Below are positions 1 to 64,000 of a DNA stretch of 64,000 nucleotides, piece by piece. The notes under the pieces were generated by a model, which saw nothing but the letters and a program-made list of their open reading frames with translations, was not told the origin of the DNA and searched no databases. Origin of the DNA: Synechococcus sp. MU1617 (GTDB taxonomy: Bacteria; Cyanobacteriota; Cyanobacteriia; PCC-6307; Cyanobiaceae); contig NZ_VTLB01000001.1 of assembly GCF_020514235.1 (NCBI RefSeq), forward strand, positions 124,001-188,000, in the 5' to 3' direction. Made by a program: the position numbers and the translations under genes. How positions within the stretch are numbered: the first letter of the stretch is position 1; each line of letters opens with the position of its first letter.

Positions 1-31
1 TCAATAGCCTTTCGAGAGAGTTGAACGCTGT

Positions 32-217
32 TCAGCTGGACGCCTGAGCGTCGCGATCCATTTGTTCTTGGAGCGTTTTGATGGCGGCATTGAGGGCCGA
101 CAGCTGCCGTTCTGCACCATCACGCCAGAACCGCAGCATCGACAACTTCCGTTCCTGATGCTGGCGGCGCAGGGCCGTGTGATCGGTGCTGGTGCTGCAG
201 CAGAAAGGAGGAAGCAT
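32..217 (-). CDS. Small hypothetical protein, 61 aa
   Basis: I do not recognise the family. The C-terminal 35 residues are charged and helix-prone (a Leu/Arg/Gln-rich stretch ending QMDRDAQASS), which reads like a genuine small cyanobacterial protein rather than chance coding. The ATG at 217 gives 61 residues; an internal ATG at 139 would leave only the helical part. It is divergent from the DUF3370 gene that follows. Function is unknown, and the short length keeps confidence low. Confidence 0.4.
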   Translation of the reverse strand: MLPPFCCSTSTDHTALRRQHQERKLSMLRFWRDGAERQLSALNAAIKTLQEQMDRDAQASS

Positions 218-372
218 GTCAGCGGGTCGAATCCCATGAATCCTGACGGATTTCCACGTCTGGTGCGACTCTCCAATCACTTGGCTGTGGCAGAAGGTGG
301 AACTACGGTGTGGGCTCACGACAGTCACACCGTGGTGTCGACGTCCTTGCGAACACCACAACAGCAAGCCGC

Positions 373-1899
373 ATGAGTCTCAGGCGAGTCCCGGTATTGG
401 TCTTGACCTGTGTCTCGCTTGCTGGTCTTGAGTTTGGATTGCAGTGCCGTGCTGACGCTTACGTCGCCTTGATGGCTGGTCAGCGCGCACGCCCCCTCAA
501 CGGAACGTTCAATAACGTCCCTGTGCTGCATTCCAATCAACCGGAGATCGTCACCGGACCTGGAATCCTGGTGAACACCGCTGCCGGTTCTGCTGTAGCA
601 GCAGAGTCGAACCAGCCTCTTCGCAACGCCGCCTACACCTTCAATGGTGAGTTCGGCGTTCATATGCATCACAAGTACTACCCCCAAGACCAGGCAAAGC
701 TCGGGGGACGACGATCCCGGGGCTTGATGACCTTGGCTCTGATCGCGACGAATCCAGGATCGACGCCGATCACGCTGGATTTCGACCGTGGTTCGGTCAA
801 AAATAGTTTTGAAGCGCCGTATCACCCGAATCGCTTGATGGGGGTCAAACCCCTCGGGAAGCGCCCATGGAACACCGGTCCTGGCGATGCCACCGCCGTT
901 CAACTGCTTCGCGGAGAACTGGATCGCAAGTTGCCCGAACGCGTCGTGATCCCTGCAGGAGGACGTCGTGTTGTGGTGCGCACTGTTCTCCCCGCCCGTG
1001 GCATTGCCAACGGCCTGTTGAAGGGACGCAGCAGTGGTCCGTTCACGATGGCTGTTGTTGCTGCTGAGCAAACAGCTCAGGATTCAGATCTCTTTGCGGT
1101 TCTGCAATCAGGGCGTCTGGCCCCGGGGCGGATTTACTTGAATCGGATTCGAGAGATTCAGCTGGGTCGCGTCTTCTCACGGGTGGCCGGCGTTGCCCTT
1201 GGCGATGCTTACAAGGCAGAGATCAGCCATGACCTCGACCAGGGTCCACTACATGTGCCCTTAACCAGCACGAAGCGGCATCACTTCGGCACCAGCGATG
1301 TTCAGGTCAATCCGTTGACCACACGGATGATCGATTCTGCTCTTAATAACGTTGGAACCTATGGGGTTCGCTACGACGTGACCCTGAATGTTTCGGGTAC
1401 AGGGCCTCATCAACTCGTGCTCAGTCACCCGGTTGTGTCTGGCAAGAAGACCTTCACTGCCTTTCGTGGTTCGCTGCAGATTGCTCAGGATCGAACCCTT
1501 CAAGAAGTTCACGTTGGCATGCGCTCAGGCGAGAGTCTTGCCCTGGCTGATCTCAACCTGGCGCCTGGTACTCGCAAGGCGGTGAAGGTGAGTCTGGTTT
1601 ACCCGGCCGATGCCACCCCAGGCCATCTCCTCAGTGTTGTTCCCGTTCAGCAGCTGGCCGTGCTTCATCGCCGCCAGCAACAGCAGCGAAACGCCCAGTT
1701 AAAAATTGCGGACACCAAATCAAGGAAGGTGGGACCGAAAACCGCTCCCCCACCTCCTGAGACAAAGCCCATTGTTGTGAATCCTGCTCCTGGGAAGCCA
1801 GCTCCTGTGATGCCTGCGGTGGTCCCCGTCACCACACCGCGCTACGGCGAGTTGATTCGATCTCAACAGCAATGGTTGCTGCAGCTTCAGGGCCGATAA
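373..1899 (+). CDS. DUF3370 family exported protein
   Basis: A protein of about 508 residues with an N-terminal hydrophobic segment (residues 4-20, ending near the Cys-Arg-Ala-Asp-Ala site) that looks like a signal peptide, so it probably acts in the periplasm or envelope. The conserved body (PLNGTFNNVPVLHSNQPE, then HHKYYP) matches my knowledge of the cyanobacterial DUF3370 family. The tail from about residue 440 is Gln-, Lys- and Pro-rich and looks like a flexible linker. I prefer the ATG at 373 because it places the signal peptide at the N-terminus; upstream in-frame starts would bury it. No biochemical role is known to me. It is followed 24 bases later by a J-domain gene on the same strand. 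Confidence 0.8.
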   Translation: MSLRRVPVLVLTCVSLAGLEFGLQCRADAYVALMAGQRARPLNGTFNNVPVLHSNQPEIVTGPGILVNTAAGSAVAAESNQPLRNAAYTFNGEFGVHMHHKYYPQDQAKLGGRRSRGLMTLALIATNPGSTPITLDFDRGSVKNSFEAPYHPNRLMGVKPLGKRPWNTGPGDATAVQLLRGELDRKLPERVVIPAGGRRVVVRTVLPARGIANGLLKGRSSGPFTMAVVAAEQTAQDSDLFAVLQSGRLAPGRIYLNRIREIQLGRVFSRVAGVALGDAYKAEISHDLDQGPLHVPLTSTKRHHFGTSDVQVNPLTTRMIDSALNNVGTYGVRYDVTLNVSGTGPHQLVLSHPVVSGKKTFTAFRGSLQIAQDRTLQEVHVGMRSGESLALADLNLAPGTRKAVKVSLVYPADATPGHLLSVVPVQQLAVLHRRQQQQRNAQLKIADTKSRKVGPKTAPPPPETKPIVVNPAPGKPAPVMPAVVPVTTPRYGELIRSQQQWLLQLQGR

Positions 1900-1923
1900 C
1901 CTTCCCGAAGGTGGATTGAACTT

Positions 1924-2925
1924 TTGAGCGGCGAGGACTCAAAACGTCAACGCATCTCCGTGGAGATGTCAGAGCCCATGGTCGCGTTGATTGACCAGCT
2001 CAAGGGTGAATACGGAGCACGTTCCCGTGGGCGCGTGCTCGAAATGTTGTTGCAGGATCTGATCGACCCTGGCGATTCAGCTTCGGATCCTGAGGTCACT
2101 CCCCTGAAGGACGATGCAGAACCAGCGTCCACCAGCAGGTCCGATGAGGTCACCAGTCTCGTTCTGATCTCAACGGGCAACCATCCGGAAGACATTGAAG
2201 AAACTCCAACCTCAGCGTCTGGGCTTTCCTCTGGGGGTGGTTCCTCGGGCATCGATCTGCCGGGGTTCGTCAGTAAGCGCACCAGTCAGCTCAAAGCGAC
2301 TCTTCGCTCTTCTCAGCAACGGGAATCTCCGCAGACCGACCCCCTTGTCTCAACGGTGGATCCCGCTGAATTAAAGGAGGCCAGTGCTGCTGCTGAAGAG
2401 CACTGGAGGTCCCTGTATGGCCAAGCTCCGGGCCCAACAGTGATTGAAGCCGCCATGACCTGGTTGGCGCGTGATGTCTGGTCCACCACCGATGCGAGTG
2501 ATGGGCGTCCATTCACTTGGTCTGCCGCAAATGCAGCCGTTGAGACGCTGTGTGCCGGGTGGGACTCCAGTGATCCATCTCTCGGGCGGGTGATGGTGGT
2601 GGCAGGAGCTCTGGAGGATCCCTTTGCCACGTCCTCATTGGCGGAACGCATGCCGACCCTGATCCGTCGCTTCGTAAACCGTTTCCGTCGCAGCCGGCAG
2701 GTCACCTCCTTCGAAACCCTTGAATCAACGATGACGGTTCACGGGGCTCTGAAGCTGTTGGGTCTGTCAACGCAAGCAGGTACCTCGGTCACCCTGAGCT
2801 CCATTCGGGAGGCCTACAAACAAAGGGCCCTTGAAGAACATCCCGATGCGGGTGGTTCCACCGATGCGATGCGACGACTCAATGAGGCCTATCGGTTGCT
2901 GCGTGAGCTGTACCGGAACCGTTGA
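1924..2925 (+). CDS. J-domain protein with ribbon-helix-helix-like N-terminus
   Basis: 333 residues starting at a TTG 24 bases after the DUF3370 gene. Residues 10-50 (RISVEMSEPMVALIDQLKG and a following Leu-rich helix) resemble a ribbon-helix-helix DNA-binding fold. Residues about 50-110 are acidic, Ser/Thr-rich and probably disordered. The last 65 residues form a J-domain-like helical hairpin with the HPD tripeptide (EEHPDAGG, about residues 304-311), the element that stimulates Hsp70 ATPase. This suggests a DnaK co-chaperone or a protein tethered to DNA that recruits DnaK. There is no Gly/Phe region or zinc-finger domain, so it is not canonical DnaJ. The J-domain call is firm; the N-terminal fold is inferred. 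Confidence 0.75.
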   Translation: MSGEDSKRQRISVEMSEPMVALIDQLKGEYGARSRGRVLEMLLQDLIDPGDSASDPEVTPLKDDAEPASTSRSDEVTSLVLISTGNHPEDIEETPTSASGLSSGGGSSGIDLPGFVSKRTSQLKATLRSSQQRESPQTDPLVSTVDPAELKEASAAAEEHWRSLYGQAPGPTVIEAAMTWLARDVWSTTDASDGRPFTWSAANAAVETLCAGWDSSDPSLGRVMVVAGALEDPFATSSLAERMPTLIRRFVNRFRRSRQVTSFETLESTMTVHGALKLLGLSTQAGTSVTLSSIREAYKQRALEEHPDAGGSTDAMRRLNEAYRLLRELYRNR

Positions 2926-2965
2926 CCAGGTATCGCGTTCTAGATGCACTATGAGACTTGGGATG

Positions 2966-2980
2966 AGTCTTGTTTGAGAC
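2966..2980. repeat. AGTCTTGnnTGAGAC motif, copy 1
   Basis: The 15-base sequence AGTCTTGTTTGAGAC lies in the gap between the J-domain gene and the 3' end of yqhA. It has GTCT/AGAC inverted ends. Near-identical copies occur at 3571-3585 and 3606-3620 on the other side of yqhA, and a looser version at 3917-3939. A GAGACTT half-site sits just upstream at 2953. It could be a protein-binding site or a small dispersed repeat. Confidence 0.5.
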
Positions 2981-2987
2981 GTGTGCC

Positions 2988-3521
2988 TTATGACTCATGG
3001 CTTGTTCCGTGGCTGCGAACAATCAACCAAGCGCTCAGGGCCAGCATGACCACAGAGCCGCTCAGCGCCAGAAGATCGGTGGCGTTGTTCACTTCGAAGC
3101 CAATGGTCTTTTTGAACGCAGCGACAATCAGGCCGACAACAATCACATTGGACAGATTGTTTTTCAGGCTTTGCAGGCTGTTCACCGAGAGAATGTTGGT
3201 GTGCTGCTCTGCGCCACCCTCAATGCGTGGATCAAGGTCTGAGATCACCAGTTCATAGATGCCGTAGCCAAAGATCAGCAGGGCAATGCCGATCACGAAG
3301 TAATCAACCCCACCCACCATCTGGGCAATTGTCTTTGCAGCAACGCTCTTGGTGCTGAAGGGCAGCCGCATGATCACGAGAAAAGCGTTGAAGACTTCAA
3401 TCGCCCCAATCACAAAGCAACCAACGCTTCCGAGCAGGCTCAGTACCACCGGCACAATGCTGATCAAGCGGAATTTCCAGATCAGCCGCTCAAACCGTCG
3501 TTCAATCCATCGCGCGGCCAT
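2988..3521 (-). CDS. yqhA: YqhA / UPF0114 family membrane protein
   Basis: 177 residues with four hydrophobic segments (about 19-48, 70-90, 126-142, 150-168) and the family-typical order: an N-terminal RFERLIWKFR amphipathic start, a GGVDYFVIGIALLIFGYGIYEL helix block, then DLDPRI. This matches UPF0114/YqhA, predicted inner-membrane proteins of unknown transport role. Length agrees with the family. The gene is monocistronic, with non-coding DNA on both sides, and is bracketed by copies of the AGTCTTGnnTGAGAC motif. Confidence 0.85.
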   Translation of the reverse strand: MAARWIERRFERLIWKFRLISIVPVVLSLLGSVGCFVIGAIEVFNAFLVIMRLPFSTKSVAAKTIAQMVGGVDYFVIGIALLIFGYGIYELVISDLDPRIEGGAEQHTNILSVNSLQSLKNNLSNVIVVGLIVAAFKKTIGFEVNNATDLLALSGSVVMLALSAWLIVRSHGTSHES

Positions 3522-3570
3522 GGTTCATTCCGATCAATGCCTGGCCCATAGTCTGACCAACGCAATCGCA

Positions 3571-3620
3571 AGTCTTGCCTGAGACACATAACGAGCCGCA
3601 ATGTGAGTCTTGGCTGAGAC
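3571..3620. repeat. AGTCTTGnnTGAGAC motif, copies 2 and 3
   Basis: Two copies (AGTCTTGCCTGAGAC at 3571-3585 and AGTCTTGGCTGAGAC at 3606-3620) lie 35 bases apart in the same orientation, 50-100 bases upstream of the yqhA start. Both keep the GTCT/AGAC inverted ends and vary only in the two central bases, as expected for a paired regulator-binding site or for a conserved repeat. They also precede the candidate small RNA at 3640-3832. Confidence 0.5.
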
Positions 3621-3639
3621 AAGCGCTATTCATCAAGAA

Positions 3640-3832
3640 TCCAAAAATGCCCTGTTTTGTTTGTTGCGTTCATATATTCCCAGGACGTTCTTCTTCACGT
3701 GAAAAAACCTTGCATGAAGGCGCTTGAAGCGGTCCACGGCCAGTCCAGGGGTCATCCGAGATCCCCAAAATGCAGTCTTCTTGGGAACTTTGAGGTCTGC
3801 GTACCTGCTGTAGACACAGGTACGCAATTTTG
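3640..3832 (+). ncRNA. Candidate small RNA between yqhA and apcD
   Basis: This stretch has no convincing ORF but ends in a strong intrinsic terminator on the + strand (3798-3832). The genes on either side are both on the minus strand, so the terminator cannot serve them. The simplest reading is a short independent transcript starting somewhere after the motif pair at 3571-3620. The 5' end is not defined from sequence, and the start given here is a guess. Confidence 0.3.
3798..3832 (+). terminator. Intrinsic terminator in yqhA-apcD gap
   Basis: A perfect 10-base stem, TGCGTACCTG (3798-3807) with CAGGTACGCA (3817-3826), around a 9-base loop, followed by ATTTTG and a further T-rich stretch. The T-run is only on the + strand side. 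Confidence 0.6.
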
Positions 3833-4014
3833 CTTGGTCTTTTTGGTGCTTCGAAGGCCTGCATGGGGCTCAGTCTCTTGCCGACCGTATAGGAATTACT
3901 GCGGGACTCAGAAGGCGTCTTGCCTTGTCACCCTGAGACTAGATAGATGCCTCGCAAGTCCCAGGTGAGGCTCGTATCTAGTCCTGTCGATGGTCTCAAT
4001 CGAGAAAGGTTGAC

Positions 4015-4043
4015 AATAAAAAACCGGGCTCGAAGACCCGGTT
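4015..4043 (-). terminator. apcD terminator
   Basis: On the minus strand, AACCGGG pairs with CCCGGTT across an 8-base loop and is followed by a run of T (A-run at 4015-4023 on the + strand). It sits 25 bases beyond the apcD stop codon and should end that transcript. Confidence 0.75.
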
Positions 4044-4067
4044 CTTTTGAGGACGTTGAGGTTTGAA

Positions 4068-4562
4068 TCAGGTGGACGTTTGCATGCCCTGAATCAAGAA
4101 GTCGAAATAGGGAGACGTGAGCTTCACCTGCTGTTCCGAAAGCAGAGATAGGGATGCATCCTTCATGCACTTCATAGCTTCGACCATGCCAGGCATCGGA
4201 ACACCGAGGCTGTTGTACATCTCGCGCGCTCCCACCAGCCCGATTTCCTGGATCATTTCGGTGCTGCCTGCAAGAACTCCGTAGGTGATGAGACGGAGAT
4301 ACCAGCTGTAGTCACGCAGGCACTGGGCCCGCTGCCGCTGACCGTAGGCATTGCCGCCAGGGGCGACGTACTCGGGTTTGCGACCAAACAGCTGCTTGGC
4401 GGATTCGTCGACGATCTTCTTTTCGTTCTCGGTCAGAACCTTGACCACAGAAACGCGCATGGCGCCTTGGTCGAGGAAATCCACCATGGTGCGGAGTTCT
4501 CCGCTGGTGGGATACCGCAGATCGTCATCGGCCTGGAGGATGAGATCCCGGACAACGCTCAT
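4068..4562 (-). CDS. apcD: Allophycocyanin alpha-B subunit ApcD
   Basis: A 164-residue phycobiliprotein. The start MSVVRDLILQADDDLRYPTS, the GGNAYGQRQ block and the chromophore-binding Cys in CLRDYSWYLRL (about residue 83) match the ApcD type rather than ApcA or ApcF. ApcD is a terminal emitter of the phycobilisome core that passes energy to chlorophyll, mainly photosystem I. The gene stands apart from any apcABC cluster, as is usual. It carries its own terminator downstream and is divergent from rlmD, so it is probably transcribed alone. Confidence 0.93.
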   Translation of the reverse strand: MSVVRDLILQADDDLRYPTSGELRTMVDFLDQGAMRVSVVKVLTENEKKIVDESAKQLFGRKPEYVAPGGNAYGQRQRAQCLRDYSWYLRLITYGVLAGSTEMIQEIGLVGAREMYNSLGVPMPGMVEAMKCMKDASLSLLSEQQVKLTSPYFDFLIQGMQTST

Positions 4563-4662
4563 GGAACTGGGCAGGCTTCGTGGAGTTTAGTGGTCTCGAC
4601 CCGTTCACTAGACCCTTCACCGCCCGGGTGTTACGCCATTGCAATGGCAGGGAACCGAGAGC

Positions 4663-6060
4663 ATGGACAAAGTCGACAGCCCGAACAGCAGTGAACCTCG
4701 GCCGGGGCTCACCATCGAGCTCGAGGCTGTTGACCTGGACCGCGACGGCAAGGGTCTGGCCCGTTGGAACAACTGGGTGATTGTTGTTCCCAATCTCTTG
4801 CCGGGGGAGCGCGCCACGGTTCAGCTGCAGCAACGCCAAAAGTCGCGCTGGTTGAGCCGACGGGTGGATCAGATCTCGTTTTCCGAAGATCGGCGCCGCC
4901 CACCCTGCATCCTTGCCGATGACTGCGGTGGTTGCACCCTGCAACGCCTGGATGACCCCGCCCAAACCCGTTGGAAAGCCCAGCAGATTCAACAGACCAT
5001 GCAGCGAATCGGGGGCATTGATGTTGCTCCCGCGGCAACTCTTGTTGATGACGAACGCTGTTTTGGTTACCGCAATAGAGCCCTGATCCCGCTGAAGCGG
5101 GACCAGAACGGCCGGCTGAAAGCCGGCTACTTCCGACCGAAGACCCACAAGATCGTCAACCTGAACCACTGTCCGGTGCTCGATCCACGCCTGGACGCGT
5201 TGGTGGAACCACTCAAGCAAGATCTGGATGCAGGGGGGTGGCCGGCCGACCATGACCTGCTCGAAGCCCAGGGCCTGCGTCACCTCGGGCTTCGTCTGGC
5301 CAGCGCCACTGGCGATGTGCTGATCACCTTGATCAGCAGCCATGCCCAGCTTCGAGGCCTTGAGGACCTCGCGCAGAGCTGGGTGCAGCGTTGGCCCGCG
5401 GTGAAAGGGGTCTGTCTCAACCTTCAACCCAAGGCCAACAACCTGGTTCTCGGTCGAACCACCCATTGCCTGGCAGGTGTTCCCACGATCGAGGACAAGT
5501 TCTGCGGCATCAAGCTCTCCCTCAGCAGCACCACCTTTGTTCAGGTGAACACGCCGCAGGCGGAACGGATTGTTCAGCTGCTCAGCGACTGGCTTTCGCT
5601 TCAGTGCGCCGGCGGACGTGTGGTCGATGCCTATTGCGGCGTGGGGACCATTGCCCTGCCCCTGGCCAAAGCCGGTTTTGTTGTTCAAGGTCTGGAACTG
5701 AACCCTGACTCGGTGGAGCAGGCCCGGCTGAATGCCATGCACAACGGCCTCTCCTCCCGCTGTGCATTTCATGCAGGCGATGTGGCAGACCTCCTCGCTG
5801 CTCAGCTGGAGGACTGTCAGGCACTCGTGCTGGATCCACCGCGCCGGGGTCTTGATCGTCGCGTGGTGGACAGCATCCTTGAGCACCCCCCTGGCGTGCT
5901 GGCCTACCTCAGCTGTGACCCTGCCACCCAGGCGCGGGATCTGAAAGCACTGCTCCACCCATCAGGCCCCTACGAGCTGGAGATGCTCCAGCCCGTGGAC
6001 TTCTTCCCCCAGACAACGCACCTTGAGTCGTTGGCGCTGCTGAAACGGATCAGCTCCTGA
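4663..6060 (+). CDS. rlmD: 23S rRNA (uracil-5-)-methyltransferase RlmD/RumA type
   Basis: About 465 residues. An N-terminal TRAM-like domain is followed by the Cys cluster around CILADDCGGC that ligates a 4Fe-4S cluster in RumA. The Rossmann SAM motif is VDAYCGVGTIALPLA, and the catalytic Cys lies in YLSCDPATQARDL near the C-terminus. The family methylates uracil C5 in 23S rRNA or tRNA; the exact site cannot be told from sequence. The ATG at 4663 is preferred over 4639 because it begins just before the TRAM domain. Its end overlaps pheT on the other strand by 11 bases. Confidence 0.88.
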   Translation: MDKVDSPNSSEPRPGLTIELEAVDLDRDGKGLARWNNWVIVVPNLLPGERATVQLQQRQKSRWLSRRVDQISFSEDRRRPPCILADDCGGCTLQRLDDPAQTRWKAQQIQQTMQRIGGIDVAPAATLVDDERCFGYRNRALIPLKRDQNGRLKAGYFRPKTHKIVNLNHCPVLDPRLDALVEPLKQDLDAGGWPADHDLLEAQGLRHLGLRLASATGDVLITLISSHAQLRGLEDLAQSWVQRWPAVKGVCLNLQPKANNLVLGRTTHCLAGVPTIEDKFCGIKLSLSSTTFVQVNTPQAERIVQLLSDWLSLQCAGGRVVDAYCGVGTIALPLAKAGFVVQGLELNPDSVEQARLNAMHNGLSSRCAFHAGDVADLLAAQLEDCQALVLDPPRRGLDRRVVDSILEHPPGVLAYLSCDPATQARDLKALLHPSGPYELEMLQPVDFFPQTTHLESLALLKRISS

Positions 6061-8473
6061 GTTCTGCCTGAAACTGCTTGCTCAAAGCGGCGCGCACCTT
6101 GTCGTGAACGGGCTGAATTTTGTCGTCGGTGAGGGTTTCATTCTTGCCGCGATAGCGCAGACGGAAGGCTTGGCTCACTTTGTTGTCGCCAAGCTGCTCG
6201 CCCTCAAAGCGATCCACCAGTTCCACCTGTTCCAGAAGAGGTTTACCCGCCTTGCGGATGGCTTGGATCAGATCGGCAGCTGCACTGGATCGGTCGACCA
6301 CCACGGCAAGATCCCGCTCGCTGAAGGGAACTGTTGGGTAGGGCTTGAAGGACGGCGTCCAGCGGTTGCTGCGGGTGGCTGCATCCAGCAGTCGCACCAG
6401 ATCGAGTTCAAACAGATAGGTGGCTTCAGGAAGATCAAGCTCCTCAGCCACGGCAGGGTGAAGTTGACCGAAACAGCCCAAGGGACGGCCTTCCAGTACC
6501 AGGGTGGCGGCCCGACCCGGATGCAGTCGTGCATCGTCGATCAGACGACGGTCTGACAGCTCCAGCTGCAGGGCCTCCATCACCCTGGTCAGAACGCCAC
6601 GGGCCTGGAAATAGTCCGGTGCCTGTGGCTTGCCACTGGTTGCCCAGGTGGAGAGGCGTCGATCTCCGCAGATCACCCCACCCAGAACGGCGGTCTGGCT
6701 GACGGCTTCCGGGGAACCGCTGTAGGTGTTGCCGATCTCGAAGACGGAGCACCCCCGCTGGGATGCCTTCAGATTGCGAACACAAATCTGCAGGTGCTCT
6801 TCCCAGAGGTTGGTGCGCAGATGGCTTGTGTCGGCTAGCAAAGGATTGCTGATGGCGATGCGCTGTTCTTGCTCTGAACCAGGAACGAGTGACAGGGTCG
6901 TGACCTCTTGCAGCCCAGTGGCACAGAACAGCTGCCGCAGGCGCCGTTCTGCCTGCTGGCGCGGTGTGAGGGCACCGGGCTCCAACGGATCGGGTAGATG
7001 GGCCTCGAACCGATCGAAGCCCACAAGTCGGGCCACTTCCTCGATTAGATCAACTTCTCGCTGCAGGTCTTGCCGTCTTGAGGGCGGCGCAACCACCTGC
7101 CATCCCTGTTCATGGGCCGAGAGCTGGCAACCCAGGGCTGACAGGCAGTTTTCGATGCTGGAGTCATCCAGATCCTCCGGGCCATCAGCAGCATCGAGGG
7201 GTCCAAGCAGTTGATGCAGAGCACTGCGCCGCAACAGCACCGCTGCCGCTTCTGCGGGCCCGGTGCCGCCCACCCAACGGCCCTTCTCAGCACAGGAAAA
7301 CTCCTGACTCAACAAGGCCGAGGCACGGGCCGAACATGGCAGGGTCATTTCAACAGGTAGCCCCTTTTCGAAGCGGCTGCTGGCATCGGTGCGCAAGCCC
7401 AGGGCCCGGGCGGACTGGCGAACCCGCGGCGCAGCAAACAGGGCGGATTCCAGCCAGATGTTCCGGGTTTTGGCGGTCACGCCACTCTCGAGACTCCCCA
7501 GCACACCTGCAATGGCCACAGGCCTGTCATGACAGGTGACGACCTGAACACGGCTGTCGAGGCTACGTTTCTGATCATCAAGGCCAACGAAGATTTCCCC
7601 GTCGCGAGCGGGACGGACAGCAAAGCTCTTCGCATCCACCGGTTGGCCGGTTAGTTGTTCCAGCGCATCGGCGTCAAAGGCGTGGAGGGGCTGCCCCTGC
7701 TCCAGCATCACCAGATTGGTGACGTCGACCACGGCATTCACGCTTTTCACACCACCGCGCTCGAGACGCTGCTGCAACCAGTTCGGTGAGGGCTTGGAGC
7801 CATCCACACCCTCGATCCTGGTGATCGAGTAGAAGCAGCCGTCCAGTTCTGTGTTCAGCGGAGTGGAGCTGGGATTCAGATCCAGCTCGGGAAGGCTCAG
7901 GCTGCCACCGGTCAGGGCTGCCACCTCGCGAGCGATACCCACCATTGAGAGGCCGTCAGGGCGATTGGCGGTGATGGCCAGCTCCAGAACGGTGTCGTCG
8001 AGTCCGAGCAGGGGTGCCACAGGCGCCCCGGTTGGTGGCAGCGATTCCTGAAGCTCATCAAGGATGGCGATGCCGTCTGATTGATCCGTGAGGCCCAGCT
8101 CGGTCAGGGAGCAGATCATTCCGTTGCTGGCGACACCCCGCAATTCGCCGGCTTTGATCGTCAAGCCAACGGCGGGGAGGGTGGCTCCGACCATTGCCAC
8201 CGGAACATGGATGCCGGCACGAACGTTGCTTGCACCACAGACGATCTGAATTGGCTCCTGAGCTCCGACATCCACGCTGCAGACGCTCAGCTTGTCGGCA
8301 TTGGGGTGTTTATCCCGCTCCAGCACGTGGCCGACCACAACGCCCTGGGCCCGGGCGCTGAGGTCATCAACGTCGTCCACCTCAAAGCCCGCCATCGACA
8401 GGCGCTCGGAGAGATCGTCCACGGACTCATTCACCTGGACCAGCTGTTTCAGCCAGGAGATGGATACCCGCAT
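6050..8473 (-). CDS. pheT: Phenylalanyl-tRNA synthetase beta subunit
   Basis: 807 residues, normal for bacterial PheT. The order is an N-terminal EMAP-like tRNA-binding domain (GVVVGHVLERDKHPNADKL, about 45-150), the B3/B4 domain (about 210-390), B5 (about 410-480), a catalytic-like core, and a C-terminal FDX-ACB anticodon-binding domain (PYPTVPFSERDLAVVV onward). It pairs with PheS, which is not in this window, to form the alpha2beta2 enzyme charging tRNA-Phe. It is convergent with rlmD and divergent from rpmG. Confidence 0.96.
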   Translation of the reverse strand: MRVSISWLKQLVQVNESVDDLSERLSMAGFEVDDVDDLSARAQGVVVGHVLERDKHPNADKLSVCSVDVGAQEPIQIVCGASNVRAGIHVPVAMVGATLPAVGLTIKAGELRGVASNGMICSLTELGLTDQSDGIAILDELQESLPPTGAPVAPLLGLDDTVLELAITANRPDGLSMVGIAREVAALTGGSLSLPELDLNPSSTPLNTELDGCFYSITRIEGVDGSKPSPNWLQQRLERGGVKSVNAVVDVTNLVMLEQGQPLHAFDADALEQLTGQPVDAKSFAVRPARDGEIFVGLDDQKRSLDSRVQVVTCHDRPVAIAGVLGSLESGVTAKTRNIWLESALFAAPRVRQSARALGLRTDASSRFEKGLPVEMTLPCSARASALLSQEFSCAEKGRWVGGTGPAEAAAVLLRRSALHQLLGPLDAADGPEDLDDSSIENCLSALGCQLSAHEQGWQVVAPPSRRQDLQREVDLIEEVARLVGFDRFEAHLPDPLEPGALTPRQQAERRLRQLFCATGLQEVTTLSLVPGSEQEQRIAISNPLLADTSHLRTNLWEEHLQICVRNLKASQRGCSVFEIGNTYSGSPEAVSQTAVLGGVICGDRRLSTWATSGKPQAPDYFQARGVLTRVMEALQLELSDRRLIDDARLHPGRAATLVLEGRPLGCFGQLHPAVAEELDLPEATYLFELDLVRLLDAATRSNRWTPSFKPYPTVPFSERDLAVVVDRSSAAADLIQAIRKAGKPLLEQVELVDRFEGEQLGDNKVSQAFRLRYRGKNETLTDDKIQPVHDKVRAALSKQFQAELRS

Positions 8474-8599
8474 CGGATCTAAGCCAGACAGCGCGCGATC
8501 TTAGGAAGTCCCCCTGGATGAGCTGCTTAGGACCTGTCGGGTCAGGGGGTAAGCTCGATGTTTGTCAATTCGCTTCGCACCTGCGGCGCAACGTCCTTT

Positions 8600-8794
8600 A
8601 TGGCCAAGAACAAGGGCGTCCGGATCGTGATCACTCTCGAGTGCACCGAATGCCGGTCCAATCCCGCCAAGCGTTCACCCGGCGTGTCTCGCTACACGAC
8701 GGAAAAGAACCGCCGGAACACCACCGAACGGCTGGAGATCAAAAAGTTCTGTCCCCACTGCAACAAGGCCACGCTCCATAAGGAGATCAAGTGA
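8600..8794 (+). CDS. rpmG: 50S ribosomal protein L33
   Basis: 64 residues from the ATG at 8600 ([18 protein letters not shown]). It keeps the CxxC pairs ECTEC and FCPHCNKAT, so it is the zinc-binding form of L33. An in-frame ATG at 8558 would add 14 residues that are foreign to the family. It is followed 38 bases later by rpsR, a common cyanobacterial pairing that suggests cotranscription. Confidence 0.95.
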
Positions 8795-8832
8795 CCTTGC
8801 AGGTCCGTCTTTCCTCCATCCGTTCCTGAGTC

Positions 8833-9054
8833 ATGTCCAGCTCCTTCTTCAAGAAGCGTCTCTCGCCGATCAAACCCGGTGATCCCATCGATTACAAGGA
8901 TGTGGATCTTCTCAAGAAGTTCATCACCGAACGCGGCAAAATTCTTCCCCGTCGCCTCACCGGCCTCACCGCCAAGCAGCAGCGCGATCTCACCAACGCC
9001 GTCAAGCGTGCCCGCATCGTTGCCCTTCTGCCGTTCGTGAACCCCGAAGGTTGA
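8833..9054 (+). CDS. rpsR: 30S ribosomal protein S18
   Basis: 73 residues with the S18 signature [23 protein letters not shown] and the basic tail [12 protein letters not shown]. Length is typical. It lies between rpmG and the RNase II gene, 10 bases from the latter, so the three probably form one operon linking ribosomal proteins with an exoribonuclease. Confidence 0.96.
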
Positions 9055-9064
9055 TCCTCGGGCG

Positions 9065-11095
9065 TTGAACAATTCCATCCAACCCGGAGACACCGTCGCG
9101 GTTGTTCTCAAGGGTTCTCCTCTTCTCGGCCGTCTTCTGTCCATCAAGGGCAGCAAGGCGGTTCTTTCTTTTGGTGGTCAACGTCGTGACCAGGGCCTGC
9201 CCCTGCGCGATCTGATTGCCATTGATCCTGAGCATCTCTTCGAACAATGTGACCTGCCTGGCCCTGAGCAGGTGCAGGACAGCGCGCCATCAGCACGGGC
9301 CGTCGTCGAGGCCTGGCAGCTGCTGGAAATGGATCAACCTGGGGGCATGGCTCGACTGAGCCTTTGTGAGCTGGGCGAGTTGGTGTTGACCCCGTTCGAT
9401 CTCGCCGGTCTGGCAGCGCTGTGGGCCTGGCTACATGGAAGCCAACAGTTGTTCCGCTGGCGTCGAGACCGCTTGATCCAACCACTCCCCTGCGAGGAAC
9501 GGGACAGCCTGCGGCGCCAACGCCGTGCTGAGCGGCAGGTGCAACAGCATGAAAAACGGCAGCTCGTGTTGCTGCGGGCGGAGCGAGGCCTCAGCGACGA
9601 TGAACGCCTCGAACTGGGCCAGGTTTGGGATGAGCGCTTCAGCCACTGGATTCAGTTGCTGAAAGACAATCCCGCGGCGGTGGGCTCCGACCTGGATCTC
9701 CAGCAGTGGTCGGCACCCTTATCGATCGGATCCGATGCAGCCGATCTGCGGCAATGGTTGATCGTGCGTGGGTTGCTCGATCCCAATGAGCCCATTGGTT
9801 TGAGAGGCAGCGTCTGGTCTCGTCGTTTTCCCACTGATCTGGTGGAGGAAGCGAATCGCCTTGTTGCTCTGTCGAATGAAGAGCTGCCTGGGGATGAGCA
9901 ACGCATCGACCTCACGCACCTGGCGACCTACAGCCTGGACGATGCAGGAACCCGCGAAATTGATGACGCTCTCTCCCTGGAGCGTCGTGACGGCGTTGAT
10001 TGGATCTGGATCCACATCGCTGATCCCAGTCGGCTGATCGGCATTGACTCCCCCCTCGATCAGGAAGCCAAACGTCGGGCCACCAGTTTGTATTTGGCGG
10101 AGGGTGTGATGCCCATGCTCCCTCTTGAGCTGGCAGCCGGTCCCCTCAGCCTGCGGTCCGGGCAGCGTTGTGCAGCCTTGAGTGTGGCCGTCCACCTTGA
10201 TGATGATGGTGCTGTGGCGGAACAACGGATTGCGCGCAGCTGGATCCGACCGCGCTACGGCCTCACTTACACCGATGGTGATGAGCTGATCGAGTTGGCT
10301 CCCCCAGGCGATGAAGCCTTGTCGGATCTCTCGCGACTCTTGATTCAGCGCATGCGCTGGCGCCGCTCCAAAGGGGCCGTGATGTTCGACCGACCCGAGG
10401 GCCGCTTCCGCCGCAGCGATGGGACGTTGACGCTGCAGGTGATTGACCCGTCACCCTCCCGCCTGATGGTGAGTGAAGCGATGCTGCTGATGGGCGCTGT
10501 TGTGGCCAGCTTTGGGAAAGAGCACAACCTGCCACTGCCCTTCCGCAGTCAGCCTGCGGCGGAGCTGCCCTCCAGCGATGAACTCAATCGAATCCCCGAG
10601 GGCCCAGCCCGTGATGCGGCGATTAAGCGCTGTTTGAGCCGTGGCGTGCAGGGAACGCGACCCATGCCCCATTTCAGCCTCGGGCTTGAGGCCTATGTGC
10701 AGGCGACATCACCGATTCGACGCTATGCCGATCTCGTGGCCCACCGCCAGATCATTGCCCAGCTTTCGGCGATTGCGCCGATGGATGAAGAGCATCTGGG
10801 TGAAGTGATCGACGATCTCGATGATCCATTGCGCCAATCCATTCAGATCAGCCGGGAGGATCAACGCCACTGGCAGCAGGTGTGGTTCGCTGAGCATCAG
10901 AACACCGTTTGGTCGGCCGAATTCCTGCGCTGGTTGCGGCCGCAGGATCGATTGGCCCTGGTTTATGTCAGCGACCTGGCCATGGATCTGGTCGGTTGTG
11001 TGACTGCAACAGCCGCTGAGCCCGGCGACGCTCTTGAACTCAAGGTGGGTCGTGCTGACCCCGTACGCGGTGAGCTGCAGCTTCAGTTGTCCTGA
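9065..11095 (+). CDS. RNase II family 3'-5' exoribonuclease, probably active
   Basis: 676 residues starting with TTG 10 bases after rpsR. The RNB domain carries the metal-binding signature as DAGTREIDDALSLE (about residues 296-310); the position equivalent to E. coli Asp207 is Glu, while the other acidic residues are kept. The RNA-clamp motif TSPIRRYADLVAHR is intact. The N-terminal cold-shock and C-terminal S1-like parts are short, typical of cyanobacterial RNase II rather than RNase R. It should degrade single-stranded RNA processively. Its 3' end overlaps the convergent oxidoreductase gene by 13 bases. A second, degenerate paralogue lies at 32124. Confidence 0.88.
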   Translation: MNNSIQPGDTVAVVLKGSPLLGRLLSIKGSKAVLSFGGQRRDQGLPLRDLIAIDPEHLFEQCDLPGPEQVQDSAPSARAVVEAWQLLEMDQPGGMARLSLCELGELVLTPFDLAGLAALWAWLHGSQQLFRWRRDRLIQPLPCEERDSLRRQRRAERQVQQHEKRQLVLLRAERGLSDDERLELGQVWDERFSHWIQLLKDNPAAVGSDLDLQQWSAPLSIGSDAADLRQWLIVRGLLDPNEPIGLRGSVWSRRFPTDLVEEANRLVALSNEELPGDEQRIDLTHLATYSLDDAGTREIDDALSLERRDGVDWIWIHIADPSRLIGIDSPLDQEAKRRATSLYLAEGVMPMLPLELAAGPLSLRSGQRCAALSVAVHLDDDGAVAEQRIARSWIRPRYGLTYTDGDELIELAPPGDEALSDLSRLLIQRMRWRRSKGAVMFDRPEGRFRRSDGTLTLQVIDPSPSRLMVSEAMLLMGAVVASFGKEHNLPLPFRSQPAAELPSSDELNRIPEGPARDAAIKRCLSRGVQGTRPMPHFSLGLEAYVQATSPIRRYADLVAHRQIIAQLSAIAPMDEEHLGEVIDDLDDPLRQSIQISREDQRHWQQVWFAEHQNTVWSAEFLRWLRPQDRLALVYVSDLAMDLVGCVTATAAEPGDALELKVGRADPVRGELQLQLS

Positions 11096-12870
11096 TCCAG
11101 AACCCCTGTGATCCGCACCCACGGACCCCATGGATTTTTTACGCCGCGCAGACTCACCCTTTGGCCGGCGTGATCCGAGGCGGAAAGCCAGCGGTGAATG
11201 GCGGGTTCCAGCGTGATCAGGGGCGAGAGTCCTTCTGCGGTTTGCAATTGATAGCCCTCCTGAAGGTTGCCTGTGAGCACGCCACTGAGACCGACCTCAT
11301 GAGGCTGGTTTGGCGCCTGGTTCACGCCGGGGGGAATGAGCGTGCTGGCCCGTGGGCCTGAAAGGCAGCCCTTCGCATCCAGGTGTTCAGGTCGAGCCAA
11401 GCCCTGCTCCTGAGCTGTAACCCAGTGCGGATGCCAAAGCGGCCAGTCCCAGATCGGGAGCACTGCCGCAGGGGCTTGGGGCTCGTGGATCAGTGCTGAC
11501 TGGATGGCATCAACCGCCAGATCACCAACGGCACAGCCCTGGCGAACGGCCATGGCCGCTGCAAGACCCGCCACCTGGCCCAGATTGAGGATCAAAGGCT
11601 GCAACCGCGTTGCCCCATTGGCCATATGGCTGACGCTGAAGCCTTTCTCCGCCATCACAAGGTTGGGAATCGATTCTGAGATCAAGGCATCGAAGGGGAT
11701 GCAGAAGGGCGTACCGCTCCAACGCCCTCCCCAACGCACACTTTTCTGTGCGAGGGGCCAGTCCTCACCGGGGTAGTGATGGTCATTGGCGTAGGTGCCC
11801 ACAGCGATGCTGGTGCAGCGTCCCTGGGCATCAACCGGTAGAGGTCCCCGCTGGGCTCCCTTGGACATCGGCAAGAGGTCGCATTCCGTGACCGTTGATC
11901 GACCCATCAGCCGCCGACCTTCCCGCCAGTACGGCATCAACGCCAGGCTGGGGTCTTCACCTGGAAAAGCGTTCCCTGCAGCGATCCAACCACCGCTGCA
12001 TTCCGACAGCGCCGCGAGGAAATCCTTGCTGTGCCCCTGCATCTCTTGAGCCAGCTCTGCACGAACCTCGGCATCCGCACTGAGAGCTCGATCGAGACCT
12101 TTGTGCCAGTCGTTGCCCTCCAGGGGCCAATTCAGCATGACCAGGCCGCTGGGCAGACGGCCATAGGTGATGGTTTTCTCGATGCCGAAGCTGGCGATGC
12201 TCTGATCAAACGGAATCCGCGGGATCGCATCCGCGCGCTGCGGATCGAGATCCCCATGCAACTGACCCATCACCACCCAGGTGGGTGACTGAATGGGTTG
12301 TTCTTGAAAGAAGGCTTCGCTCTCGAGCCTGCACTGATCGGGTGCACTGGGTTCATCCCAGATCTCCTTTGCTTCCCAACCCCAGCGGAAAGGAGCCGAG
12401 GACAGGGCAAGCAGATCACCCAGGTCACTGCCGTCAACAAACACATCGGCGGAGAAGGTCTCGACACCATTTGCGCTGTGGATCTCCACGGAATGGAGGC
12501 GGCCCTGCTGGCCGTGAACCTGCTCGAGCCTGCTGTGGGGACGCCACTCCAGCTTGGGCTCGGCAGCCACCCAGCGTTGCAGGATCCGTTCGGCCGTTTG
12601 CGGCCTGTATCCGAAACAACTCACCCAGTTCTGGTCGAGCCCGCTCGGCTCCTCCAACTCCAGCTGCCGCAGAAATGCGCCCCAGATCCCGGTCTGCCAA
12701 CAAGTCAGTTCATGGCCATCCGGGGCGCAGACTCCTGCCGAACTCACCATGCCCCCCAACCAGGGGCCGGGAGTGAACAGTGTCGTGTCAGCTCCTGATC
12801 TTGCACTCTGCAGAGCAGCAGCGACGCCTCCGCAGCCACCACCCCAAACCACCACGTCGCGTTGGGTCAT
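11083..12870 (-). CDS. FAD-dependent oxidoreductase
   Basis: 595 residues. The N-terminus has a Rossmann dinucleotide motif, VVVWGGGCGGVAAALQSARSG, followed by a Gly-rich FAD loop (GPWLGGMVSS). The overall pattern fits the FAD-dependent oxidoreductase family with an N-terminal FAD-binding domain (PF12831-like). There is no signal peptide or transmembrane segment, so it is probably cytoplasmic. Substrate is unknown. It is convergent with the RNase II gene and divergent from metG, with no functionally telling neighbour on its strand. Confidence 0.7.
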   Translation of the reverse strand: MTQRDVVVWGGGCGGVAAALQSARSGADTTLFTPGPWLGGMVSSAGVCAPDGHELTCWQTGIWGAFLRQLELEEPSGLDQNWVSCFGYRPQTAERILQRWVAAEPKLEWRPHSRLEQVHGQQGRLHSVEIHSANGVETFSADVFVDGSDLGDLLALSSAPFRWGWEAKEIWDEPSAPDQCRLESEAFFQEQPIQSPTWVVMGQLHGDLDPQRADAIPRIPFDQSIASFGIEKTITYGRLPSGLVMLNWPLEGNDWHKGLDRALSADAEVRAELAQEMQGHSKDFLAALSECSGGWIAAGNAFPGEDPSLALMPYWREGRRLMGRSTVTECDLLPMSKGAQRGPLPVDAQGRCTSIAVGTYANDHHYPGEDWPLAQKSVRWGGRWSGTPFCIPFDALISESIPNLVMAEKGFSVSHMANGATRLQPLILNLGQVAGLAAAMAVRQGCAVGDLAVDAIQSALIHEPQAPAAVLPIWDWPLWHPHWVTAQEQGLARPEHLDAKGCLSGPRASTLIPPGVNQAPNQPHEVGLSGVLTGNLQEGYQLQTAEGLSPLITLEPAIHRWLSASDHAGQRVSLRGVKNPWGPWVRITGVLDQDN

Positions 12871-12956
12871 GGCCAGGGTGGTTTGGCTTGGAGCGCAATG
12901 GGCATGCTCGTTAGAGTCTGTCGTCGCTGCGGTGCAGCGGAGTTCGAACTTTTCTG

Positions 12957-14501
12957 ATGCCCTACACCCTTACGACTCCGCTCTATTACGTCAACGATCG
13001 TCCCCATCTGGGCAGCACCTACACGACCCTCGCCTGTGACGCCCTGGCTCGCTTCGAGCGACTCCGGCTGGAGACGGTGACCTTCGTGACCGGTGTTGAT
13101 GAGCACGGTCAGAAGATTCAACGCACGGCAGAACGTCAGCAGCTGAGCCCCCAAGATCATTGCGATCGCGTCAGCAGCCGCTACCGCGATCTCTGGAATC
13201 AGTGGGGGATTTCCCACGATCGCTTCGTGCGCACCACCAACCCGCGCCACTTGGAGTTGGTGGAGCAGTTCTACGAACGGGTCAAGGCATCCGGCGACAT
13301 CGTTGTTGGCAAGCAAACCGGCTGGTACTGCGTTGATTGCGAGGAATACAAGGACGATCCGGCCGAAGCCCAGTCGCCTTCCTGTTCGATCCACCGCAAG
13401 CCTCTGGAATGGCGCGATGAGGAGAACCTCTTTTTTCGGCTCTCCCGCTATCAATCCGCGATTGAGGAGTTGGTGGCTCGGGATGACTTCATCGCGCCTG
13501 CCAGCAGACGACAGGAAGTGCGCAACTTCGTCGGCCAAGGCTTGCGTGACTTCTCCATTTCACGGGTGAATGTGTCCTGGGGTCTTCCAGTACCCGACCA
13601 TCCCGGTCACACCTTTTACGTCTGGTTTGATGCCCTGCTGGGATATCTCACAGCACTTCTCGACGACGGCGAAGCGGTGTCACTGGACCGGCTTGCCTCT
13701 TGCGGTTGGCCCGCCTCCGTGCACGTGATCGGCAAGGACATCCTTCGCTTTCATGCTGTCTTCTGGCCTGCCATGTGCATGTCTGCAGGACTGCCGGTGC
13801 CGCAAAAGGTGTTTGGCCATGGCTTCCTCACCCGGGAGGGCCAGAAGATGGGCAAATCCCTTGGCAATGTGTTGGACCCGGAATTGTTGCTGGAGCGATG
13901 CGGCACCGATGCCGTTCGTTGGTATCTCCTGCGCGACATCCAATTCGGAGACGACGGAGATTTTCAACAACAACGCTTTGTGGATCTCGTCAACAACGAC
14001 CTCGCCAACACCATCGGCAACTTGCTTAACCGCACCTCGTCGATGGCCCGCAAATGGTTCGATGACGGCGTTCCCCCGGCAGGAGCAGCCTCAAGTGCTG
14101 ACCATCCCCTGGCTATCAAGGCTGCGGAATCCGTCAGCACGGTGATTGAGGCGATGCCGCAGTTTGCGTTCAAGACAGCCGCCGAGTCGATTCTTCAGTT
14201 GGCAATTGCCGCGAACGGCCATCTCAATGACACAGCTCCCTGGAGTCGCATGAAGGAACCCGGTCAAGAGGCGAGCGTTGCCGAAGATTTGTTCGCAGTG
14301 CTGGAAACCACCCGGATTGTTGGCCTTCTGCTTGCCCCGCTGCTGCCCGACCTCAGCGAAAGGATTCTTGCCCAGCTCGGGCAAAGCTTGGATCAAAACA
14401 ACTGGTCGAATCAGCTGAATTGGGGCAGGCTGAGCGGCGGTTCTGCGCTGCCGAAGCCAACACCGGTGATGCAGCGGTTGGAACTGGATGAACCCCTCTA
14501 A
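12957..14501 (+). CDS. metG: Methionyl-tRNA synthetase
   Basis: 514 residues. The class I signatures are present as PHLGSTY (HIGH-like, about residue 19) and KMGKS (about residue 298). A zinc-knuckle set CVDC...CSIH lies at about 124-145. The C-terminal helical anticodon-binding domain is present, but the EMAP-like dimerisation domain of longer MetRS forms is absent, making this a short bacterial form. It charges tRNA-Met; fmt for the next step and an elongator-type tRNA-Met gene are also in this window. Its last 14 bases overlap lptC. Confidence 0.95.
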   Translation: MPYTLTTPLYYVNDRPHLGSTYTTLACDALARFERLRLETVTFVTGVDEHGQKIQRTAERQQLSPQDHCDRVSSRYRDLWNQWGISHDRFVRTTNPRHLELVEQFYERVKASGDIVVGKQTGWYCVDCEEYKDDPAEAQSPSCSIHRKPLEWRDEENLFFRLSRYQSAIEELVARDDFIAPASRRQEVRNFVGQGLRDFSISRVNVSWGLPVPDHPGHTFYVWFDALLGYLTALLDDGEAVSLDRLASCGWPASVHVIGKDILRFHAVFWPAMCMSAGLPVPQKVFGHGFLTREGQKMGKSLGNVLDPELLLERCGTDAVRWYLLRDIQFGDDGDFQQQRFVDLVNNDLANTIGNLLNRTSSMARKWFDDGVPPAGAASSADHPLAIKAAESVSTVIEAMPQFAFKTAAESILQLAIAANGHLNDTAPWSRMKEPGQEASVAEDLFAVLETTRIVGLLLAPLLPDLSERILAQLGQSLDQNNWSNQLNWGRLSGGSALPKPTPVMQRLELDEPL

Positions 14502-15654
14502 ACAAAGCATGCTGGGTCGGTTGTCGCGTAGTGGTTTGACGGCTGCCCTTGTGGCGAGTGCATTGCTGACCGCTTGCACGACACGTCGGCCAATCACGGT
14601 TGAACCCACGCCTTCCTTCGTGTTTCGATCGCTGGATTTGAGTCAACGGACCGACGACGGCAACCGTGACTGGGATCTCAGCAGCCCCGAGGCGCGTTAC
14701 GACCTGAGCAGTCGAACCATCCGTGCACGACGTCCTGAGGGCGTTCTCTATCGCGACGATCAACCGCACTACCGGATCACTGCTGATCTCGCCACGGTGT
14801 TGAGAGATGGAGAGCTCGTCGTTCTTGAAGGATCGGTTCAGCTGCGGCAGTTGAACCAACGGGGGCTGACGATTGAGGGAGACAATCTGATTTGGACGCC
14901 ATCGCAGTCGCGGATGGTGATCAATCAACGGCCAACGGCCAATGATGGCCAGACGCAAATTCGATCCCGCGAGCTGGCCTTCCAGCAGGACACCGAGGTG
15001 CTGGTGTTCAGCGGCCCGACCCAGCTGAACCGTGTTGATGAAACAAGTGCTGCTTCAACAGTGGTGCGCGGTGGCAGCGGAACCTGGAATCTGAAGAGCG
15101 GTTTGATGCAGGCGCCTGGTCCGGTGGAGGCCGTGCGCAGTGATGGCCGAACGCTCAACGCATCGGGCCTGGATGGCAATACCCGCAAGGGTTACCTCGA
15201 CCTTCAACAACCGGTCATGCTTGTGCTCGAAAACGAACGGGGAAGGATCACTGCCGGACGGACGCGTTGGCTGTTTTCGGCGAAGCAACTTCAATCCGAT
15301 CAACCCCTTCAGGCTGATTTGAAAAACAGCAAAGTGCAGGGCGGGGGATTCAAGCTTGATGAACGCACTGGCACTGTGATCATTTCCAGGGACTGTCGCG
15401 TGGAGCAGAAGTCGGAAACGCTTACGGCTCGCAGGTGTGCATGGAACTGGCGCAGTGAACGGGTTGTGGCTGATGGTGATGTGGTTCTTCAGCGAACCAA
15501 GCCTGAGCAGATCACGCGGGCATCACGCATGGAAGCCAAGCTCTCTGATGATGGCGAGATCCGTTTCGGCCAATCCGGAGCGAGGGTTGAATCCAGGATC
15601 AAGCTGAGTCCGGCAGCACAGGAGAAACCTCGCCGGCCCCAAGTGTCGTTCTGA
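14488..15654 (+). CDS. lptC: LptC-family lipopolysaccharide export lipoprotein
   Basis: 388 residues. The start has a lipobox-like LLTAC (Cys at about residue 30), implying an envelope lipoprotein. The body holds repeating beta-strand units (DLSSRTIRA, LRDGELVVLEGSVQL, LTIEGDNLIW) of the LptC/LptA jelly-roll type. The protein is about twice the length of E. coli LptC, as I expect for cyanobacteria. LptC links the LptBFG ABC transporter to the periplasmic bridge. It overlaps metG by 14 bases, so translation may be coupled; its 3' end overlaps the convergent CCB gene by 56 bases. Confidence 0.8.
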   Translation: MNPSKQSMLGRLSRSGLTAALVASALLTACTTRRPITVEPTPSFVFRSLDLSQRTDDGNRDWDLSSPEARYDLSSRTIRARRPEGVLYRDDQPHYRITADLATVLRDGELVVLEGSVQLRQLNQRGLTIEGDNLIWTPSQSRMVINQRPTANDGQTQIRSRELAFQQDTEVLVFSGPTQLNRVDETSAASTVVRGGSGTWNLKSGLMQAPGPVEAVRSDGRTLNASGLDGNTRKGYLDLQQPVMLVLENERGRITAGRTRWLFSAKQLQSDQPLQADLKNSKVQGGGFKLDERTGTVIISRDCRVEQKSETLTARRCAWNWRSERVVADGDVVLQRTKPEQITRASRMEAKLSDDGEIRFGQSGARVESRIKLSPAAQEKPRRPQVSF

Positions 15655-16249
15655 GCCGCTGGGTCCAGCCCTCAATCCATCGTTCATCCGATCGGGTGAA
15701 ACATCGCGGTGACCAGCCCCCCACGATCACGGCTCCTTCGTTGCCCATGGGGCATACAACGATGGAAGGGAGTGAAGGCAGCATCGCGTCGAATTCCGCC
15801 CGGCCCGGAAACAGTGTTGTGTTCACCAGTGAGATGGTTTGGTCACGTTCAAGGGCCCGTTTGGTGATCGGCCCTGGCTGAAACGAGTCCTGACTGATTA
15901 GGCCTCGACGCAACACGACCTGTTGGCGCCACAGCACGAGCACCGATGCCGCTGGCGTTGCCGTCAGCAGCATGTGGCTGCCCCAGGCCAGCTCCTGTTG
16001 TTGGTCCTTACTGAACTGATCCGCCATCACCAGTCCCTGCTCTCCCTTCAACGGAACCTTCTCCGCTGATTTGGGATTGGCCCTTGTCCAGAGCACAGCC
16101 ACCAACATCAACCCAACCGCTGCCATCCCCGCCAGAACCTCTGCTCTTTGCAGTTCGGGTGTCACGGTCTCCGCTAACCCAGCATTGGTCACGGTCAGAC
16201 CCAGCAACAAGAGCGCACAGATCAGAACGGCTCGGGCGGGACCTGGCAT
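15599..16249 (-). CDS. Cofactor assembly of complex C subunit B (CCB2/CCB4-like)
   Basis: About 216 residues with two N-terminal membrane helices (about 5-25 and 40-58), then a soluble domain rich in beta-strands (LVLWRQQVVLRRGLIS, VVCPMGNEGAVIVGGWSPRCF). This matches the CCB2/CCB4 family (DUF2930), needed to attach the c' haem to cytochrome b6. The ATG at 16249 is used; a TTG one codon earlier is possible. It converges on lptC with an overlap and is divergent from the TerB-like gene. Confidence 0.75.
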   Translation of the reverse strand: MPGPARAVLICALLLLGLTVTNAGLAETVTPELQRAEVLAGMAAVGLMLVAVLWTRANPKSAEKVPLKGEQGLVMADQFSKDQQQELAWGSHMLLTATPAASVLVLWRQQVVLRRGLISQDSFQPGPITKRALERDQTISLVNTTLFPGRAEFDAMLPSLPSIVVCPMGNEGAVIVGGWSPRCFTRSDERWIEGWTQRLRTTLGAGEVSPVLPDSA

Positions 16250-16296
16250 CAAAGAAGGTTGCTGTCAGAACGCAATCATCCTGCTCAAATACGGAC

Positions 16297-16719
16297 ATGT
16301 GCGTCTCTGCCATGACGACTCCCGAGGCTTTTGCCGCCATTGCCCTCGCCGCCGTTGCCTGTGATGGAAAGCTGGGGCGGGATGAAGCGCATGCCCTGCG
16401 CTGTCAGCTGGAATACCGATCGCTCTACAGCGACAGCTCTGAAGCTGCGATGGGTGAATTGTTTGATCGCCTGCTGCTGCTGTTGCGGGAGCAGGGCGTT
16501 CAGGGCTTGATTGCCTCTGCCTTACCGCAGCTCAATCGAACACAGCAGCAGTCGGCCCTGGCTGTGGCCGCGCATCTGGTGCATGCAGACCGCAAGATCA
16601 CAACGGAGGAGACCGACCTCTTGGATCAGCTCACCCGTCAGATGACGTTGCCCGACAACGAAGCCTGCATGGTTGTTGAGGCAATTGAAGCCCTTAACCG
16701 CGACATGCTGGACAGCTAA
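16297..16719 (+). CDS. TerB-family protein
   Basis: About 140 residues, all helical. The pattern AAIALAAVACDGKLGRDEA...LAVAAHLVHADRKITTEE matches the TerB/tellurite-resistance-like helical domain with paired acidic DGK/DRK motifs that can bind metal. A second ATG at 16312 (MTTPEAF) is an equally good start. Despite the family name, most cyanobacterial members have no shown link to tellurite. It is followed 33 bases later by psb32. Confidence 0.75.
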   Translation: MCVSAMTTPEAFAAIALAAVACDGKLGRDEAHALRCQLEYRSLYSDSSEAAMGELFDRLLLLLREQGVQGLIASALPQLNRTQQQSALAVAAHLVHADRKITTEETDLLDQLTRQMTLPDNEACMVVEAIEALNRDMLDS

Positions 16720-16752
16720 CGGCAGACTGAGGGAGTCATAACGCTTGAAGGG

Positions 16753-17424
16753 ATGCCTCGTTCCGCCAGACGCCTGTTGGCCAGCCTGCTTAGTTTCGGG
16801 TTCTGTCTTCTCCTCTGCGCCCCTGCCAGTCTGGCGATCTCACCTGCCGCGTTGGGTGGAAGCCTGCCGGATGCACTGGTGATCGACGATGCCGACGTGT
16901 TCAGCCGCGCCAGCCGTGGTGAATTGGAGGTGAAATTGCGCAGTTTTGATGATCAACGGGTGGACGCCCGCTTGATCACGCTGCGGCGATTGGATTACGG
17001 CATCAACTTGAACAGCTTCGGTGAGGAACTTCTCGAGACGTGGAGCTCCCCCAGCGGTAATCCCCTGCTGTTGATGTTGATCGAAACCTCCAACAAGCGT
17101 TCAGCCGTGGTCGCAAATCAGGAGCTCGAAGCACAACTTCCTGCAAGCCTGCTGAAGAGCACCGCGCGGACAACGATGACGGTGCCCCTGCGGGAGGGCG
17201 ATCGCTATCGCCAGGCATCTGTTGATGGCCTCACTCGACTTTCAACTGTCCTCTCGGGTGGGGAAGATCCTGGTCCTCCGAAGGAAATTGAACGGGTCAC
17301 TCTGCCCACCAACATTCCCACCAAGGCGGAAACCGCTGAGAGCGATGCCACCAAATGGGTGATCATCTTGTTGGTGCTTGGAACCATCATCCCGATGGCC
17401 ACCTGGTGGGTGTTCTCGCGCTGA
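16753..17424 (+). CDS. psb32: Photosystem II repair protein Psb32
   Basis: 223 residues: a signal-peptide-like start (LLASLLSFGFCLLLCAPASLA), a TPM domain (about 35-170, with VIDDADVFSR and RLDYGINLNSFGEELLETW), a linker, and one C-terminal membrane helix (WVIILLVLGTIIPMATWWVF). This architecture is Psb32, a thylakoid protein that helps protect or repair photosystem II in cyanobacteria. It is immediately followed by pxcA, and the run TerB-psb32-pxcA-cobU-trmL is closely spaced. Confidence 0.85.
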   Translation: MPRSARRLLASLLSFGFCLLLCAPASLAISPAALGGSLPDALVIDDADVFSRASRGELEVKLRSFDDQRVDARLITLRRLDYGINLNSFGEELLETWSSPSGNPLLLMLIETSNKRSAVVANQELEAQLPASLLKSTARTTMTVPLREGDRYRQASVDGLTRLSTVLSGGEDPGPPKEIERVTLPTNIPTKAETAESDATKWVIILLVLGTIIPMATWWVFSR

Positions 17425-17437
17425 AGACCTAACTGCG

Positions 17438-18586
17438 ATGAGCCGCCGTAACTGGATCAACCTGTTCAGCAACAGCCAATCCATCGAACTCTCGAGTGAT
17501 CTTGAGCGTGGATACGAGGCGGCTCTTCTTATCCAAAGCCTGGAATTGGAGTACTACGGCGACCGGCAGATCCGGCCGGACCTCAAGCTCTCTGTGCCGC
17601 GCTCTGTTCAGGCCACGATTCTGCGTCGCTTCAAAACGGCGCTGGCCATTTGCCGTAATTCAGCAGCCAATCTCTCGGAACAACGGGGCCAACTGGATTC
17701 CCAGGAGCTGCGTCAACTCCAACTGATTGAATCCGTCGTGAGCCGCTATGGATCGCGACGATCCAGCAGTTCACCGTCGATCAGCCGCTCACCGGATGCC
17801 CTGCCCCGTTCGCTTCTCGGTGTCTTCGACAGCATTCGACTTCAATTGGATCCTTCGACCGAGGACAACTTGGTTGCCGGCTATCGACGCCGAAGGGACA
17901 GCACGCTGATTTCATTGAGGGTCCTGCTGCTTCTCGTTCTGGTTCCCTTGCTGGTTCAACAGATTGCGGGGACCTATTTGATCTCCCCTGTGGTGAATCA
18001 GTTTTCACCTGAACTTCCTTTCTTGAGTTATCCCAAGCCTCAGTTGGAAGAGAAGGCAGCTGAAAAACTTCGGGTCTACAAGCAAGAGCTGGAATTCGAT
18101 GCCTTCCTCAAAGGCGACCAGCCCCTGGCTGATGGCGCCCTGCGCGACAAGCTCACCGAAAAGGCAACGGAACTCAAGCAGGATGCCGATCAGGAAAGTC
18201 TCAAGGCAATTAAAAATGTCTTTGCAGATTTGGCCGGCCTAATCGCTTTCACCGTGGTGTGTTTTATGAGCCGCGATGAACTGCGGGTTCTTCGAGGATT
18301 TTTGGATGAGGCTGTTTACGGGCTGAGTGATTCCGCCAAGGCCTTCGCCATTATCTTGTTCACTGACATCTTTGTTGGATACCACAGCCCGGAAGGTTGG
18401 TCGGTGCTGCTGGAAGGAATTGCCGACCATTTCGGCCTTCCCTCCAGCCAGAGTTTCGTCAATCTCTTCATCGCGACATTCCCAGTGGTGTTAGCGACGA
18501 TCTTCAAATATTGGATTTTCAGGTATCTCAACCGTGTTTCTCCGTCTTCCGTCGCGACGCTGAAGGGGATGAATGGCGGTGGTTGA
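17438..18586 (+). CDS. pxcA: Proton extrusion protein PxcA (CemA/Ycf10 family)
   Basis: 382 residues from the ATG at 17438. The soluble N-terminal part has the family segment LERGYEAALLIQSLELEYYGDR. Membrane helices follow at about 165-185 (VLLLLVLVPLLVQQI), 265-285 and two near the C-terminus (VLATIFKYWIFRYLNRVSP at the end). This is the CemA/PxcA family, needed for light-driven Na+-dependent proton release and CO2 uptake in cyanobacteria. The gene overlaps the putative cobU start by 14 bases. Confidence 0.9.
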   Translation: MSRRNWINLFSNSQSIELSSDLERGYEAALLIQSLELEYYGDRQIRPDLKLSVPRSVQATILRRFKTALAICRNSAANLSEQRGQLDSQELRQLQLIESVVSRYGSRRSSSSPSISRSPDALPRSLLGVFDSIRLQLDPSTEDNLVAGYRRRRDSTLISLRVLLLLVLVPLLVQQIAGTYLISPVVNQFSPELPFLSYPKPQLEEKAAEKLRVYKQELEFDAFLKGDQPLADGALRDKLTEKATELKQDADQESLKAIKNVFADLAGLIAFTVVCFMSRDELRVLRGFLDEAVYGLSDSAKAFAIILFTDIFVGYHSPEGWSVLLEGIADHFGLPSSQSFVNLFIATFPVVLATIFKYWIFRYLNRVSPSSVATLKGMNGGG

Positions 18587-19157
18587 TCCCACGTTCCATC
18601 TGGAGCCACCCATGGCAGGCCAGACCAGCCGCTTAATCCTGGTCAGCGGACCAGCCCGCAGTGGCAAGAGCCGTTGGGCTGAGCATCTTTTGCTTCATCA
18701 CCCTGTTGTGACCTACATCGCCACCGCTGCCACCCGACCGGATGACCCTGATTGGCACAAGCGGCTGGAGGTCCACCGGAAGCGTCGACCCGACCACTGG
18801 AGCCTCGCTGAATGCGGAGCAGACCTGGTGAACGTCATCGACAACCTTGCTCCAGGCCAATCTGTTCTGATTGACGCGCTTGGAGGATTCGTTGCCCATC
18901 ACCTCGACCTAAATGCATCGGAGTGGGAGCACCTCTGTGAACGGCTGATCGCCTCGATCAGGTCATCGCATTGCACTTTTGTTCTGGTGATCGAAGAGAC
19001 AGGCTGGGGCGTTGTCCCCCCAACACGCATCGGTGGCTTGTTTCGGGATCGTCTTGGAAGCCTTGCCCAAGCACTTGACCGTGTCGCCAACGCCGCCTGG
19101 TTGGTTCTCCAGGGTCGCGCTCTGGATCTTCATGGCCTAGGCCAGCTTGTGCCATGA
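18573..19157 (+). CDS. cobU: Adenosylcobinamide kinase / guanylyltransferase CobU
   Basis: 194 residues with the P-loop VSGPARSGKSRWAE and the later motif ETGWGVVPPTRIGGLFRD, both diagnostic of CobU. It phosphorylates adenosylcobinamide and transfers GMP in B12 nucleotide-loop assembly. Two starts are plausible: 18573, with AGGGG upstream and overlapping pxcA, and ATG 18612 (MAGQTSR), which has GGAG about 8 bases upstream and begins nearer the P-loop as in most CobU proteins. It overlaps trmL by 4 bases (ATGA). Confidence 0.9.
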   Translation: MAVVDPTFHLEPPMAGQTSRLILVSGPARSGKSRWAEHLLLHHPVVTYIATAATRPDDPDWHKRLEVHRKRRPDHWSLAECGADLVNVIDNLAPGQSVLIDALGGFVAHHLDLNASEWEHLCERLIASIRSSHCTFVLVIEETGWGVVPPTRIGGLFRDRLGSLAQALDRVANAAWLVLQGRALDLHGLGQLVP

Positions 19158-19645
19158 CTGAGTTTGCCCCCCTGCGTATTGCCCTGTACGAGCCCCAGAT
19201 CCCACCGAACACCGGCAACATCGCCCGCACATCGGCAGCCTTCAGCATTCCACTGACCCTGATTGAACCTCTTGGATTCAAGGTGGATGATCGGAGCGTT
19301 CGCCGTGCCGGTCTTGATTACTGGCCCCACGTTCAGCTTTCAATCGCGTCGAACTTCCCCGAGTTTCAAGCTGAGCTCCAACCTGAGCAGAGGTTGATCG
19401 GTTGCAGTCGTCGTGGTGGCTCATCGCTCTCGTCGTTCACCTTTCGACGAGGGGATGTTCTGCTGTTTGGCCGGGAAGACACGGGGCTGCCGGAACCGGT
19501 GCGCAAAGCCTGCGACAGCATCCTCACGATTCCAATGCCTGGAGCTGCTGATGACGCTGGCCAGGGGGGCGTACGCAGCCTCAACCTTTCCGTCGCTTGC
19601 GCATTGGTGACCTACGTCGCTGGAGAGCAGTTGCGGTTGTGGTGA
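19154..19645 (+). CDS. trmL: tRNA (cytidine34-2'-O)-methyltransferase
   Basis: 163 residues of the SPOUT fold: IALYEPQIPPNTGNIARTSAAF at the N-terminus, LLFGREDTGLPEPV in the middle, and the knot motif IPMPGAADDAGQGGVRSLNLSVA at the end. This is TrmL, which 2'-O-methylates the wobble base of tRNA-Leu isoacceptors. Its start overlaps the cobU stop (ATGA), showing translational coupling. Confidence 0.92.
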   Translation: MTEFAPLRIALYEPQIPPNTGNIARTSAAFSIPLTLIEPLGFKVDDRSVRRAGLDYWPHVQLSIASNFPEFQAELQPEQRLIGCSRRGGSSLSSFTFRRGDVLLFGREDTGLPEPVRKACDSILTIPMPGAADDAGQGGVRSLNLSVACALVTYVAGEQLRLW

Positions 19646-19678
19646 TCTCACCACTGCTCCAAACCCCCTTGCGCCGTG

Positions 19679-20767
19679 ATGTTCGGCTCGTTACCTTCAA
19701 CGCGTCTCAGGGTTTTCATGCGCGCATCGCTTGCTCTGGCAGCTGCAGTAGCCCCTGTTGTGTCATTGGGTCTGTGGAGCTCCCTACCCGGTATTGCCGA
19801 TAACGCCACCTTTGAACTTGCCGAGCTGCCTCCCCTGCCAGCTCTCGAGCTTTCTGATTCCATCGCCGCCGGCAATAAAGCCAAAACGACTGCCTCCGTT
19901 TGGTTCAAGGTCGTTCGGGCCACGTCACTGAGGCGTTTCTCTGAGCTGTTCAACCTTGATCCTGAGGTTCTGGCCACGTTGAACAACGTGCCTTACTCCC
20001 ATGTTTTTGAAAAGGAGAGTTGGCTCTCTCTGCCTGGCTCTGCGCGGGCTGTTGCGGTGACGCTGTCGTCACTCAAACGGACCAGTGAGCGTCAGACGCT
20101 TCCAGTTGCTGCTCCGCCACCGGTCGGCACCCTTGCCAAAATCCAGAAGGGTGATTCTTTGGCTGCTTTCCTTAAGCGTCACGGTGTCACCCAGGAACAG
20201 CTCAAGACTTGGAATCCTGGGCTTGATGTCAGTGGTTTGACTGTTGGCCGGGAGCTCCAGATCGCTCAGGCTTCCTCAGGGCAGTCACTTCTTGCTGTTC
20301 GTCCGCTTCGGAGTGGAGGTGCTGCTTGGCCAGAGCAAACTCTGCTGCCTATCGCCGACCAGCCCGACCACCTCAAACCCCCAATCGTTGGTTACCAGTG
20401 GCCAACCAAGGGTGTTTTTACCTCAGGTTATGGATGGCGTTGGGGTCGGATGCATAAAGGGATTGATATTGCCAACAACACCGGAACCCCTGTCCTTGCA
20501 GCGCGTGATGGGATCGTCTCCTTCTCAGGCTGGAGCGGTGCCTACGGTTATCTGGTCGAAATCGCCCACAGCGATGGTGAATCCACGCGTTACGCCCACA
20601 ACAGCCGCCTTTTGGTCAAGAAAGGTCAGGTTGTACCCCGTGGTGCTCGAATTTCATTGATGGGAAGCACCGGACGCAGCACCGGACCTCACCTTCACTT
20701 TGAAATCCGTCGCGCCGGTGGCGCTGCTCTCAATCCCCTGGTCAAGCTTCCGGCACGAAAGGCCTGA
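19679..20767 (+). CDS. LysM and M23-peptidase cell-wall protein
   Basis: About 362 residues. An N-terminal hydrophobic export segment (FMRASLALAAAVAPVVSLGL) is followed by a degenerate and then a clear LysM repeat (TLAKIQKGDSLAAFLKRHG, about residue 140). A C-terminal M23 endopeptidase domain has the zinc ligands in HKGIDIANNTG and GPHLHFEIRR. It should cut peptidoglycan cross-links in the periplasm, or act as a NlpD/EnvC-like activator, though the ligands look intact. The ATG at 19679 is used; a GTG one codon earlier is possible. Confidence 0.88.
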   Translation: MFGSLPSTRLRVFMRASLALAAAVAPVVSLGLWSSLPGIADNATFELAELPPLPALELSDSIAAGNKAKTTASVWFKVVRATSLRRFSELFNLDPEVLATLNNVPYSHVFEKESWLSLPGSARAVAVTLSSLKRTSERQTLPVAAPPPVGTLAKIQKGDSLAAFLKRHGVTQEQLKTWNPGLDVSGLTVGRELQIAQASSGQSLLAVRPLRSGGAAWPEQTLLPIADQPDHLKPPIVGYQWPTKGVFTSGYGWRWGRMHKGIDIANNTGTPVLAARDGIVSFSGWSGAYGYLVEIAHSDGESTRYAHNSRLLVKKGQVVPRGARISLMGSTGRSTGPHLHFEIRRAGGAALNPLVKLPARKA

Positions 20768-20830
20768 ATCAATCAAGCTCATATCCAAGCTGGTAACGAG
20801 CAGGCTGCTCCCCAGCTTGAATCAATGAAT

Positions 20831-20903
20831 GTCAGAGGGGAGACTTGAACTCCCGACCTCAGGGTTATGAATCCTGTGCTCTAACCAGCTGAGCTACTCT
20901 GAC
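20831..20903 (-). tRNA. tRNA-Met (CAT anticodon), elongator-like
   Basis: The 73-base cloverleaf reads on the minus strand: acceptor stem GTCAGAG/CTCTGAC, D-arm AGCTCAGCTGGTTAGAGC, anticodon loop TTCATAA giving CAT, and T-loop GTTCAAGTC. The first acceptor pair is a normal G-C, unlike the mismatched end of bacterial initiator tRNA, so it is an elongator. A CAT tRNA modified to read Ile AUA is the main alternative. CCA is not encoded. Confidence 0.93.
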
Positions 20904-20950
20904 GCAGGCCCTTCAGGCCAGTGTCCATCATACATCTCAGGGGTTCAGCC

Positions 20951-21259
20951 TCAGCGCATGTCGATGGCATTGAGGCGGTCGCGAAAGGATCTCGGCTGGT
21001 CATCCTTGATCAGAGGCGTCTCTGTCTCAACAACGGGTGTCGGTGCAGGTAAAGGTGCTGGCTCGGCGACTCGTGAGGGCGACGACCGTCGGCTTGCTCC
21101 GCGATTCCCTCCCAAGCTTTTCAGCTGCCCTGTGCGCTGGTCTCGATCCAGAGGTTTCTTGCGCAGATCTCCTTTCAGCTGGTTCAGCAGACGGAAATGT
21201 CCAGTAGAGCTGAACTTGCGCAGCAGAGCTGGGTCCCAGCTGGTGAATCGATCAGTCAT
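20951..21259 (-). CDS. Hypothetical protein, 102 aa
   Basis: I do not recognise the family. The N-terminal half (WDPALLRKFSSTGHFRLLNQL, then LRKKPLDRDQ) is basic and ordered-looking; the middle is Ser/Arg/Pro-rich; the end (PRSFRDRLNAIDMR) is a short conserved-looking motif. No membrane segment. It lies between tRNA-Met and the divergent peroxiredoxin gene. Coding is credible from residue composition, and it probably belongs to the picocyanobacterial conserved set. Confidence 0.65.
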   Translation of the reverse strand: MTDRFTSWDPALLRKFSSTGHFRLLNQLKGDLRKKPLDRDQRTGQLKSLGGNRGASRRSSPSRVAEPAPLPAPTPVVETETPLIKDDQPRSFRDRLNAIDMR

Positions 21260-21317
21260 CGTCTGAGTTTATGGCGACGGAGGGCGGCATCCGTGATAGG
21301 TTGAAACATGAAACTGG

Positions 21318-21347
21318 AAGTCGATTCGACTACGTGTTAAGTCGATT
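21318..21347 (+). promoter_or_regulatory. Direct repeat upstream of peroxiredoxin
   Basis: AAGTCGATT occurs at 21318-21326 and again at 21339-21347, exactly 21 bases apart (two helical turns). The first copy extends into the palindrome AGTCGATTCGACT. The pair lies 34-63 bases upstream of the peroxiredoxin ATG, a sensible place for a regulator site. No known regulator is assigned. Confidence 0.4.
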
Positions 21348-21380
21348 GCGGCCTTCAGCTCACTCCTTCACCCCCCGATC

Positions 21381-21983
21381 ATGACCGACACCGGTTGCTT
21401 GCGTGTGGGCCAGCAGGCCCCTGATTTCACAGCCACCGCAGTGGTGGACCAAGAGTTTAAGGAAGTCACCCTGTCCCAGTACCGGGGCAAGTACGTGGTG
21501 CTGTTCTTCTATCCGCTGGATTTCACCTTCGTTTGCCCGACTGAAATCACGGCCTTCAGCGACCGCTACGCCGATTTCTCCAGCAAGAACACCGAAGTCC
21601 TCGGCGTTTCCGTGGACAGCCAGTTCAGCCACCTGGCCTGGATTCAGACCCCTCGCAATCAGGGCGGCCTGGGCGATATCAACTATCCCCTCGTTGCCGA
21701 TCTGAAGAAGGAAATTTCCACGGCGTACAACGTCTTGGATGATGCCGAGGGTGTTGCCCTGCGCGGCTTGTTCATCATCGACCCCGATGGTGTGATCATG
21801 CACGCCACCATCAACAACCTGCCCGTTGGCCGCAACGTGGATGAGACTCTTCGGGTTCTGCAGGCCTTCCAGTACGTGCAATCCAACCCCGACGAGGTTT
21901 GCCCTGCCAACTGGACTCCTGGTGAAAAGACCATGAAGCCTGATCCCAAGGGTTCCAAGGAGTACTTCTCCTCCATCGGCTGA
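21381..21983 (+). CDS. 2-Cys peroxiredoxin
   Basis: 200 residues. The peroxidatic Cys is in [12 protein letters not shown] (about residue 53) and the resolving Cys in [11 protein letters not shown] (about residue 174), so it is a typical 2-Cys (AhpC/Prx1) enzyme that reduces H2O2 and organic peroxides using thioredoxin. The C-terminal YF tail (KEYFSSIG) resembles the motif of peroxidation-sensitive forms. It is monocistronic, with a repeat pair upstream and a strong terminator downstream. Confidence 0.95.
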
Positions 21984-22011
21984 TTCTTCAATCAACCAAA
22001 TTGGTATTTTC

Positions 22012-24771
22012 TTAAGCTCTGCCCGTCAAACGGGTGGAGCTTTTTTTCATGAGTTGATCCAAAGCGAGATCTAAGTCCTGGTCCATCGCAATCAACCGAC
22101 CGTCACTCACAACAATCCTGGCCAAAGAGGGCAGCCCCACTTTCCTGGTACGCAGATATACCGGTTCCACGTAAAGGAGTCCAGAGCCAACGGGAAGCAC
22201 AAGAAGATTGCCTTGAACGAGTTCTAGATCGTCCTGATCCCAAAGGCCAAACTGCTCGCTCACATCTGGATCCTGATGAATAAGAGCCTGAACTTGTTCC
22301 GGGCCGAGGATGATTTTGTCTTTGGGAAAATCGATTAATTCCAATTCACCGTAGTGATCACCGTCGTTTCGAGCCACCAACCACGCTGTGAGATTTGGCC
22401 GGGCTAGGGGGGTAAGTGGTTGGAGTAAAAGAAATTCGGAATTGTCGTTGCCTTGAACCTGTGCCGTGATGTGATAAGGCTCAACATCAATTTTTTGTCC
22501 CCCATAGATCTCACTGGGAACCTGCCAAACATCATCGCCGTTGTAGAAGATTTGGGGATCGGTAACGTGATATCGCTTCAGCTGATTCACTTGAACATTG
22601 AAGAAATCCTCAGGAACTCTGCGGTGGTCACGAACGAGTTGCGGCATCGCCTGCATTGGTTCAAATAAATCTGGGAAGATGCGAGCCCAGGTGCCCGCAA
22701 TCGGATCGTCGGGTTCTGAAATGAAGAACTGAATGCTGCCGTTGTAAGCATCGACAATGGCCTTCACTGAGTTTCTTAAGTACCGATCAGGATCATCTGG
22801 TGAGACCGCTGCGCTGTAAGCCAGGGTCGTGCTGTGGGTGTACCCCTCAACGACCCAATACTGATGTTGTTGGCGTTGATCCGATGTCGCTTTGGTCGTG
22901 TTGGAACTGTCCTGATCAGAATTGGGAATGGAAATCAGATAGGGCTCACCACGAAAATCAATGAAGGGTGCTATCGCTTTGACACGGCTGCGCACATCAC
23001 GCCTGATAAGTAGTTTGGAATCAACGTTGATCGCATTTGTGAACAGCAATCGAGGTTCACGTAGATAAACCGCTGCTGCGCATCGTTGAAGCCAAGATCT
23101 AATTGATACACCGCCTGATCCATGATAGTGCGTCATTACATTGATATCGCCTTCGGGGTAATCAAATTCTGCGATATCTGTTGGAGCGATGGCATAGGGC
23201 GAAGGAAGCATCCCGTAATAGAGCGCTGCATCGCCGACAGGGATTTGATCCTGAACGTCAGATCGTTCAATACCCAGTGCTGGATTTCCAGCAATTTTTG
23301 TTTCCGTGCCGAGACCTTTGATGAAATAAGAAGGGAGACCATCGTCCCTGCGTTCATTCACCGGACTAACGGTGAAGCCGTAGCCGTGGGTGAAGATGAA
23401 ATGACTGTTCTGCCAGGTTTTAGAGCGACGCGGCAATGCGGATTGATCCAATTCGCGCGCCGAGACAATCACTTGCTGGGACGAATCGCTGTCTTGATTC
23501 AGCGGATAACGATCAACTGCTGCATTGGAAAAGCGGTAGTAGACCCTCAGCTGTTGCAATTGGCGGTTTGCTTCAAGCAAAGGACCGCTGTCCCAGAGGC
23601 GGACATTTTCGAGAGTGCTGGCGCCTTGCTCACGATCAGCGGCGCTGAACCTTGAGGGGTCATCGACTTGACTCTTGATTTGATCCAACTGGAAGCCCCA
23701 TTGCGTGGCCTCAATGGCATTTTTCAGATAGCGCTCTTGCAAGGCAAATTCCCTTGGCCGCACCACGAGCCAGCGGGTCAGAGGTGTGGCGACCATTTCC
23801 AGCACCACGAGCGTCGCCAAGGTCAATGCAAGTCCCTGACGCAGTCGCCGCCGACAGGGCAACAGAACAGCTAGCGCAATCAGCACCAGTAGGAGCGTGG
23901 CGACTGCACGCAACGGCAGGGTGAGGTGGGCCTGTAGCCATCCCGCCCCGGCCACAAGGCCGTGTTGAGTCCACAGGAGTTGATGCCTGGATAACCACAC
24001 CAGACCCGCTGCTCCAAGCAGCAGAAGCGCTGACAGGGACCTGATCAGCTGAATCTGTCGCCGCGAAAAGATTGGACTGGCCCAGTCAGAGATTGCTTTT
24101 GAGCCAGCCACAAGACGCCAGAGCTCAAAGACGAGGGTGAATGCTGCGCCCAAGATCAACAGTTCCAGGGCCAGATGCAATCCGGCAAAGCGCCCCAACC
24201 CGAAGCTCAGATCGGCTGCGAGTAAGGGGTCTTTCGTGGATTCATCAGGAATCAAGAGGGCCAGCGACCAGATGCTCCAAGCGCGGCTCACGACAACAAC
24301 CAGAGACCCTGCAACGATCCGTGCCAGCCATGGCCTCAACCGCGGCCAGGCCATCGCCAGGGCTATCGCTAACGCCTGAATGACTCCTCTAGCTGAGCCG
24401 ATTCGAACATTTGGCCCAAGGTGTGGTCGCCACTCACCCAGCTGAAACGGGTCATGGATGGCCAGCGCCAAGAGATCCAGCGTCAGCGAGGCAGTGACAA
24501 GCACCACAACAGCACTGATCAACAGAGCGAATCCGTAGGACCATCCGGTCAGGCAGATTCCCTGGGATGAGCTTGACGTCTGTTGTTTGAATTGCCTGGA
24601 CCAGGCCCGGGCTGCCAATAGCGGCAGCATGGCCAACCCAGCGAAGAGAAGCTGAAGAAGCCAGCGCTTAAGAAGAACGTCAGTCCAGGCGAACTGATCG
24701 AACCAGAGCCACTCGATCTGCATCCGGGCTGCAACAACAACCAGCGGCAGCAGAAGGAGAAGGCGTCTCAT
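22012..24771 (-). CDS. UPF0182 family membrane protein
   Basis: 919 residues. The first 330 contain about seven hydrophobic helices (for example LLLPLVVVAARM, LLFAGLAMLPLLAA, SALLLLGAAGLVWL, LLLVLIALAVLL). A long soluble domain follows with conserved blocks such as FIFTHGYGFTVSPVN, PYFIKGLG and WVVEGYTHSTTLAYS. This is the UPF0182/COG1615 family, widespread in cyanobacteria and actinobacteria, with no established function. Its ATG overlaps the ftsH stop (ATGA), so it is translated with ftsH and may be linked to membrane protein quality control. Confidence 0.9.
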   Translation of the reverse strand: MRRLLLLLPLVVVAARMQIEWLWFDQFAWTDVLLKRWLLQLLFAGLAMLPLLAARAWSRQFKQQTSSSSQGICLTGWSYGFALLISAVVVLVTASLTLDLLALAIHDPFQLGEWRPHLGPNVRIGSARGVIQALAIALAMAWPRLRPWLARIVAGSLVVVVSRAWSIWSLALLIPDESTKDPLLAADLSFGLGRFAGLHLALELLILGAAFTLVFELWRLVAGSKAISDWASPIFSRRQIQLIRSLSALLLLGAAGLVWLSRHQLLWTQHGLVAGAGWLQAHLTLPLRAVATLLLVLIALAVLLPCRRRLRQGLALTLATLVVLEMVATPLTRWLVVRPREFALQERYLKNAIEATQWGFQLDQIKSQVDDPSRFSAADREQGASTLENVRLWDSGPLLEANRQLQQLRVYYRFSNAAVDRYPLNQDSDSSQQVIVSARELDQSALPRRSKTWQNSHFIFTHGYGFTVSPVNERRDDGLPSYFIKGLGTETKIAGNPALGIERSDVQDQIPVGDAALYYGMLPSPYAIAPTDIAEFDYPEGDINVMTHYHGSGGVSIRSWLQRCAAAVYLREPRLLFTNAINVDSKLLIRRDVRSRVKAIAPFIDFRGEPYLISIPNSDQDSSNTTKATSDQRQQHQYWVVEGYTHSTTLAYSAAVSPDDPDRYLRNSVKAIVDAYNGSIQFFISEPDDPIAGTWARIFPDLFEPMQAMPQLVRDHRRVPEDFFNVQVNQLKRYHVTDPQIFYNGDDVWQVPSEIYGGQKIDVEPYHITAQVQGNDNSEFLLLQPLTPLARPNLTAWLVARNDGDHYGELELIDFPKDKIILGPEQVQALIHQDPDVSEQFGLWDQDDLELVQGNLLVLPVGSGLLYVEPVYLRTRKVGLPSLARIVVSDGRLIAMDQDLDLALDQLMKKSSTRLTGRA
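22015..22047 (+). terminator. Peroxiredoxin terminator inside UPF0182 3' end
   Basis: AGCTC-TG-CCCGT, loop CAA, ACGGG-TG-GAGCT, then seven T. It is a classic intrinsic terminator about 30 bases after the peroxiredoxin stop. It lies within the last codons of the convergent UPF0182 gene. Confidence 0.8.
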
Positions 24772-26627
24772 GGGAGGCCAGCGATGTCGCGGAACCGATC
24801 ACCGTTGATCGTTTCCTCGGCAATCAAAACGTCCACCAGTTGATCCATCAACTCACGGCGTGGCTCCAGTAGAGCGATGGCTTGCGCCAAAGCACTCTTG
24901 GCCAGCTGGCGGATTTGAGTATCGATGGCCTGACCTGTGGATTCGGCGTAACTCGGCCGTTGGTTGAACCAGTCGCGTCCCAGAAACACCTCCGTACCGG
25001 GGCCTTCAAGGGCCATGGGCCCGAGGCTGGAAAAGCCGAAGCGCGTCACCATCTCCCGTGCGAGTTGAGCCACCATCTGGAGATCACCACTAGCCCCTTG
25101 GGTGATCTCGAGCGATCCGAAAACCACCTGCTCTGCTGCCCGCCCACCGAGGGCGACCACAAGATCAGCCAGGCAAGACGAGCGGGTGATCAAACCGGAA
25201 TCCAGCACTTCCTCATCGGGCATGAAGCGGGTGTAACCACCGGCTCCGCCACGGGGAAGAATCGTGACCTTGTCCACCGCGTTAGCCGCCGGCAGAAGAC
25301 TGGCCACCAGGGCATGGCCCACTTCGTGGTAAGCGATGAGCCTTTTTTTGGCGCTGTCCTGCAAGGGGCGATTGCTGAGCCCCATGGTGATCCGCTCCAA
25401 GGCCCCTTCAAGCTGGAATTGACCGATCCGGAGCATGTTCTGGCGGGCCGTGAGGATCGCTGCTTCGTTCAGCAGATTGGCCAGATCAGCACCGGAAAAA
25501 CCAGGGGTGCGGCTCGCCCAATCCGATAGCGAAACCGAGTCATCGAGGGGTCGTGTTCGCGCATGTACGGCGAGAATGGCCTCGCGACCTTGGCGATCAG
25601 GAAGACCAACATCAATTCGCCGGTCGAAGCGACCCGGACGCAACAGTGCGGCGTCCAGCACGTCGGCACGGTTTGTGGCCGCCAGCAGGATGACGCCCGA
25701 GTTCTCCTCAAAACCATCCATCTCCGTCAGGAGTTGGTTGAGGGTCTGTTCGCGTTCATCGTTGCCGCCGCCGATGCCAGCACCCCGCTGGCGACCAACT
25801 GCATCAATCTCATCGATGAAAACGATGCAGGGGGACTTTTCTTTGGCTTGGCGGAATAGATCGCGAACCCTGCTGGCGCCAACACCCACGAAAAGCTCAA
25901 CAAACTCTGAGGCCGCGATTGAGAAGAACGGCACGCCCGCCTCCCCTGCAATCGCCTTGGCAAGAAGTGTTTTCCCAGTTCCAGGGGGGCCCACCAAGAG
26001 CACGCCCCGCGGGATCTTGGCGCCAAGACGAATAAAAGCCTCAGGCTGCTTAAGGAAGGTGACCACCTCCTCCAGTTCAAGCCGCGCATCGTTAATGCCG
26101 GCCACGTCTTCAAACCGAATCTGCAGGTCTTCCTGTGGCTTCAAGCGAGGTTGACTTCGCCCAAAACCCAGAGCCCGATTCGCCATCTGAGCTGACCGCT
26201 TCAGCAGGAGCGATAGGCCGACCAGCACCAGCAGAACCACCACCAGGGTCCCGGCCAGTTCGCGCCCTGCTTGTTCACGGCGGATATCAACAACTGTCAG
26301 AGGCGTGCCAGAGCTCTCTGCCGCCCGAAGGATTTGGTTGTCGTTGGCGAAAACGGGAACGGTGACCCGTCGCCCATCGTTGTATTGGACCCTGACTTCC
26401 CTGCTGCCCGGTACGAGATCCAACTGCTTGATCTCTTTTGCATCAATATCTTTGAGCAGGGTGGAGTAACTCACCGTGTCCTTCTTCGTCCAAAAACCCT
26501 GAATCGAAGAAGGTTGAACCTTCTGAGGGGCCGCGGAACCACTGGAGCCGTCCGAACCTGGTGCCACGTCATCGCTGCGCTTCACGGAGCCTAGCGATTT
26601 GACGCAAGGGGGTTCCAAACGAGACAA
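24768..26627 (-). CDS. ftsH: FtsH-family AAA+ zinc metalloprotease, one membrane helix
   Basis: 619 residues from a TTG; a GTG at 26585 (VKRSDD) is an alternative. The AAA+ module has Walker A GPPGTGKT (213-220), Walker [11 protein letters not shown] (about 267-276) and arginine finger region RPGRFDR. The protease has zinc motif HEVGH (434-438). The periplasmic/lumenal-type domain (about 52-120) and one helix (about 124-143) are present, but the usual first helix is not: residues 1-50 are polar and Ser/Gly-rich. Only 27 bases separate the start from the divergent rpmF, so no helix is hidden upstream. FtsH degrades membrane proteins, including photodamaged D1. UPF0182 follows in the operon. 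Confidence 0.88.
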
Positions 26628-26654
26628 TCTCGGTTTGGAAATACATCAGGCGCA

Positions 26655-26831
26655 ATGGCCGTCCCGAAGAAGAAAACATCCAAGGCCAAGCGCAACCAGC
26701 GCAGCGCCACCTGGAAGGGCAAGGCAGCCGTTGCCGCCCAGCGCGCCATGTCCATCGGCAAGTCTGTGCTGAGTGGCCGCGCCCAGGGTTTTGTCTACCC
26801 GGTGAGTGAGTCCGAAGACGGCGAATCCTGA
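26655..26831 (+). CDS. rpmF: 50S ribosomal protein L32
   Basis: 58 residues: [20 protein letters not shown] at the start is the L32 signature. It lacks the zinc-binding Cys pair of some L32 proteins. It diverges from ftsH with a 27-base gap, and its last 37 bases overlap the convergent glycerate kinase gene. Confidence 0.95.
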
Positions 26832-27850
26832 ATCGCACCCTGGAGGTGGATTCGTTTCAGGTTTCGATCTGGATCCACCTCCACAACAACATCCGCTCGC
26901 ATTGTTTGAAAACTGCTCGATGGCAGCGAGCAGAGAATCATGCGGATGAATCGATCGAGTTCGGAACTGGAAAGCGATGCTCCCCGTTCCGCTTGAAGGG
27001 TGGCTTCCTGTTGCCGTTTCCAACGCCATTGAGCGTTGAAGTCTGTCGCCCGCAGTTGCCAGAGTTGATCGAAACAACTCCAGGTGGCTTCGTAGAGGGC
27101 GAGAACTGGTTGCAGCTTCTGGCGCCATTCCAACTCCTGCGGCGTTAGAGGAAACTCGAGATGGGGCTCATCTGCCGTTGGGTCGGCGTTTGATCTGCAT
27201 CCCACAAACCAACCCTCAAAAATCAGCAGGTCGGCATCGCAACGGCGCCAACCGCTGCGGTCTCCACGTCCTTGTCGTTTGGCTTTGTCGAAGCAGGGCA
27301 TCAAGACGTGGTCACCCTGGCGCCATACCTGAAGACACTCCTGCAGGAGCTCCAGGTCATGGCTGCCAGGAAGTGCGCGGGGCACACCCCAGGGGTTGCC
27401 GCTTATGGCCGCATCAAGCCGTTCGGCCTCGAAATAAAAATCATCCAGCGACACCACCTGGATGGAGAGGCCAAGTTCCTTTGCCGCTGCTTCAATCCAT
27501 TGCCCCAGAGTGGTCTTCCCGCATCCCGGCAAAGCACTGAGTCCGAGCAGACGGCGTTCTCCCAGCCATTGATCTCCCAGGCTCAGAAGAGGCAGGCCAA
27601 CTGACCACAGCCAATCCGGTGCAGCTCTGGGATGCCAGTGATCGAGGGCGACCCGGTGACGCCCGGAGTTGCGCTGCTGTGCAGACCAACTTGCGACGTC
27701 GCCCAAATCAAGATGCTGAAGCAACCGTTGCTGATCGCTGCTGGGAATGATGCGTTGGCCTTCAGGATCCAACTTTGAACGCCTCCAGAACAACCGCGTA
27801 AACAAATCCAAGCCGCAGGTTGTCGAGCCAGGGAAGACGACGGCGCCCAA
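26795..27850 (-). CDS. D-glycerate 3-kinase (GLYK type)
   Basis: Up to 351 residues. The P-loop is [16 protein letters not shown] (about residue 106), followed by VVSLDDFYF and a P-loop kinase core with [14 protein letters not shown] and [11 protein letters not shown]. This is the plant/cyanobacterial GLYK family, which makes 3-phosphoglycerate from glycerate at the end of photorespiration. The ATG at 27850 would overlap ycf20 by 89 bases; a TTG near 27811 is a likelier true start. The 3' end overlaps rpmF. Confidence 0.82.
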
Positions 27851-28073
27851 GAACCATCAATTCACAGGCGATAAGGGCATAAAACGCCGTATAGGTCCTC
27901 AGCTGAACAGCATCCAGGATGTAAACGGGGAGGTTGCTGCCAATGAAAAATCCAAGCAGGAGCAGCAGCAACGTGGCGCTACGGCGCCACCAGGGTCCAG
28001 ACCAAGACTGACGAATCCCTGCACCCCAATTGTTCTGAAGCCCCGCCAGACGTGTGCGCTGGATTGAGCTCAT
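27762..28073 (-). CDS. Ycf20 family (DUF565) membrane protein
   Basis: 103 residues from the ATG at 28073, which overlaps the stop of the upstream HAD gene by 4 bases. Two or three hydrophobic segments ([31 protein letters not shown]) and the flow GSNLPVYILDAVQLRTYTAFYAL fit the DUF565/Ycf20 family. In green algae Ycf20-like proteins affect non-photochemical quenching, but the bacterial role is unproven. Transcribed between the HAD phosphatase and glycerate kinase genes. Confidence 0.75.
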   Translation of the reverse strand: MSSIQRTRLAGLQNNWGAGIRQSWSGPWWRRSATLLLLLLGFFIGSNLPVYILDAVQLRTYTAFYALIACELMVLGRRRLPWLDNLRLGFVYAVVLEAFKVGS

Positions 28074-28849
28074 CGATCCGGCACCGACAGCATGGTCTCC
28101 AGATACTTCAGCGTCACTGCCCCCTCCTGGCAAGAGGCACCGGAAAGGACGGTTGCTGGTTGTCCAGGGTCTCCCAGGTGATCCAACACGGCTGTTGCCT
28201 CGTCAGCGGAATCACGCAAGGCTTCGGCATCCCAGGGGGAAGGGGTCAGCAGACAACGCAGACCTGCGGCTCTTGCTGCCGAGAGACCAGCGGCAGAATC
28301 TTCGACAGCAAGGCTGGCAGCACTGTTGGCCCCACTGCGTTTGAGAGCGAGAAGGTAGCCGTCCGGTGCTGGCTTGCCCGTAGCAACGTCATCCGATGTC
28401 ACCACGCCATCGAAGCTGGGGATCTGTTTCTGGATTTGTTCCAGCAGTGCCATCACCGACGCCAATCCGCTGGAGGTGACGATCCACTGCTGCACGCCGG
28501 CGCGGCTCAGCTCATGCAAAAGCCTCTTCACACCGGGGCGGAGATGCACGTGTCCTTCGCGGACCCGTTCCAGGTAATGCAAGCGTTTGCGATCACGCAC
28601 CTGGTCCAGTTGGTCCTGGGTGAGGGTCACCCCACAGGCTTCAGCGTGAAGCTTCACCCTGCGGAGTCCGCCTGGAATCGCCAGCAATCTGTTGTAGAGC
28701 GCTTCATCCCAAACGAAGGGGAGATCCAGCTCCTTGAAGGTCATGTTGAAAGCCGGTCGATGACCGCCCATTTCCGTGTCGGCCAAGGTGCCGTCCACAT
28801 CCCAAAAGACCGCTGAAAGTCTGTTCACCTTGAGCAGCAGCAACGGCAC
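28070..28849 (-). CDS. HAD-family hydrolase, CbbY-like
   Basis: 259 residues. The HAD nucleophile motif is FWDVDGTLADTE (about residue 14), with TSSGLASVMALL, GKPAPDGYLLAL and VEDSAAGLSAA as motifs II-IV. The helical cap and sequence order match CbbY/plant-type phosphatases; CbbY removes the inhibitory sugar xylulose-1,5-bisphosphate left by Rubisco. The substrate here is inferred only. It sits in a run HAD-ycf20-glycerate kinase, two members of which touch Calvin-cycle or photorespiratory carbon. Confidence 0.82.
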   Translation of the reverse strand: MPLLLLKVNRLSAVFWDVDGTLADTEMGGHRPAFNMTFKELDLPFVWDEALYNRLLAIPGGLRRVKLHAEACGVTLTQDQLDQVRDRKRLHYLERVREGHVHLRPGVKRLLHELSRAGVQQWIVTSSGLASVMALLEQIQKQIPSFDGVVTSDDVATGKPAPDGYLLALKRSGANSAASLAVEDSAAGLSAARAAGLRCLLTPSPWDAEALRDSADEATAVLDHLGDPGQPATVLSGASCQEGAVTLKYLETMLSVPDR

Positions 28850-28881
28850 AATGCTGGGACATCACCCCCTGTTGCGTTCCC

Positions 28882-30780
28882 TTGCCGGCTGTTCCGCTCC
28901 ATTGGTCCTGGTCCCTTCCAGCCGTGGTGGAACCATCCCCATTGCGAGGGCTTGATTTGCCTCTGGCGCTGCGCTGTGTGCTGCGGCGCAGGGGATTCAG
29001 CTCCACATCCGAGGCCGAGAAATTTCTCTCCCCTGGTGATCTGCCACCCACCCACGATCATTTCCCCGATCTCGAGCAGGCCTGTGCCCGTCTGGTGGCG
29101 GCCTGCCGATCCCGTGAGCGTGTCGCCATCTGTGGTGATTACGACGCCGATGGCATGACCAGCACAGCTCTGCTGTTGCGGGCGTTGGCCCCGCTGGGCG
29201 CTGAGCCGGAGCCAGCGATTCCGTCGCGGATGGAGGAGGGATATGGTCTCAATCCCGCCATGGTGCAGCGGCTCTACGACGATGGAGTGAGGCTTCTGGT
29301 CACCGTTGATAACGGAGTTGCCGCGAGGGAAGCCCTTGAACTGGCAGCGAGTTTGACCATGCAGGTGATCGTGACCGATCACCACACCATCCCGGCGGAG
29401 CGGCCGCCCATGACCGCACTCATTCACCCGGCCACCACGCCAGAGGACTCGCCCTACCGCGGACTGGCCGGCGTGGGCCTGGCCTATGTGCTGGCCCATG
29501 CCGTTGCCGAAGTGCTGAACAAACCAGAAGCGATCCGCGTTGCCCGTGATCTGTTTTGCATCGGCACGGTGGCCGATATGGCTCCTCTGGTGGGGGCAAA
29601 CCGCAGTTGGTTGCTTGAGGGGCTGAACCACCTGCACCGCTCCGAGTGCAAAGGCTTGCAAGCACTTCAGCGTCTGGCCGGTCTTGGAGAACGCCCGCTG
29701 ACGGCCGAGGACATCGGGTTTCAGCTTGCACCACGAATCAATGCTGTCGGTCGCCTCGGCGAACCGAGGCTCGTTGTGGACCTGCTTACGGCTGAGGATC
29801 CTGATTCAGCGATGGCCCTGGCACGCCGCTGTGATGATTACAACCGCCAGCGTCGGGATCTCTGCGATGCGATTGAAGCGGAGGCCGTGGCTCTGGTGGA
29901 AGCGGAGAGCGCTGACAACCTTCCGTCTTTTCTGCTGCTGGCACAAAGCCACTGGCACCACGGGGTGATTGGCATTGTTGCTGCCCGTCTGATGGAGCGT
30001 TATCACCGTCCCACCGCTCTGCTAGCCGGTGATGGTGATGGAAGCCTGCGCGCTTCGGTGCGTGGGCCCAGTGGCTTCGCTGTGGATCGTGCCCTCTGCA
30101 GTTGCAGTGATCTGTTGACCCGCTTTGGAGGCCATCCCGCTGCAGGGGGGTTCACCGTGAAAGCGGAGCTTGTCCATGCCCTGCATGAGCGCCTCTGCGC
30201 CGAGGCCGATGGTTGGCTGATGACCCAGGCTCAGGGGCGTCCCGTGCAACCTGACGCTCTGCTGCAGTTGAAGGATGTGAACTGGGATCTGTGGCGCCAC
30301 CTGCAATCCCTGGCCCCCTTCGGCATCGGTCATCCGAAACCGCTCTTCTGGACGCGAGGTGTGAGCGTTGAGGAGCGGCGGGACCTCAAGGGTGGACATC
30401 TGGCCCTGACGTTGCGCCAAGGGGACAGTGAGCGTCGCGCTATCGCCTGGCGATGGGATCCATCGGCGCCCGTCCCTGAGTGCTGTGACGTGGCTTACAG
30501 CATTTCGATCAACCGCTGGCAGGGTGAGCAGCGTCTCCAGCTGGAACTCAAAGCCATCCGCGCCCATACGGAGGTGGTGTTGATCGACCGCGGGTCACGG
30601 CAGTACACCGCCCGCTGGACGGAAAGCTCAGGGCTGACGCTCACCAATGGTGATGGTGAAACGCTTCAGGCGAGCGTTGAACAAGAAAGATCCCTCACCA
30701 GTGACAACGACCTGACGAGGGATCAGCGGGTGATTCAGTTGATCGAGGAAGCCTGTCTGGGATTAGGGCTTCGCCCTTAA
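28882..30780 (+). CDS. recJ: Single-stranded-DNA-specific exonuclease RecJ
   Basis: 632 residues from TTG. DHH-domain motifs DYDADGMTST (about residue 92), VTVDNG and VTDHHTIP, and the DHHA1 motif GGHPAAGGF (about 415), are intact, followed by an OB fold. RecJ is the 5'-3' single-strand exonuclease of RecF-pathway recombination and mismatch repair. It is divergent from the HAD gene, and the tiny psb30 gene converges on its 3' end. Confidence 0.93.
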   Translation: MPAVPLHWSWSLPAVVEPSPLRGLDLPLALRCVLRRRGFSSTSEAEKFLSPGDLPPTHDHFPDLEQACARLVAACRSRERVAICGDYDADGMTSTALLLRALAPLGAEPEPAIPSRMEEGYGLNPAMVQRLYDDGVRLLVTVDNGVAAREALELAASLTMQVIVTDHHTIPAERPPMTALIHPATTPEDSPYRGLAGVGLAYVLAHAVAEVLNKPEAIRVARDLFCIGTVADMAPLVGANRSWLLEGLNHLHRSECKGLQALQRLAGLGERPLTAEDIGFQLAPRINAVGRLGEPRLVVDLLTAEDPDSAMALARRCDDYNRQRRDLCDAIEAEAVALVEAESADNLPSFLLLAQSHWHHGVIGIVAARLMERYHRPTALLAGDGDGSLRASVRGPSGFAVDRALCSCSDLLTRFGGHPAAGGFTVKAELVHALHERLCAEADGWLMTQAQGRPVQPDALLQLKDVNWDLWRHLQSLAPFGIGHPKPLFWTRGVSVEERRDLKGGHLALTLRQGDSERRAIAWRWDPSAPVPECCDVAYSISINRWQGEQRLQLELKAIRAHTEVVLIDRGSRQYTARWTESSGLTLTNGDGETLQASVEQERSLTSDNDLTRDQRVIQLIEEACLGLGLRP

Positions 30781-30790
30781 GGCGATGCGA

Positions 30791-30898
30791 TCAGAGCGCA
30801 CCGCGGCGGTAGAAGAGGATGAAGATGACAGCGGGACCTGCAATGGTGATCATCGCCAGGGCGGCAAAGTTGGCGATCAGGTGAATGTCAAAGCCCAT
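30791..30898 (-). CDS. psb30: Photosystem II protein Psb30 (Ycf12)
   Basis: Only 35 residues, read on the minus strand from ATG at 30898. One membrane helix with the Psb30 signature [20 protein letters not shown]; the IAGP...RRG pattern is diagnostic. Psb30 is a single-helix subunit at the edge of photosystem II near PsbJ and cytochrome b559, and supports stability under high light. It lies in the 226-base gap between recJ and the YkgJ gene. Confidence 0.85.
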
Positions 30899-31006
30899 GG
30901 CGATGCAGCGCTGTCCGAAATCGTTACGCCTCCCAGGCTACGGGGCTCTGTCCCGACAGCGACGGATTGGTTCTGATCTCTGTGATGGCTTGTCACAGCT
31001 TCAGTC

Positions 31007-31381
31007 ATGAGCCGAACGACGCCGCAATGGACTTGTATCAAGCACTGCGGAGCCTGTTGCCGGCTCGCTCCGGAAGAACGGGCTGACGCCCTGGCGGCCT
31101 TGAGCGAAGAGCAACAACGCACCTATTTGGCCATGGTTGGTCCCGACGGCTGGTGCATTCACTACGACACGGGCAGTCAGCGATGCACGATTTATGAGGA
31201 GCGTCCTGACTTTTGTCGTGTGAGTGGCCTGGGCCGTCTGTTTGACGTTCCCGATGATCAGTTCGATGCCTTTGCCATCGCTTGTTGCCAACAGCAGATT
31301 CGCAGCAGCTATGGCGGTCGCAGTGGCGTGATGCGTAGGTTCAATCGCGCTCAGACCTCTGGAGGCTCTGTTGATGAGTGA
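31007..31381 (+). CDS. YkgJ-family cysteine-cluster protein
   Basis: 124 residues. The Cys pattern CIKHCGACCRL near the N-terminus, then GWCIHYD, RCTIYEERPDFCRV and CC near residue 95, is the YkgJ zinc/iron-chelating family. The protein is soluble and presumably binds a metal ion or Fe-S cluster. Its stop overlaps the start of the first GDT1-type transporter gene (ATG at 31374), so it probably belongs to that metal-related operon. Confidence 0.82.
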   Translation: MSRTTPQWTCIKHCGACCRLAPEERADALAALSEEQQRTYLAMVGPDGWCIHYDTGSQRCTIYEERPDFCRVSGLGRLFDVPDDQFDAFAIACCQQQIRSSYGGRSGVMRRFNRAQTSGGSVDE

Positions 31382-31703
31382 GCAAACCAGCCCTGAGTCG
31401 CGCAGCTTTGCTGCCGTTCTGTTCAGCACCTTCACCACGGTTTTTATTGCTGAACTTGGCGACAAAACGCAGTTGGCAACGCTCTTGCTCTCGGCCCAGT
31501 CGGGCTCACCGGTTCTGGTGTTCATTGGTGCCGCTCTAGCGTTGATTGCCTCCAGCCTTGTGGGCGTTCTCGTGGGTCAATGGTTGGCCAAAACCCTTCC
31601 GCCTGAGCGTCTTGAACTGATGGCTGGAGTGCTGATGGTGGCGCTTGGCATCTGGCTGGGTCTCCAGGCTGCCCGCTCCCTTTGGCTCAATGTCGCGAGC
31701 TGA
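31374..31703 (+). CDS. GDT1/TMEM165 family half-transporter, first copy
   Basis: About 109 residues, three membrane helices. The signature ELGDKTQLATLLL is the GDT1 (UPF0016) cation-exchange motif. Full-length members have two such halves in one chain; here each half is a separate gene and they must pair. Cyanobacterial homologues export manganese from the cytosol or load it into thylakoids. It overlaps the YkgJ gene by 8 bases and ends 2 bases before the second copy. Confidence 0.85.
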   Translation: MSEQTSPESRSFAAVLFSTFTTVFIAELGDKTQLATLLLSAQSGSPVLVFIGAALALIASSLVGVLVGQWLAKTLPPERLELMAGVLMVALGIWLGLQAARSLWLNVAS

Positions 31704-31705
31704 CG

Positions 31706-32023
31706 ATGGATTTTCCACTTCTGATTTCAACCTTCTTGACCGTGTTCCTGGCCGAACTCGGTGACAAGACCCAACTCGCCACCGTTGCCATCAGCGGCAC
31801 GTCCAATCGCCCCCTGGCTGTGTTTCTGGGCTCATCATCCGCGTTGGTTCTTGCCAGTTTGCTCGGGGCCTTTGCTGGTGGATCCGTTGCGACGGTGATT
31901 CCCAGTGACTTACTTCAGCTGTTGGCCTCGCTGGGTTTCCTTGTGATCGGTGGTCGTTTGCTGGTTCCTCTGTTCCGTGAGACAGAACCCGCCGCGGACG
32001 GGGATCAAACTCCTGAGTCCTAG
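31706..32023 (+). CDS. GDT1/TMEM165 family half-transporter, second copy
   Basis: About 105 residues with the same motif, ELGDKTQLATVAI, and three helices. The ATG at 31706 sits 2 bases after the stop of the first copy, a spacing that gives near-equal synthesis and supports a heterodimeric Mn2+/H+ exchanger. The C-terminal tail is acidic (ETEPAADGDQTPES). Sequence divergence from copy one outside the motif suggests the two halves have distinct roles. Confidence 0.85.
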   Translation: MDFPLLISTFLTVFLAELGDKTQLATVAISGTSNRPLAVFLGSSSALVLASLLGAFAGGSVATVIPSDLLQLLASLGFLVIGGRLLVPLFRETEPAADGDQTPES

Positions 32024-32123
32024 GGTGGGCTTTGGAGGGCTGACTCCGCATGGCCTGCTGAACAGCGTCGGCCGCCCCTTCCGTCTCTCCCGGCCCTGAT
32101 GGTCGGTTTCTGCGCACGCCACG

Positions 32124-34445
32124 ATGAAATTCACGGTTGCCGATCTGCTGGATCAGCTCTCGACAGAGCATCCATCCGAGCCAGACCAACTGGCCAAGAT
32201 CCTCAAGCTCAGCAACAAAACGGATAAAGCATCACTTGAGTTGGCCGTTTCATCACTCGTGAAGATCGGTGTGATCGAACAGACGAGTGAGGGAGGTCTC
32301 ACACGACCCCAACAGAGTGACCTGATTGATGCCCGCCTGCGTTGCAGCAGCAAAGGCTTCTGCTTCGCTATTCGCGATGACGGCGGCGAAGATATCTATA
32401 TCCGCGACCATCAGCTCAACCACGCCTGGAATGGCGATCGTGTGCTGGTGCGGGTGACGAGGGATGGTGGACGCCGCCGCTCACCAGAAGGTGGCGTGCA
32501 ATGCATCCTTGAAAGGGCCACTCAATCGCTCTTGGCTCAGGTGGAGCAGCAGAGCGAGCAGCTGCTGGCCGCCCCCTTGGACGACAGGGTGCTCGCTGGT
32601 ATTGAACTTCCAGCAGAGGACTTAAAGCATCTCCCCGGCGATGAAGTCTCCAGCGTTGTCGAGGTGCGCATCGATCGCTACCCCTTGGCGCAGCATGCTG
32701 CCGCCGGTCATGTTGTGCGATCTCTCCCGCTCAACGGCGGACCTGCAGCAGATCGAGACCTGTTACTAACCAAGGCTGGGCTTCAAGACCGTCCGGCTGC
32801 ACCCCGAAGCTCTGGCAAAAACCCTGCGACCAAGGGCCGGGTTGATCTCACGGAGCAACCTTCGTTGCTTCTCAAGGGATGGACTCAGGAGGATGCGCCG
32901 GGGTTGCCTGCCGTGCATGTTGAGGCCATGGACGGTGGTTGTCGCCTCTGGGTCCATGTGCCCAGCGTGGGCGAGCGGATCGGGATAGGCAACAGCCTTG
33001 ATGCCTGCCTGCGCGATCGCGGCGAAGCGCTTTGCCTCGGTCAAGTCTGGCAACCCCTGCTGACTCCGGCCCTCAACAAGGCCACCAGCTTCTCCGCTGG
33101 GTCCGAGGCTGACGCCATCAGCGTTCGGCTCGATATCTCAGCCAACGGTGAGGTGAGCAATTGGGAGTTCATGCTGAGCTCGGTGCGTCCCGTCGCCGAC
33201 GTCTGCGCTGAGCAGTTGATCGCCCTTGCGGAACGCAAACCCAAGGCGCGCAGCATTCCTGCGGCGCTCAAACCGATCAAAGACCAGCTCGGTCAGTTGG
33301 AGACCCTGCGGTTCTGCAGCACCCTGCTGTTGGAGCATGAGCGCATCAACGGGGTTGTGCAACTCAATCTCTGCCCTCCACAGCTGGAGGCCCTTGGTGA
33401 CCTGCGCAGCGCAGATCCATCCGGTTTGCGGCATCGCTGGGTTGATGCGTTCAACCCGTTGGACCCCCATGCGTTCCTTCAGCCTCTGTTGAGGGCTGCT
33501 GACCGTGCATGGACCGCCCAACGACTCGATCTGCAATTGCCTGGGATCACCATCGAGGCGGATGAACCTGATGGCAGCGTGCTGACCGATGTGGCGAAGA
33601 CAGCCATTGCCTTGGATCTCCCCCTTGAGCTGGATGACGACGGCAGCCCATCAGCTTCGGAACTGATTCAGGTGTTCAAAGACAGCAGTCAACGCCGGGT
33701 GCTTGAACAGCAGCTCAGTCACGCCCTGCCACAGCTTTGCCTTGTGGCATCGAAAGAAGCCACCCCGGCGTCAGCAGTTTCCGATGGGGAGGAGGCTGCT
33801 TTGAGCAGCCCCAAGACTTCTCTTACTCCATGGACTTGTGCCACCCAGCACTACGCCCATCTGGTGAATCAACAGGTGATCGTTGCGCTGCTGACCGAGG
33901 CCAAGGATCGTCCAACCGTGCGTCACAAGACGCGCCTGAAGCTTGGGCTTAAGGGTGCCGGTGCTGATCTCACATGGCCCCTGTTCACGGCATCCCAGGA
34001 AGAGAAACTGAACGGATTGGTGAACGAGCGCACCGTGCAGCGGCTCAACAGCCGTCGACGTCAGGTGTTGGAACTGGAAAAGGATCTGCTGTCGATGATC
34101 CAAGCTCGTTCAGCCCAGCCCCTGATCGGCCAACAGGTGGAAGGCCACATCAGTGGTGTTCAGAGCTATGGCTTCTTTGTTGAAGTTGGTGAGAGTCGTG
34201 TTGAGGGGCTGGTTCATGTGAGCTCCCTCAACGATGACTGGTACGAATACAGATCACGCCAGAATCGCTTGGTCGGGCGCAAGAACCGTCAGACCTATCA
34301 ACTCGGCGACACCGTTCAGGTGCGCGTGATCAATGTGGATGTTCTGCGTAACCAGATCGACCTCGAGGTCATCAGTCAGGGTTCCAATGGCTCCAGTGAG
34401 CCTGAATCTTCGGAACCTTTGCCCGTGGCCCTCAGCGAGCGCTGA
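32124..34445 (+). CDS. RNase R/II-family protein with degenerate catalytic motifs
   Basis: 773 residues. An RNase R-like N-terminus has a winged-helix (about 1-65) and cold-shock domain (GFCFAIRDDGGEDIYIRDHQ, about 75-115). The C-terminus has an S1 domain (EGHISGVQSYGFFVEVGES, about 668-745). The RNB region aligns in layout, but the acidic metal-binding signature is replaced (residues 253-270 read GWTQEDAPGLPAVHVEA). The TSPIRRY clamp is also replaced (TPWTCATQHYAHLVNQ, about 568-583). I infer a non-catalytic RNA-binding paralogue of the intact enzyme at 9065. The reading frame is full length, so it is not a decaying pseudogene. Confidence 0.82.
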   Translation: MKFTVADLLDQLSTEHPSEPDQLAKILKLSNKTDKASLELAVSSLVKIGVIEQTSEGGLTRPQQSDLIDARLRCSSKGFCFAIRDDGGEDIYIRDHQLNHAWNGDRVLVRVTRDGGRRRSPEGGVQCILERATQSLLAQVEQQSEQLLAAPLDDRVLAGIELPAEDLKHLPGDEVSSVVEVRIDRYPLAQHAAAGHVVRSLPLNGGPAADRDLLLTKAGLQDRPAAPRSSGKNPATKGRVDLTEQPSLLLKGWTQEDAPGLPAVHVEAMDGGCRLWVHVPSVGERIGIGNSLDACLRDRGEALCLGQVWQPLLTPALNKATSFSAGSEADAISVRLDISANGEVSNWEFMLSSVRPVADVCAEQLIALAERKPKARSIPAALKPIKDQLGQLETLRFCSTLLLEHERINGVVQLNLCPPQLEALGDLRSADPSGLRHRWVDAFNPLDPHAFLQPLLRAADRAWTAQRLDLQLPGITIEADEPDGSVLTDVAKTAIALDLPLELDDDGSPSASELIQVFKDSSQRRVLEQQLSHALPQLCLVASKEATPASAVSDGEEAALSSPKTSLTPWTCATQHYAHLVNQQVIVALLTEAKDRPTVRHKTRLKLGLKGAGADLTWPLFTASQEEKLNGLVNERTVQRLNSRRRQVLELEKDLLSMIQARSAQPLIGQQVEGHISGVQSYGFFVEVGESRVEGLVHVSSLNDDWYEYRSRQNRLVGRKNRQTYQLGDTVQVRVINVDVLRNQIDLEVISQGSNGSSEPESSEPLPVALSER

Positions 34446-34448
34446 GTG

Positions 34449-35057
34449 ATGCATCCCTATGTGCTTGCCGTCACCGGTGCATCGGCCCAACCACTGGCCG
34501 AGCGCGCCCTACAGCTGCTGTTGCAGAACGGGCGCGCGGTGCATCTCGTGCTCAGCCATGGTGCCCATGAGGTCTTCCGTGCGGAACAGGGCCTGTCCAT
34601 TCCTGTGGATCCTGTCAAGCAACGCGAGTTCTGGAGAGACAGGCTTGCAGTGGAGAGCGGCGAACTCACCTGTCATCGCTGGAATGATCAAGCTGCCTGC
34701 ATCGCGAGTGGGAGCTACAAAACCCGGGCGATGGTCATCGTTCCCTGCAGTATGGGTACCGTCGGGCGGATCCATGCCGGTATTGCAGCTGATCTGATCG
34801 AACGTTGTGCAGATGTGCATCTGAAGGAGCGCCGTCCTCTGGTGATTGCTCCGCGGGAGATGCCCTTCAACCTCATTCACCTCCGCAACCTCACCGGCCT
34901 GGCTGAGGCTGGAGCAACCATTGCCGCTCCCATCCCGGCGTGGTATACCCGGCCCGATTCGTTGCAAGAGATGGTGGACTTTTTAGTGGTGCGCTTGTTC
35001 GATGGTCTGGAGGAAGACCTCGCACCCCTGAAACGCTGGAACGGCCCCCTGGAATGA
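34449..35057 (+). CDS. ubiX: UbiX-family flavin prenyltransferase
   Basis: About 202 residues. Typical features are AVTGASAQPLAERALQLLL at the N-terminus, VIVPCSMGTVGRIHAG in the middle, and RPLVIAPREMPFNLIHLRN. UbiX prenylates FMN to make the cofactor of UbiD decarboxylases; in cyanobacteria this feeds plastoquinone synthesis. The ATG at 34449 follows the upstream stop by 3 bases, and its own stop overlaps the next ATG (ATGA). Confidence 0.9.
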   Translation: MHPYVLAVTGASAQPLAERALQLLLQNGRAVHLVLSHGAHEVFRAEQGLSIPVDPVKQREFWRDRLAVESGELTCHRWNDQAACIASGSYKTRAMVIVPCSMGTVGRIHAGIAADLIERCADVHLKERRPLVIAPREMPFNLIHLRNLTGLAEAGATIAAPIPAWYTRPDSLQEMVDFLVVRLFDGLEEDLAPLKRWNGPLE

Positions 35058-35527
35058 GCATGTTTCAGCGGCTGCTCCTGATTCCCTGCCTGGCGCCACT
35101 GCTGGCCTTGCTGGTTCTGTCCGCCACCAACGTCGGAGACAAGACCCGGATCCGTCTGCTGGTGTGGACAACACCTCCGCTCCCCGTTGGGGCGTGGACA
35201 GCAATGGCTGGCGTTGGTGGTGCGGCCGGAGCGGCTGTCGCAGCTTTTCTGGTATCGCCAGTGGAGCGTCCTCTGAGTCGCCAAAGGCGTTCCCCCGTTC
35301 AACCGGAGTTGGATGAGAGGGGCTACGCGGCCAACGCACCGACACCCAGATCGAGCGCAAACCCTGGCCCCGAACGAGATGTGAGAGAGCCGGCTCCAAC
35401 GGTTTCTGTGGCCTACCGCGTGATTCAACGCCCTTCATCAGCCCCCCAGCAGCCAGAAGCTTCAGCCGTGGCCTCCGCCCCACAGGACTTGAGTGATTGG
35501 GGAGATGATCCGGAGTCGAACTGGTAA
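35054..35527 (+). CDS. Hypothetical membrane protein, 157 aa
   Basis: Two N-terminal helices (about 4-22 LLLIPCLAPLLALLVLS; 45-65 GAWTAMAGVGGAAGAAVAAFLV) and a long Pro/Ser/Arg-rich cytosolic tail ending DWGDDPESNW. The N-terminal two-helix layout resembles LapA-type proteins, but I cannot assign a family. The start overlaps the ubiX stop by 4 bases, so it is cotranslated with ubiX. The acidic aromatic end motif is likely conserved. Confidence 0.65.
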   Translation: MSMFQRLLLIPCLAPLLALLVLSATNVGDKTRIRLLVWTTPPLPVGAWTAMAGVGGAAGAAVAAFLVSPVERPLSRQRRSPVQPELDERGYAANAPTPRSSANPGPERDVREPAPTVSVAYRVIQRPSSAPQQPEASAVASAPQDLSDWGDDPESNW

Positions 35528-35572
35528 GCAACGCACCAAGCTGCTTACAGTTGCGCCAGCAATGCTTGATCG

Positions 35573-36010
35573 GTGAGCGAAACCCCAGTCGAGAAGCCGT
35601 CTTCAGGTCAAGACGCCCCCGCCAAAGCGGCGCCAAAAGCCAAGCCTCCCAAACCGGAGGACAAGCCCTTCCCTGAATTCATCGACACGCTGTTTCTGCC
35701 GGCCGTCGCCAAACAGCTGGCCGAACACGACATCAAAGCTGATCGGCTTGAGCGCGTGGACGGGCAGCGTCCTGTCGTCGGTGGTGAATGTCCGATGGTG
35801 GTTGGCGAATTGCCTGGGGGCCGCCGCTTCTGGGTCTGCTTCTCCAAGGCCGACATCAACAGCACCAAGGTGATTGCCCTTGCTGATCCCGGTAGTGAGC
35901 CAACGCTGCTGGAGAGCTTTCTGATCGATGAGAAGCGAATGTCCTTGCCCCTTCTTGTGTCCCGCCTGTTGCAACGGCTTAACGGCCAAAAGTGGCTGGG
36001 AGGTAACTAA
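35573..36010 (+). CDS. DUF2996 domain protein
   Basis: 145 residues from GTG. A Lys/Pro/Ala-rich disordered start (about 1-32) precedes a compact alpha/beta domain (PFPEFIDTLFLPAVAKQLAEH, then GGRRFWVCFSKADINSTKVIALAD). It matches the cyanobacterial/plastid DUF2996 family; a plant member has been linked to thylakoid biogenesis, but I do not transfer that role. It is followed 66 bases later by acsF. Confidence 0.75.
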   Translation: MSETPVEKPSSGQDAPAKAAPKAKPPKPEDKPFPEFIDTLFLPAVAKQLAEHDIKADRLERVDGQRPVVGGECPMVVGELPGGRRFWVCFSKADINSTKVIALADPGSEPTLLESFLIDEKRMSLPLLVSRLLQRLNGQKWLGGN

Positions 36011-36076
36011 CCGACGGCGTTGGCCTCGGGAGTCGGGCTGACAGGCCTACATTGGCAGGATCGTGAACCGCAACTG

Positions 36077-37147
36077 ATGGTCCCTCCCACCGCCGTGGCC
36101 GAAGGCAGCGCTGTAGCCATCAAGGATCCTGTCAAGGACACAATCCTGACCCCTCGCTTCTACACCACCGATTTCGAAGCGATGGCGGCAATGGACCTTC
36201 AGCCCAATGAGGCTGAACTGGAAGCCATCTGTGAAGAGTTCAGGAAGGATTACAACCGACACCATTTCGTTCGGAACGAAGAGTTTGAAGGCGCCGCTGA
36301 CAAGCTCGATCCGGAAACACGCAAGGTGTTCATCGAATTCCTCGAGCAGAGCTGCACGTCGGAATTTTCAGGATTCCTTCTCTACAAGGAGCTGAGCCGC
36401 CGCATCAAAGCCAAAAATCCGCTTCTGGCGGAGTGCTTCGCTCACATGGCTCGTGACGAAGCTCGCCACGCCGGTTTCCTCAACAAGTCGATGGGCGACT
36501 TCGGGATGCAGCTGGATCTCGGCTTCCTGACGGCCAACAAGGACTACACGTTCTTTAAGCCGAAATTCATCTTTTACGCCACTTACCTGTCTGAAAAGAT
36601 CGGCTATTGGCGTTACATCGCCATTTACCGTCACCTCGAAAAGAATCCCGACAGCAAGATCTTCCCGATCTTCAATTTCTTCGAGAACTGGTGTCAGGAC
36701 GAAAACCGTCATGGCGATTTTTTCGATGCCTTAATGAAGGCTCAACCGGACACGGTTCGTGGACCGATCGCCAAGCTCTGGTGCCGCTTCTTCCTGCTGG
36801 CGGTTTTCGCCACAATGTATGTGCGTGACGTGGCTCGCAAGGACTTCTACGAGGCTCTCGGATTGGACGCTCGCACCTACGACAAGATGGTGATCGAGAA
36901 GACCAATGAAACCTCTGCGCGCGTTTTTCCTGTTGTTCTTGATGTGAACAACGACAAATTCTGGACCCGCCTCGAACGCCTTGTAGCGAACAATGCCGCC
37001 CTCGAAAAAGCTGATGCCAGCGGTGCTATTGCTCCTGTGAAGCTGCTGCGGAAGCTGCCCTTCTGGATCCGTAATGGTGCCGAAATGGCCAAGCTTTTCC
37101 TGATGCCTGCGGTCGACAGCGAACGCTTCCAGCCTGCCGTGCGCTGA
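36077..37147 (+). CDS. acsF: Mg-protoporphyrin IX monomethyl ester oxidative cyclase AcsF
   Basis: 356 residues from the ATG at 36077. Di-iron ligands are in the ferritin-like motifs DEARHAGF (about residue 132) and DENRHGDFF (about residue 209), with conserved [17 protein letters not shown] earlier. AcsF (ChlE) is the aerobic cyclase that forms ring E of chlorophyll in an O2-dependent reaction. Length is typical. It is the first of a same-strand run leading to tldD, tldE and fmt. Confidence 0.95.
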
Positions 37148-37178
37148 GGGACTACCTCAGCTCAACCGAGGAGATTTC

Positions 37179-38588
37179 TTGACCAACGCCTTTTCGAATC
37201 AGTGGCGAGGACTCATGGAGTCCTTGCTGCATCGCGGCAGTGCTGCAGGAGCCGACCTGGTGGAGGTGTTCCTCGAGCGCACCGATCACATCGGTTTGCT
37301 CGCTGAACAGGACCGGATCACCAGTGTCAATCCATCCTTCGCCCGTGGCGCTGGCCTAAGGGTGTTCCGTGATGGCCGGGATGGCTTCGTAAGCACCAAC
37401 GACCTCAGCGAAGTAGGACTCCAGCGGGCCCTCGATCAGGCCCTCGCCATGCTCGGGCTCGAGGCTCAACAGCTCACTTCGTCGGCAACTTTTGAAGGAT
37501 TGAAGCAGCTGACCGACCATGGTCTGACCAAAGCCGACTGGCTGGAACGCTGTCCATCCCTCGACCAGGCCAGCGAATGTCTGCTTCAGGGCACAACCCA
37601 TCTCGATCGTCTCGGTCAGCACCTTCAGGTGCGCCGTGGCAGTTATGCCCGCGATTGGCAAGAAGTGTTGGTGGCTGCATCCGATGGCACCTTCGCCCGG
37701 GACATCCGCCTGCATCAATCGACCGGTCTTTCCGTTCTTGCCGCCGACGGAGATCACCGCTCCAGCATTGGCCGCCGCTATGGAAGTTCCGATCGTCCGG
37801 ATGATCTTCGGGACTGGGATTCCGAGGCGAGTGCAGCTGAGGTCTGCAACAGCGCAGGAACAATGCTGCGTGCCGACTACGTGGATGCCGGACAGATGCC
37901 GGCCGTTCTTGCCAACCGCTTCGGTGGCGTGATTTTCCATGAGGCCTGTGGGCACCTACTCGAAACAACCCAGATCGAACGGGGCACCACTCCCTTCGCT
38001 GACCGCGTTGGTGAATTGATCGCTCACCCAGCTGTCACCGCTATCGATGAAGGGCTAAGTGGTGGATCCTTCGGTTCCCTCTCGATGGACGACGAAGGAA
38101 TGGAACCGGAGCGCACTGTTCTGATCAAAGACGGCGTGCTGCAACGGTTCATCAGTGATCGAGCCGGTGAACTGCGCACGGGTCACAAACGCACCGGAAG
38201 CGGCCGTCGTCAGAGCCATGCCTTCGCCGCTGCGAGCCGGATGCGCAACACCTTCATCGATGCGGGCTCGCATACCCCCGAGCAGTTGATTGAATCCGTC
38301 GACCAGGGTCTGTATTGCAAGGCCATGGGTGGGGGAAGCGTCGGTCCGACAGGTCAGTTCAATTTCTCCGTTGAAGAGGGTTACCTGATCGAGAACGGCA
38401 AGCTCACCAAACCGGTGAAAGGGGCCACGTTGATCGGTGATGCCAAGGAGGTGATGCCTCGCATCTCGATGTGTGCCAATGATCTGGACCTGGCTGCCGG
38501 GTTCTGCGGTTCCGTCAGCGGAAGTGTGTTCGTCACCGTGGGCCAACCCCATATCAAGGTTGATTCGATCACGGTGGGGGGGCGTTGA
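37179..38588 (+). CDS. tldD: TldD-family metalloprotease
   Basis: 469 residues from TTG with GAGGAG upstream. The zinc motif HEACGH (GGVIFHEACGHLLETTQ, about residue 256) and GGSFGSLSMDDEG match TldD, the catalytic half of the TldD/TldE protease. In E. coli the pair matures microcin B17 and degrades unfolded peptides; in cyanobacteria the substrate is unknown. The next gene encodes the partner, sharing one base with this stop. Confidence 0.92.
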   Translation: MTNAFSNQWRGLMESLLHRGSAAGADLVEVFLERTDHIGLLAEQDRITSVNPSFARGAGLRVFRDGRDGFVSTNDLSEVGLQRALDQALAMLGLEAQQLTSSATFEGLKQLTDHGLTKADWLERCPSLDQASECLLQGTTHLDRLGQHLQVRRGSYARDWQEVLVAASDGTFARDIRLHQSTGLSVLAADGDHRSSIGRRYGSSDRPDDLRDWDSEASAAEVCNSAGTMLRADYVDAGQMPAVLANRFGGVIFHEACGHLLETTQIERGTTPFADRVGELIAHPAVTAIDEGLSGGSFGSLSMDDEGMEPERTVLIKDGVLQRFISDRAGELRTGHKRTGSGRRQSHAFAAASRMRNTFIDAGSHTPEQLIESVDQGLYCKAMGGGSVGPTGQFNFSVEEGYLIENGKLTKPVKGATLIGDAKEVMPRISMCANDLDLAAGFCGSVSGSVFVTVGQPHIKVDSITVGGR

Positions 38589-39958
38589 TGATGACCAGCA
38601 ACAACAGCCTCAACGCCACAGATCTGAGGGATCGCCTACAGACCCTCGCCTCCCGCGAAGGCATTCGTCTCTGGGACCTTGGTGCCGCCTGCAGCGATGA
38701 CTGCTCCGTTCAGGTGGATCGCGGTGAAGCCAAACAACTCAAGGCTTCGCAGCGGAGCTCAATCACCGTCCGGGTCTGGAACAACGATGGACTGGTGGGC
38801 ATCACCAGCACCACTGACCTCTCGGATAACGGCTTAGAACAAGCTCTGGTCGGAGCACATGCGGCCAGCCGTTTTGGAAATCCCGAGGAAATTCCTCAAT
38901 TCTCACCATTGGCAACAGCTCCACTCCCCGAGCTTGATCGACCGCTTCAACCACGCCAGGGAATCCTCCCCCTCCTGGACACCCTGCGGGCTGCGGAAGC
39001 AGACCTGCTAGGTCGCCACCCCGCTATCCAGACCGTTCCCTACAACGGACTGGCGGAATCCCTATCCCAGAGCCTCTATCTCAACAGTGAAGGAGCACTC
39101 CGCCAGATGGAGCGCACCCAAGCCAGCCTGTATCTCTACGCAAGAGCGGAAGAAACAGGTCGCAAGCCCCGTAGTGGAGGTGCTGTTCGTTTGGGTCTTG
39201 GCAGCAGCGAGCTGGATGTTCAAGGCTGCATCAGCGAAGCGATTGATCGCACCGTCAGCCATCTGAACTATCGACCGATCGAAACCGGGAGCTACCGGGT
39301 TTGTTTTACACCTGAGGCCTTTCTCTCGTTGCTCGGTGCCTTCAGCAGCATGTTCAATGCTCGTTCGGTACTCGATGGTGTGAGCTTGAGCCAGCGGGAT
39401 TCGATTGGATCCGATGTGGCGGTTCCCTTCTTCAATCTCCACGATGATGGTCTCCATCCCGGCCACATCAGTGCTGCAGCCTTTGATGGCGAGGGAACCC
39501 CGACCCGGCGGCTCTCCTTGATTGAGGACGGAACTTTGCGGAACTTCCTTCACTCGGAAGCCACGGCGCGGGCTTTCGGTGTTCAACCCACAGGCCATGC
39601 AGGCCTTGGAGCCAAGGTTTCGGTTGGTCCCGACTGGTTTGTGGTTGGTTCCAACCCTCAGGTGAGTAGCGGCAACACCCTCGATCACAGCACCGAGTCA
39701 GGCCCCTTCGTTCTGATTGAGGATCTGTCAGCTCTCCACGCCGGTGTGAAAGCCACCCAGGGCTCCTTCTCCTTGCCTTTCGATGGCTGGTTGGTGAACA
39801 ACGGCGAACGGCTGTCCGTTGAAGCGGCAACGGTTGCTGGTGACATCCGCTCCGTTCTCAACGGGATCGTTCATTTGGAAGCTGATGCTGAAGTCACCCA
39901 CCGTGGGGTTTCCCCTCATGTGTGGGTGGATGGACTCTCCATCACGGGCGAAGCCTGA
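38588..39958 (+). CDS. pmbA: TldE/PmbA protease subunit
   Basis: About 456 residues, same fold as TldD but lacking the HExxxH zinc motif, as expected for TldE/PmbA. It has the typical GEGTPTRRLSLIEDGTLRNFLHS and a C-terminal VEADAEVTHRGVSPHVWVDG. It forms the heterodimer with the upstream tldD product. The ATG at 38588 overlaps the tldD stop, implying coupled translation and equal amounts. fmt follows by 2 bases. Confidence 0.92.
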   Translation: MMTSNNSLNATDLRDRLQTLASREGIRLWDLGAACSDDCSVQVDRGEAKQLKASQRSSITVRVWNNDGLVGITSTTDLSDNGLEQALVGAHAASRFGNPEEIPQFSPLATAPLPELDRPLQPRQGILPLLDTLRAAEADLLGRHPAIQTVPYNGLAESLSQSLYLNSEGALRQMERTQASLYLYARAEETGRKPRSGGAVRLGLGSSELDVQGCISEAIDRTVSHLNYRPIETGSYRVCFTPEAFLSLLGAFSSMFNARSVLDGVSLSQRDSIGSDVAVPFFNLHDDGLHPGHISAAAFDGEGTPTRRLSLIEDGTLRNFLHSEATARAFGVQPTGHAGLGAKVSVGPDWFVVGSNPQVSSGNTLDHSTESGPFVLIEDLSALHAGVKATQGSFSLPFDGWLVNNGERLSVEAATVAGDIRSVLNGIVHLEADAEVTHRGVSPHVWVDGLSITGEA

Positions 39959-39960
39959 CG

Positions 39961-40977
39961 TTGAAGATTCTGTTCTGGGGGACACCGGTCTATGCCGTGC
40001 CGACCCTTGATGCATTGCATCAGGCGGGTCACACCATCGTTGGGGTGGTGACCCAGCCTGATCGCCGGCGTGGTCGCGGCAAACAGTTGGTTCCATCACC
40101 GGTCAAGGCGAGGGCTGAAGAGCTGGGTCTTCCGGTGTTCACCCCTGAACGGATCAAACGGGATGACGCTTGCAAGGCTGAGCTTGATGCTCTCGGAGCC
40201 GATGTCTCAGTGGTGGTCGCCTTCGGTCAGATCCTTCCCAAGGATGTGTTGCAGCAACCGCCCCTGGGCTCCTGGAACGGCCACGGATCGCTACTGCCCC
40301 GTTGGCGAGGTGCGGGTCCAATTCAGTGGGCCCTGCTCGAAGGTGATCAGGAAACGGGTGTTGGAATCATGGCCATGGAAGAAGGCCTCGACACCGGACC
40401 TGTGCTGCTGGAGCAACGCATCCCGATCCAGCTGCTGGATTCATCCATCGCCTTAGCCGAACGGCTGAGTGCACTGACCGCAGACCTGATGGTGCAGGCC
40501 ATGCCTTTGATTGAAGCGGCTGGCCCTGGCAGCGAAGGCGAGAGATTGGCAAGGCTCAACGTGCGCGTTCAGGCAGAGGAGTCGACCTATGCCCGCATGT
40601 TGGAGAAGCAGGATTTCCAATTGGATTGGTCAGCCTCTGCCCTCAGCATCCATCGCAAAGTGATGGGGCTTCATCCCGGAGCATTCACCCAATGGCATGG
40701 CAAACGTTTGAAGGTGTTGCGCACGGAGCCGTTGATCGAGCGCTTGCAGGATCAACTCAGCGCCGAGGTGCGCAACCTCGTGGGTCAATGGCCCACCGGC
40801 GGGCATCCCCCAGGGACGATCTTGGCGGTGATTGAGGATCTGGGACTTGTGGTGAGCAGTTCCGGCTGTCCTCTTCTGATTCGGGAGGCACAGCTGGAAG
40901 GGAAAGCACGCAGCACAGCACCCGTTCTGTTTCAGCAACTCAAGGCCACTCCAGGAGATCGCTTCGGCGAGGGTTGA
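39961..40977 (+). CDS. fmt: Methionyl-tRNA formyltransferase
   Basis: 338 residues from the TTG at 39961, 2 bases after pmbA. Catalytic motif NGHGSLLPRWRGAGPIQW (about residue 106-123) and downstream EGLDTGPVLL are characteristic, with the C-terminal OB-like domain present. It formylates the initiator Met-tRNA. The Ala usually found before PIQ is Gly here, a minor change. It is convergent with the unknown gene at 40979. Confidence 0.95.
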   Translation: MKILFWGTPVYAVPTLDALHQAGHTIVGVVTQPDRRRGRGKQLVPSPVKARAEELGLPVFTPERIKRDDACKAELDALGADVSVVVAFGQILPKDVLQQPPLGSWNGHGSLLPRWRGAGPIQWALLEGDQETGVGIMAMEEGLDTGPVLLEQRIPIQLLDSSIALAERLSALTADLMVQAMPLIEAAGPGSEGERLARLNVRVQAEESTYARMLEKQDFQLDWSASALSIHRKVMGLHPGAFTQWHGKRLKVLRTEPLIERLQDQLSAEVRNLVGQWPTGGHPPGTILAVIEDLGLVVSSSGCPLLIREAQLEGKARSTAPVLFQQLKATPGDRFGEG

Positions 40978-40978
40978 T

Positions 40979-41629
40979 TCAGGTTTCCGTGTACAACAAA
41001 CGCGCTTGAGACCAGACCCGATCAAGATCCTGTTCAGAGAGTTGTAGAGCTTCTGGGAACATCGTTGAAAGCCATTGTTGGCGTTTCAACAGGGTGTCGG
41101 CCTCAAAAAATGTTTGCTGCGATGCGAGCACTCTGAATTTGAGGAATTCAAGCAACCTTGCGCGCAGGCGAATCGTATCCACGAGTTTGATTCGTCCGCC
41201 TTGATCTCGAAGTTGAATGGTGCTGCCGGGTTCAATCCCACTTAAATGGGGTGCAAGCAACTCCAACATTGTTGGAGGCTGCCAATGACGTTCCTTGGTC
41301 TCGGGGTGGGGGTAGTAAATCCAGCCATTCACAAACTCAGTTTCACTTGCTTTGATCTCCACGGTCCAGAACGAAAATGTTTCAGGGGGATGGAGTTCGG
41401 TCCAATGCAGCTTCTCGAACAGGTGATCTGGATCTGAGAGAGAAACCTCGAGCGGCGCAAAATCAATATTCAGCGTGCCGAAATAACAGCCGGACAGGTC
41501 GAGACCGAATGCTTTGAATGCAGGTACTTGCATTCGAATTGTTCCATCCGGATATGGAGATTCGTTGCTTGTTCCGGAGGCGACTCCATGGCCAGCACAG
41601 AGACGCCCAGTGAGCCAATCAGCGCTCAC
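40979..41629 (-). CDS. Unrecognised conserved protein, 216 aa
   Basis: I do not recognise the family with confidence. The fold looks beta-rich (FGLDLSGCYFGTLNIDFAPLEVSL, then TFSFWTVEIKASETEFVNGWIYYPHPETK), ending in a helical region with basic residues. The GTLNI element resembles the turn of CTP-dependent riboflavin kinases, but that is only a hint. The GTG start overlaps the stop of the DUF6464 gene (GTGA), making it the last gene of a TerC-DUF6464-unknown operon. Confidence 0.65.
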   Translation of the reverse strand: MSADWLTGRLCAGHGVASGTSNESPYPDGTIRMQVPAFKAFGLDLSGCYFGTLNIDFAPLEVSLSDPDHLFEKLHWTELHPPETFSFWTVEIKASETEFVNGWIYYPHPETKERHWQPPTMLELLAPHLSGIEPGSTIQLRDQGGRIKLVDTIRLRARLLEFLKFRVLASQQTFFEADTLLKRQQWLSTMFPEALQLSEQDLDRVWSQARLLYTET

Positions 41630-41970
41630 GGATTAACGAGTTCACGATGGCTGCAGCTCTCGCAGGGGCCTTCCGGCCACACGGCACAGCGAAGCAAAGG
41701 GCTGCGAGCATTGAACCGACATTTCGGGTCGCCGATCACCCAGCCGTGTCTCCAGGGTGTTGCGTCCGCGGGTCGAGCCTGGGGTTTCACCATCAAGGCC
41801 ACCGATGCCATCACATAGCGACCGTTACGCAGGGCATAACGGTGTCGACGTTGCATCACAAGGAAGGATTGCTCTTCGACAACAAGCCAGCGTCCTGGTT
41901 GGGGTGGATCCTCAAGATCAATGCGATGGATCAAACGATCACCGCTGATATGGCGAAGTTCAACAAGCAT
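41626..41970 (-). CDS. DUF6464 family protein
   Basis: 114 residues from the ATG at 41970 (MLVELRHISGDRLIHRI). The core VEEQSFLVMQRRHRYALRNGRYVMASVALMVKPQ and the C-terminal Cys cluster (CRFNARSPLLRCAVWPEGPC, then CSH) fit my knowledge of DUF6464, a cyanobacterial family. The four Cys and nearby His could bind zinc. It overlaps the TerC gene upstream by 11 bases and the unknown gene downstream by 4. Confidence 0.72.
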   Translation of the reverse strand: MLVELRHISGDRLIHRIDLEDPPQPGRWLVVEEQSFLVMQRRHRYALRNGRYVMASVALMVKPQARPADATPWRHGWVIGDPKCRFNARSPLLRCAVWPEGPCESCSHRELVNP

Positions 41971-42697
41971 GGCTTTCGTCCTGATCGAGATCGTTGCTGC
42001 GGATTGACATTCCCCAGCCAAACAGCATCAGCACCACCAACAGGGTGAGCCAATCGGGTTGATTGATGCTGGGGAGAACAACGTGAACAATCAGGCGCAG
42101 CGCCACAAAGGCAACAGCGAGAAATCCAGCCGTTTCCAGACGTGGATAGAGATCAAGCCAGCGGATGAACAGGGCGGACGTGAAGCGCAGCGCCACGATG
42201 CCAATGAAGGCGCCTGCGCTGATCAACAAAATTTGATCACTGATGGCCACTGCTGCGGCAACGCTATCAATGGAGAAGGCAAGATCTGTGAAGGCCAGCA
42301 GCAGAACAGTGTTGAGAAAAGGGCGTGAAAGAGCGCTGGATTCACTGCCCCCGATGGACTCCGCGTCATCGCCTGATCGATTGTTGAAGTGATCCACGAC
42401 CAGCCACACCAGATAAGCGGCAGCCAATAACTGCACCCACGCGTTTTGCAACACCCACTGGGCAACAACGATTAAGCCGATCCGCAAGACCAGTGCAATG
42501 CCAATGCCCAGGTTGAGGGCAAGGCGTTCCTGCTCCGGTTGGCGGCTGCTGCGGGCGATGGCAGCGAGGGCCACGGCATTGTCGGCCGACAGGATCAGCT
42601 CCAGCAACACCAGAACTGGGAGCAGTGACACAACCTCTCTCCATTGATCGGCACCTTCGAAAAAATCCGAGAGTGAGGGAAGCGAAGTGATGTCCAT
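41960..42697 (-). CDS. TerC-family membrane protein
   Basis: 245 residues with about seven helices. The signature LELILSADNAVALAAIARSS (about 33-52) and FTDLAFSIDSVAAAVAISDQ (about 133-152), each with an Asp in a helix, define TerC. Members are metal, possibly Mn2+, exporters; the plastid homologue aids thylakoid membrane protein insertion. Here it leads an operon with DUF6464 and an unknown gene. Confidence 0.9.
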   Translation of the reverse strand: MDITSLPSLSDFFEGADQWREVVSLLPVLVLLELILSADNAVALAAIARSSRQPEQERLALNLGIGIALVLRIGLIVVAQWVLQNAWVQLLAAAYLVWLVVDHFNNRSGDDAESIGGSESSALSRPFLNTVLLLAFTDLAFSIDSVAAAVAISDQILLISAGAFIGIVALRFTSALFIRWLDLYPRLETAGFLAVAFVALRLIVHVVLPSINQPDWLTLLVVLMLFGWGMSIRSNDLDQDESHAC

Positions 42698-42735
42698 CGC
42701 GGCAGCCTAGAAAGTGCAAGCGCTGTTCCATTGCG

Positions 42736-43488
42736 ATGCAGATCCGGGCCGAGCTGTGTCACGTCGACACCCTGCGATGCATCGTGCGTGTTGAGGCCTG
42801 GCACGACGGTGCTTTGCTGGGCAGCGCCCTTGGTGAAGCCGCGACAGCGGAGGAAGCTGAGGAAAGGGCCTTGCAGCGCCTGAACACCAGGCTCGAGCCC
42901 ACTGGGCGAACTCAACCCACACAGACTTCGGCTCGTTCCGAAGCCAAGGCGAAAGATGGGGACGCGAAGGCGGTTCCCGTCGAACGTCCAAGAAAGCTTG
43001 ATCAGGCCGAGCCCGTTTCTGCCTCGTCCACTCCTGCCCCACAGGAGCTCCCCATCACAGCTTCTGACAATGCCCCCTCTGAAACTCCCACGGATCCTGA
43101 TGATTGGAGTGATGAGCTGACCGCCATCGATATGGAAATCAGACGCATCGGTTGGTCTCGGGAGCAGGAGCAGGAGTACTTGACCCGGGCCTTCGGTCTT
43201 GGCAGCCGCCATAAGCTGACGCGCTATGCCGATTTGGTGGCCTATCTGCGTCAGCTGAAGTTGATCCAAGCCAACGATGATGCATCCACGGCACCGGCTC
43301 CTATCCGTCGTGGTGACCTGCTTCAGCAAGGAGATTCAATGTTGAAGCAGCTGGGCTGGAGCGCCGATCAAGCCCGGGCTTTTCTCCAACAACAACTTGG
43401 GTTGACCAGTCGTCAACAGCTGAGCGATGAACAGCTGCTGCAGTTCAACATGCTGCTGGAGGAGCAAGCTATGAAAACGGCCAGCTGA
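42736..43488 (+). CDS. Hypothetical protein with internal repeat and dsRBD-like N-terminus
   Basis: 250 residues. Residues 1-55 have an alpha-beta pattern with ATAEEAEERALQRLNTRL that resembles a double-stranded-RNA-binding fold, tentatively. A disordered linker follows (about 55-125). Two similar 45-residue segments end the protein: about 129-174 (IRRIGWSREQEQEYLTRAF) and 195-245 (LKQLGWSADQARAFLQQQL), sharing GWS..Q....L....GL.SR..L. No membrane part. Divergent from the TerC operon; a terminator follows. Function unknown. Confidence 0.7.
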   Translation: MQIRAELCHVDTLRCIVRVEAWHDGALLGSALGEAATAEEAEERALQRLNTRLEPTGRTQPTQTSARSEAKAKDGDAKAVPVERPRKLDQAEPVSASSTPAPQELPITASDNAPSETPTDPDDWSDELTAIDMEIRRIGWSREQEQEYLTRAFGLGSRHKLTRYADLVAYLRQLKLIQANDDASTAPAPIRRGDLLQQGDSMLKQLGWSADQARAFLQQQLGLTSRQQLSDEQLLQFNMLLEEQAMKTAS

Positions 43489-43497
43489 CATTTTTAG

Positions 43498-43533
43498 CTG
43501 AGAAGGAAGTGCTGACAACCCTTCTCAGTGTTT
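43498..43533 (+). terminator. Intrinsic terminator
   Basis: A perfect 9-base stem CTGAGAAGG/CCTTCTCAG (43498-43506 with 43520-43528), 13-base loop, then TGTTT. It lies 10 bases after the stop of the gene at 42736 and marks the left edge of the small-ORF region. Confidence 0.65.
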
Positions 43534-43592
43534 AGGAGAAGGTAGTTTGCGTGCAGTTATGGCCTTTTGCAGCTGCTTCAAAGCCTTTTGCA

Positions 43593-43783
43593 TGCAGGGT
43601 TAATCGTTTTTCGTTTTTCGTTTTTCGTGCGTGCGCGCCCTAGAGCCGCATTGCAGCCATCTCAAAGCCTTCAAGATCATGAACACCAACGTGCAGGAAG
43701 CTGAGCAACGGAAGCAGTTGCAGGCGATCCGAGCGCATCTGGTCAACCTTGAGGACGGCGCCGACCAGGCAATCGACGTCTAG
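43593..43783 (+). repeat. 180-base dispersed repeat, copy 1
   Basis: This copy runs from a GCAGGGTTAATCGTTTTT segment to a TAG stop and matches 45026-45203. It contains three tandem CGTTTTT heptamers (copy 2 has one) followed by CGTGCG, then the aligned coding-like part. Copy 1 lacks one base in CTCAAAGCC relative to CTCAGAGGCC in copy 2, breaking an otherwise shared upstream reading frame. Confidence 0.65.
43679..43783 (+). CDS. 34-aa peptide within repeat copy 1
   Basis: ATG at 43679 opens a short frame, MNTNVQEAEQRKQLQAIRAH... ending AIDV. It is charged and helical. The equivalent frame in copy 2 is shifted by a single-base loss, so this is either the surviving end of an older gene or a small protein kept only in this copy. 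No family recognised. Confidence 0.35.
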   Translation: MNTNVQEAEQRKQLQAIRAHLVNLEDGADQAIDV

Positions 43784-43865
43784 TACAAAGATTGACTTAA
43801 GGATTCCTTGATACTCCAAGGCTTAACCAAGCAGAGCTAGGACAGGGGTCATTGGGTCTCATCTT

Positions 43866-44075
43866 GTGTCTAAGGTTTCAAGCTTTGACGAAGATGCTGC
43901 AGAAATTCCGCCTCTGAAATTCGAGACAGGGCTCGAGGGGAGGGAGGCAGAGCTCCTGAATCGATTTATCTGGGGGAGGATCATGGTCTTGCTTGAGAGC
44001 GGCAAAGAGCTCGAAGCAAACTCACTTCTTGAGGAGTTCGAACAGCCAACTCTTTGGGACGACCCTCTTCATTGA
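43866..44075 (+). CDS. Small acidic hypothetical protein, 69 aa
   Basis: A GTG-started frame of 69 residues, acidic and helical (DEDAAEIPPLKFETGLEGRE, FIWGRIMVLLESGKELEA, LEEFEQPTLWDDPLH). Composition and a well-formed aromatic-acidic end make coding likely. No family recognised. It stands alone in the accessory-looking region, with a weak hairpin (CCTTG/CAAGG) upstream. Confidence 0.5.
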   Translation: MSKVSSFDEDAAEIPPLKFETGLEGREAELLNRFIWGRIMVLLESGKELEANSLLEEFEQPTLWDDPLH

Positions 44076-44098
44076 TTGAGTGAAGGATGGCATCTGCT

Positions 44099-44215
44099 TC
44101 AGTCTTCTGAACTGCAATAACGCCGGCACCAATCAGGACTGAAAAACCAAATGATCAGCCGGTTAGTGAACCAGGCGAGCAAGACGCCCAGAGCTATCGA
44201 GACAGGCGATTCCAC
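44099..44215 (-). CDS. Possible 38-aa single-helix membrane peptide
   Basis: A GTG at 44215 opens a 38-residue frame with one strong helix (VSIALGVLLAWFTNRLIIWF) and a C-terminal Cys-containing tail (SPDWCRRYCSSED). It has the look of the single-helix small proteins common in cyanobacteria. It is convergent with the 69-residue gene. Support is composition only. Confidence 0.35.
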   Translation of the reverse strand: MESPVSIALGVLLAWFTNRLIIWFFSPDWCRRYCSSED

Positions 44216-44300
44216 TACAGGTCTTCAGGAGACCATTAGCAAGAGCTGAATGCTGCCAATATGACGTGATGGTCAAAGGATGAAGAACAGCCCTCAACGG

Positions 44301-44441
44301 TCAGTCGCGTACTGGTTCGTCCTTGCCTTTGGGTGCTTCGACCTGAGGCTTTGCTGCTGACTTTGAAGCAAGAGAAGCCTCAAGACGCTGCAGTTGCGCT
44401 TCACCCAGTGCGGCAGAGATATCGAGAGTGCGGTCAGCCAT
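44301..44441 (-). CDS. Small hypothetical protein, 46 aa
   Basis: ATG at 44441 gives a 46-residue frame (MADRTLDISAALGEAQLQRL at the start) with an amphipathic helix, then a Lys/Pro-rich charged tail ending DEPVRD. The clean composition and ATG argue for a real gene; the longer frame on the same strand at 44294-44587 is out of phase and Ser/Leu-rich, typical of noise. No family recognised. Confidence 0.5.
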   Translation of the reverse strand: MADRTLDISAALGEAQLQRLEASLASKSAAKPQVEAPKGKDEPVRD

Positions 44442-44766
44442 CGATTGGCGTTTCCAAAAGCGGAGGAGCAGGGCCTAGCGCTGTCGAAAGGGGGCCTACT
44501 GATCTGAGAACGCATGAACCATAAGGAACTGAAGGCCGCAGGCCACGGAGTAGAAATACTTAGGGTCAGCAACCCCTGACTGCTCAAAGCCTGGGGGCAA
44601 TGTGTGTAACGAGGTCAGCGCTGCCCCTCGCTAGAGCAGCGTTACTTGCTGCAACCCGAATCGTTAAGCCCTCCATGCTTATGTGACAAGTCAAACCTTT
44701 TGTCTCGACTTACCCAGACGGGACTCAATTAGCGACCTATTTGTTGGTTCAGTAGGGATTCAGAGC

Positions 44767-44943
44767 ATGAAAGGCACCAAGACCAAACTCACAATCGCTC
44801 CAGAGGGCTTCGAGTACTACAGGGTTTGCGACCGAGAAGGTATCTGCCAAGTAGTCAGAGGCATGTGGGCAGCACAGCACCTCACAGAGGACATACGTGA
44901 GCTGAGCGCCACCAAGACAAAGTATTCAGAGGATTGGGTTTAG
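44767..44943 (+). CDS. Small hypothetical protein, 58 aa
   Basis: ATG at 44767 gives a 58-residue, mixed alpha/beta protein: MKGTKTKLTIAPEGFEYYRV, then two Cys in CDREGICQ, and a C-terminal helix with HLTEDIRELSATK. An upstream ATG at 44683 would add 28 residues of poorer composition. A clear terminator lies 38 bases downstream, supporting an expressed single gene. Family unknown. Confidence 0.55.
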   Translation: MKGTKTKLTIAPEGFEYYRVCDREGICQVVRGMWAAQHLTEDIRELSATKTKYSEDWV

Positions 44944-44980
44944 AGCCCTGAATCCGAAGTCATAAGAGAAGAAGTTCCTG

Positions 44981-45004
44981 GGGCTGCAATAAGCAGCCCT
45001 TCCC
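44981..45004 (+). terminator. Intrinsic terminator of the 58-aa gene
   Basis: GGGCTGC (44981-44987), loop AATAA, GCAGCCC (44993-44999), then TTCCC. The stem is perfect but the T-tract is weak until the TTGTTTTTG at about 45014. Confidence 0.5.
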
Positions 45005-45025
45005 AAATGAACTTGTTTTTGTACG

Positions 45026-45203
45026 TGCAGGGCTAATCGTTTTTCGTGCGCGTTAAGTCTTACAGCCACATTGAAGCCATCTCAGAGGCCTTCAAGATCG
45101 TGCAAAGCAACGTGCTGGAAACGAGTAACGCAAGCAGTTGCATGCGATCCGAGGGCATCTGGACAACCTTGAGGACGTGGCATCACAGGTGATCGACGCT
45201 TAG
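45026..45203 (+). repeat. 180-base dispersed repeat, copy 2 (frameshifted)
   Basis: The same unit as 43593-43783, with only one CGTTTTT heptamer. Its upstream frame (HIEAISEAFKIV) is intact where copy 1 is broken. The following part has lost one base in GAAACGAGTAACGC relative to copy 1's GAAGCTGAGCAACGG, so the AEQRKQ frame is destroyed. The two copies therefore carry different lesions in the same ancestral ORF. Confidence 0.6.
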
Positions 45204-45206
45204 TTC

Positions 45207-45410
45207 CTAGGAGTGGCCTACATCGAGGACCAATGCTTGATCCATTCTCTTTTCCTCGGCATTGAGGAAATCGGCCCACATCCCTATGAGGAAGCTCAGC
45301 GTCCCTAAGGCGCGAAGCTGCTCTTTCGAGCCAGGGCGGGTGTATTTGAAGTCCATAAACATACGATCGGCGACTGATCGCTGTTCCTGACATCGAGCAT
45401 CAATGGACAT
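45207..45410 (-). CDS. Small hypothetical protein, 67 aa
   Basis: ATG at 45410 gives MSIDARCQEQRSVADRMFMD followed by KQ/Leu-rich helices (SFLIGMWADFLNAEEKRMDQ). An upstream start at 45512 would add 34 residues overlapping the divergent small membrane peptide at 45484. It is soluble and helical with no recognised family. It abuts the 3' end of repeat copy 2. Confidence 0.5.
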   Translation of the reverse strand: MSIDARCQEQRSVADRMFMDFKYTRPGSKEQLRALGTLSFLIGMWADFLNAEEKRMDQALVLDVGHS

Positions 45411-45483
45411 CGTCAAGCCTCTGCTAACACGAACATAGTCGACTTTCGTTACATTCCGTAATGAGCTCACATTGCAGGTCCTT

Positions 45484-45585
45484 ATGTCCATCTCCAGCCA
45501 AGACCTGATCATCGTCTTCGCAAGCTTCGGCGTGGCTCTCGTAGCCCTGAACCTCTACAAGCTGTCTCAGCCTGCAAAAGGCTGA
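45484..45585 (+). CDS. 33-aa single-helix membrane peptide
   Basis: ATG at 45484. One clean helix, LIIVFASFGVALVALNLYKL, with polar ends (MSISSQD at the start, SQPAKG at the end). This is the build of photosystem or cytochrome accessory subunits and of other thylakoid small proteins, but it matches none I know. It is divergent from the 67-residue gene and 4 bases from the end of the DUF3104 gene. Confidence 0.45.
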   Translation: MSISSQDLIIVFASFGVALVALNLYKLSQPAKG

Positions 45586-45589
45586 GGCC

Positions 45590-45838
45590 TCAAACCCTTG
45601 GAACGATGTGAGTCACGAGGTCAGCTTTGACCCAGCTGGTGACGTGGTTATTCACATAGGTCACCTGGAAAAACAAAGGGGTCTTTGTGCTTTTGGCGCT
45701 GCCCATAACGTGAATCACGTCAGCCATATGCCAGGACCCGTCCATGTTCTTGATGATCACGGACATTCCCGCTTTGACGTGGTTAAAGATCGGATCCGGC
45801 TTAGGAGCTGCAACAGCGCTCGAGTAACCAGCTGACAT
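45590..45838 (-). CDS. DUF3104 family protein
   Basis: 82 residues from the ATG at 45838; an upstream ATG at 45883 is possible. The core HVKAGMSVIIKNMDGSWHMADVIHVMGS, then SWVKADLVTHIV, fits DUF3104, which I know mainly from marine Synechococcus genomes, where it occurs in several copies. The fold looks like a small SH3-type beta barrel. Function unknown. Its presence supports the host assignment and the accessory nature of this stretch. Confidence 0.7.
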   Translation of the reverse strand: MSAGYSSAVAAPKPDPIFNHVKAGMSVIIKNMDGSWHMADVIHVMGSAKSTKTPLFFQVTYVNNHVTSWVKADLVTHIVPRV

Positions 45839-45977
45839 ACCACTTGAACCAGGCGCCTGTATTAACGCTTGGGAGGAAGCCAAACCCCACTAAGAGGGAA
45901 TCAAGGTTCCTTTAAGGACGGTCACTCAGTGATTGATGACACGTGTTCTGTCTCCTAAACAGGAATAAAAACGAAAT

Positions 45978-46045
45978 GCCGGCTGCATGAGGGTCAAGCC
46001 GGTGGCGGAGTTGCGTCCGTTTTCGCTCGACGCGATGCGACTCCG
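45978..46045 (+). ncRNA. Candidate structured RNA with two hairpins
   Basis: Two adjacent stems and no ORF. First: GCCGGC (45978-45983) with GCCGGT (45998-46003). Second: CGGAGTTGCGTC (46006-46017) with GATGCGACTCCG (46034-46045), 12 pairs including two G-U, 16-base loop. A further GC palindrome with a T-run at 46097-46112 could end the transcript. G-U pairs on this strand make the + strand the better RNA; strand and ends remain unproven. Confidence 0.35.
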
Positions 46046-46096
46046 TCCGGGCAGCGCACCTAGCGATACATAGAGCAGCCATAAGCATCACTCACC

Positions 46097-46112
46097 AAAA
46101 GCGCGCTTTTTT
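46097..46112 (+). terminator. Short GC palindrome with T-run
   Basis: AAAAGCGCGCTTTTTT: a fully palindromic core followed by extra T. It is short but has terminator form, about 50 bases after the candidate structured RNA. Confidence 0.4.
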
Positions 46113-46418
46113 GCGTGCAGATTGTCGAGGTTCGCTCAAAACCAAGTCAGCCACGCAATCTTTTGCTGCTGAAGCCACAGACGATCAGCTTGGCCAAATA
46201 AGCACTAACACTCAGGAATGGTCCGAGTTAGTGGTCTACAACGGATTTGCGGCAGGGACTGATACGGCGTCCATGCCGATTGCAGCAGAGTGAATCGTCT
46301 AAACACTCTGCGCATCCTGGCCATTTCCCCCGCTTCTTTCCTGAAGGGGGAGATGGCTCCTATGGGGCGATAACGAGCTTCCGTCTGCCCTGCGTTCAGA
46401 GCTAGTTGAGCGCTGAAC

Positions 46419-46670
46419 TCAACTGCGGAAGTTGAACTCCAGCTTGTTTTTGGGCTTTTGATATTTGATCACATTCATCACCTGAAGACCGGTATTTTCG
46501 GACTTCCTTTCTTCAGCGAGCGCTTTAAGGATCATTGAGCCGGAGGCTTGCCAGTCGTGATTCACTTCGATCAGCTCCTTGGCTCGTGAATAATATTCGG
46601 CAGCCTGAGCCAAATGATTAGACTTTTGATTCAAAGCTTTTGATGATATAGCCGTTGTGATGGACTTCAA
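46419..46670 (-). CDS. Small hypothetical protein, 83 aa
   Basis: ATG at 46670. The helical, Ala/Lys/Glu-rich sequence (LAQAAEYYSRAKELIEVNHD, then SMILKALAEERKSENTGLQV) ends in a short basic stretch. The pattern AAEYYSRAKELIE resembles a single TPR-like helix pair, but that is only suggestive. No family recognised. It is followed upstream by the secreted-type gene at 46731 on the same strand. Confidence 0.5.
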   Translation of the reverse strand: MKSITTAISSKALNQKSNHLAQAAEYYSRAKELIEVNHDWQASGSMILKALAEERKSENTGLQVMNVIKYQKPKNKLEFNFRS

Positions 46671-46730
46671 CTCGTCTCGGTGAACTATACAGCATGCTTT
46701 TGCAATTGAAAGGTTCCTTATGCGGGGTCT

Positions 46731-47027
46731 CTAGCGGCGCGCTCTTTTGTAGAGGGCTTGATTTACGAGCGGAAAGGCATAGGGCATTTGGTTGATTTCA
46801 TTCTTGATGGCTGAAAAGCAGGTGGCGGAGCCGTCCGAATAGCCATCTTCGAGAATGCTTGCTTTGGCCTGTTGAAGGGTTAATCCATCCCGCATTCCCG
46901 CTTCAAGGTTGAATGCCGCCTCATAGCTTTGGCAGCCACCAGATTGCGCTTGCATGCTTTGACCAAACAGCAACAGCGTCAGACCAGCAAGGCCAGCAAA
47001 ACCCTTCCTAAGCAACCCGACTGACGG
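46731..47027 (-). CDS. Secreted small hypothetical protein, 98 aa
   Basis: ATG at 47027 places a signal peptide at the front (LLRKGFAGLAGLTLLLFGQS then MQAQS as the likely cleavage region). The mature part has two Cys (GGCQSYEAAF and SATCFSAI), likely a disulfide, and conserved-looking EDGYSDGSATCFSAI. The start at 47153 would add residues before the signal. The family is not recognised, but secretion is a good inference. Confidence 0.6.
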   Translation of the reverse strand, partial: PSVGLLRKGFAGLAGLTLLLFGQSMQAQSGGCQSYEAAFNLEAGMRDGLTLQQAKASILEDGYSDGSATCFSAIKNEINQMPYAFPLVNQALYKRARR

Positions 47028-47206
47028 CATATAAGGTGATTGATTGGTCGACGGCTGCTTGATCTGGGCGAAGGTCTCACCCCTATTGCCCGCTCCCAGA
47101 CATGTTGCCTTGAGATCATATTTGCCATAAGAGTTGCCTTCAAATCTCAACATTTTGAATCTTTAACTTTTCACAGTTCCAAGTTGCTGGCGCGATATAT
47201 TTAGTC

Positions 47207-47713
47207 ATGGGCGACCCTACACTTGTCATACGGCAGCTGATCAACGAACTTCGGGATGACATGTCCGAAGCAGGACGTGAACTGAGAAATCGGAACGCTT
47301 GGGATCTTCAATGTCCCGTCGTCATCATTGACGCCCGAACCGAACCCAACCGGGTTGTTCGAACGTCGGTGCGTGGCATTACCGGTGCCATAGCCACCAG
47401 CAACGTGATCGACGATCCGTTGATGCGCTCCTTTCTGGAGCGCTTCCGTGAGGTTGGTGCTGATCAAGCGCTGGACGAATTTCTGAGGGGTCCAGAGGCA
47501 GAACGCTTCGCGGAACTCTGGGACATTTACAACGACGAAGCCCAACAGCAGGGTTTAGCGGTCTGGTCCCACAGTGACGCCGCCAGATTTGTACTCAAGT
47601 CGAAAACCTGTTTTGGCGATGGTCAGTTGGCCTGTGTGGCCATCACTTCCGGCGGCCATCGCGATGCCCACGACGTTCTCACCTTTTCTGTGGATGCCTG
47701 CTGGTTGTCTTGA
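47207..47713 (+). CDS. Hypothetical protein, 168 aa
   Basis: 168 residues, soluble, alpha/beta. Blocks include LQCPVVIIDARTEPNRVVRTSV, DPLMRSFLERFREVGADQALD and VLKSKTCFGDGQLACVAITSG. Good composition throughout makes coding near certain. I do not recognise the family. It is divergent from the secreted protein gene and convergent with the small membrane protein at 47744. Confidence 0.65.
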   Translation: MGDPTLVIRQLINELRDDMSEAGRELRNRNAWDLQCPVVIIDARTEPNRVVRTSVRGITGAIATSNVIDDPLMRSFLERFREVGADQALDEFLRGPEAERFAELWDIYNDEAQQQGLAVWSHSDAARFVLKSKTCFGDGQLACVAITSGGHRDAHDVLTFSVDACWLS

Positions 47714-47743
47714 GATCCCGCTCGGTCTCAAACACACCAGAAA

Positions 47744-47878
47744 TCAGGAACGAATCAGTTGCACAACAACCAAAAGAGCTGAAGCTGCCAGTGGCCAAAG
47801 CAACCAGGTCAACTGAGGAACGGTTAGCGCGAGCACCAGTCCGATCACAAAGAAAATCAGAAAACGGCCGAGGGTCAT
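47744..47878 (-). CDS. Small membrane protein, 44 aa
   Basis: ATG at 47878 gives two hydrophobic stretches (TLGRFLIFFVIGLVLALTV and WLLWPLAASALLVVVQLI), probably a helical hairpin. A longer start at 48004 would add an implausible Ser/Cys-rich segment that overlaps the upstream zinc-ribbon gene. No family recognised. Confidence 0.5.
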   Translation of the reverse strand: MTLGRFLIFFVIGLVLALTVPQLTWLLWPLAASALLVVVQLIRS

Positions 47879-47918
47879 GAAGGCACCAATACCGAAGTAT
47901 TGAACCAAAAACACCGCT

Positions 47919-48155
47919 CTAGGCCAGTTTTTCGTGCCTCGATCTGGGAGCGGGTTCTGGGTTGAACAGGATGGGGATCGATGAGACCACGAGCACTCCG
48001 CCAACTGTGAGCAACACCAGCAGCGGGATGGGCCGGACCAGCGGCTGACGCTGTAACGGTGTCGCGCAACTGGAGCAGAGCGGAATCACGCCTTTGGTGG
48101 GACGCAACACCAAGGCCGGGCCGCAACAGCAGGACGGACAGCGATAGCGCGGCAT
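47919..48155 (-). CDS. Zinc-ribbon and membrane-helix protein, 78 aa
   Basis: ATG at 48155. The N-terminus has CPSCCCGPAL and CSSCATPL, a two-CxxC zinc ribbon. One helix follows (PLLVLLTVGGVLVVSSIPIL) with a short basic tail. Such ribbon-plus-helix proteins are often small envelope or regulatory proteins. It is divergent from mfd and followed by the 44-residue membrane protein gene. Confidence 0.6.
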   Translation of the reverse strand: MPRYRCPSCCCGPALVLRPTKGVIPLCSSCATPLQRQPLVRPIPLLVLLTVGGVLVVSSIPILFNPEPAPRSRHEKLA

Positions 48156-48219
48156 CGACCAGTGGAACGCAGCTTCTGGCACCTTATTGCGAAGATCATG
48201 GATTGCCGAGGCCTGCTCC

Positions 48220-51200
48220 ATGCCGCTCCGTTCCCTGGTGACCAAGTTGCAGGAAACTGCTCTCACCGGTGAGCTTGATGAGCGCTCAAGCCGCGCTGAA
48301 CGTCTGTTGATGCGCGGAGCAGGTCGTTGCAGCCGCGCTCTTGTGGCCAGTGCGCTAAGTCAACGACGGGGCGCACCTCTGCTGGTGGTGGTGCCGACGC
48401 TTGAGGAAGCAGGCCGCTGGACAGCGCTACTGGAATTGATGGGGTGGAGCCAAGCCAGCCTGTATCCCACCAGCGAAGGCTCTCCCTATGAACCTTTTGA
48501 TCCCACGAGCGAAATCACCTGGGGGCAACTTCAAGTTCTGAGTGACCTGCTTGGGGAGCCCGACGCGTCGTCCTGGGCGATCGTGGCCACGGAACGTTGC
48601 TTGCAGCCTCACCTTCCCCCTCCGGATGTTCTCAAAAAGAAGACGCGCACCTTGCGCAAAGGGGATGAGGTTGATCTGGAGAGTCTTGGTGAGACGCTGG
48701 CTCAGCTCGGTTACGAGCGGGTCACAACCATTGAGCAAGAGGGGAGCTGGAGCCGTCGCGGCGACATTGTCGACATCTTCCCGGTGAGCAGTGAGCTGCC
48801 CGTTCGGCTCGAATTTTTCGGAGAGGAACTCGACAAGCTGCGGGAATTCGATCCCGCCAGCCAACGCTCATTGGACCCCGTCGATGCCCTTCGACTCACA
48901 CCGACAGGATTTGGCCCTCTGATTGCGGACCAGCTCAGGGAGACGATGCCGGATGGACTGGAGCAATTGCTCGGTGCTGAGGAGACAGAGCAACTTCTGA
49001 ACGGTGGAACACCGGAAGGCATGCGCCGGCTGATGGGGCTCGCCTGGGAGCACCCCGCATCGTTACTCGACTACCTCCCTGCCACCACAACGGTGGTGAT
49101 CGATGAACGACGTCACGGCTTGGCCCACGGACAACAGTGGCTCAGCCATGTGGAGGAACACCACCGCGACATGGCCGCTGAGGCGGGCCTGGACGATGGC
49201 GAACGTGATCAGCTCTGGCCAGCGGTTCTGCACCGTGGGATTGAATCCGCCTACGGACTGACGAAGGTGTTCCATGGCTTTGACATGGCTGAACTGCTGG
49301 AAGTTGATCAGCACCCCAACAGCTTTGACCTCGCCAGCCGACCTGTTGCGGCTTACCCCAACCAATTCGGAAAGCTCGGGGAACTAATCAAGGGATTTCA
49401 AACCGACCGCACGGCGGTTTGGTTGGTGTCTGCGCAACCCAGCCGAGCGGTTGCTCTGCTGGAGGAGCACGACTGCATCAGTCGGTTTGTACCAAATGCC
49501 GGAGACAGCAATGCCATTGCCCGTCTGATTGAGCAGAACACCCCCGTCGCATTGAAGGTGAGGGGAACAGCAGAACTTGAGGGTTTGCAGCTGCCGGCCT
49601 GGCGGATTGCGCTGGTCACCGACCGTGAATTCTTTGGCCAACAGAGCCTCAGTTCCAGTGGTTACGTGCGCCGACGCCGCAAGGCAGCAAGCCGCACAGT
49701 TGATCCCAACAAGATGCGACCGGGCGACTTCGTGGTTCATCGGAACCATGGCATCGGCCGCTTCAAAGCCATGGAAAAACTCGCGATGTCAGGCGACATC
49801 CGCGACTACCTCGTTGTGCAGTACGCCGACGGAATCCTTCGTGTCGCCGCCGATCAACTCGGCAGTCTGGGTCGTTACCGCGCCACGACTGAAACACCCC
49901 CGCAGCTCAACCGCATGGGTGGAACAGCCTGGAACAAGGCCAAAGAGAGGGCCAAGAAAGCGGTCCGCAAGGTTGCCCTTGATTTAGTGAAGCTGTACGC
50001 AGAGCGGCAACAGGCTGCCGGATTTGCCTTCCCAACCGACGGACCCTGGCAGGTGGAATTGGAGGAGTCATTCCCCTATGAACCGACGCCGGATCAACTG
50101 AAGGCCACGGCCGACGTGAAACGGGACATGGAACGGCAGGAACCGATGGACCGACTGGTGTGCGGTGACGTTGGCTTCGGCAAGACCGAAGTTGCGATCC
50201 GCGCCATCTTCAAAGCCATCACCGCCGGAAAACAGGTGGCGATGCTGGCCCCTACGACGGTGTTGGCTCAGCAGCACTGGCGCACGCTGTCGGAACGATT
50301 CGCGCCCTATCCGATCAAGGTGGCTCTGCTGAATCGTTTCCGAACAGCATCGGAACGCAAAACCATTCTCGATGGTCTGAAGCAGGGAACCATCGACGCG
50401 GTGGTGGGAACCCACCAGTTGCTCAGCAAAGGAGCGTCGTTTCAAGAGCTTGGCCTGTTGGTTGTGGATGAAGAACAGCGCTTCGGTGTGAACCAGAAGG
50501 AAAAGATCAAAGTGCTGCGGAAGGATGTGGACGTTCTCACCCTGTCGGCAACGCCGATCCCCAGAACCCTTTACATGAGTCTTTCGGGCGTGAGGGAGAT
50601 GAGCCTGATCACCACACCACCGCCGCTGCGCCGTCCGATCAAGACGCACCTCGCCTCTCTTGATCCGGAGGCGGTGCGCAGCGCCATTCGCCAGGAACTG
50701 GATCGTGGGGGCCAGGTGTTTTACGTGGTTCCTCGGGTCGAAGGAATCGAAGACGTGGCTTCGGGCCTACGGGAGATGCTGCCGGGCCTGAAACTGTTGG
50801 TGGCTCACGGTCAGATGGCCGAAGGTGAGCTGGAAAGCGCCATGGTGGCGTTCAATGCCGGCGAAGCCGACGTGATGCTCTGCACCACGATTGTTGAAAG
50901 CGGTCTGGACATCCCGCGCGTCAACACGATCCTGATTGAAGACGCCCACCGTTTTGGCCTTGCCCAGCTGTATCAACTGCGGGGACGGGTGGGCCGCAGT
51001 GGGATTCAGGCCCATGCCTGGTTGTTCTATCCCGGCAATGGATCGCTGAGCGACAGTGCGCGTCAGAGGCTTCGCGCCATTCAGGAGTTCGCCCAACTGG
51101 GCAGTGGTTATCAGCTCGCCATGCGGGATATGGAGATCCGCGGGGTCGGCAATCTGCTCGGCGTGCAGCAGAGCGGCCAGATGGAAACCATCGGCTTTGA

Positions 51201-51798
51201 CCTTTATATGGAAATGCTGCAGGAATCTCTGGCTGAAATTCAGGGTCAAGACATCCCCAGTGTTGAAGACACGCAAGTTGACCTCCCCGTCACGGCCTTT
51301 GTGCCTGCTGACTGGATCACTGATCCCGATGAAAAAATCGCGGCCTATCGAGCTGCAGCGGACTGCCTGACGGCGGAAGCCCTTGTGGAGCTGGCTGCCG
51401 GTTGGGCCGATCGTTACGGAGCGCTGCCTGCTGCCGTGGTGTCACTTCTGCAGCTGATGGAGCTCAAACTTCTTGCGAAGCGGTGTGGCTTCTCGAGGAT
51501 CAAACCGGAGAAGCCCAACGTGGTGTTCGAAACCCCCATGGAGGAGCCGGCGTTCCGTTTACTGCGCCAGGGGTTGCCCCAGCACCTGCATGGCCGTTTG
51601 GTGTATCAGGCCGGCAGCGGCATACAACACAAGGTGATGGCCCGAGGTCTCGGTGTTCTCCCCATGGAGAAGCAACTGGAACAGCTGATGGAATGGCTCC
51701 GTCTGATGGCAGCCCAGATTCCCGACGCCGATGGCAAAACCGAGTCACAGCGGCAGGCGGAGCTGCGGGTCAAGAACGCAGAGGTGGTTCAGGTCTGA
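48220..51798 (+). CDS. mfd: Transcription-repair coupling factor Mfd
   Basis: 1192 residues from the ATG at 48220. UvrB-like N-terminal module ([19 protein letters not shown]), RNA-polymerase-interaction domain ([17 protein letters not shown], about 510), then helicase motifs: Walker [34 protein letters not shown], and the C-terminal TRCF domain. Mfd dislodges stalled RNA polymerase and recruits UvrA. Length and domain order are typical. An ATG-like start at 48187 would overlap the opposite-strand gene more. Confidence 0.96.
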
Positions 51799-51877
51799 GC
51801 TTTGAACCCAATTCTGAGAAAAACGTTACCAACCACGCAATTCTTCGTTACATTGGTCTGAACGAAATCCTTTGGAC

Positions 51878-52045
51878 ATGGGTGAATTCGTCGAGATCGG
51901 TGCTGGTGGCGTCTCTCTGGAACTGATCAGCGGCGTTTTCTGTGCCACGGCACTCGGTGTGTATGCCCTCTTCCAACCTGATGCCTCAGACGACGACGAC
52001 TCCAACGGTGGTGGTGGCGGCGGATTGATGCAGCCGATCTCCTGA
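51878..52045 (+). CDS. Small membrane protein with Asp/Gly-rich tail, 55 aa
   Basis: ATG at 51878. One hydrophobic segment (LELISGVFCATALGVYALF) then an acidic and Gly-rich tail (DASDDDDSNGGGGGG) and LMQPIS. The strong N-terminal and tail features make coding credible. No family recognised; probably a thylakoid or plasma membrane micro-protein. It lies between mfd and ctpB, ending 1 base before the convergent ctpB stop. Confidence 0.6.
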   Translation: MGEFVEIGAGGVSLELISGVFCATALGVYALFQPDASDDDDSNGGGGGGLMQPIS

Positions 52046-52046
52046 T

Positions 52047-53396
52047 CTACTGCAGCGCGTAGCTGAGATTGGCCCGGCCCGGCTGATACGTGGTGCCCGT
52101 CTGAGGTCTGTTCAACTGTTTCAACAGGGTCCCCTCAGCCGTCCTGTACTGGCTGTCTTTCTCGGTTCCAAGGTCTTCAACCGAGAAATTCTTGAGCTCC
52201 TTCTCCGACATCGCTGCATTGATGTCCGGTTGGATCCCGTTCTTGTGAATATCAGTTCCCTTCGGAGTCAGATATTTGGCGATCGTGACCGTCAAACCGG
52301 ATCCATCGGCAAGGCCGCGAACAGCCTGAACAAGACCCTTGCCAAAGGTCTTCTGACCGACGAGCTGCGCACGGGAATTGTCCTGGAGGGCCCCTGAAAG
52401 AATTTCGCTGGCACTGGCAGATCCTTGGTCAATCAGCACCACCATGGGTTTGTCGGTGATCGCATTGCCCGTGGCGCGCCTCACATCGCGGATTCCTTCA
52501 CGGGTTCGGGTGCTGACAATGGTGCCTTCGTTGAGCCATTGGCGGGCGATGTCCACGCTGGCCTCGAGCAGGCCGCCTGGATTGCTGCGCAGATCCAGCA
52601 CATAGCCCTCAGCAGCCTGCGATTCAAGATCCTTGATGGCCGCACGCATCTCACGCGTGGCGTTGGCATTGAATTGCTTAAGACGGATGTAGCCCACCTT
52701 GCGGCCGTTGGGCGCTGTGTTGAGCATGGCTTTCACGGCATGAATCTCAATCCGCGCCCGTTTCAGCGGCACATTCAGCACCTGACCCTGGCGCCTGAGT
52801 CCCAGCACCACATCGGTGCCCTCAGGGCCTCGGATCAACTTGACGGCGTCCTCGGTGGTCATGCCTTTGGTGGAGGCACCATCAATGGAGACAATCACAT
52901 CCTTGGGCTGAACGCCCGCACGGGATGCAGGGGTGCCCTCAATCGGGGAGACAACAATCAGCTCCTTCGTGTCTTTGTCGAGACTGAGCTGGATCCCCAC
53001 GCCCATCAGCTCACCGGAGGTGTCGATCTGCATTTCCTTGAATTCCTTCGGATCAAGGAAACGCGTGTAGGGATCATCAAGGCTGGCCAGCATGCCGCGG
53101 ATCGCCTCGTAGGACTCGGCGCTGCCCCCATAAGACTTGCTGAGCAGATTGCTCCGCAATTGGCGCCACGTTCTTTCGTCGTAGGAACCCGTCGAATCCA
53201 GGTAATCGCGATAAACGATCTGCCAGACCTGATCAATCACCTCCTTGGGGCTGTCGTGGATGGATCCGCCGGAGGCCGATGGCAGGGAGAGGCCCGGTGA
53301 ACTGATGCCCATGGCGGTGACCACACCGCCGACACCAAGCATCATCAGCAACGGAGTCGATCGGACCAAAGAACGCAGGCGCTGACTCCGAACCAT
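52047..53396 (-). CDS. ctpB: Carboxyl-terminal processing protease, CtpB type
   Basis: 449 residues: N-terminal signal/anchor (LLMMLGVGGVVTAMGI), PDZ domain (GVGIQLSLDKDTKELIVVSP, about 131-215), and an S41 catalytic core with Ser in GSASASEILSGAL and Lys in GQKTFGKGLVQ. In cyanobacteria CtpA matures D1; this form looks closer to CtpB, but the paralogue cannot be fixed from sequence alone. It is last in the run VOC-UDG-ispG-ctpB. Confidence 0.85.
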   Translation of the reverse strand: MVRSQRLRSLVRSTPLLMMLGVGGVVTAMGISSPGLSLPSASGGSIHDSPKEVIDQVWQIVYRDYLDSTGSYDERTWRQLRSNLLSKSYGGSAESYEAIRGMLASLDDPYTRFLDPKEFKEMQIDTSGELMGVGIQLSLDKDTKELIVVSPIEGTPASRAGVQPKDVIVSIDGASTKGMTTEDAVKLIRGPEGTDVVLGLRRQGQVLNVPLKRARIEIHAVKAMLNTAPNGRKVGYIRLKQFNANATREMRAAIKDLESQAAEGYVLDLRSNPGGLLEASVDIARQWLNEGTIVSTRTREGIRDVRRATGNAITDKPMVVLIDQGSASASEILSGALQDNSRAQLVGQKTFGKGLVQAVRGLADGSGLTVTIAKYLTPKGTDIHKNGIQPDINAAMSEKELKNFSVEDLGTEKDSQYRTAEGTLLKQLNRPQTGTTYQPGRANLSYALQ

Positions 53397-53430
53397 GGCC
53401 CTTCAGGACTGATTCTTCAGCCTAACGAGA

Positions 53431-54627
53431 TCAGGCGGGCTCCACCCAGCGACCGTCCTCTTTGATCAACTGGATCAGGGCTTCGACGCCTTCTGCCTCG
53501 GGCACCTTGCGGATTTCATCACGACCGCGATACAGCGAAATCACGCCCGGGGTTTTTCCCACATAGCCGTAATCAGCATCGGCCATCTCGCCGGGACCAT
53601 TGACGATGCATCCCATCACGGCGATGTCGAGGCCCGTGAGGTGGGACGTGGCGTTGCGCACCTTATGCAGCACCTCCTCGAGATTGAACAGGGTGCGACC
53701 GCAGCTGGGGCAGGCGACGTACTCCACCATGGTCTTGCGCAGACCCAGGGATTGAAGAATCGAGTAGCAGACGGGGATTTCCTTTTCGGGGGCCTCCGTC
53801 AGTGAGACCCGGAGGGTGTCTCCCAACCCATCGGCCAGCAGGGTGGCGATGCCGGCGGTGCTTTTGATCCGCCCGTAATCACCGTCACCGGCTTCGGTCA
53901 CGCCCAGGTGCAGGGGGTAGTTGAAGCCTTCCTTGTCCATGGTGTCCGCCATCAGGCGGTAGGCGGCGAGCATCACTGGCGCCCGCGAGGCCTTCATCGA
54001 AATCACGATGTTGTGGAAATCGAGCTCATGGCAGATCCGCACAAATTCCATCGCTGATTCGACCATCCCCTCAGGGGTGTCGCCATAGGTGAACAGCATC
54101 CGCTCCGCCAGGGAGCCGTGGTTCACACCGATGCGAAGCGCTTTGTTCTGGTCCCTCAGCAGGGTCACCAGGGGCTCGAACGTTTCCCGGATGCGCTGGC
54201 CAATGGCGGCAAATTCTTCCGGGGTGAATTCCTGTCGATTCGGATCAGGCTTGTCGAAAATGAACAAACCGGGATTGATCCGAACCTTGTCGACGTGCTG
54301 GGCAACTTCCAGGGCGATCTTGATGCCGTTGTGATGGACATCCGCCACCAGGGGAACGGTGCAGCCGCGCTGGCGAAGCTCCTGACGGATCTGTCCCATC
54401 GCCTTGGCATGAGCCATTGACGGAGTCGTCACCCGCACAATCTCACTGCCTGCTTCGGCCAGGCGGATGATGCCTGCCACAGCAGCCTCGATATCGAGGG
54501 TGTCCTCGTTGATCATCGACTGCACCACGATTGGGTGCTCACTGCCCATGGGCACATCACCGACCATCACGGTGCGGGTCACACGGCGGTGGATCTGGGT
54601 GTCGTAGCGCCGATCCAGGGCAGTCAT
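53431..54627 (-). CDS. ispG: 4-hydroxy-3-methylbut-2-enyl diphosphate synthase
   Basis: About 398 residues from the ATG at 54627; a GTG at 54660 is an alternative that overlaps the UDG gene. It has the Fe-S motif [14 protein letters not shown] and later [11 protein letters not shown], plus the TIM-barrel start [13 protein letters not shown]. IspG is the sixth enzyme of the MEP isoprenoid pathway, which supplies carotenoids, phytol and quinones. It carries the ferredoxin-linked plant/cyanobacterial pattern. ctpB follows. Confidence 0.94.
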
Positions 54628-54647
54628 GGGGCCGGTGGTGAAGCGCG

Positions 54648-55211
54648 TCAACGTTCGCACAGCCTGCGCCGAACTGCGTCGAGATCCTGTCGGGTCAGAT
54701 CCAGGGGGGCGCCGGCTGCTTTGGAGGGATTACGCAACAGGTATGAGGGGTGAAAAATCGGCATCACCGCCCGTTCATTCCAGATCTGCCACTGACCACG
54801 AAGCTGGGTCATGCCCCCCTTGATTCCAAGGATGGCCTCCACAGCAGTGGCTCCTGTTAACACGATCACTTTTGGGTTGACAGCAGCCAGTTGCAGGTCA
54901 AGCCAGAACCGGCAGGCAGCCAACTCAGCTTTTTTCGGTCGTCGATTGTTCGGTGGGCGGCATTTGATTGCATTGCAGATGTAAAGGTCATGCTCTGGAT
55001 CCAGATCCACGTCCCGCAGCAGCTGATCGAGGGCACGTCCTGAACGACCGACAAACGGGGCGCCCTGAGCATCTTCCTGAGCCCCTGGTGCTTCGCCGAT
55101 CAGCATCAGATTCGCCTTGGGATTGCCGCGACTGATCACGACGGCCTGTCGAGTGCTGGCGAGGTCACAAGCTCTGCAGGAACTGCAGTCCTCCAGGTTG
55201 GTGCCGGTCAT
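54648..55211 (-). CDS. Uracil-DNA glycosylase, family 4/5 (Fe-S)
   Basis: 187 residues. N-terminal [10 protein letters not shown] is the Fe-S cluster end of family 4 enzymes, followed by [32 protein letters not shown], and the uracil-recognition end HPSYLLRNP. It removes uracil from DNA. Its GTG/ATG start overlaps the VOC stop by 4 bases, so the pair is translationally coupled. Confidence 0.9.
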
Positions 55212-55609
55212 GCGATCGAAGCGACAGCAACCAGGGGAGCCAGAAGCAACAGGGGATTGCCCTCCGGGTCGTGGATCCAGGCCTCAGCACCAAAGGGCTC
55301 AAGCCGCGCCTCCTCCAGAATCGATCCACCACGCTGCAGGGCGTTGCTGAGCAGCCGTTGCAGTTCAGGCAGGGGCTCCTGCGATGGGGGGAGTCTCAAA
55401 CAGGGCGCCAGCGCTCGCCCCCGGGCAGGAAAAGAGCGCCGGCGTGAGGGCCTGTAGATCTCCAGCTGGGTGCCATCGCTGAATTGAACGATGCAGTGGT
55501 GCTCCGCTAGCCCAGGATTCAACTTGGCTTGAAACAGCTCGCTATAGAAGGTCGCAAGCCTGGCGCTGTCTTCTGCGGCCAGGACCCAGCTGATCTGTAT
55601 CGCATTCAT
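55208..55609 (-). CDS. VOC-superfamily (glyoxalase-like) protein
   Basis: 133 residues from the ATG at 55609. The pattern ISWVLAAEDSARLATFYSEL, CIVQFSDGTQLEIYRP and EAWIHDPEGNPLLLLAP is a VOC fold with His and Glu candidate ligands. Substrate unknown. It is the first gene of a four-gene minus-strand run and is divergent from the aminotransferase gene. Confidence 0.78.
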   Translation of the reverse strand: MNAIQISWVLAAEDSARLATFYSELFQAKLNPGLAEHHCIVQFSDGTQLEIYRPSRRRSFPARGRALAPCLRLPPSQEPLPELQRLLSNALQRGGSILEEARLEPFGAEAWIHDPEGNPLLLLAPLVAVASIA

Positions 55610-55695
55610 GGGCGCTGAGAAATCACGGTTGTCTGCGACACCATCTGCGGCAGGATGATGTCGTTTTAGACGCGCCGCGGGGAGGTGCGTTACCG

Positions 55696-56874
55696 ATGCC
55701 GCGCCCGCCAGAACTTTCCGACCGGGCTGTCGCCCTGAAACCGTCACTGACGCTGGAGATCAGCGCCAAGGCAAAAGCACTGCGCGACAGCGGCAAGGAC
55801 ATCTGCAGCCTCAGCGCCGGTGAGCCGGATTTTGCGACGCCTTCATTCATCGTTGAAGCAGCCCAGCGCGCCCTTGGATCCGGCTTCACCCGTTACGGCC
55901 CCGCCGCCGGCGACCCCGATCTTCGTGCTGCTCTGGCCCACAAACTGAGCATCGAAAACGGGATCCCAACACTCCCCGAGCAGGTTCTTATTACCAATGG
56001 CGGCAAGCAAGCCATCTACAACCTGTTCCAGGTGCTGCTCAATCCCGGGGATGAAGTGCTGGTGCCGGCGCCTTTCTGGCTGAGCTATCCCGAGATGGCA
56101 GCCCTGGCTGGGGCGAGTACCAAGATCATTCCCACCAAAGCGGATGAGGGCTTCCGCCTCGACCTCGATCTGCTGGAGCAGCAGATCACGCCACGTAGCC
56201 GACTGCTTGTCATCAATTCACCTGGCAACCCCAGCGGTCAGGTGATGTCACAGGCCGAACTGAAGGCACTGGCCGCACTGGTGGGCCGTCACCCCCAGCT
56301 GATGGTGATGAGCGATGAGATCTATGAATATCTCCTGGCCAATGGTCAGCAGCACTTCAGCTTTGCGGCCATCGCCGAAGAGATCCGCGAGCGCTGCTTC
56401 ACGGTGAACGGCTTTGCCAAAGGCTGGGCGATGACCGGCTGGCGCCTCGGTTATCTGGCTGGAGATGCTGCCGTGATCAAGGCCGCCTCAGCCCTGCAGA
56501 GCCAGAGCACAAGCAATGTATGCAGCTTTGCTCAACGGGGAGCCCTGGCTGCGATTGAAGGACCTCGAGATTGCGTGCGCGAGATGGCGCTCAGCTACAA
56601 CCGCCGCCGCGCTTTGCTCACCGAAGGCCTGCAAGCCCTGGAGGGCATCACCCTGACTCCCCCTCAGGGGGCCTTCTACGCCTTCCCCCGCCTGCCGGAC
56701 GGTGTCCCAAATTCAATGGATTTCTGCCGGCAAGCCCTGGAACAGGAAGGCCTGGCGATGGTTCCGGGCCTGGCCTTCGGCAATGACCGCTGCATTCGGC
56801 TCTCCTGTGCCGTAGCGGATGAGACGATCAACGATGCACTGAAGCGACTGAAGCGACTGCTTGATTCCTTCTGA
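55696..56874 (+). CDS. PLP-dependent aminotransferase, aspartate/aromatic type (class I)
   Basis: 392 residues. The PLP-binding Lys lies in NGFAKGWAMTGWRLGY (about residue 238), with NSPGNPSGQVMS and DEIYEYLL for the cofactor, and the Arg of SCAVADETI region near the end. It resembles aspartate aminotransferase I-gamma, but substrate range cannot be fixed. It sits 27 bases upstream of phnD. Confidence 0.85.
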   Translation: MPRPPELSDRAVALKPSLTLEISAKAKALRDSGKDICSLSAGEPDFATPSFIVEAAQRALGSGFTRYGPAAGDPDLRAALAHKLSIENGIPTLPEQVLITNGGKQAIYNLFQVLLNPGDEVLVPAPFWLSYPEMAALAGASTKIIPTKADEGFRLDLDLLEQQITPRSRLLVINSPGNPSGQVMSQAELKALAALVGRHPQLMVMSDEIYEYLLANGQQHFSFAAIAEEIRERCFTVNGFAKGWAMTGWRLGYLAGDAAVIKAASALQSQSTSNVCSFAQRGALAAIEGPRDCVREMALSYNRRRALLTEGLQALEGITLTPPQGAFYAFPRLPDGVPNSMDFCRQALEQEGLAMVPGLAFGNDRCIRLSCAVADETINDALKRLKRLLDSF

Positions 56875-56901
56875 TCCAATCTGATCACATCCAATTTCTC
56901 A

Positions 56902-57825
56902 ATGTCTGTACGAGAACGCAGGGCCGTGGTGGCCACCGGTTTAATTTCCGGCCTCGCCCTCACGGCCAGTGTTGCCAGCTGCGGAGCACCCCAGAACGAC
57001 TCCAAACAGGTCGTTCTGCAGATCGGTGCTATTCCCGACCAGAACCCTGAAAAACTCAATCGCCTCTACGGCACTCTCTCTGAGGAACTCAGCGAGAAGC
57101 TGGAAATTCCTGTGCGTTATGCGCCGGTGAGCAACTACGCGGCCGCGGTGAGTGCCTTCCGCACAGGCAGCCTTGATCTGGTCTGGTTCGGTGGACTCAC
57201 CGGTGTGCAGGCCAGGCTGCAGACGCCTGGAGCCCGGGTGCTTGCACAACGGGATATCGATGCGGAATTCACCAGTGTGTTCATCGCCAATGGCGCCAGC
57301 GGCTTGCGCCCCTTCACTAGTGCCGACCAATTGGTTGAATTGAAGGGACGCCGGTTGGCCTTCGGTTCGGAGAGTTCCACCTCTGGCCGCCTGATGCCCC
57401 AGTTCTTCATGGGAGAAAACGGCGTGAAACCTGAGGATCTGGCGGGGGGCGGACCTGGCTTCAGCGGTAGCCACGACGCCACCATTGCTGTGGTGCAGAG
57501 CGGTGCCTATGAGGTGGGCGCCTTGAATGAGCAGGTCTGGCGCAGCAATGTGGCGGACGGCCGCGTGGATCCCGACAAGGTGTCGGTGATCTGGAGGACA
57601 CCGCCCTACGTGGATTACCACTGGGTTACGCGCCCCGGTCTGGATGAGCGCTTTGGCGATGGTTTCACCGACAAGCTCCAGACCGCGTTGCTGAACCTGT
57701 CGGCAGGCACAGAGAACGGCGCCACGATTCTTGAGTTGTTCGGTGCGGAACGCTTCATTCCCGCCAAAGACGAGGACTACGTGATGATCGAAACAGTGGG
57801 TCGCCAACTCGGAAAGATCCGTTGA
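56902..57825 (+). CDS. phnD: PhnD-type phosphonate/phosphite-binding lipoprotein
   Basis: 307 residues. A lipobox VASC (Cys about residue 27) follows a twin-charged N-terminus, so it is a lipid-anchored periplasmic binding protein. The core (IGAIPDQNPEKLNRLYGTLS, VWFGGLTGVQA, GSESSTSGRLMPQ) is the PhnD/PF12974 family. In marine picocyanobacteria PhnD proteins bind phosphonate, phosphite or phosphate; the ligand here is not determined. The stop overlaps phnC by 4 bases. Confidence 0.85.
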   Translation: MSVRERRAVVATGLISGLALTASVASCGAPQNDSKQVVLQIGAIPDQNPEKLNRLYGTLSEELSEKLEIPVRYAPVSNYAAAVSAFRTGSLDLVWFGGLTGVQARLQTPGARVLAQRDIDAEFTSVFIANGASGLRPFTSADQLVELKGRRLAFGSESSTSGRLMPQFFMGENGVKPEDLAGGGPGFSGSHDATIAVVQSGAYEVGALNEQVWRSNVADGRVDPDKVSVIWRTPPYVDYHWVTRPGLDERFGDGFTDKLQTALLNLSAGTENGATILELFGAERFIPAKDEDYVMIETVGRQLGKIR

Positions 57826-58526
57826 CGGCGCTGCTGGAGCTGCACCAGGCCTGCCTGGAGCAAAGGCTCCAACCGATCACCCTCACCCTTCGTGCGGACC
57901 AGCGTGTGGTTTTGCTCGGTGCCAGTGGCGCCGGCAAAACCACCCTGCTGAAGCTCTGCAACGGGGCCTTAAGACCCGATACAGGATCCGTGCACTGGTG
58001 TGGTCGCTCCCATCAGCAGCTATCGCGCAGGCAACGGCGACAAATCGGCACGCTTTGGCAGGACCTGCGCCTGGTGGAGGAATTGAACGTCATCCAAAAC
58101 ATCAACAGCGGTGCCCTTGGACGCCATGGTCTGCTCTGGGCGATTCGAAACCTGCTCAGCCCTCTGGACCAGAACACCTGTCTTGCGCTGATGAACCAGG
58201 TGAAACTGGAGGCCGATTTGCTTGAACAGCCTGTACGAGAGCTGTCCGGAGGCCAGCGTCAACGGGTGGCTCTGGGCCGTTTGTTGCATCAGCAGCCAGA
58301 ACTCGTGTTGGCGGACGAACCCCTCTCCGCCCTTGATCCCACACTCGCCGAGGACGTTCTCAACACGCTGCTTCTATCGCCGGGCTGTCTGATCAGCCTG
58401 CACCGACCGGATCTGATTCATCGGTTTGATCGGGTTCTGGGGCTGCGTGATGGTGCCCTGGTGATCGATTCAGCTCCGGACACCATTCATCGGGATCAGT
58501 TGGAATGGCTCTACGCATCCGCCTGA
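57822..58526 (+). CDS. phnC: PhnC-type ABC transporter ATPase
   Basis: 234 residues with Walker A GASGAGKTT, signature LSGGQRQRVALGR, Walker B LVLADEPLSALD and a terminal His switch. It starts within the phnD stop and its own last 22 bases overlap phnE, so the system is tightly coupled. The ATPase drives import of the phnD ligand. Confidence 0.9.
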   Translation: MTALLELHQACLEQRLQPITLTLRADQRVVLLGASGAGKTTLLKLCNGALRPDTGSVHWCGRSHQQLSRRQRRQIGTLWQDLRLVEELNVIQNINSGALGRHGLLWAIRNLLSPLDQNTCLALMNQVKLEADLLEQPVRELSGGQRQRVALGRLLHQQPELVLADEPLSALDPTLAEDVLNTLLLSPGCLISLHRPDLIHRFDRVLGLRDGALVIDSAPDTIHRDQLEWLYASA

Positions 58527-60037
58527 CACCAGCTCTGCCGCTGATCCCATTGCTGCCGGGCTTGAGTCTGCTGGGCGTTCTTCTGGTGCTGTTGCGCGAT
58601 GGGCACGGTGGAGGACTTGCTCTTTTGCAACAGTTCGCCGCTGGGGCCGTGCAGCCCTCCATCGATCCGATCGTGCTGGGCAGCTTGCTCAACGGGCTCC
58701 AGATCACCCTGGTGATCGCCGTGATGTCCTGGGGCATCAGCAGCCTTCTCGGCGTCGGTCTTGGACTGCTGAGCTCAAACACGTTCTGGGAAATCCTGGT
58801 AGGCGTGCGTTGGCCTGCAGTGGTCTTCCGCCGTTGTCTGGCCCCCCTGCGAGCTGTGCATGAACTGATCTGGGGCCTTTTGCTGCTGCAGGTCTTCGGA
58901 CTGAATGGCTGGGTTGCGGTCTGCGCCATTGCCATTCCCTACACGGTTCTGATGGCGCGGGTCATTGCCGATCAGGTGGATTGCCACGTTTCACCGGCCA
59001 TCCCCGTACTTAAAGGAGTCGGCGCCACTCCATGGGCCGTGATGCTCACCGGGCTTGTCCCTCCGCTGGCAGAGCCGATCAGTGACCACATCGGCCACCG
59101 CCTCGATTGCGCGCTTCGTTCAGCATTGATTCTGGGCGTTTTCGGCCTCGGAGGGATCGGGACAGACCTCAGCCTCAGCCTGCGCTCGCTTCAATTTCAG
59201 GAGATGTGGAGTGGCCTGTGGTTGCTTGCTATCGCGATGGTGGTGCTCGACCGATTGCTGCGCACGCTGCGCAGTTGGTCACGCGTGTTGATCCTTCCTG
59301 TGGCCATTGCCAGCCCATGGGTTGCCTTCGGCTGGGGAACACAACTTGATCTGCAGCTGGTCTGGCCTGTTGGTGCGTGGTCGACGGTTGTTGGGAACCT
59401 CATCGACGGATCCGAGGGGTTCAATGCTGCCCTTGAGATCTCCTGGCCAGGGGTGATTGGATCCACGGTGTGGATCACCCTGATCGCCGCCTGTATTGCC
59501 ACCGGCCTACCACCGCTGCTGATGTTGATCTGGCCCAGCCAGGCCAGCCTCCACCTGCAGGGAGTGGTGTGGGGTGCGTTGCGGCTGATCCCGGCGCCTC
59601 TTACCGCGTTGCTGCTACTGATGCTGGCCAAACCGAGCCTGGCACTGGCGGGTCTGGCCCTAGGGCTTCACCACAGCGGTGTGATGGGTCGGGTGCTGAT
59701 GGACGACATCCGCAGCACGGGATTGCGTTCTGCTCAGACCATGAAGTCCTGCGGGGCCTCCGCCCGGGTGAGCTGGCTTTACGGGCCCCTGGCGGATGTA
59801 AGTCGCGCTTACCTCACTTATGCGACCTACCGATTGGATGTGATCTTGCGCGACACCGCCATCATCGGAATGGTGGGGGGAGCCGGCCTGGGCTGGCAGC
59901 TGATGGAGGCACTCAGCTCTTTTCATTGGTGGTTGGTGCTCTGGATCGTGCTGATCTCCGCGGTGCTCACGCTGCTGGGTGAGACCCTGGGGGAACGACT
60001 TCAGGGGAGCTGGAACAGCCGGGCCATGGCCTTATGA
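58505..60037 (+). CDS. phnE: PhnE-type permease, fused double-domain
   Basis: 510 residues, twice the usual PhnE length. Two ABC permease halves can be seen: about residues 60-260 (VLGSLLNGLQITLVIAVMSW, then GVGATPWAVMLTGLVPP) and 320-500 (RLIPAPLTALLLLML, KSCGASARVSWLYGPLADVSR). The fusion replaces the usual homodimer with one chain. In-frame overlap with phnC suggests co-translational control. The esterase gene overlaps the end by 4 bases. Confidence 0.85.
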   Translation: MALRIRLTPALPLIPLLPGLSLLGVLLVLLRDGHGGGLALLQQFAAGAVQPSIDPIVLGSLLNGLQITLVIAVMSWGISSLLGVGLGLLSSNTFWEILVGVRWPAVVFRRCLAPLRAVHELIWGLLLLQVFGLNGWVAVCAIAIPYTVLMARVIADQVDCHVSPAIPVLKGVGATPWAVMLTGLVPPLAEPISDHIGHRLDCALRSALILGVFGLGGIGTDLSLSLRSLQFQEMWSGLWLLAIAMVVLDRLLRTLRSWSRVLILPVAIASPWVAFGWGTQLDLQLVWPVGAWSTVVGNLIDGSEGFNAALEISWPGVIGSTVWITLIAACIATGLPPLLMLIWPSQASLHLQGVVWGALRLIPAPLTALLLLMLAKPSLALAGLALGLHHSGVMGRVLMDDIRSTGLRSAQTMKSCGASARVSWLYGPLADVSRAYLTYATYRLDVILRDTAIIGMVGGAGLGWQLMEALSSFHWWLVLWIVLISAVLTLLGETLGERLQGSWNSRAMAL

Positions 60038-60720
60038 GCGGAGCGAACGACATCCCCCGTCAGCTGATCGTGCTCGGGGACAGTGGCGTGCATGGTTGGG
60101 GTGACCGTGAAGCAGGTGGTTGGTGCCAACGACTCCGCCTGCGCTGGATGAATCTGCCCAGCGCTCCGGTGGTGTACCCCCTCGGCGTGCGCGGCGATGG
60201 CTTGGAACACGTGGCCGCCCGCTGGCGCAGGGAATGGTGCTGCCGAGGTGAACTGCGTCGTCAAACACCGGGTGGGCTTCTGCTCAGTGTTGGGCTGAAT
60301 GACACCGCCAGAGTTGGCCGAATCGACGGCAGACCCCAACTTGACGTGGAAGCCTTTTCGTTCGGCCTGGGGCAACTTCTTAATGAGATGACCCAGGAGA
60401 TGCAGGTGTTTGTGCTGGGCCTCACAGCGGTGGATGAACACGTGATGCCCTTTGCCGGCTGCCTCTGGTACGCCAACAGCCAGATCGCGGCAACGGAAGC
60501 CGTGATGGCTGAACAGTGCCGTGAGGCTGATGTGCCTTTTCTGTCCATGCATCAGGAGATGCAGGAGCAGTCCGACTGGTTGACCTGGATGGAACCCGAT
60601 GGAATCCATCTCAATGCCGATGGCCACCGTTGGCTGGATCAGCGGTTGGATCAATGGGCGCCTCTGCGGGACTGGGCCGGACTGGCTCCCCATAACACAT
60701 CAACACCTATCAGCATGTAA
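60034..60720 (+). CDS. GDSL/SGNH-family hydrolase
   Basis: 228 residues. The block I motif LGDSGVHGWGDREAGGWCQRL has the nucleophile Ser, GLNDTARVG the block III Asn, and EPDGIHLNADGH the block V Asp and His. A SGNH esterase or lipase acting on an unknown ester. It overlaps phnE by 4 bases, so it is made with the transporter, suggesting a role in processing or recovering a phosphorus-linked compound. Confidence 0.82.
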   Translation: MSGANDIPRQLIVLGDSGVHGWGDREAGGWCQRLRLRWMNLPSAPVVYPLGVRGDGLEHVAARWRREWCCRGELRRQTPGGLLLSVGLNDTARVGRIDGRPQLDVEAFSFGLGQLLNEMTQEMQVFVLGLTAVDEHVMPFAGCLWYANSQIAATEAVMAEQCREADVPFLSMHQEMQEQSDWLTWMEPDGIHLNADGHRWLDQRLDQWAPLRDWAGLAPHNTSTPISM

Positions 60721-60774
60721 ACGAGCCCCCCAGAGGCGATTAATGTGTGGCTCTCCTGACATTGGTGATCAGAC

Positions 60775-60942
60775 TTGGGACCTGACCGCTCTGTAGAACG
60801 TGCTGCCGGCCACCCTCCAGCCCAGCGCAAAACCACGCTCAAGTGGGACGAAAACGGTGAACTGACCGCCCTCGACATGGCCCGCATCATTGACCGCTTG
60901 ACCCAGCCGGAACTACAGCGTTGCGATCTGGACCCCTCCTGA
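60775..60942 (+). CDS. Small hypothetical protein, 55 aa
   Basis: TTG at 60775 gives a 55-residue frame with strongly protein-like content (QRKTTLKWDENGELTALDMA, then RIIDRLTQPELQRCDLDPS). The overlapping upstream frame (ATG 60743, 17 residues, ending LTAL) could be part of the same gene if a frameshift exists. No family recognised. It follows the GDSL gene on the same strand by about 50 bases. Confidence 0.45.
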   Translation: MGPDRSVERAAGHPPAQRKTTLKWDENGELTALDMARIIDRLTQPELQRCDLDPS

Positions 60943-60945
60943 GGA

Positions 60946-61110
60946 TCAGCTCGGCGCCATCGCCTGCTTCGCGGACTGGTAATAGCCAAGGTCGATGTCG
61001 GAACGACCTTCTGAATCCGCCATCGCCTCAACACGTTTACGCACAGCAGGCCGAACAAAGAAGGGAACATCCTTTTTGAGTGCTGCCAGAGCCTCTGGTT
61101 GCCAGTCCAT
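60946..61110 (-). CDS. Mini PCP-reductase-like protein, 54 aa
   Basis: ATG at 61110 gives MDWQPEALAALKKDVPFFVR and VRKRVEAMADSEGRSDIDLGYYQSA, the short helical domain found at the C-terminus of the light-independent protochlorophyllide reductase B subunit (PCP_red, PF08369). Here it stands alone with no catalytic partner nearby. Its function may be in chlorophyll or pigment protein handling. An upstream ATG at 61164 is less likely. Confidence 0.65.
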   Translation of the reverse strand: MDWQPEALAALKKDVPFFVRPAVRKRVEAMADSEGRSDIDLGYYQSAKQAMAPS

Positions 61111-61193
61111 CAATCCAAAACCGTTGCACCCATGATCCGGCACCAAAGTGCCGAACTGCGGCACCTAAGGGCCAACCGGTCCAAGGCTGATCG

Positions 61194-61949
61194 TTGAACC
61201 GTTGGATCAGTTGCACTGATCCCTTGATTTCTCAACGTCACCTGCGGCATGAGTCCCGTCGCGGGCTTCCGCCTTGCATTGCACGGCGCAATCAACAGGC
61301 TCTCAAGCACCTTGGCCTGGCCCACTGCGCGGCCCGTCGCCAACAGCAACGCGGACCTGAAGAGTTCGATGACCTGCTGCAGGAGTCCCGGGTTGGATTG
61401 ATCCGTGGTCTTGAACGGTTTGATCGACAACAAGGCATACAACCCAGCAGCTATCTGCTGTCGCGGGCCACCGGCCAAGTCCTCCACTACCGCCGCGATC
61501 GATCACGCACGATTCGGATTCCCTGGCGGTTGCGTGATCTTTACGCAGCAGGGGTGAAAATCCAGCGTGAGCGCGAACAGAACCGGCTACCGAGCCTCAG
61601 CGATCAGGAGCTTGCCACCGAACTCTCGGTTCGCCCGGAACGCTGGGCCGCCGCCGTGCAGAGCCATGGGGCCAGCCAGGTCGTCGACCTGTTTTGCAGC
61701 CCTGGAGAGCCAGCAAGCTCCTGTGCGGAGGATGAACACCTGGACTGGTTGAGGAGCGTGCTGGACCAGGTGGAGGGCAAGGCCGGCATGGTGCTGCAAG
61801 CCCACTTAATCGAAGGCCAGAGCCTCAGGGATCTGGCTCAGGGCCTGAATTGCAGCCGCTCATCCCTGCGCCTTCATCTCAATGAGGGGCTTGAACTCCT
61901 ACGGCAATGGGCCCACCGCGATGGCTTGATGCCAATCCATACAAGCTGA
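61194..61949 (+). CDS. Sigma-70 family sigma factor, alternative (group 3-like)
   Basis: Up to 251 residues; the TTG at 61194 is uncertain. Region 2 (EEFDDLLQESRVGLIRGLERFD, then QPSSYLLSRATGQVLHY) and region 4 (LIEGQSLRDLAQGLNCSRSSLRLHL) are clear; region 3 is short and region 1 absent. The pattern is not a primary sigma. The closest idea is a SigF-type factor, which in cyanobacteria controls pili and surface genes, but that is inference. Confidence 0.75.
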   Translation: MNRWISCTDPLISQRHLRHESRRGLPPCIARRNQQALKHLGLAHCAARRQQQRGPEEFDDLLQESRVGLIRGLERFDRQQGIQPSSYLLSRATGQVLHYRRDRSRTIRIPWRLRDLYAAGVKIQREREQNRLPSLSDQELATELSVRPERWAAAVQSHGASQVVDLFCSPGEPASSCAEDEHLDWLRSVLDQVEGKAGMVLQAHLIEGQSLRDLAQGLNCSRSSLRLHLNEGLELLRQWAHRDGLMPIHTS

Positions 61950-62696
61950 TCAAAGCGACATCAGCAGCATCGCCAAAACTGCGGCCAAGAGGGTCTGGAG
62001 AGCATTGACCAGCTCGTTGCTCAACCAGGCCACGCGGTCCTGCACCAGAGCGCCGAGCAGGCTCTCGCCGAGGGTGGCCACCAGACCAACCATCATCACC
62101 AGCCCAGCCACAGGCCATGAGGGAACCAGCTGCAGGGCCAGCATCACCAGGGTCATGGCGATACTGCCGGCGGCACTGGCCAGGGTTCCCTCAAGGCTGA
62201 TGGCCCCCTCCGTGCCTGGTGGAACCACCCGAAGGCTGGTGATCAACACCGTGGTGCGACCGAAACGTTTGCCGATTTCACTTCCGAAGGTGTCGGCCAA
62301 CTTGGCGGCGAAGCTCGCAGCAAAGCCAACCAACAACAGTTGATGGGGCTCGACACCGGCACCGATGAGCAGTGCCAGGAAGGCTCCAACAGCAGCGGAA
62401 CCCCAGACATTTTCAGGGCCGCGCTGACCACCGCGGGCTTCGGCAAGGCCACGGGTTTGCTTGTTTTGAAAGCCGATCTTGGTGACCAGGCTTCCAAGGC
62501 AGAGGTAGGAGACCACAGCCAACCAGCCCGACCAACCCAAACACCCCCAAAGGATCGTGCCCAACGCAGCCGCATGGACCCAACCACTCCGGGTGAGCAC
62601 GCTTGTCCGCTGCGCCAGGGCAATCAAAACCGTGTTCACCACCAGGGCCTGAATCCAGAGTGCGGACATCACACCGTGTTGCAGTGCTCTAAGCAT
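61950..62696 (-). CDS. DUF92 (VTE6-like) membrane kinase
   Basis: 248 residues with about six helices. The block GGQRGPENVWGSAAVGAFLAL and ADTFGSEIGKRFGRTTVLIT match DUF92/TIGR00297. Plant VTE6, a member, phosphorylates phytyl phosphate for tocopherol synthesis and chlorophyll phytol recovery. That role is a likely but unproven transfer. It is convergent with the sigma factor gene and divergent from the next gene. Confidence 0.78.
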   Translation of the reverse strand: MLRALQHGVMSALWIQALVVNTVLIALAQRTSVLTRSGWVHAAALGTILWGCLGWSGWLAVVSYLCLGSLVTKIGFQNKQTRGLAEARGGQRGPENVWGSAAVGAFLALLIGAGVEPHQLLLVGFAASFAAKLADTFGSEIGKRFGRTTVLITSLRVVPPGTEGAISLEGTLASAAGSIAMTLVMLALQLVPSWPVAGLVMMVGLVATLGESLLGALVQDRVAWLSNELVNALQTLLAAVLAMLLMSL

Positions 62697-62755
62697 CTCC
62701 TGCCTGCGGCCATTGCAGAGGGAGAATCGGGTGCGTTCGTTCTCTGGTCGACCGG

Positions 62756-63187
62756 ATGGTGTTCAACAGCAACAAGGGCTTTTTCCTCACCCTGGATGAC
62801 TCCGCCGCTCCTGCCACCCTCGAGCTGCCTCAACAAGAGACTCCTGCAACCGAAGAAGCGCCGGTCGAGGAGGCTGTCGTTACTGCAAGCGCCGTAGCAA
62901 CACCCGTCGCACCCTCAGAACCTTCAGCTGTTTCAAAGCCTTCTGCCACTGAGGCCGTTGTGGAAACCAAAGCTGAATCCAGCTCTCAGCCCGCAGCCTC
63001 ACTCACCACTGCAGAAGCCATCGCCGCTGACCTGGCTGCGGCAGAGGCAGCCCGCCCAGCCGTGACTTATTCCACCTTTGCACCCGGCAACCTGATGCCC
63101 GGTGGAGGACTGCGCCAGCGCAGCCGTCGGCCTGGAGCAGCGCTGAAATCCTTCAGGGGCATCGCTCAGGATCTGTTCAAGAGCTGA
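62756..63187 (+). CDS. Ala/Pro/Glu-rich hypothetical protein, 143 aa
   Basis: ATG at 62756. N-terminal MVFNSNKGFFLTLDDS looks ordered, then an Ala/Glu/Pro/Val-rich disordered linker (about 20-90), and a conserved-looking C-terminal part, TYSTFAPGNLMPGGGLRQRS and SFRGIAQDLFKS. No family recognised. The two ordered ends make coding likely. It is the last intact gene in the window. Confidence 0.6.
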   Translation: MVFNSNKGFFLTLDDSAAPATLELPQQETPATEEAPVEEAVVTASAVATPVAPSEPSAVSKPSATEAVVETKAESSSQPAASLTTAEAIAADLAAAEAARPAVTYSTFAPGNLMPGGGLRQRSRRPGAALKSFRGIAQDLFKS

Positions 63188-63371
63188 TCAGTGATCTAAA
63201 AACCCCGTTAAGGACAAAGTTTTTGTGGTTAAAAAATCGGGTCCAACTGGATTTCAAAGGTTAGAAAACATCCTGAAATAGTCCAACGTTTGAGTCCAGT
63301 GCTCCAAACGTCGTCCAAATCGTGTCGCCGTTCTTCGACCAGACAAAAATTCTGGGAGGGAAGGTGAGCGT

Positions 63372-63500
63372 TTAGCGGCGATAGGAAGGTGGAGCCCAGT
63401 CCTCAACATCATCTGAATCAAGGTCAGGGCACTGCTCTTCTAGAAATTCAAAAAAGTCATCGCCTGGTCTCCATCCACTGTCGAGAAGGTCAATGACGAA
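63372..63500 (-). pseudogene. Possible gene remnant (C-terminal fragment)
   Basis: A minus-strand frame of 42 codons between two stops has striking protein composition: VIDLLDSGWRPGDDFFEFLE then DLDSDDVEDWAPPSYRR. It has no ATG, GTG or TTG start, and the TAA at 63501-63503 closes it upstream. I read it as the tail of a lost or frameshifted small gene; an ATT start is the other option. Confidence 0.35.
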
Positions 63501-63657
63501 TTACCTGGGTGGGAGTCGCCAAATTTGTGAATGCTTTCGCTAGCTGTCTTGATCAGTGTTCTTCTTTTGTTCAGTCAGACGCCCTAACCACCACGCCGTC
63601 CTTCGCTTGCGGAAATCAAGGTGTGTTGTCGTCTGTGGGGAGCACGCACCGCAGCGT

Positions 63658-63805
63658 CCTTGGCTCTTGGGGTAAAGGTCAACACGGTCAGGAAAAGGCC
63701 GACTTGTGAAGAGTCAGCAACTCAGCGGCCTTGGCTCTTGGGGTAAAGGTCAACACGGTCAGGAAAAGGCCGACTTGTGAAGAGTCAGCAACTCAGCGGC
63801 CTTGG
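63658..63805. repeat. 71-base tandem duplication
   Basis: The unit at 63658-63728 (starting CCTTGGCTCTTGGGG) is repeated without visible change at 63729-63799, and the first six bases recur at 63800-63805. A 71-base period is not a multiple of three, so it would break any reading frame. The perfect identity means the duplication is recent. Confidence 0.85.
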
Positions 63806-63825
63806 AGTAACCGAACCCCAGCAAT

Positions 63826-63855
63826 AGACGAAGGATTGACTCGAACCCTTCGTCT
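63826..63855. other. Perfect 9-base hairpin
   Basis: AGACGAAGG (63826-63834) pairs with CCTTCGTCT (63847-63855) around a 12-base loop. No T-run follows on either strand, so it is not a classic terminator. It comes 20 bases after the tandem duplication. Confidence 0.5.
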
Positions 63856-64000
63856 GTTTGAAAGGGCGAGGCGAGGCGAGTGGACACCGTCGTTCAAGCA
63901 GTCGCTTCTGTGGTGAGTAGCGGTTGAAAACGGGCACGAAAAAAGTGACTACCTGCGGAAGTCCCCTCGATAAACCATGGTTTTACCGCTTTGACTTGCA

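Follow-up and report, generated by a model that had tools for sequence, protein, structure and literature searches.

The open reading frame at 32124-34445 of the window (the whole stretch of 64,000 nucleotides that was analysed) most probably encodes Zam, a member of the RNase R branch of the RNB family that is catalytically dead and held by purifying selection, and we put the probability of this joint reading at roughly 90%. The loss of the catalytic site is real and its explanation is already in print: Zam, an RNB-family protein of cyanobacteria, was described in 2022 by Thomas et al. (PMC9145284), who reported its degenerate site and the redox activity of a pair of cysteines. The Zam of the window is not peculiar to its genome, being part of this already described family that is present through most of the class. 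What is added here is a class-wide grading of the loss, a test of selection within the genus of the window, exceptions to the cysteine pair, and a third cysteine, C127. The graded loss, C127 and a new set of pocket residues were not found in print in a search limited to open-licence literature without supplementary files, and the words Prochlorococcus, marine and picocyanobacteria are absent from the main text of PMC9145284, whose organism table is supplementary.

Gene, domains and predicted fold

The gene and its main domains are as follows.

32124-34445, plus strand: zam open reading frame, an RNase R-like pseudonuclease of 773 amino acids plus stop (frame, Pfam and alignments)
32322-32516, plus strand: CSD1 (residues 67-131), the most conserved domain, holding R73, C74, K77, F79, C80, F81, W102, R117-R119 and C127
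32838-33899, plus strand: RNB domain (residues 239-592), fold retained, catalytic site gone
34110-34373, plus strand: S1 domain (residues 663-750), the second most conserved

The frame starts with ATG and runs for 773 codons without an internal stop, as the sequence-only reading had stated. That reading had also given the domain order as winged helix, cold-shock, RNB and S1. The last three were recovered with Pfam (OB_RNB at residues 71-126, CSD2 at 89-131, RNB at 239-592 with 112.1 bits against a cut-off of 29.3, and S1 at 668-749), while residues 1-66 gave no match to any Pfam HTH model at E values up to 1, and the putative winged helix rests only on three helices predicted there.

An AlphaFold2 model built on 108 aligned Zam sequences had a mean pLDDT of 89.9 and a pTM of 0.89, with values below 50 in the loop 547-563 and the tail 754-773. 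The top Foldseek matches of the model were RNase R structures (8cdu with E 6e-43; 5xgu with a TM score of 0.83 on the target), and comparison with seven RNase R entries in VIA-align gave Z scores of 33.9 to 35.3 over 532 to 610 residues in six entries and 406 in the remaining one. The product is thus confidently predicted to have an RNase R fold. Bacterial RNase R outranked the yeast pseudonuclease Ssd1 (7am1) in both programs, the latter matching with a Foldseek E value of 6e-29 and a VIA-align Z of 28.3. With RNase R of E. coli (5xgu) and B. subtilis (8cdu) the protein has the domain order and the fold in common; in contrast to them it lacks the catalytic acids and the arginine clamp and fails the NCBIfam RNase R equivalog TIGR02063 (194.3 bits against a cut-off of 597.85).

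Identification as Zam

The open reading frame was identified as Zam because its domain set, the presence of two RNB proteins per genome, the spacing of its cysteine pair, W102 and R117-R119 match the published protein; orthology is argued from these features together with a continuous family. The features of Zam given in PMC9145284 include a domain order like that of RNase R, those residues of CSD1 through which RNase II contacts RNA, an arginine repeat and a conserved tryptophan, and cyanobacteria are stated there to have two RNB proteins per genome. In the window product, CSD1, CSD2, RNB and S1 follow one another in the RNase R order (by Pfam, with the predicted fold in agreement), the active site of the RNB domain is degenerate and without the four acidic ligands, the cysteine pair of the CSD1 L12 loop (C73/C79 in Synechococcus PCC 7002) is found as C74/C80, and the RNA-contact residues R73, K77, F79 and F81 are accompanied by the loop tryptophan W102 and the arginines R117-R119. 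Published Zam is thus like that of the window in having two cold shock domains, RNB, S1, a degenerate site, the CSD1 cysteine pair, the tryptophan, the arginine repeat and an RNase II alongside. Unlike it, the picocyanobacterial form has C127, none or one of the four acids, and newly conserved residues in the old pocket. Of what defines a catalytic RNase R, the fold was found and the four acids, the TSPIRRY arginine and the equivalog score were not.

The name zam refers to acetazolamide resistance, the gene being sll1910 in Synechocystis PCC 6803 and A1543 in Synechococcus PCC 7002, and Zam is annotated as an exonuclease in many genomes (PMC9145284). Deletion of zam in Synechococcus PCC 7002 led to less phycocyanin synthesis and an altered photosystem ratio according to the same paper, which fits the suggestion, made earlier from the sequence, of a regulatory paralogue.

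Only two genes with an RNB domain were found in the genome, zam and a second chromosomal gene that also lies in the window.

9065-11095, plus strand: RNase II-like protein with an intact catalytic site, the genome's only other RNB protein (Pfam and motif reading)

This protein shares the RNB domain with Zam and keeps the four acids (D292, E298, D300, D301) and the TSPIRRY motif (from residue 548). It is grouped here with cyanobacterial RNase II of the type of Synechocystis Sll1290, whose identity as an RNase II has been demonstrated (PMC3293843; PMC10989914). The name RNase II is given here by resemblance and is putative, the scores lying under the NCBIfam cut-offs. The residue at the Asp207 position is glutamate (E298), the other ligands being aspartates.

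The catalytic site

Catalytic positions were read from an alignment of E. coli RNase R, E. coli RNase II and 95 loci, the zam of the window among them, and are numbered as in E. coli RNase II.

32874-32909, plus strand: former metal-binding motif (residues 251-262), acids missing at positions 201, 209 and 210 (alignments)
33033-33035, plus strand: C304 at the Tyr253 position (alignments)
33834-33854, plus strand: TCATQHY (residues 571-577) replacing TSPIRRY (alignments)

The positions of Asp201, Asp209 and Asp210 are occupied by K251, L261 and P262, and that of Tyr253 by C304. Position 207 depends on the alignment, being D257 in one alignment and proline if it is anchored two residues before 209. 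The TSPIRRY motif reads T571-C-A-T-Q-H-Y577, in which Arg500 has become Q575. E652, which aligns with E542, was kept. The sequence-only reading had held that the acidic signature of the RNB domain was absent, that the TSPIRRY clamp was replaced and that the RNase II gene of the window was intact, and all three statements were borne out, with position 207 as the one ambiguous point.

Using 48 family rows, we searched the RNB region for conserved aspartate, glutamate, cysteine and histidine residues that could serve as substitute ligands. Those conserved in at least 90% of the rows were D241, E284, H278, C304 and position 466 (histidine in most rows and glutamine in the window product), and D241 and E284 were the only acids among them. 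These residues form no four-acid site, so that an active enzyme with substitute ligands was rejected; no other conserved residues visibly take the place of the catalytic ones, in line with the earlier proposal of a non-catalytic protein. The Zam of the window very probably cannot degrade RNA, and what PMC9145284 states on the knock-out and on the protein in vitro is in keeping with this.

Residual exonuclease activity, weak or specialised and based on ligands supplied from other positions, would agree with the retention of E652 and with some other lineages that keep the arginine, the tyrosine and three of the four acids (see below). It would also agree with a review (PMC10989914) which states that the Anabaena RNB protein Alr1240 degrades unstructured RNA, an RNase II-like activity, and binds RNase E. 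Alr1240 is identified as Zam in PMC9145284, and if both statements hold some Zam proteins would be active. In the family of the window, however, D241 and E284 are the only acids conserved to this extent in the RNB region, the R500 and Y253 positions are altered as well, and no activity was reported for Zam in PMC9145284, which makes residual exonuclease activity of the window protein very improbable.

Selection on zam

Values of dN/dS were calculated as medians over the 78 pairs of 13 genomes of the same genus, using the Nei-Gojobori method in our own script. For zam dN/dS was 0.087 over the whole gene, 0.013 in CSD1, 0.037 in S1, 0.064 in CSD2 and 0.124 in RNB, at a median dS of 0.68; short windows over the old pocket gave noisy values of 0.045 to 0.073. 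For the RNase II-like gene in the same genomes the values were 0.112 for the whole gene and 0.087 for its RNB domain. The RNB domain of Zam is therefore somewhat less constrained than that of the active RNase II-like protein and far from neutral. The mean frequency of the commonest residue in the 48 family rows was 0.855 in CSD1, 0.779 in S1 and 0.525 in RNB. Constraint is strongest in CSD1 and S1, in agreement with PMC9145284, where conservation of Zam is described as clustering in the OB-fold domains.

In the family of the window zam was found in 49 of 61 drawn genomes (48 near full length and one cut by a contig end), and the 12 genomes without it were all less than 90% complete; each of the 34 genomes with a completeness of at least 90% gave a match. 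A decaying pseudogene caught early might be suspected from the missing catalytic residues, from the slightly higher dN/dS of the RNB domain of zam (0.124) than of RNase II (0.087), and from one apparently split zam in another lineage (G229). Given the whole-gene dN/dS, which is close to that of RNase II, the near full length of the gene in the family apart from incomplete genomes and one contig end, and the model confidence of 89.9, this explanation is rejected by constraint and has next to no chance of being right. The gene is maintained and not decaying, as the sequence-only reading had supposed in calling it kept by selection.

Distribution and graded loss of the site

Within the genus 33 of 34 genomes carry zam (two of them partially), the exception being 77% complete. 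In a draw across the phylum 50 of 117 genomes matched Zam, 49 belonging to the same class as the window and one to another class, the latter through the S1 domain only; 67 genomes gave no match, and among the 20 of these listed all were of other classes. Two class members, G256 and G208 (99 and 97% complete), gave no Zam match, their only RNB match lying in a frame with the size of an RNase II, and the statement in PMC9145284 that Zam is present in every cyanobacterial genome searched may thus have exceptions.

The state of the site was scored in 289 Zam rows, 156 from the family of the window (f1; 146 of them distinct) and 133 from other families (all distinct). Acids at the four ligand positions numbered none in 139 rows, one in 70, two in 53 and three in 27, and no row had all four. 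Three acids were retained in families f5, f8 and f38 and in 9 of 13 rows of f39, and all rows of f15 and f45 retained the Asp-Asp pair, the arginine and the tyrosine. At the other end, f1 had no acids in 126 rows and one in 30, and four genomes of f40 had none at the ligand positions and kept the cysteines. Outside f1, position 207 was aspartate in 1 of 133 rows (G214, after a loop insertion) and glutamate in 16. The alignments thus point to a loss of the catalytic site that is graded across the class.

Changes of state were counted on a tree of 84 rows with the RNB columns excluded. The minimum was 5 changes for the Asp-Asp state and 10 for the arginine (83 rows; for five of them, belonging to f40 and f18, the state was assigned by reading). 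This tree is in effect unrooted, since the branch that bears the outgroup has a total length of 10 and long rows meet, and on it the three-acid state may be either ancestral or derived.

We also considered, and rejected, the presence of a true RNase R in some other member of the class. One of 146 class genomes (G285) passed the equivalog cut-off, its Zam (L208) scoring 603.5 bits with its neighbours in frame, and the motif still has lysine and serine in place of the acids at the Asp201 and Asp207 positions; naming by model would call this protein RNase R. Phylum-wide, none of 59 drawn genomes passed the RNase R equivalog cut-off, and four genomes of other classes matched part of the model only.

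Mobile copies of Zam were likewise rejected, since the matches in 31 phage and 53 plasmid records were all below 60% identity; among the matches listed (10 phage and 15 plasmid rows) identity was 20 to 29% and the annotated products were RNase R or 'nuclease'. In G229 (f18, 99% complete) zam appears to be split into two frames, L316 and L328, of 281 and 475 codons, possibly by a frameshift or as a pseudogene.

Neighbours of zam

34446-35057, plus strand: UbiX-family flavin prenyltransferase, starting immediately after the zam stop codon (TIGR00421, 167 bits)

Of 74 named picocyanobacterial loci, 60 have a UbiX homologue within 400 bases after the end of the zam match, and one was also found near zam in 10 of 27 other loci of the class, whose flanks were short. 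The pair may be an old operon. Just upstream of zam lie two overlapping half-size GDT1 (cation/proton antiporter) genes, at 31371-31703 and 31682-32023 on the plus strand. Each of the two, used as a query, had an upstream match in all 71 named loci with enough flank, and being related the two queries may match one and the same gene in some of these loci.

Cysteines of CSD1

32343-32345, plus strand: C74, first cysteine of the Zam redox pair (alignment)
32361-32363, plus strand: C80, second cysteine of the pair (alignment)
32502-32504, plus strand: C127, third cysteine of CSD1 (rows of the own family compared with those of other families)

The cysteine pair was kept in 281 of the 289 rows. Its residues are numbered 74 and 80 in the window; the published numbering, 73/79, applied to 95 of the 156 own-family rows and to 107 of the 133 rows from other families. 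The 8 rows without one or both cysteines comprised Synechococcus RCC307 and G008 (C74 to Ser), the Prochlorococcus single-cell genome AG-363-O06 (C80 to Ser), f34 and f18, with RCC307 and AG-363-O06 each counted twice. Four further f18 rows beyond the 289 also lacked the pair. In the f18 loci L085, L285 and L312-L315 both cysteines of the CSD1 loop are gone (RFSRGSF-W or R-YSRGSYW), and the arginine-rich stretch and the S1 motif remain; this loss is a natural test of the redox model.

Among named Prochlorococcus loci 32 of 33 had the cysteine pair. Because the pair is kept in Prochlorococcus, which has no phycobilisomes, the published effect on phycocyanin is necessarily one outcome of a broader role and not the general function of Zam. 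All 156 f1 rows have cysteine at position 127, in the last strand of CSD1, and none of the 133 rows from other families does, these having leucine, valine, alanine or methionine there.

The old pocket in the picocyanobacterial lineage

33234-33281, plus strand: basic stretch conserved in the own family, residues 371-386 (family alignment)

The former pocket has not simply been left to vary. Seven residues at its positions (W253, P259, C304, W309, P569, W570 and N582) were each present in at least 90% of the 48 family rows and in less than 20% of rows outside, and K372, R376, K383 and K386 make up a basic stretch that is new in the family. In three pocket windows set by the RNase II motifs there were 9 such switch sites among 49 positions compared with 25 among 305 elsewhere in the RNB domain (one-sided Fisher test, p = 0.03), and 14 conserved sites among 49 compared with 52 among 305 (p = 0.047); the two tests share the same windows, and the alignment near 251-263 is uncertain.

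One explanation is that in picocyanobacteria the old pocket now binds something new, be it a small ligand, an RNA end or a protein, of which Zam would be the sensor. The lineage-specific residues, the basic stretch 371-386 and the enrichment of switch sites and conserved sites in the pocket would fit this. The two tests are weak, however, and use shared windows in a region partly of uncertain alignment, another residue stands in place of C304 in 28 of the 156 family rows (13 from named Prochlorococcus), and C304 and C571/C572 did not covary beyond phylogeny, so that a sensor of this kind appears improbable. A second disulfide in the old pocket, between C304 and C571 or C572, was rejected: in the 156 rows both sides were present in 116 and neither in 17, with 12 and 11 mixed, and the tree held only 4 independent pairs on starred branches, for which the sign test was not significant.

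A wider proposal is that the picocyanobacterial ancestor rebuilt Zam, the new conserved pocket (W253, P259, C304, W309, N582 and the stretch 371-386) replacing the nuclease remnants as C127 was gained. A three-cysteine redox switch coupled to the funnel site would then tie the fate of RNA to photosynthetic electron flow in marine Synechococcus and Prochlorococcus with no need for phycobilisomes. We regard this proposal as speculative and unlikely to hold as a whole.

Discussion

How a dead RNB protein may act is suggested by its most constrained parts. In the mechanism that we consider most likely, the RNB core would be a scaffold that positions CSD1 and S1, the CSD1 loop (R73, K77, F79, F81) would touch RNA, or else a partner with bound RNA such as RNase E, and a C74-C80 disulfide forming reversibly within this loop would switch the contact with the photosynthetic redox state. 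CSD1 and S1 would thus grip RNA or an RNase E-RNA complex under control of the disulfide, and decay or translation of the target mRNAs would track light and electron flow. We infer RNA binding, control through RNase E and redox gating, and the proposal as a whole is tentative, with somewhat less than an even chance of being correct. RNA binding by the Zam of the window is plausible from its CSD1 residues. The link to RNase E is a proposal of PMC9145284, and an RNase E interaction has been reported in Anabaena. In favour of this mechanism are the reports that C73S or C79S phenocopies the zam deletion in PCC 7002 and that the mobility of the purified PCC 7002 protein shifts with redox state (PMC9145284), together with the precedent of Ssd1 (PMC8934651). 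Against it stand the statement in PMC9145284 that purified PCC 7002 Zam, an aggregation-prone protein, had neither nuclease nor RNA-binding activity (given there as data not shown), the conflict between publications over Alr1240, and the exceptions to the cysteine pair (8 of 289 rows).

Zam could also act without RNase E in the manner of Ssd1, CSD1 and S1 binding internal mRNA sequences and altering their translation or stability, with the dead RNB funnel as no more than a frame. The fungal pseudonucleases of the Ssd1 type resemble Zam in the RNB-family fold, the lost catalytic residues and the conserved cold shock domains, which are their RNA-binding part (PMC8934651; PMC8097288), and yeast Ssd1 binds RNA through the conserved outer face of these domains (PMC8934651), with which the conservation of CSD1 in Zam agrees by analogy. 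The pattern of constraint is alike, the OB domains being conserved and the catalytic site lost, the canonical CSD1 loop residues are conserved, and the model matches the fold of 7am1 in both structural searches. Unlike Zam, proteins of the Ssd1 type are eukaryotic and near Dis3L2, and the funnel of Ssd1 is blocked by loops and insertions (PMC8934651). The reported absence of RNA binding by purified PCC 7002 Zam (PMC9145284) counts against this account too, as does the RNase E interaction reported in Anabaena (PMC10989914), and we consider it possible while leaning against it. It may be added that we know of no target RNA of Zam.

Zam is annotated as an exonuclease in many genomes and has no full catalytic site, and models of RNA decay in abundant marine cyanobacteria may therefore include an exonuclease that these organisms lack. 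The site has been lost by degrees within a single bacterial class while CSD1 and S1 stayed highly conserved; this is a counterpart, among bacteria, of the fungal pseudonucleases, and it lets one ask how a processive nuclease becomes a regulator. The cysteine pair of Prochlorococcus and the family-specific C127 offer direct tests of redox control of RNA without phycobilisomes. Zam is probably a redox-sensitive RNA regulator, of which the version in the window represents a strongly altered branch of the family.
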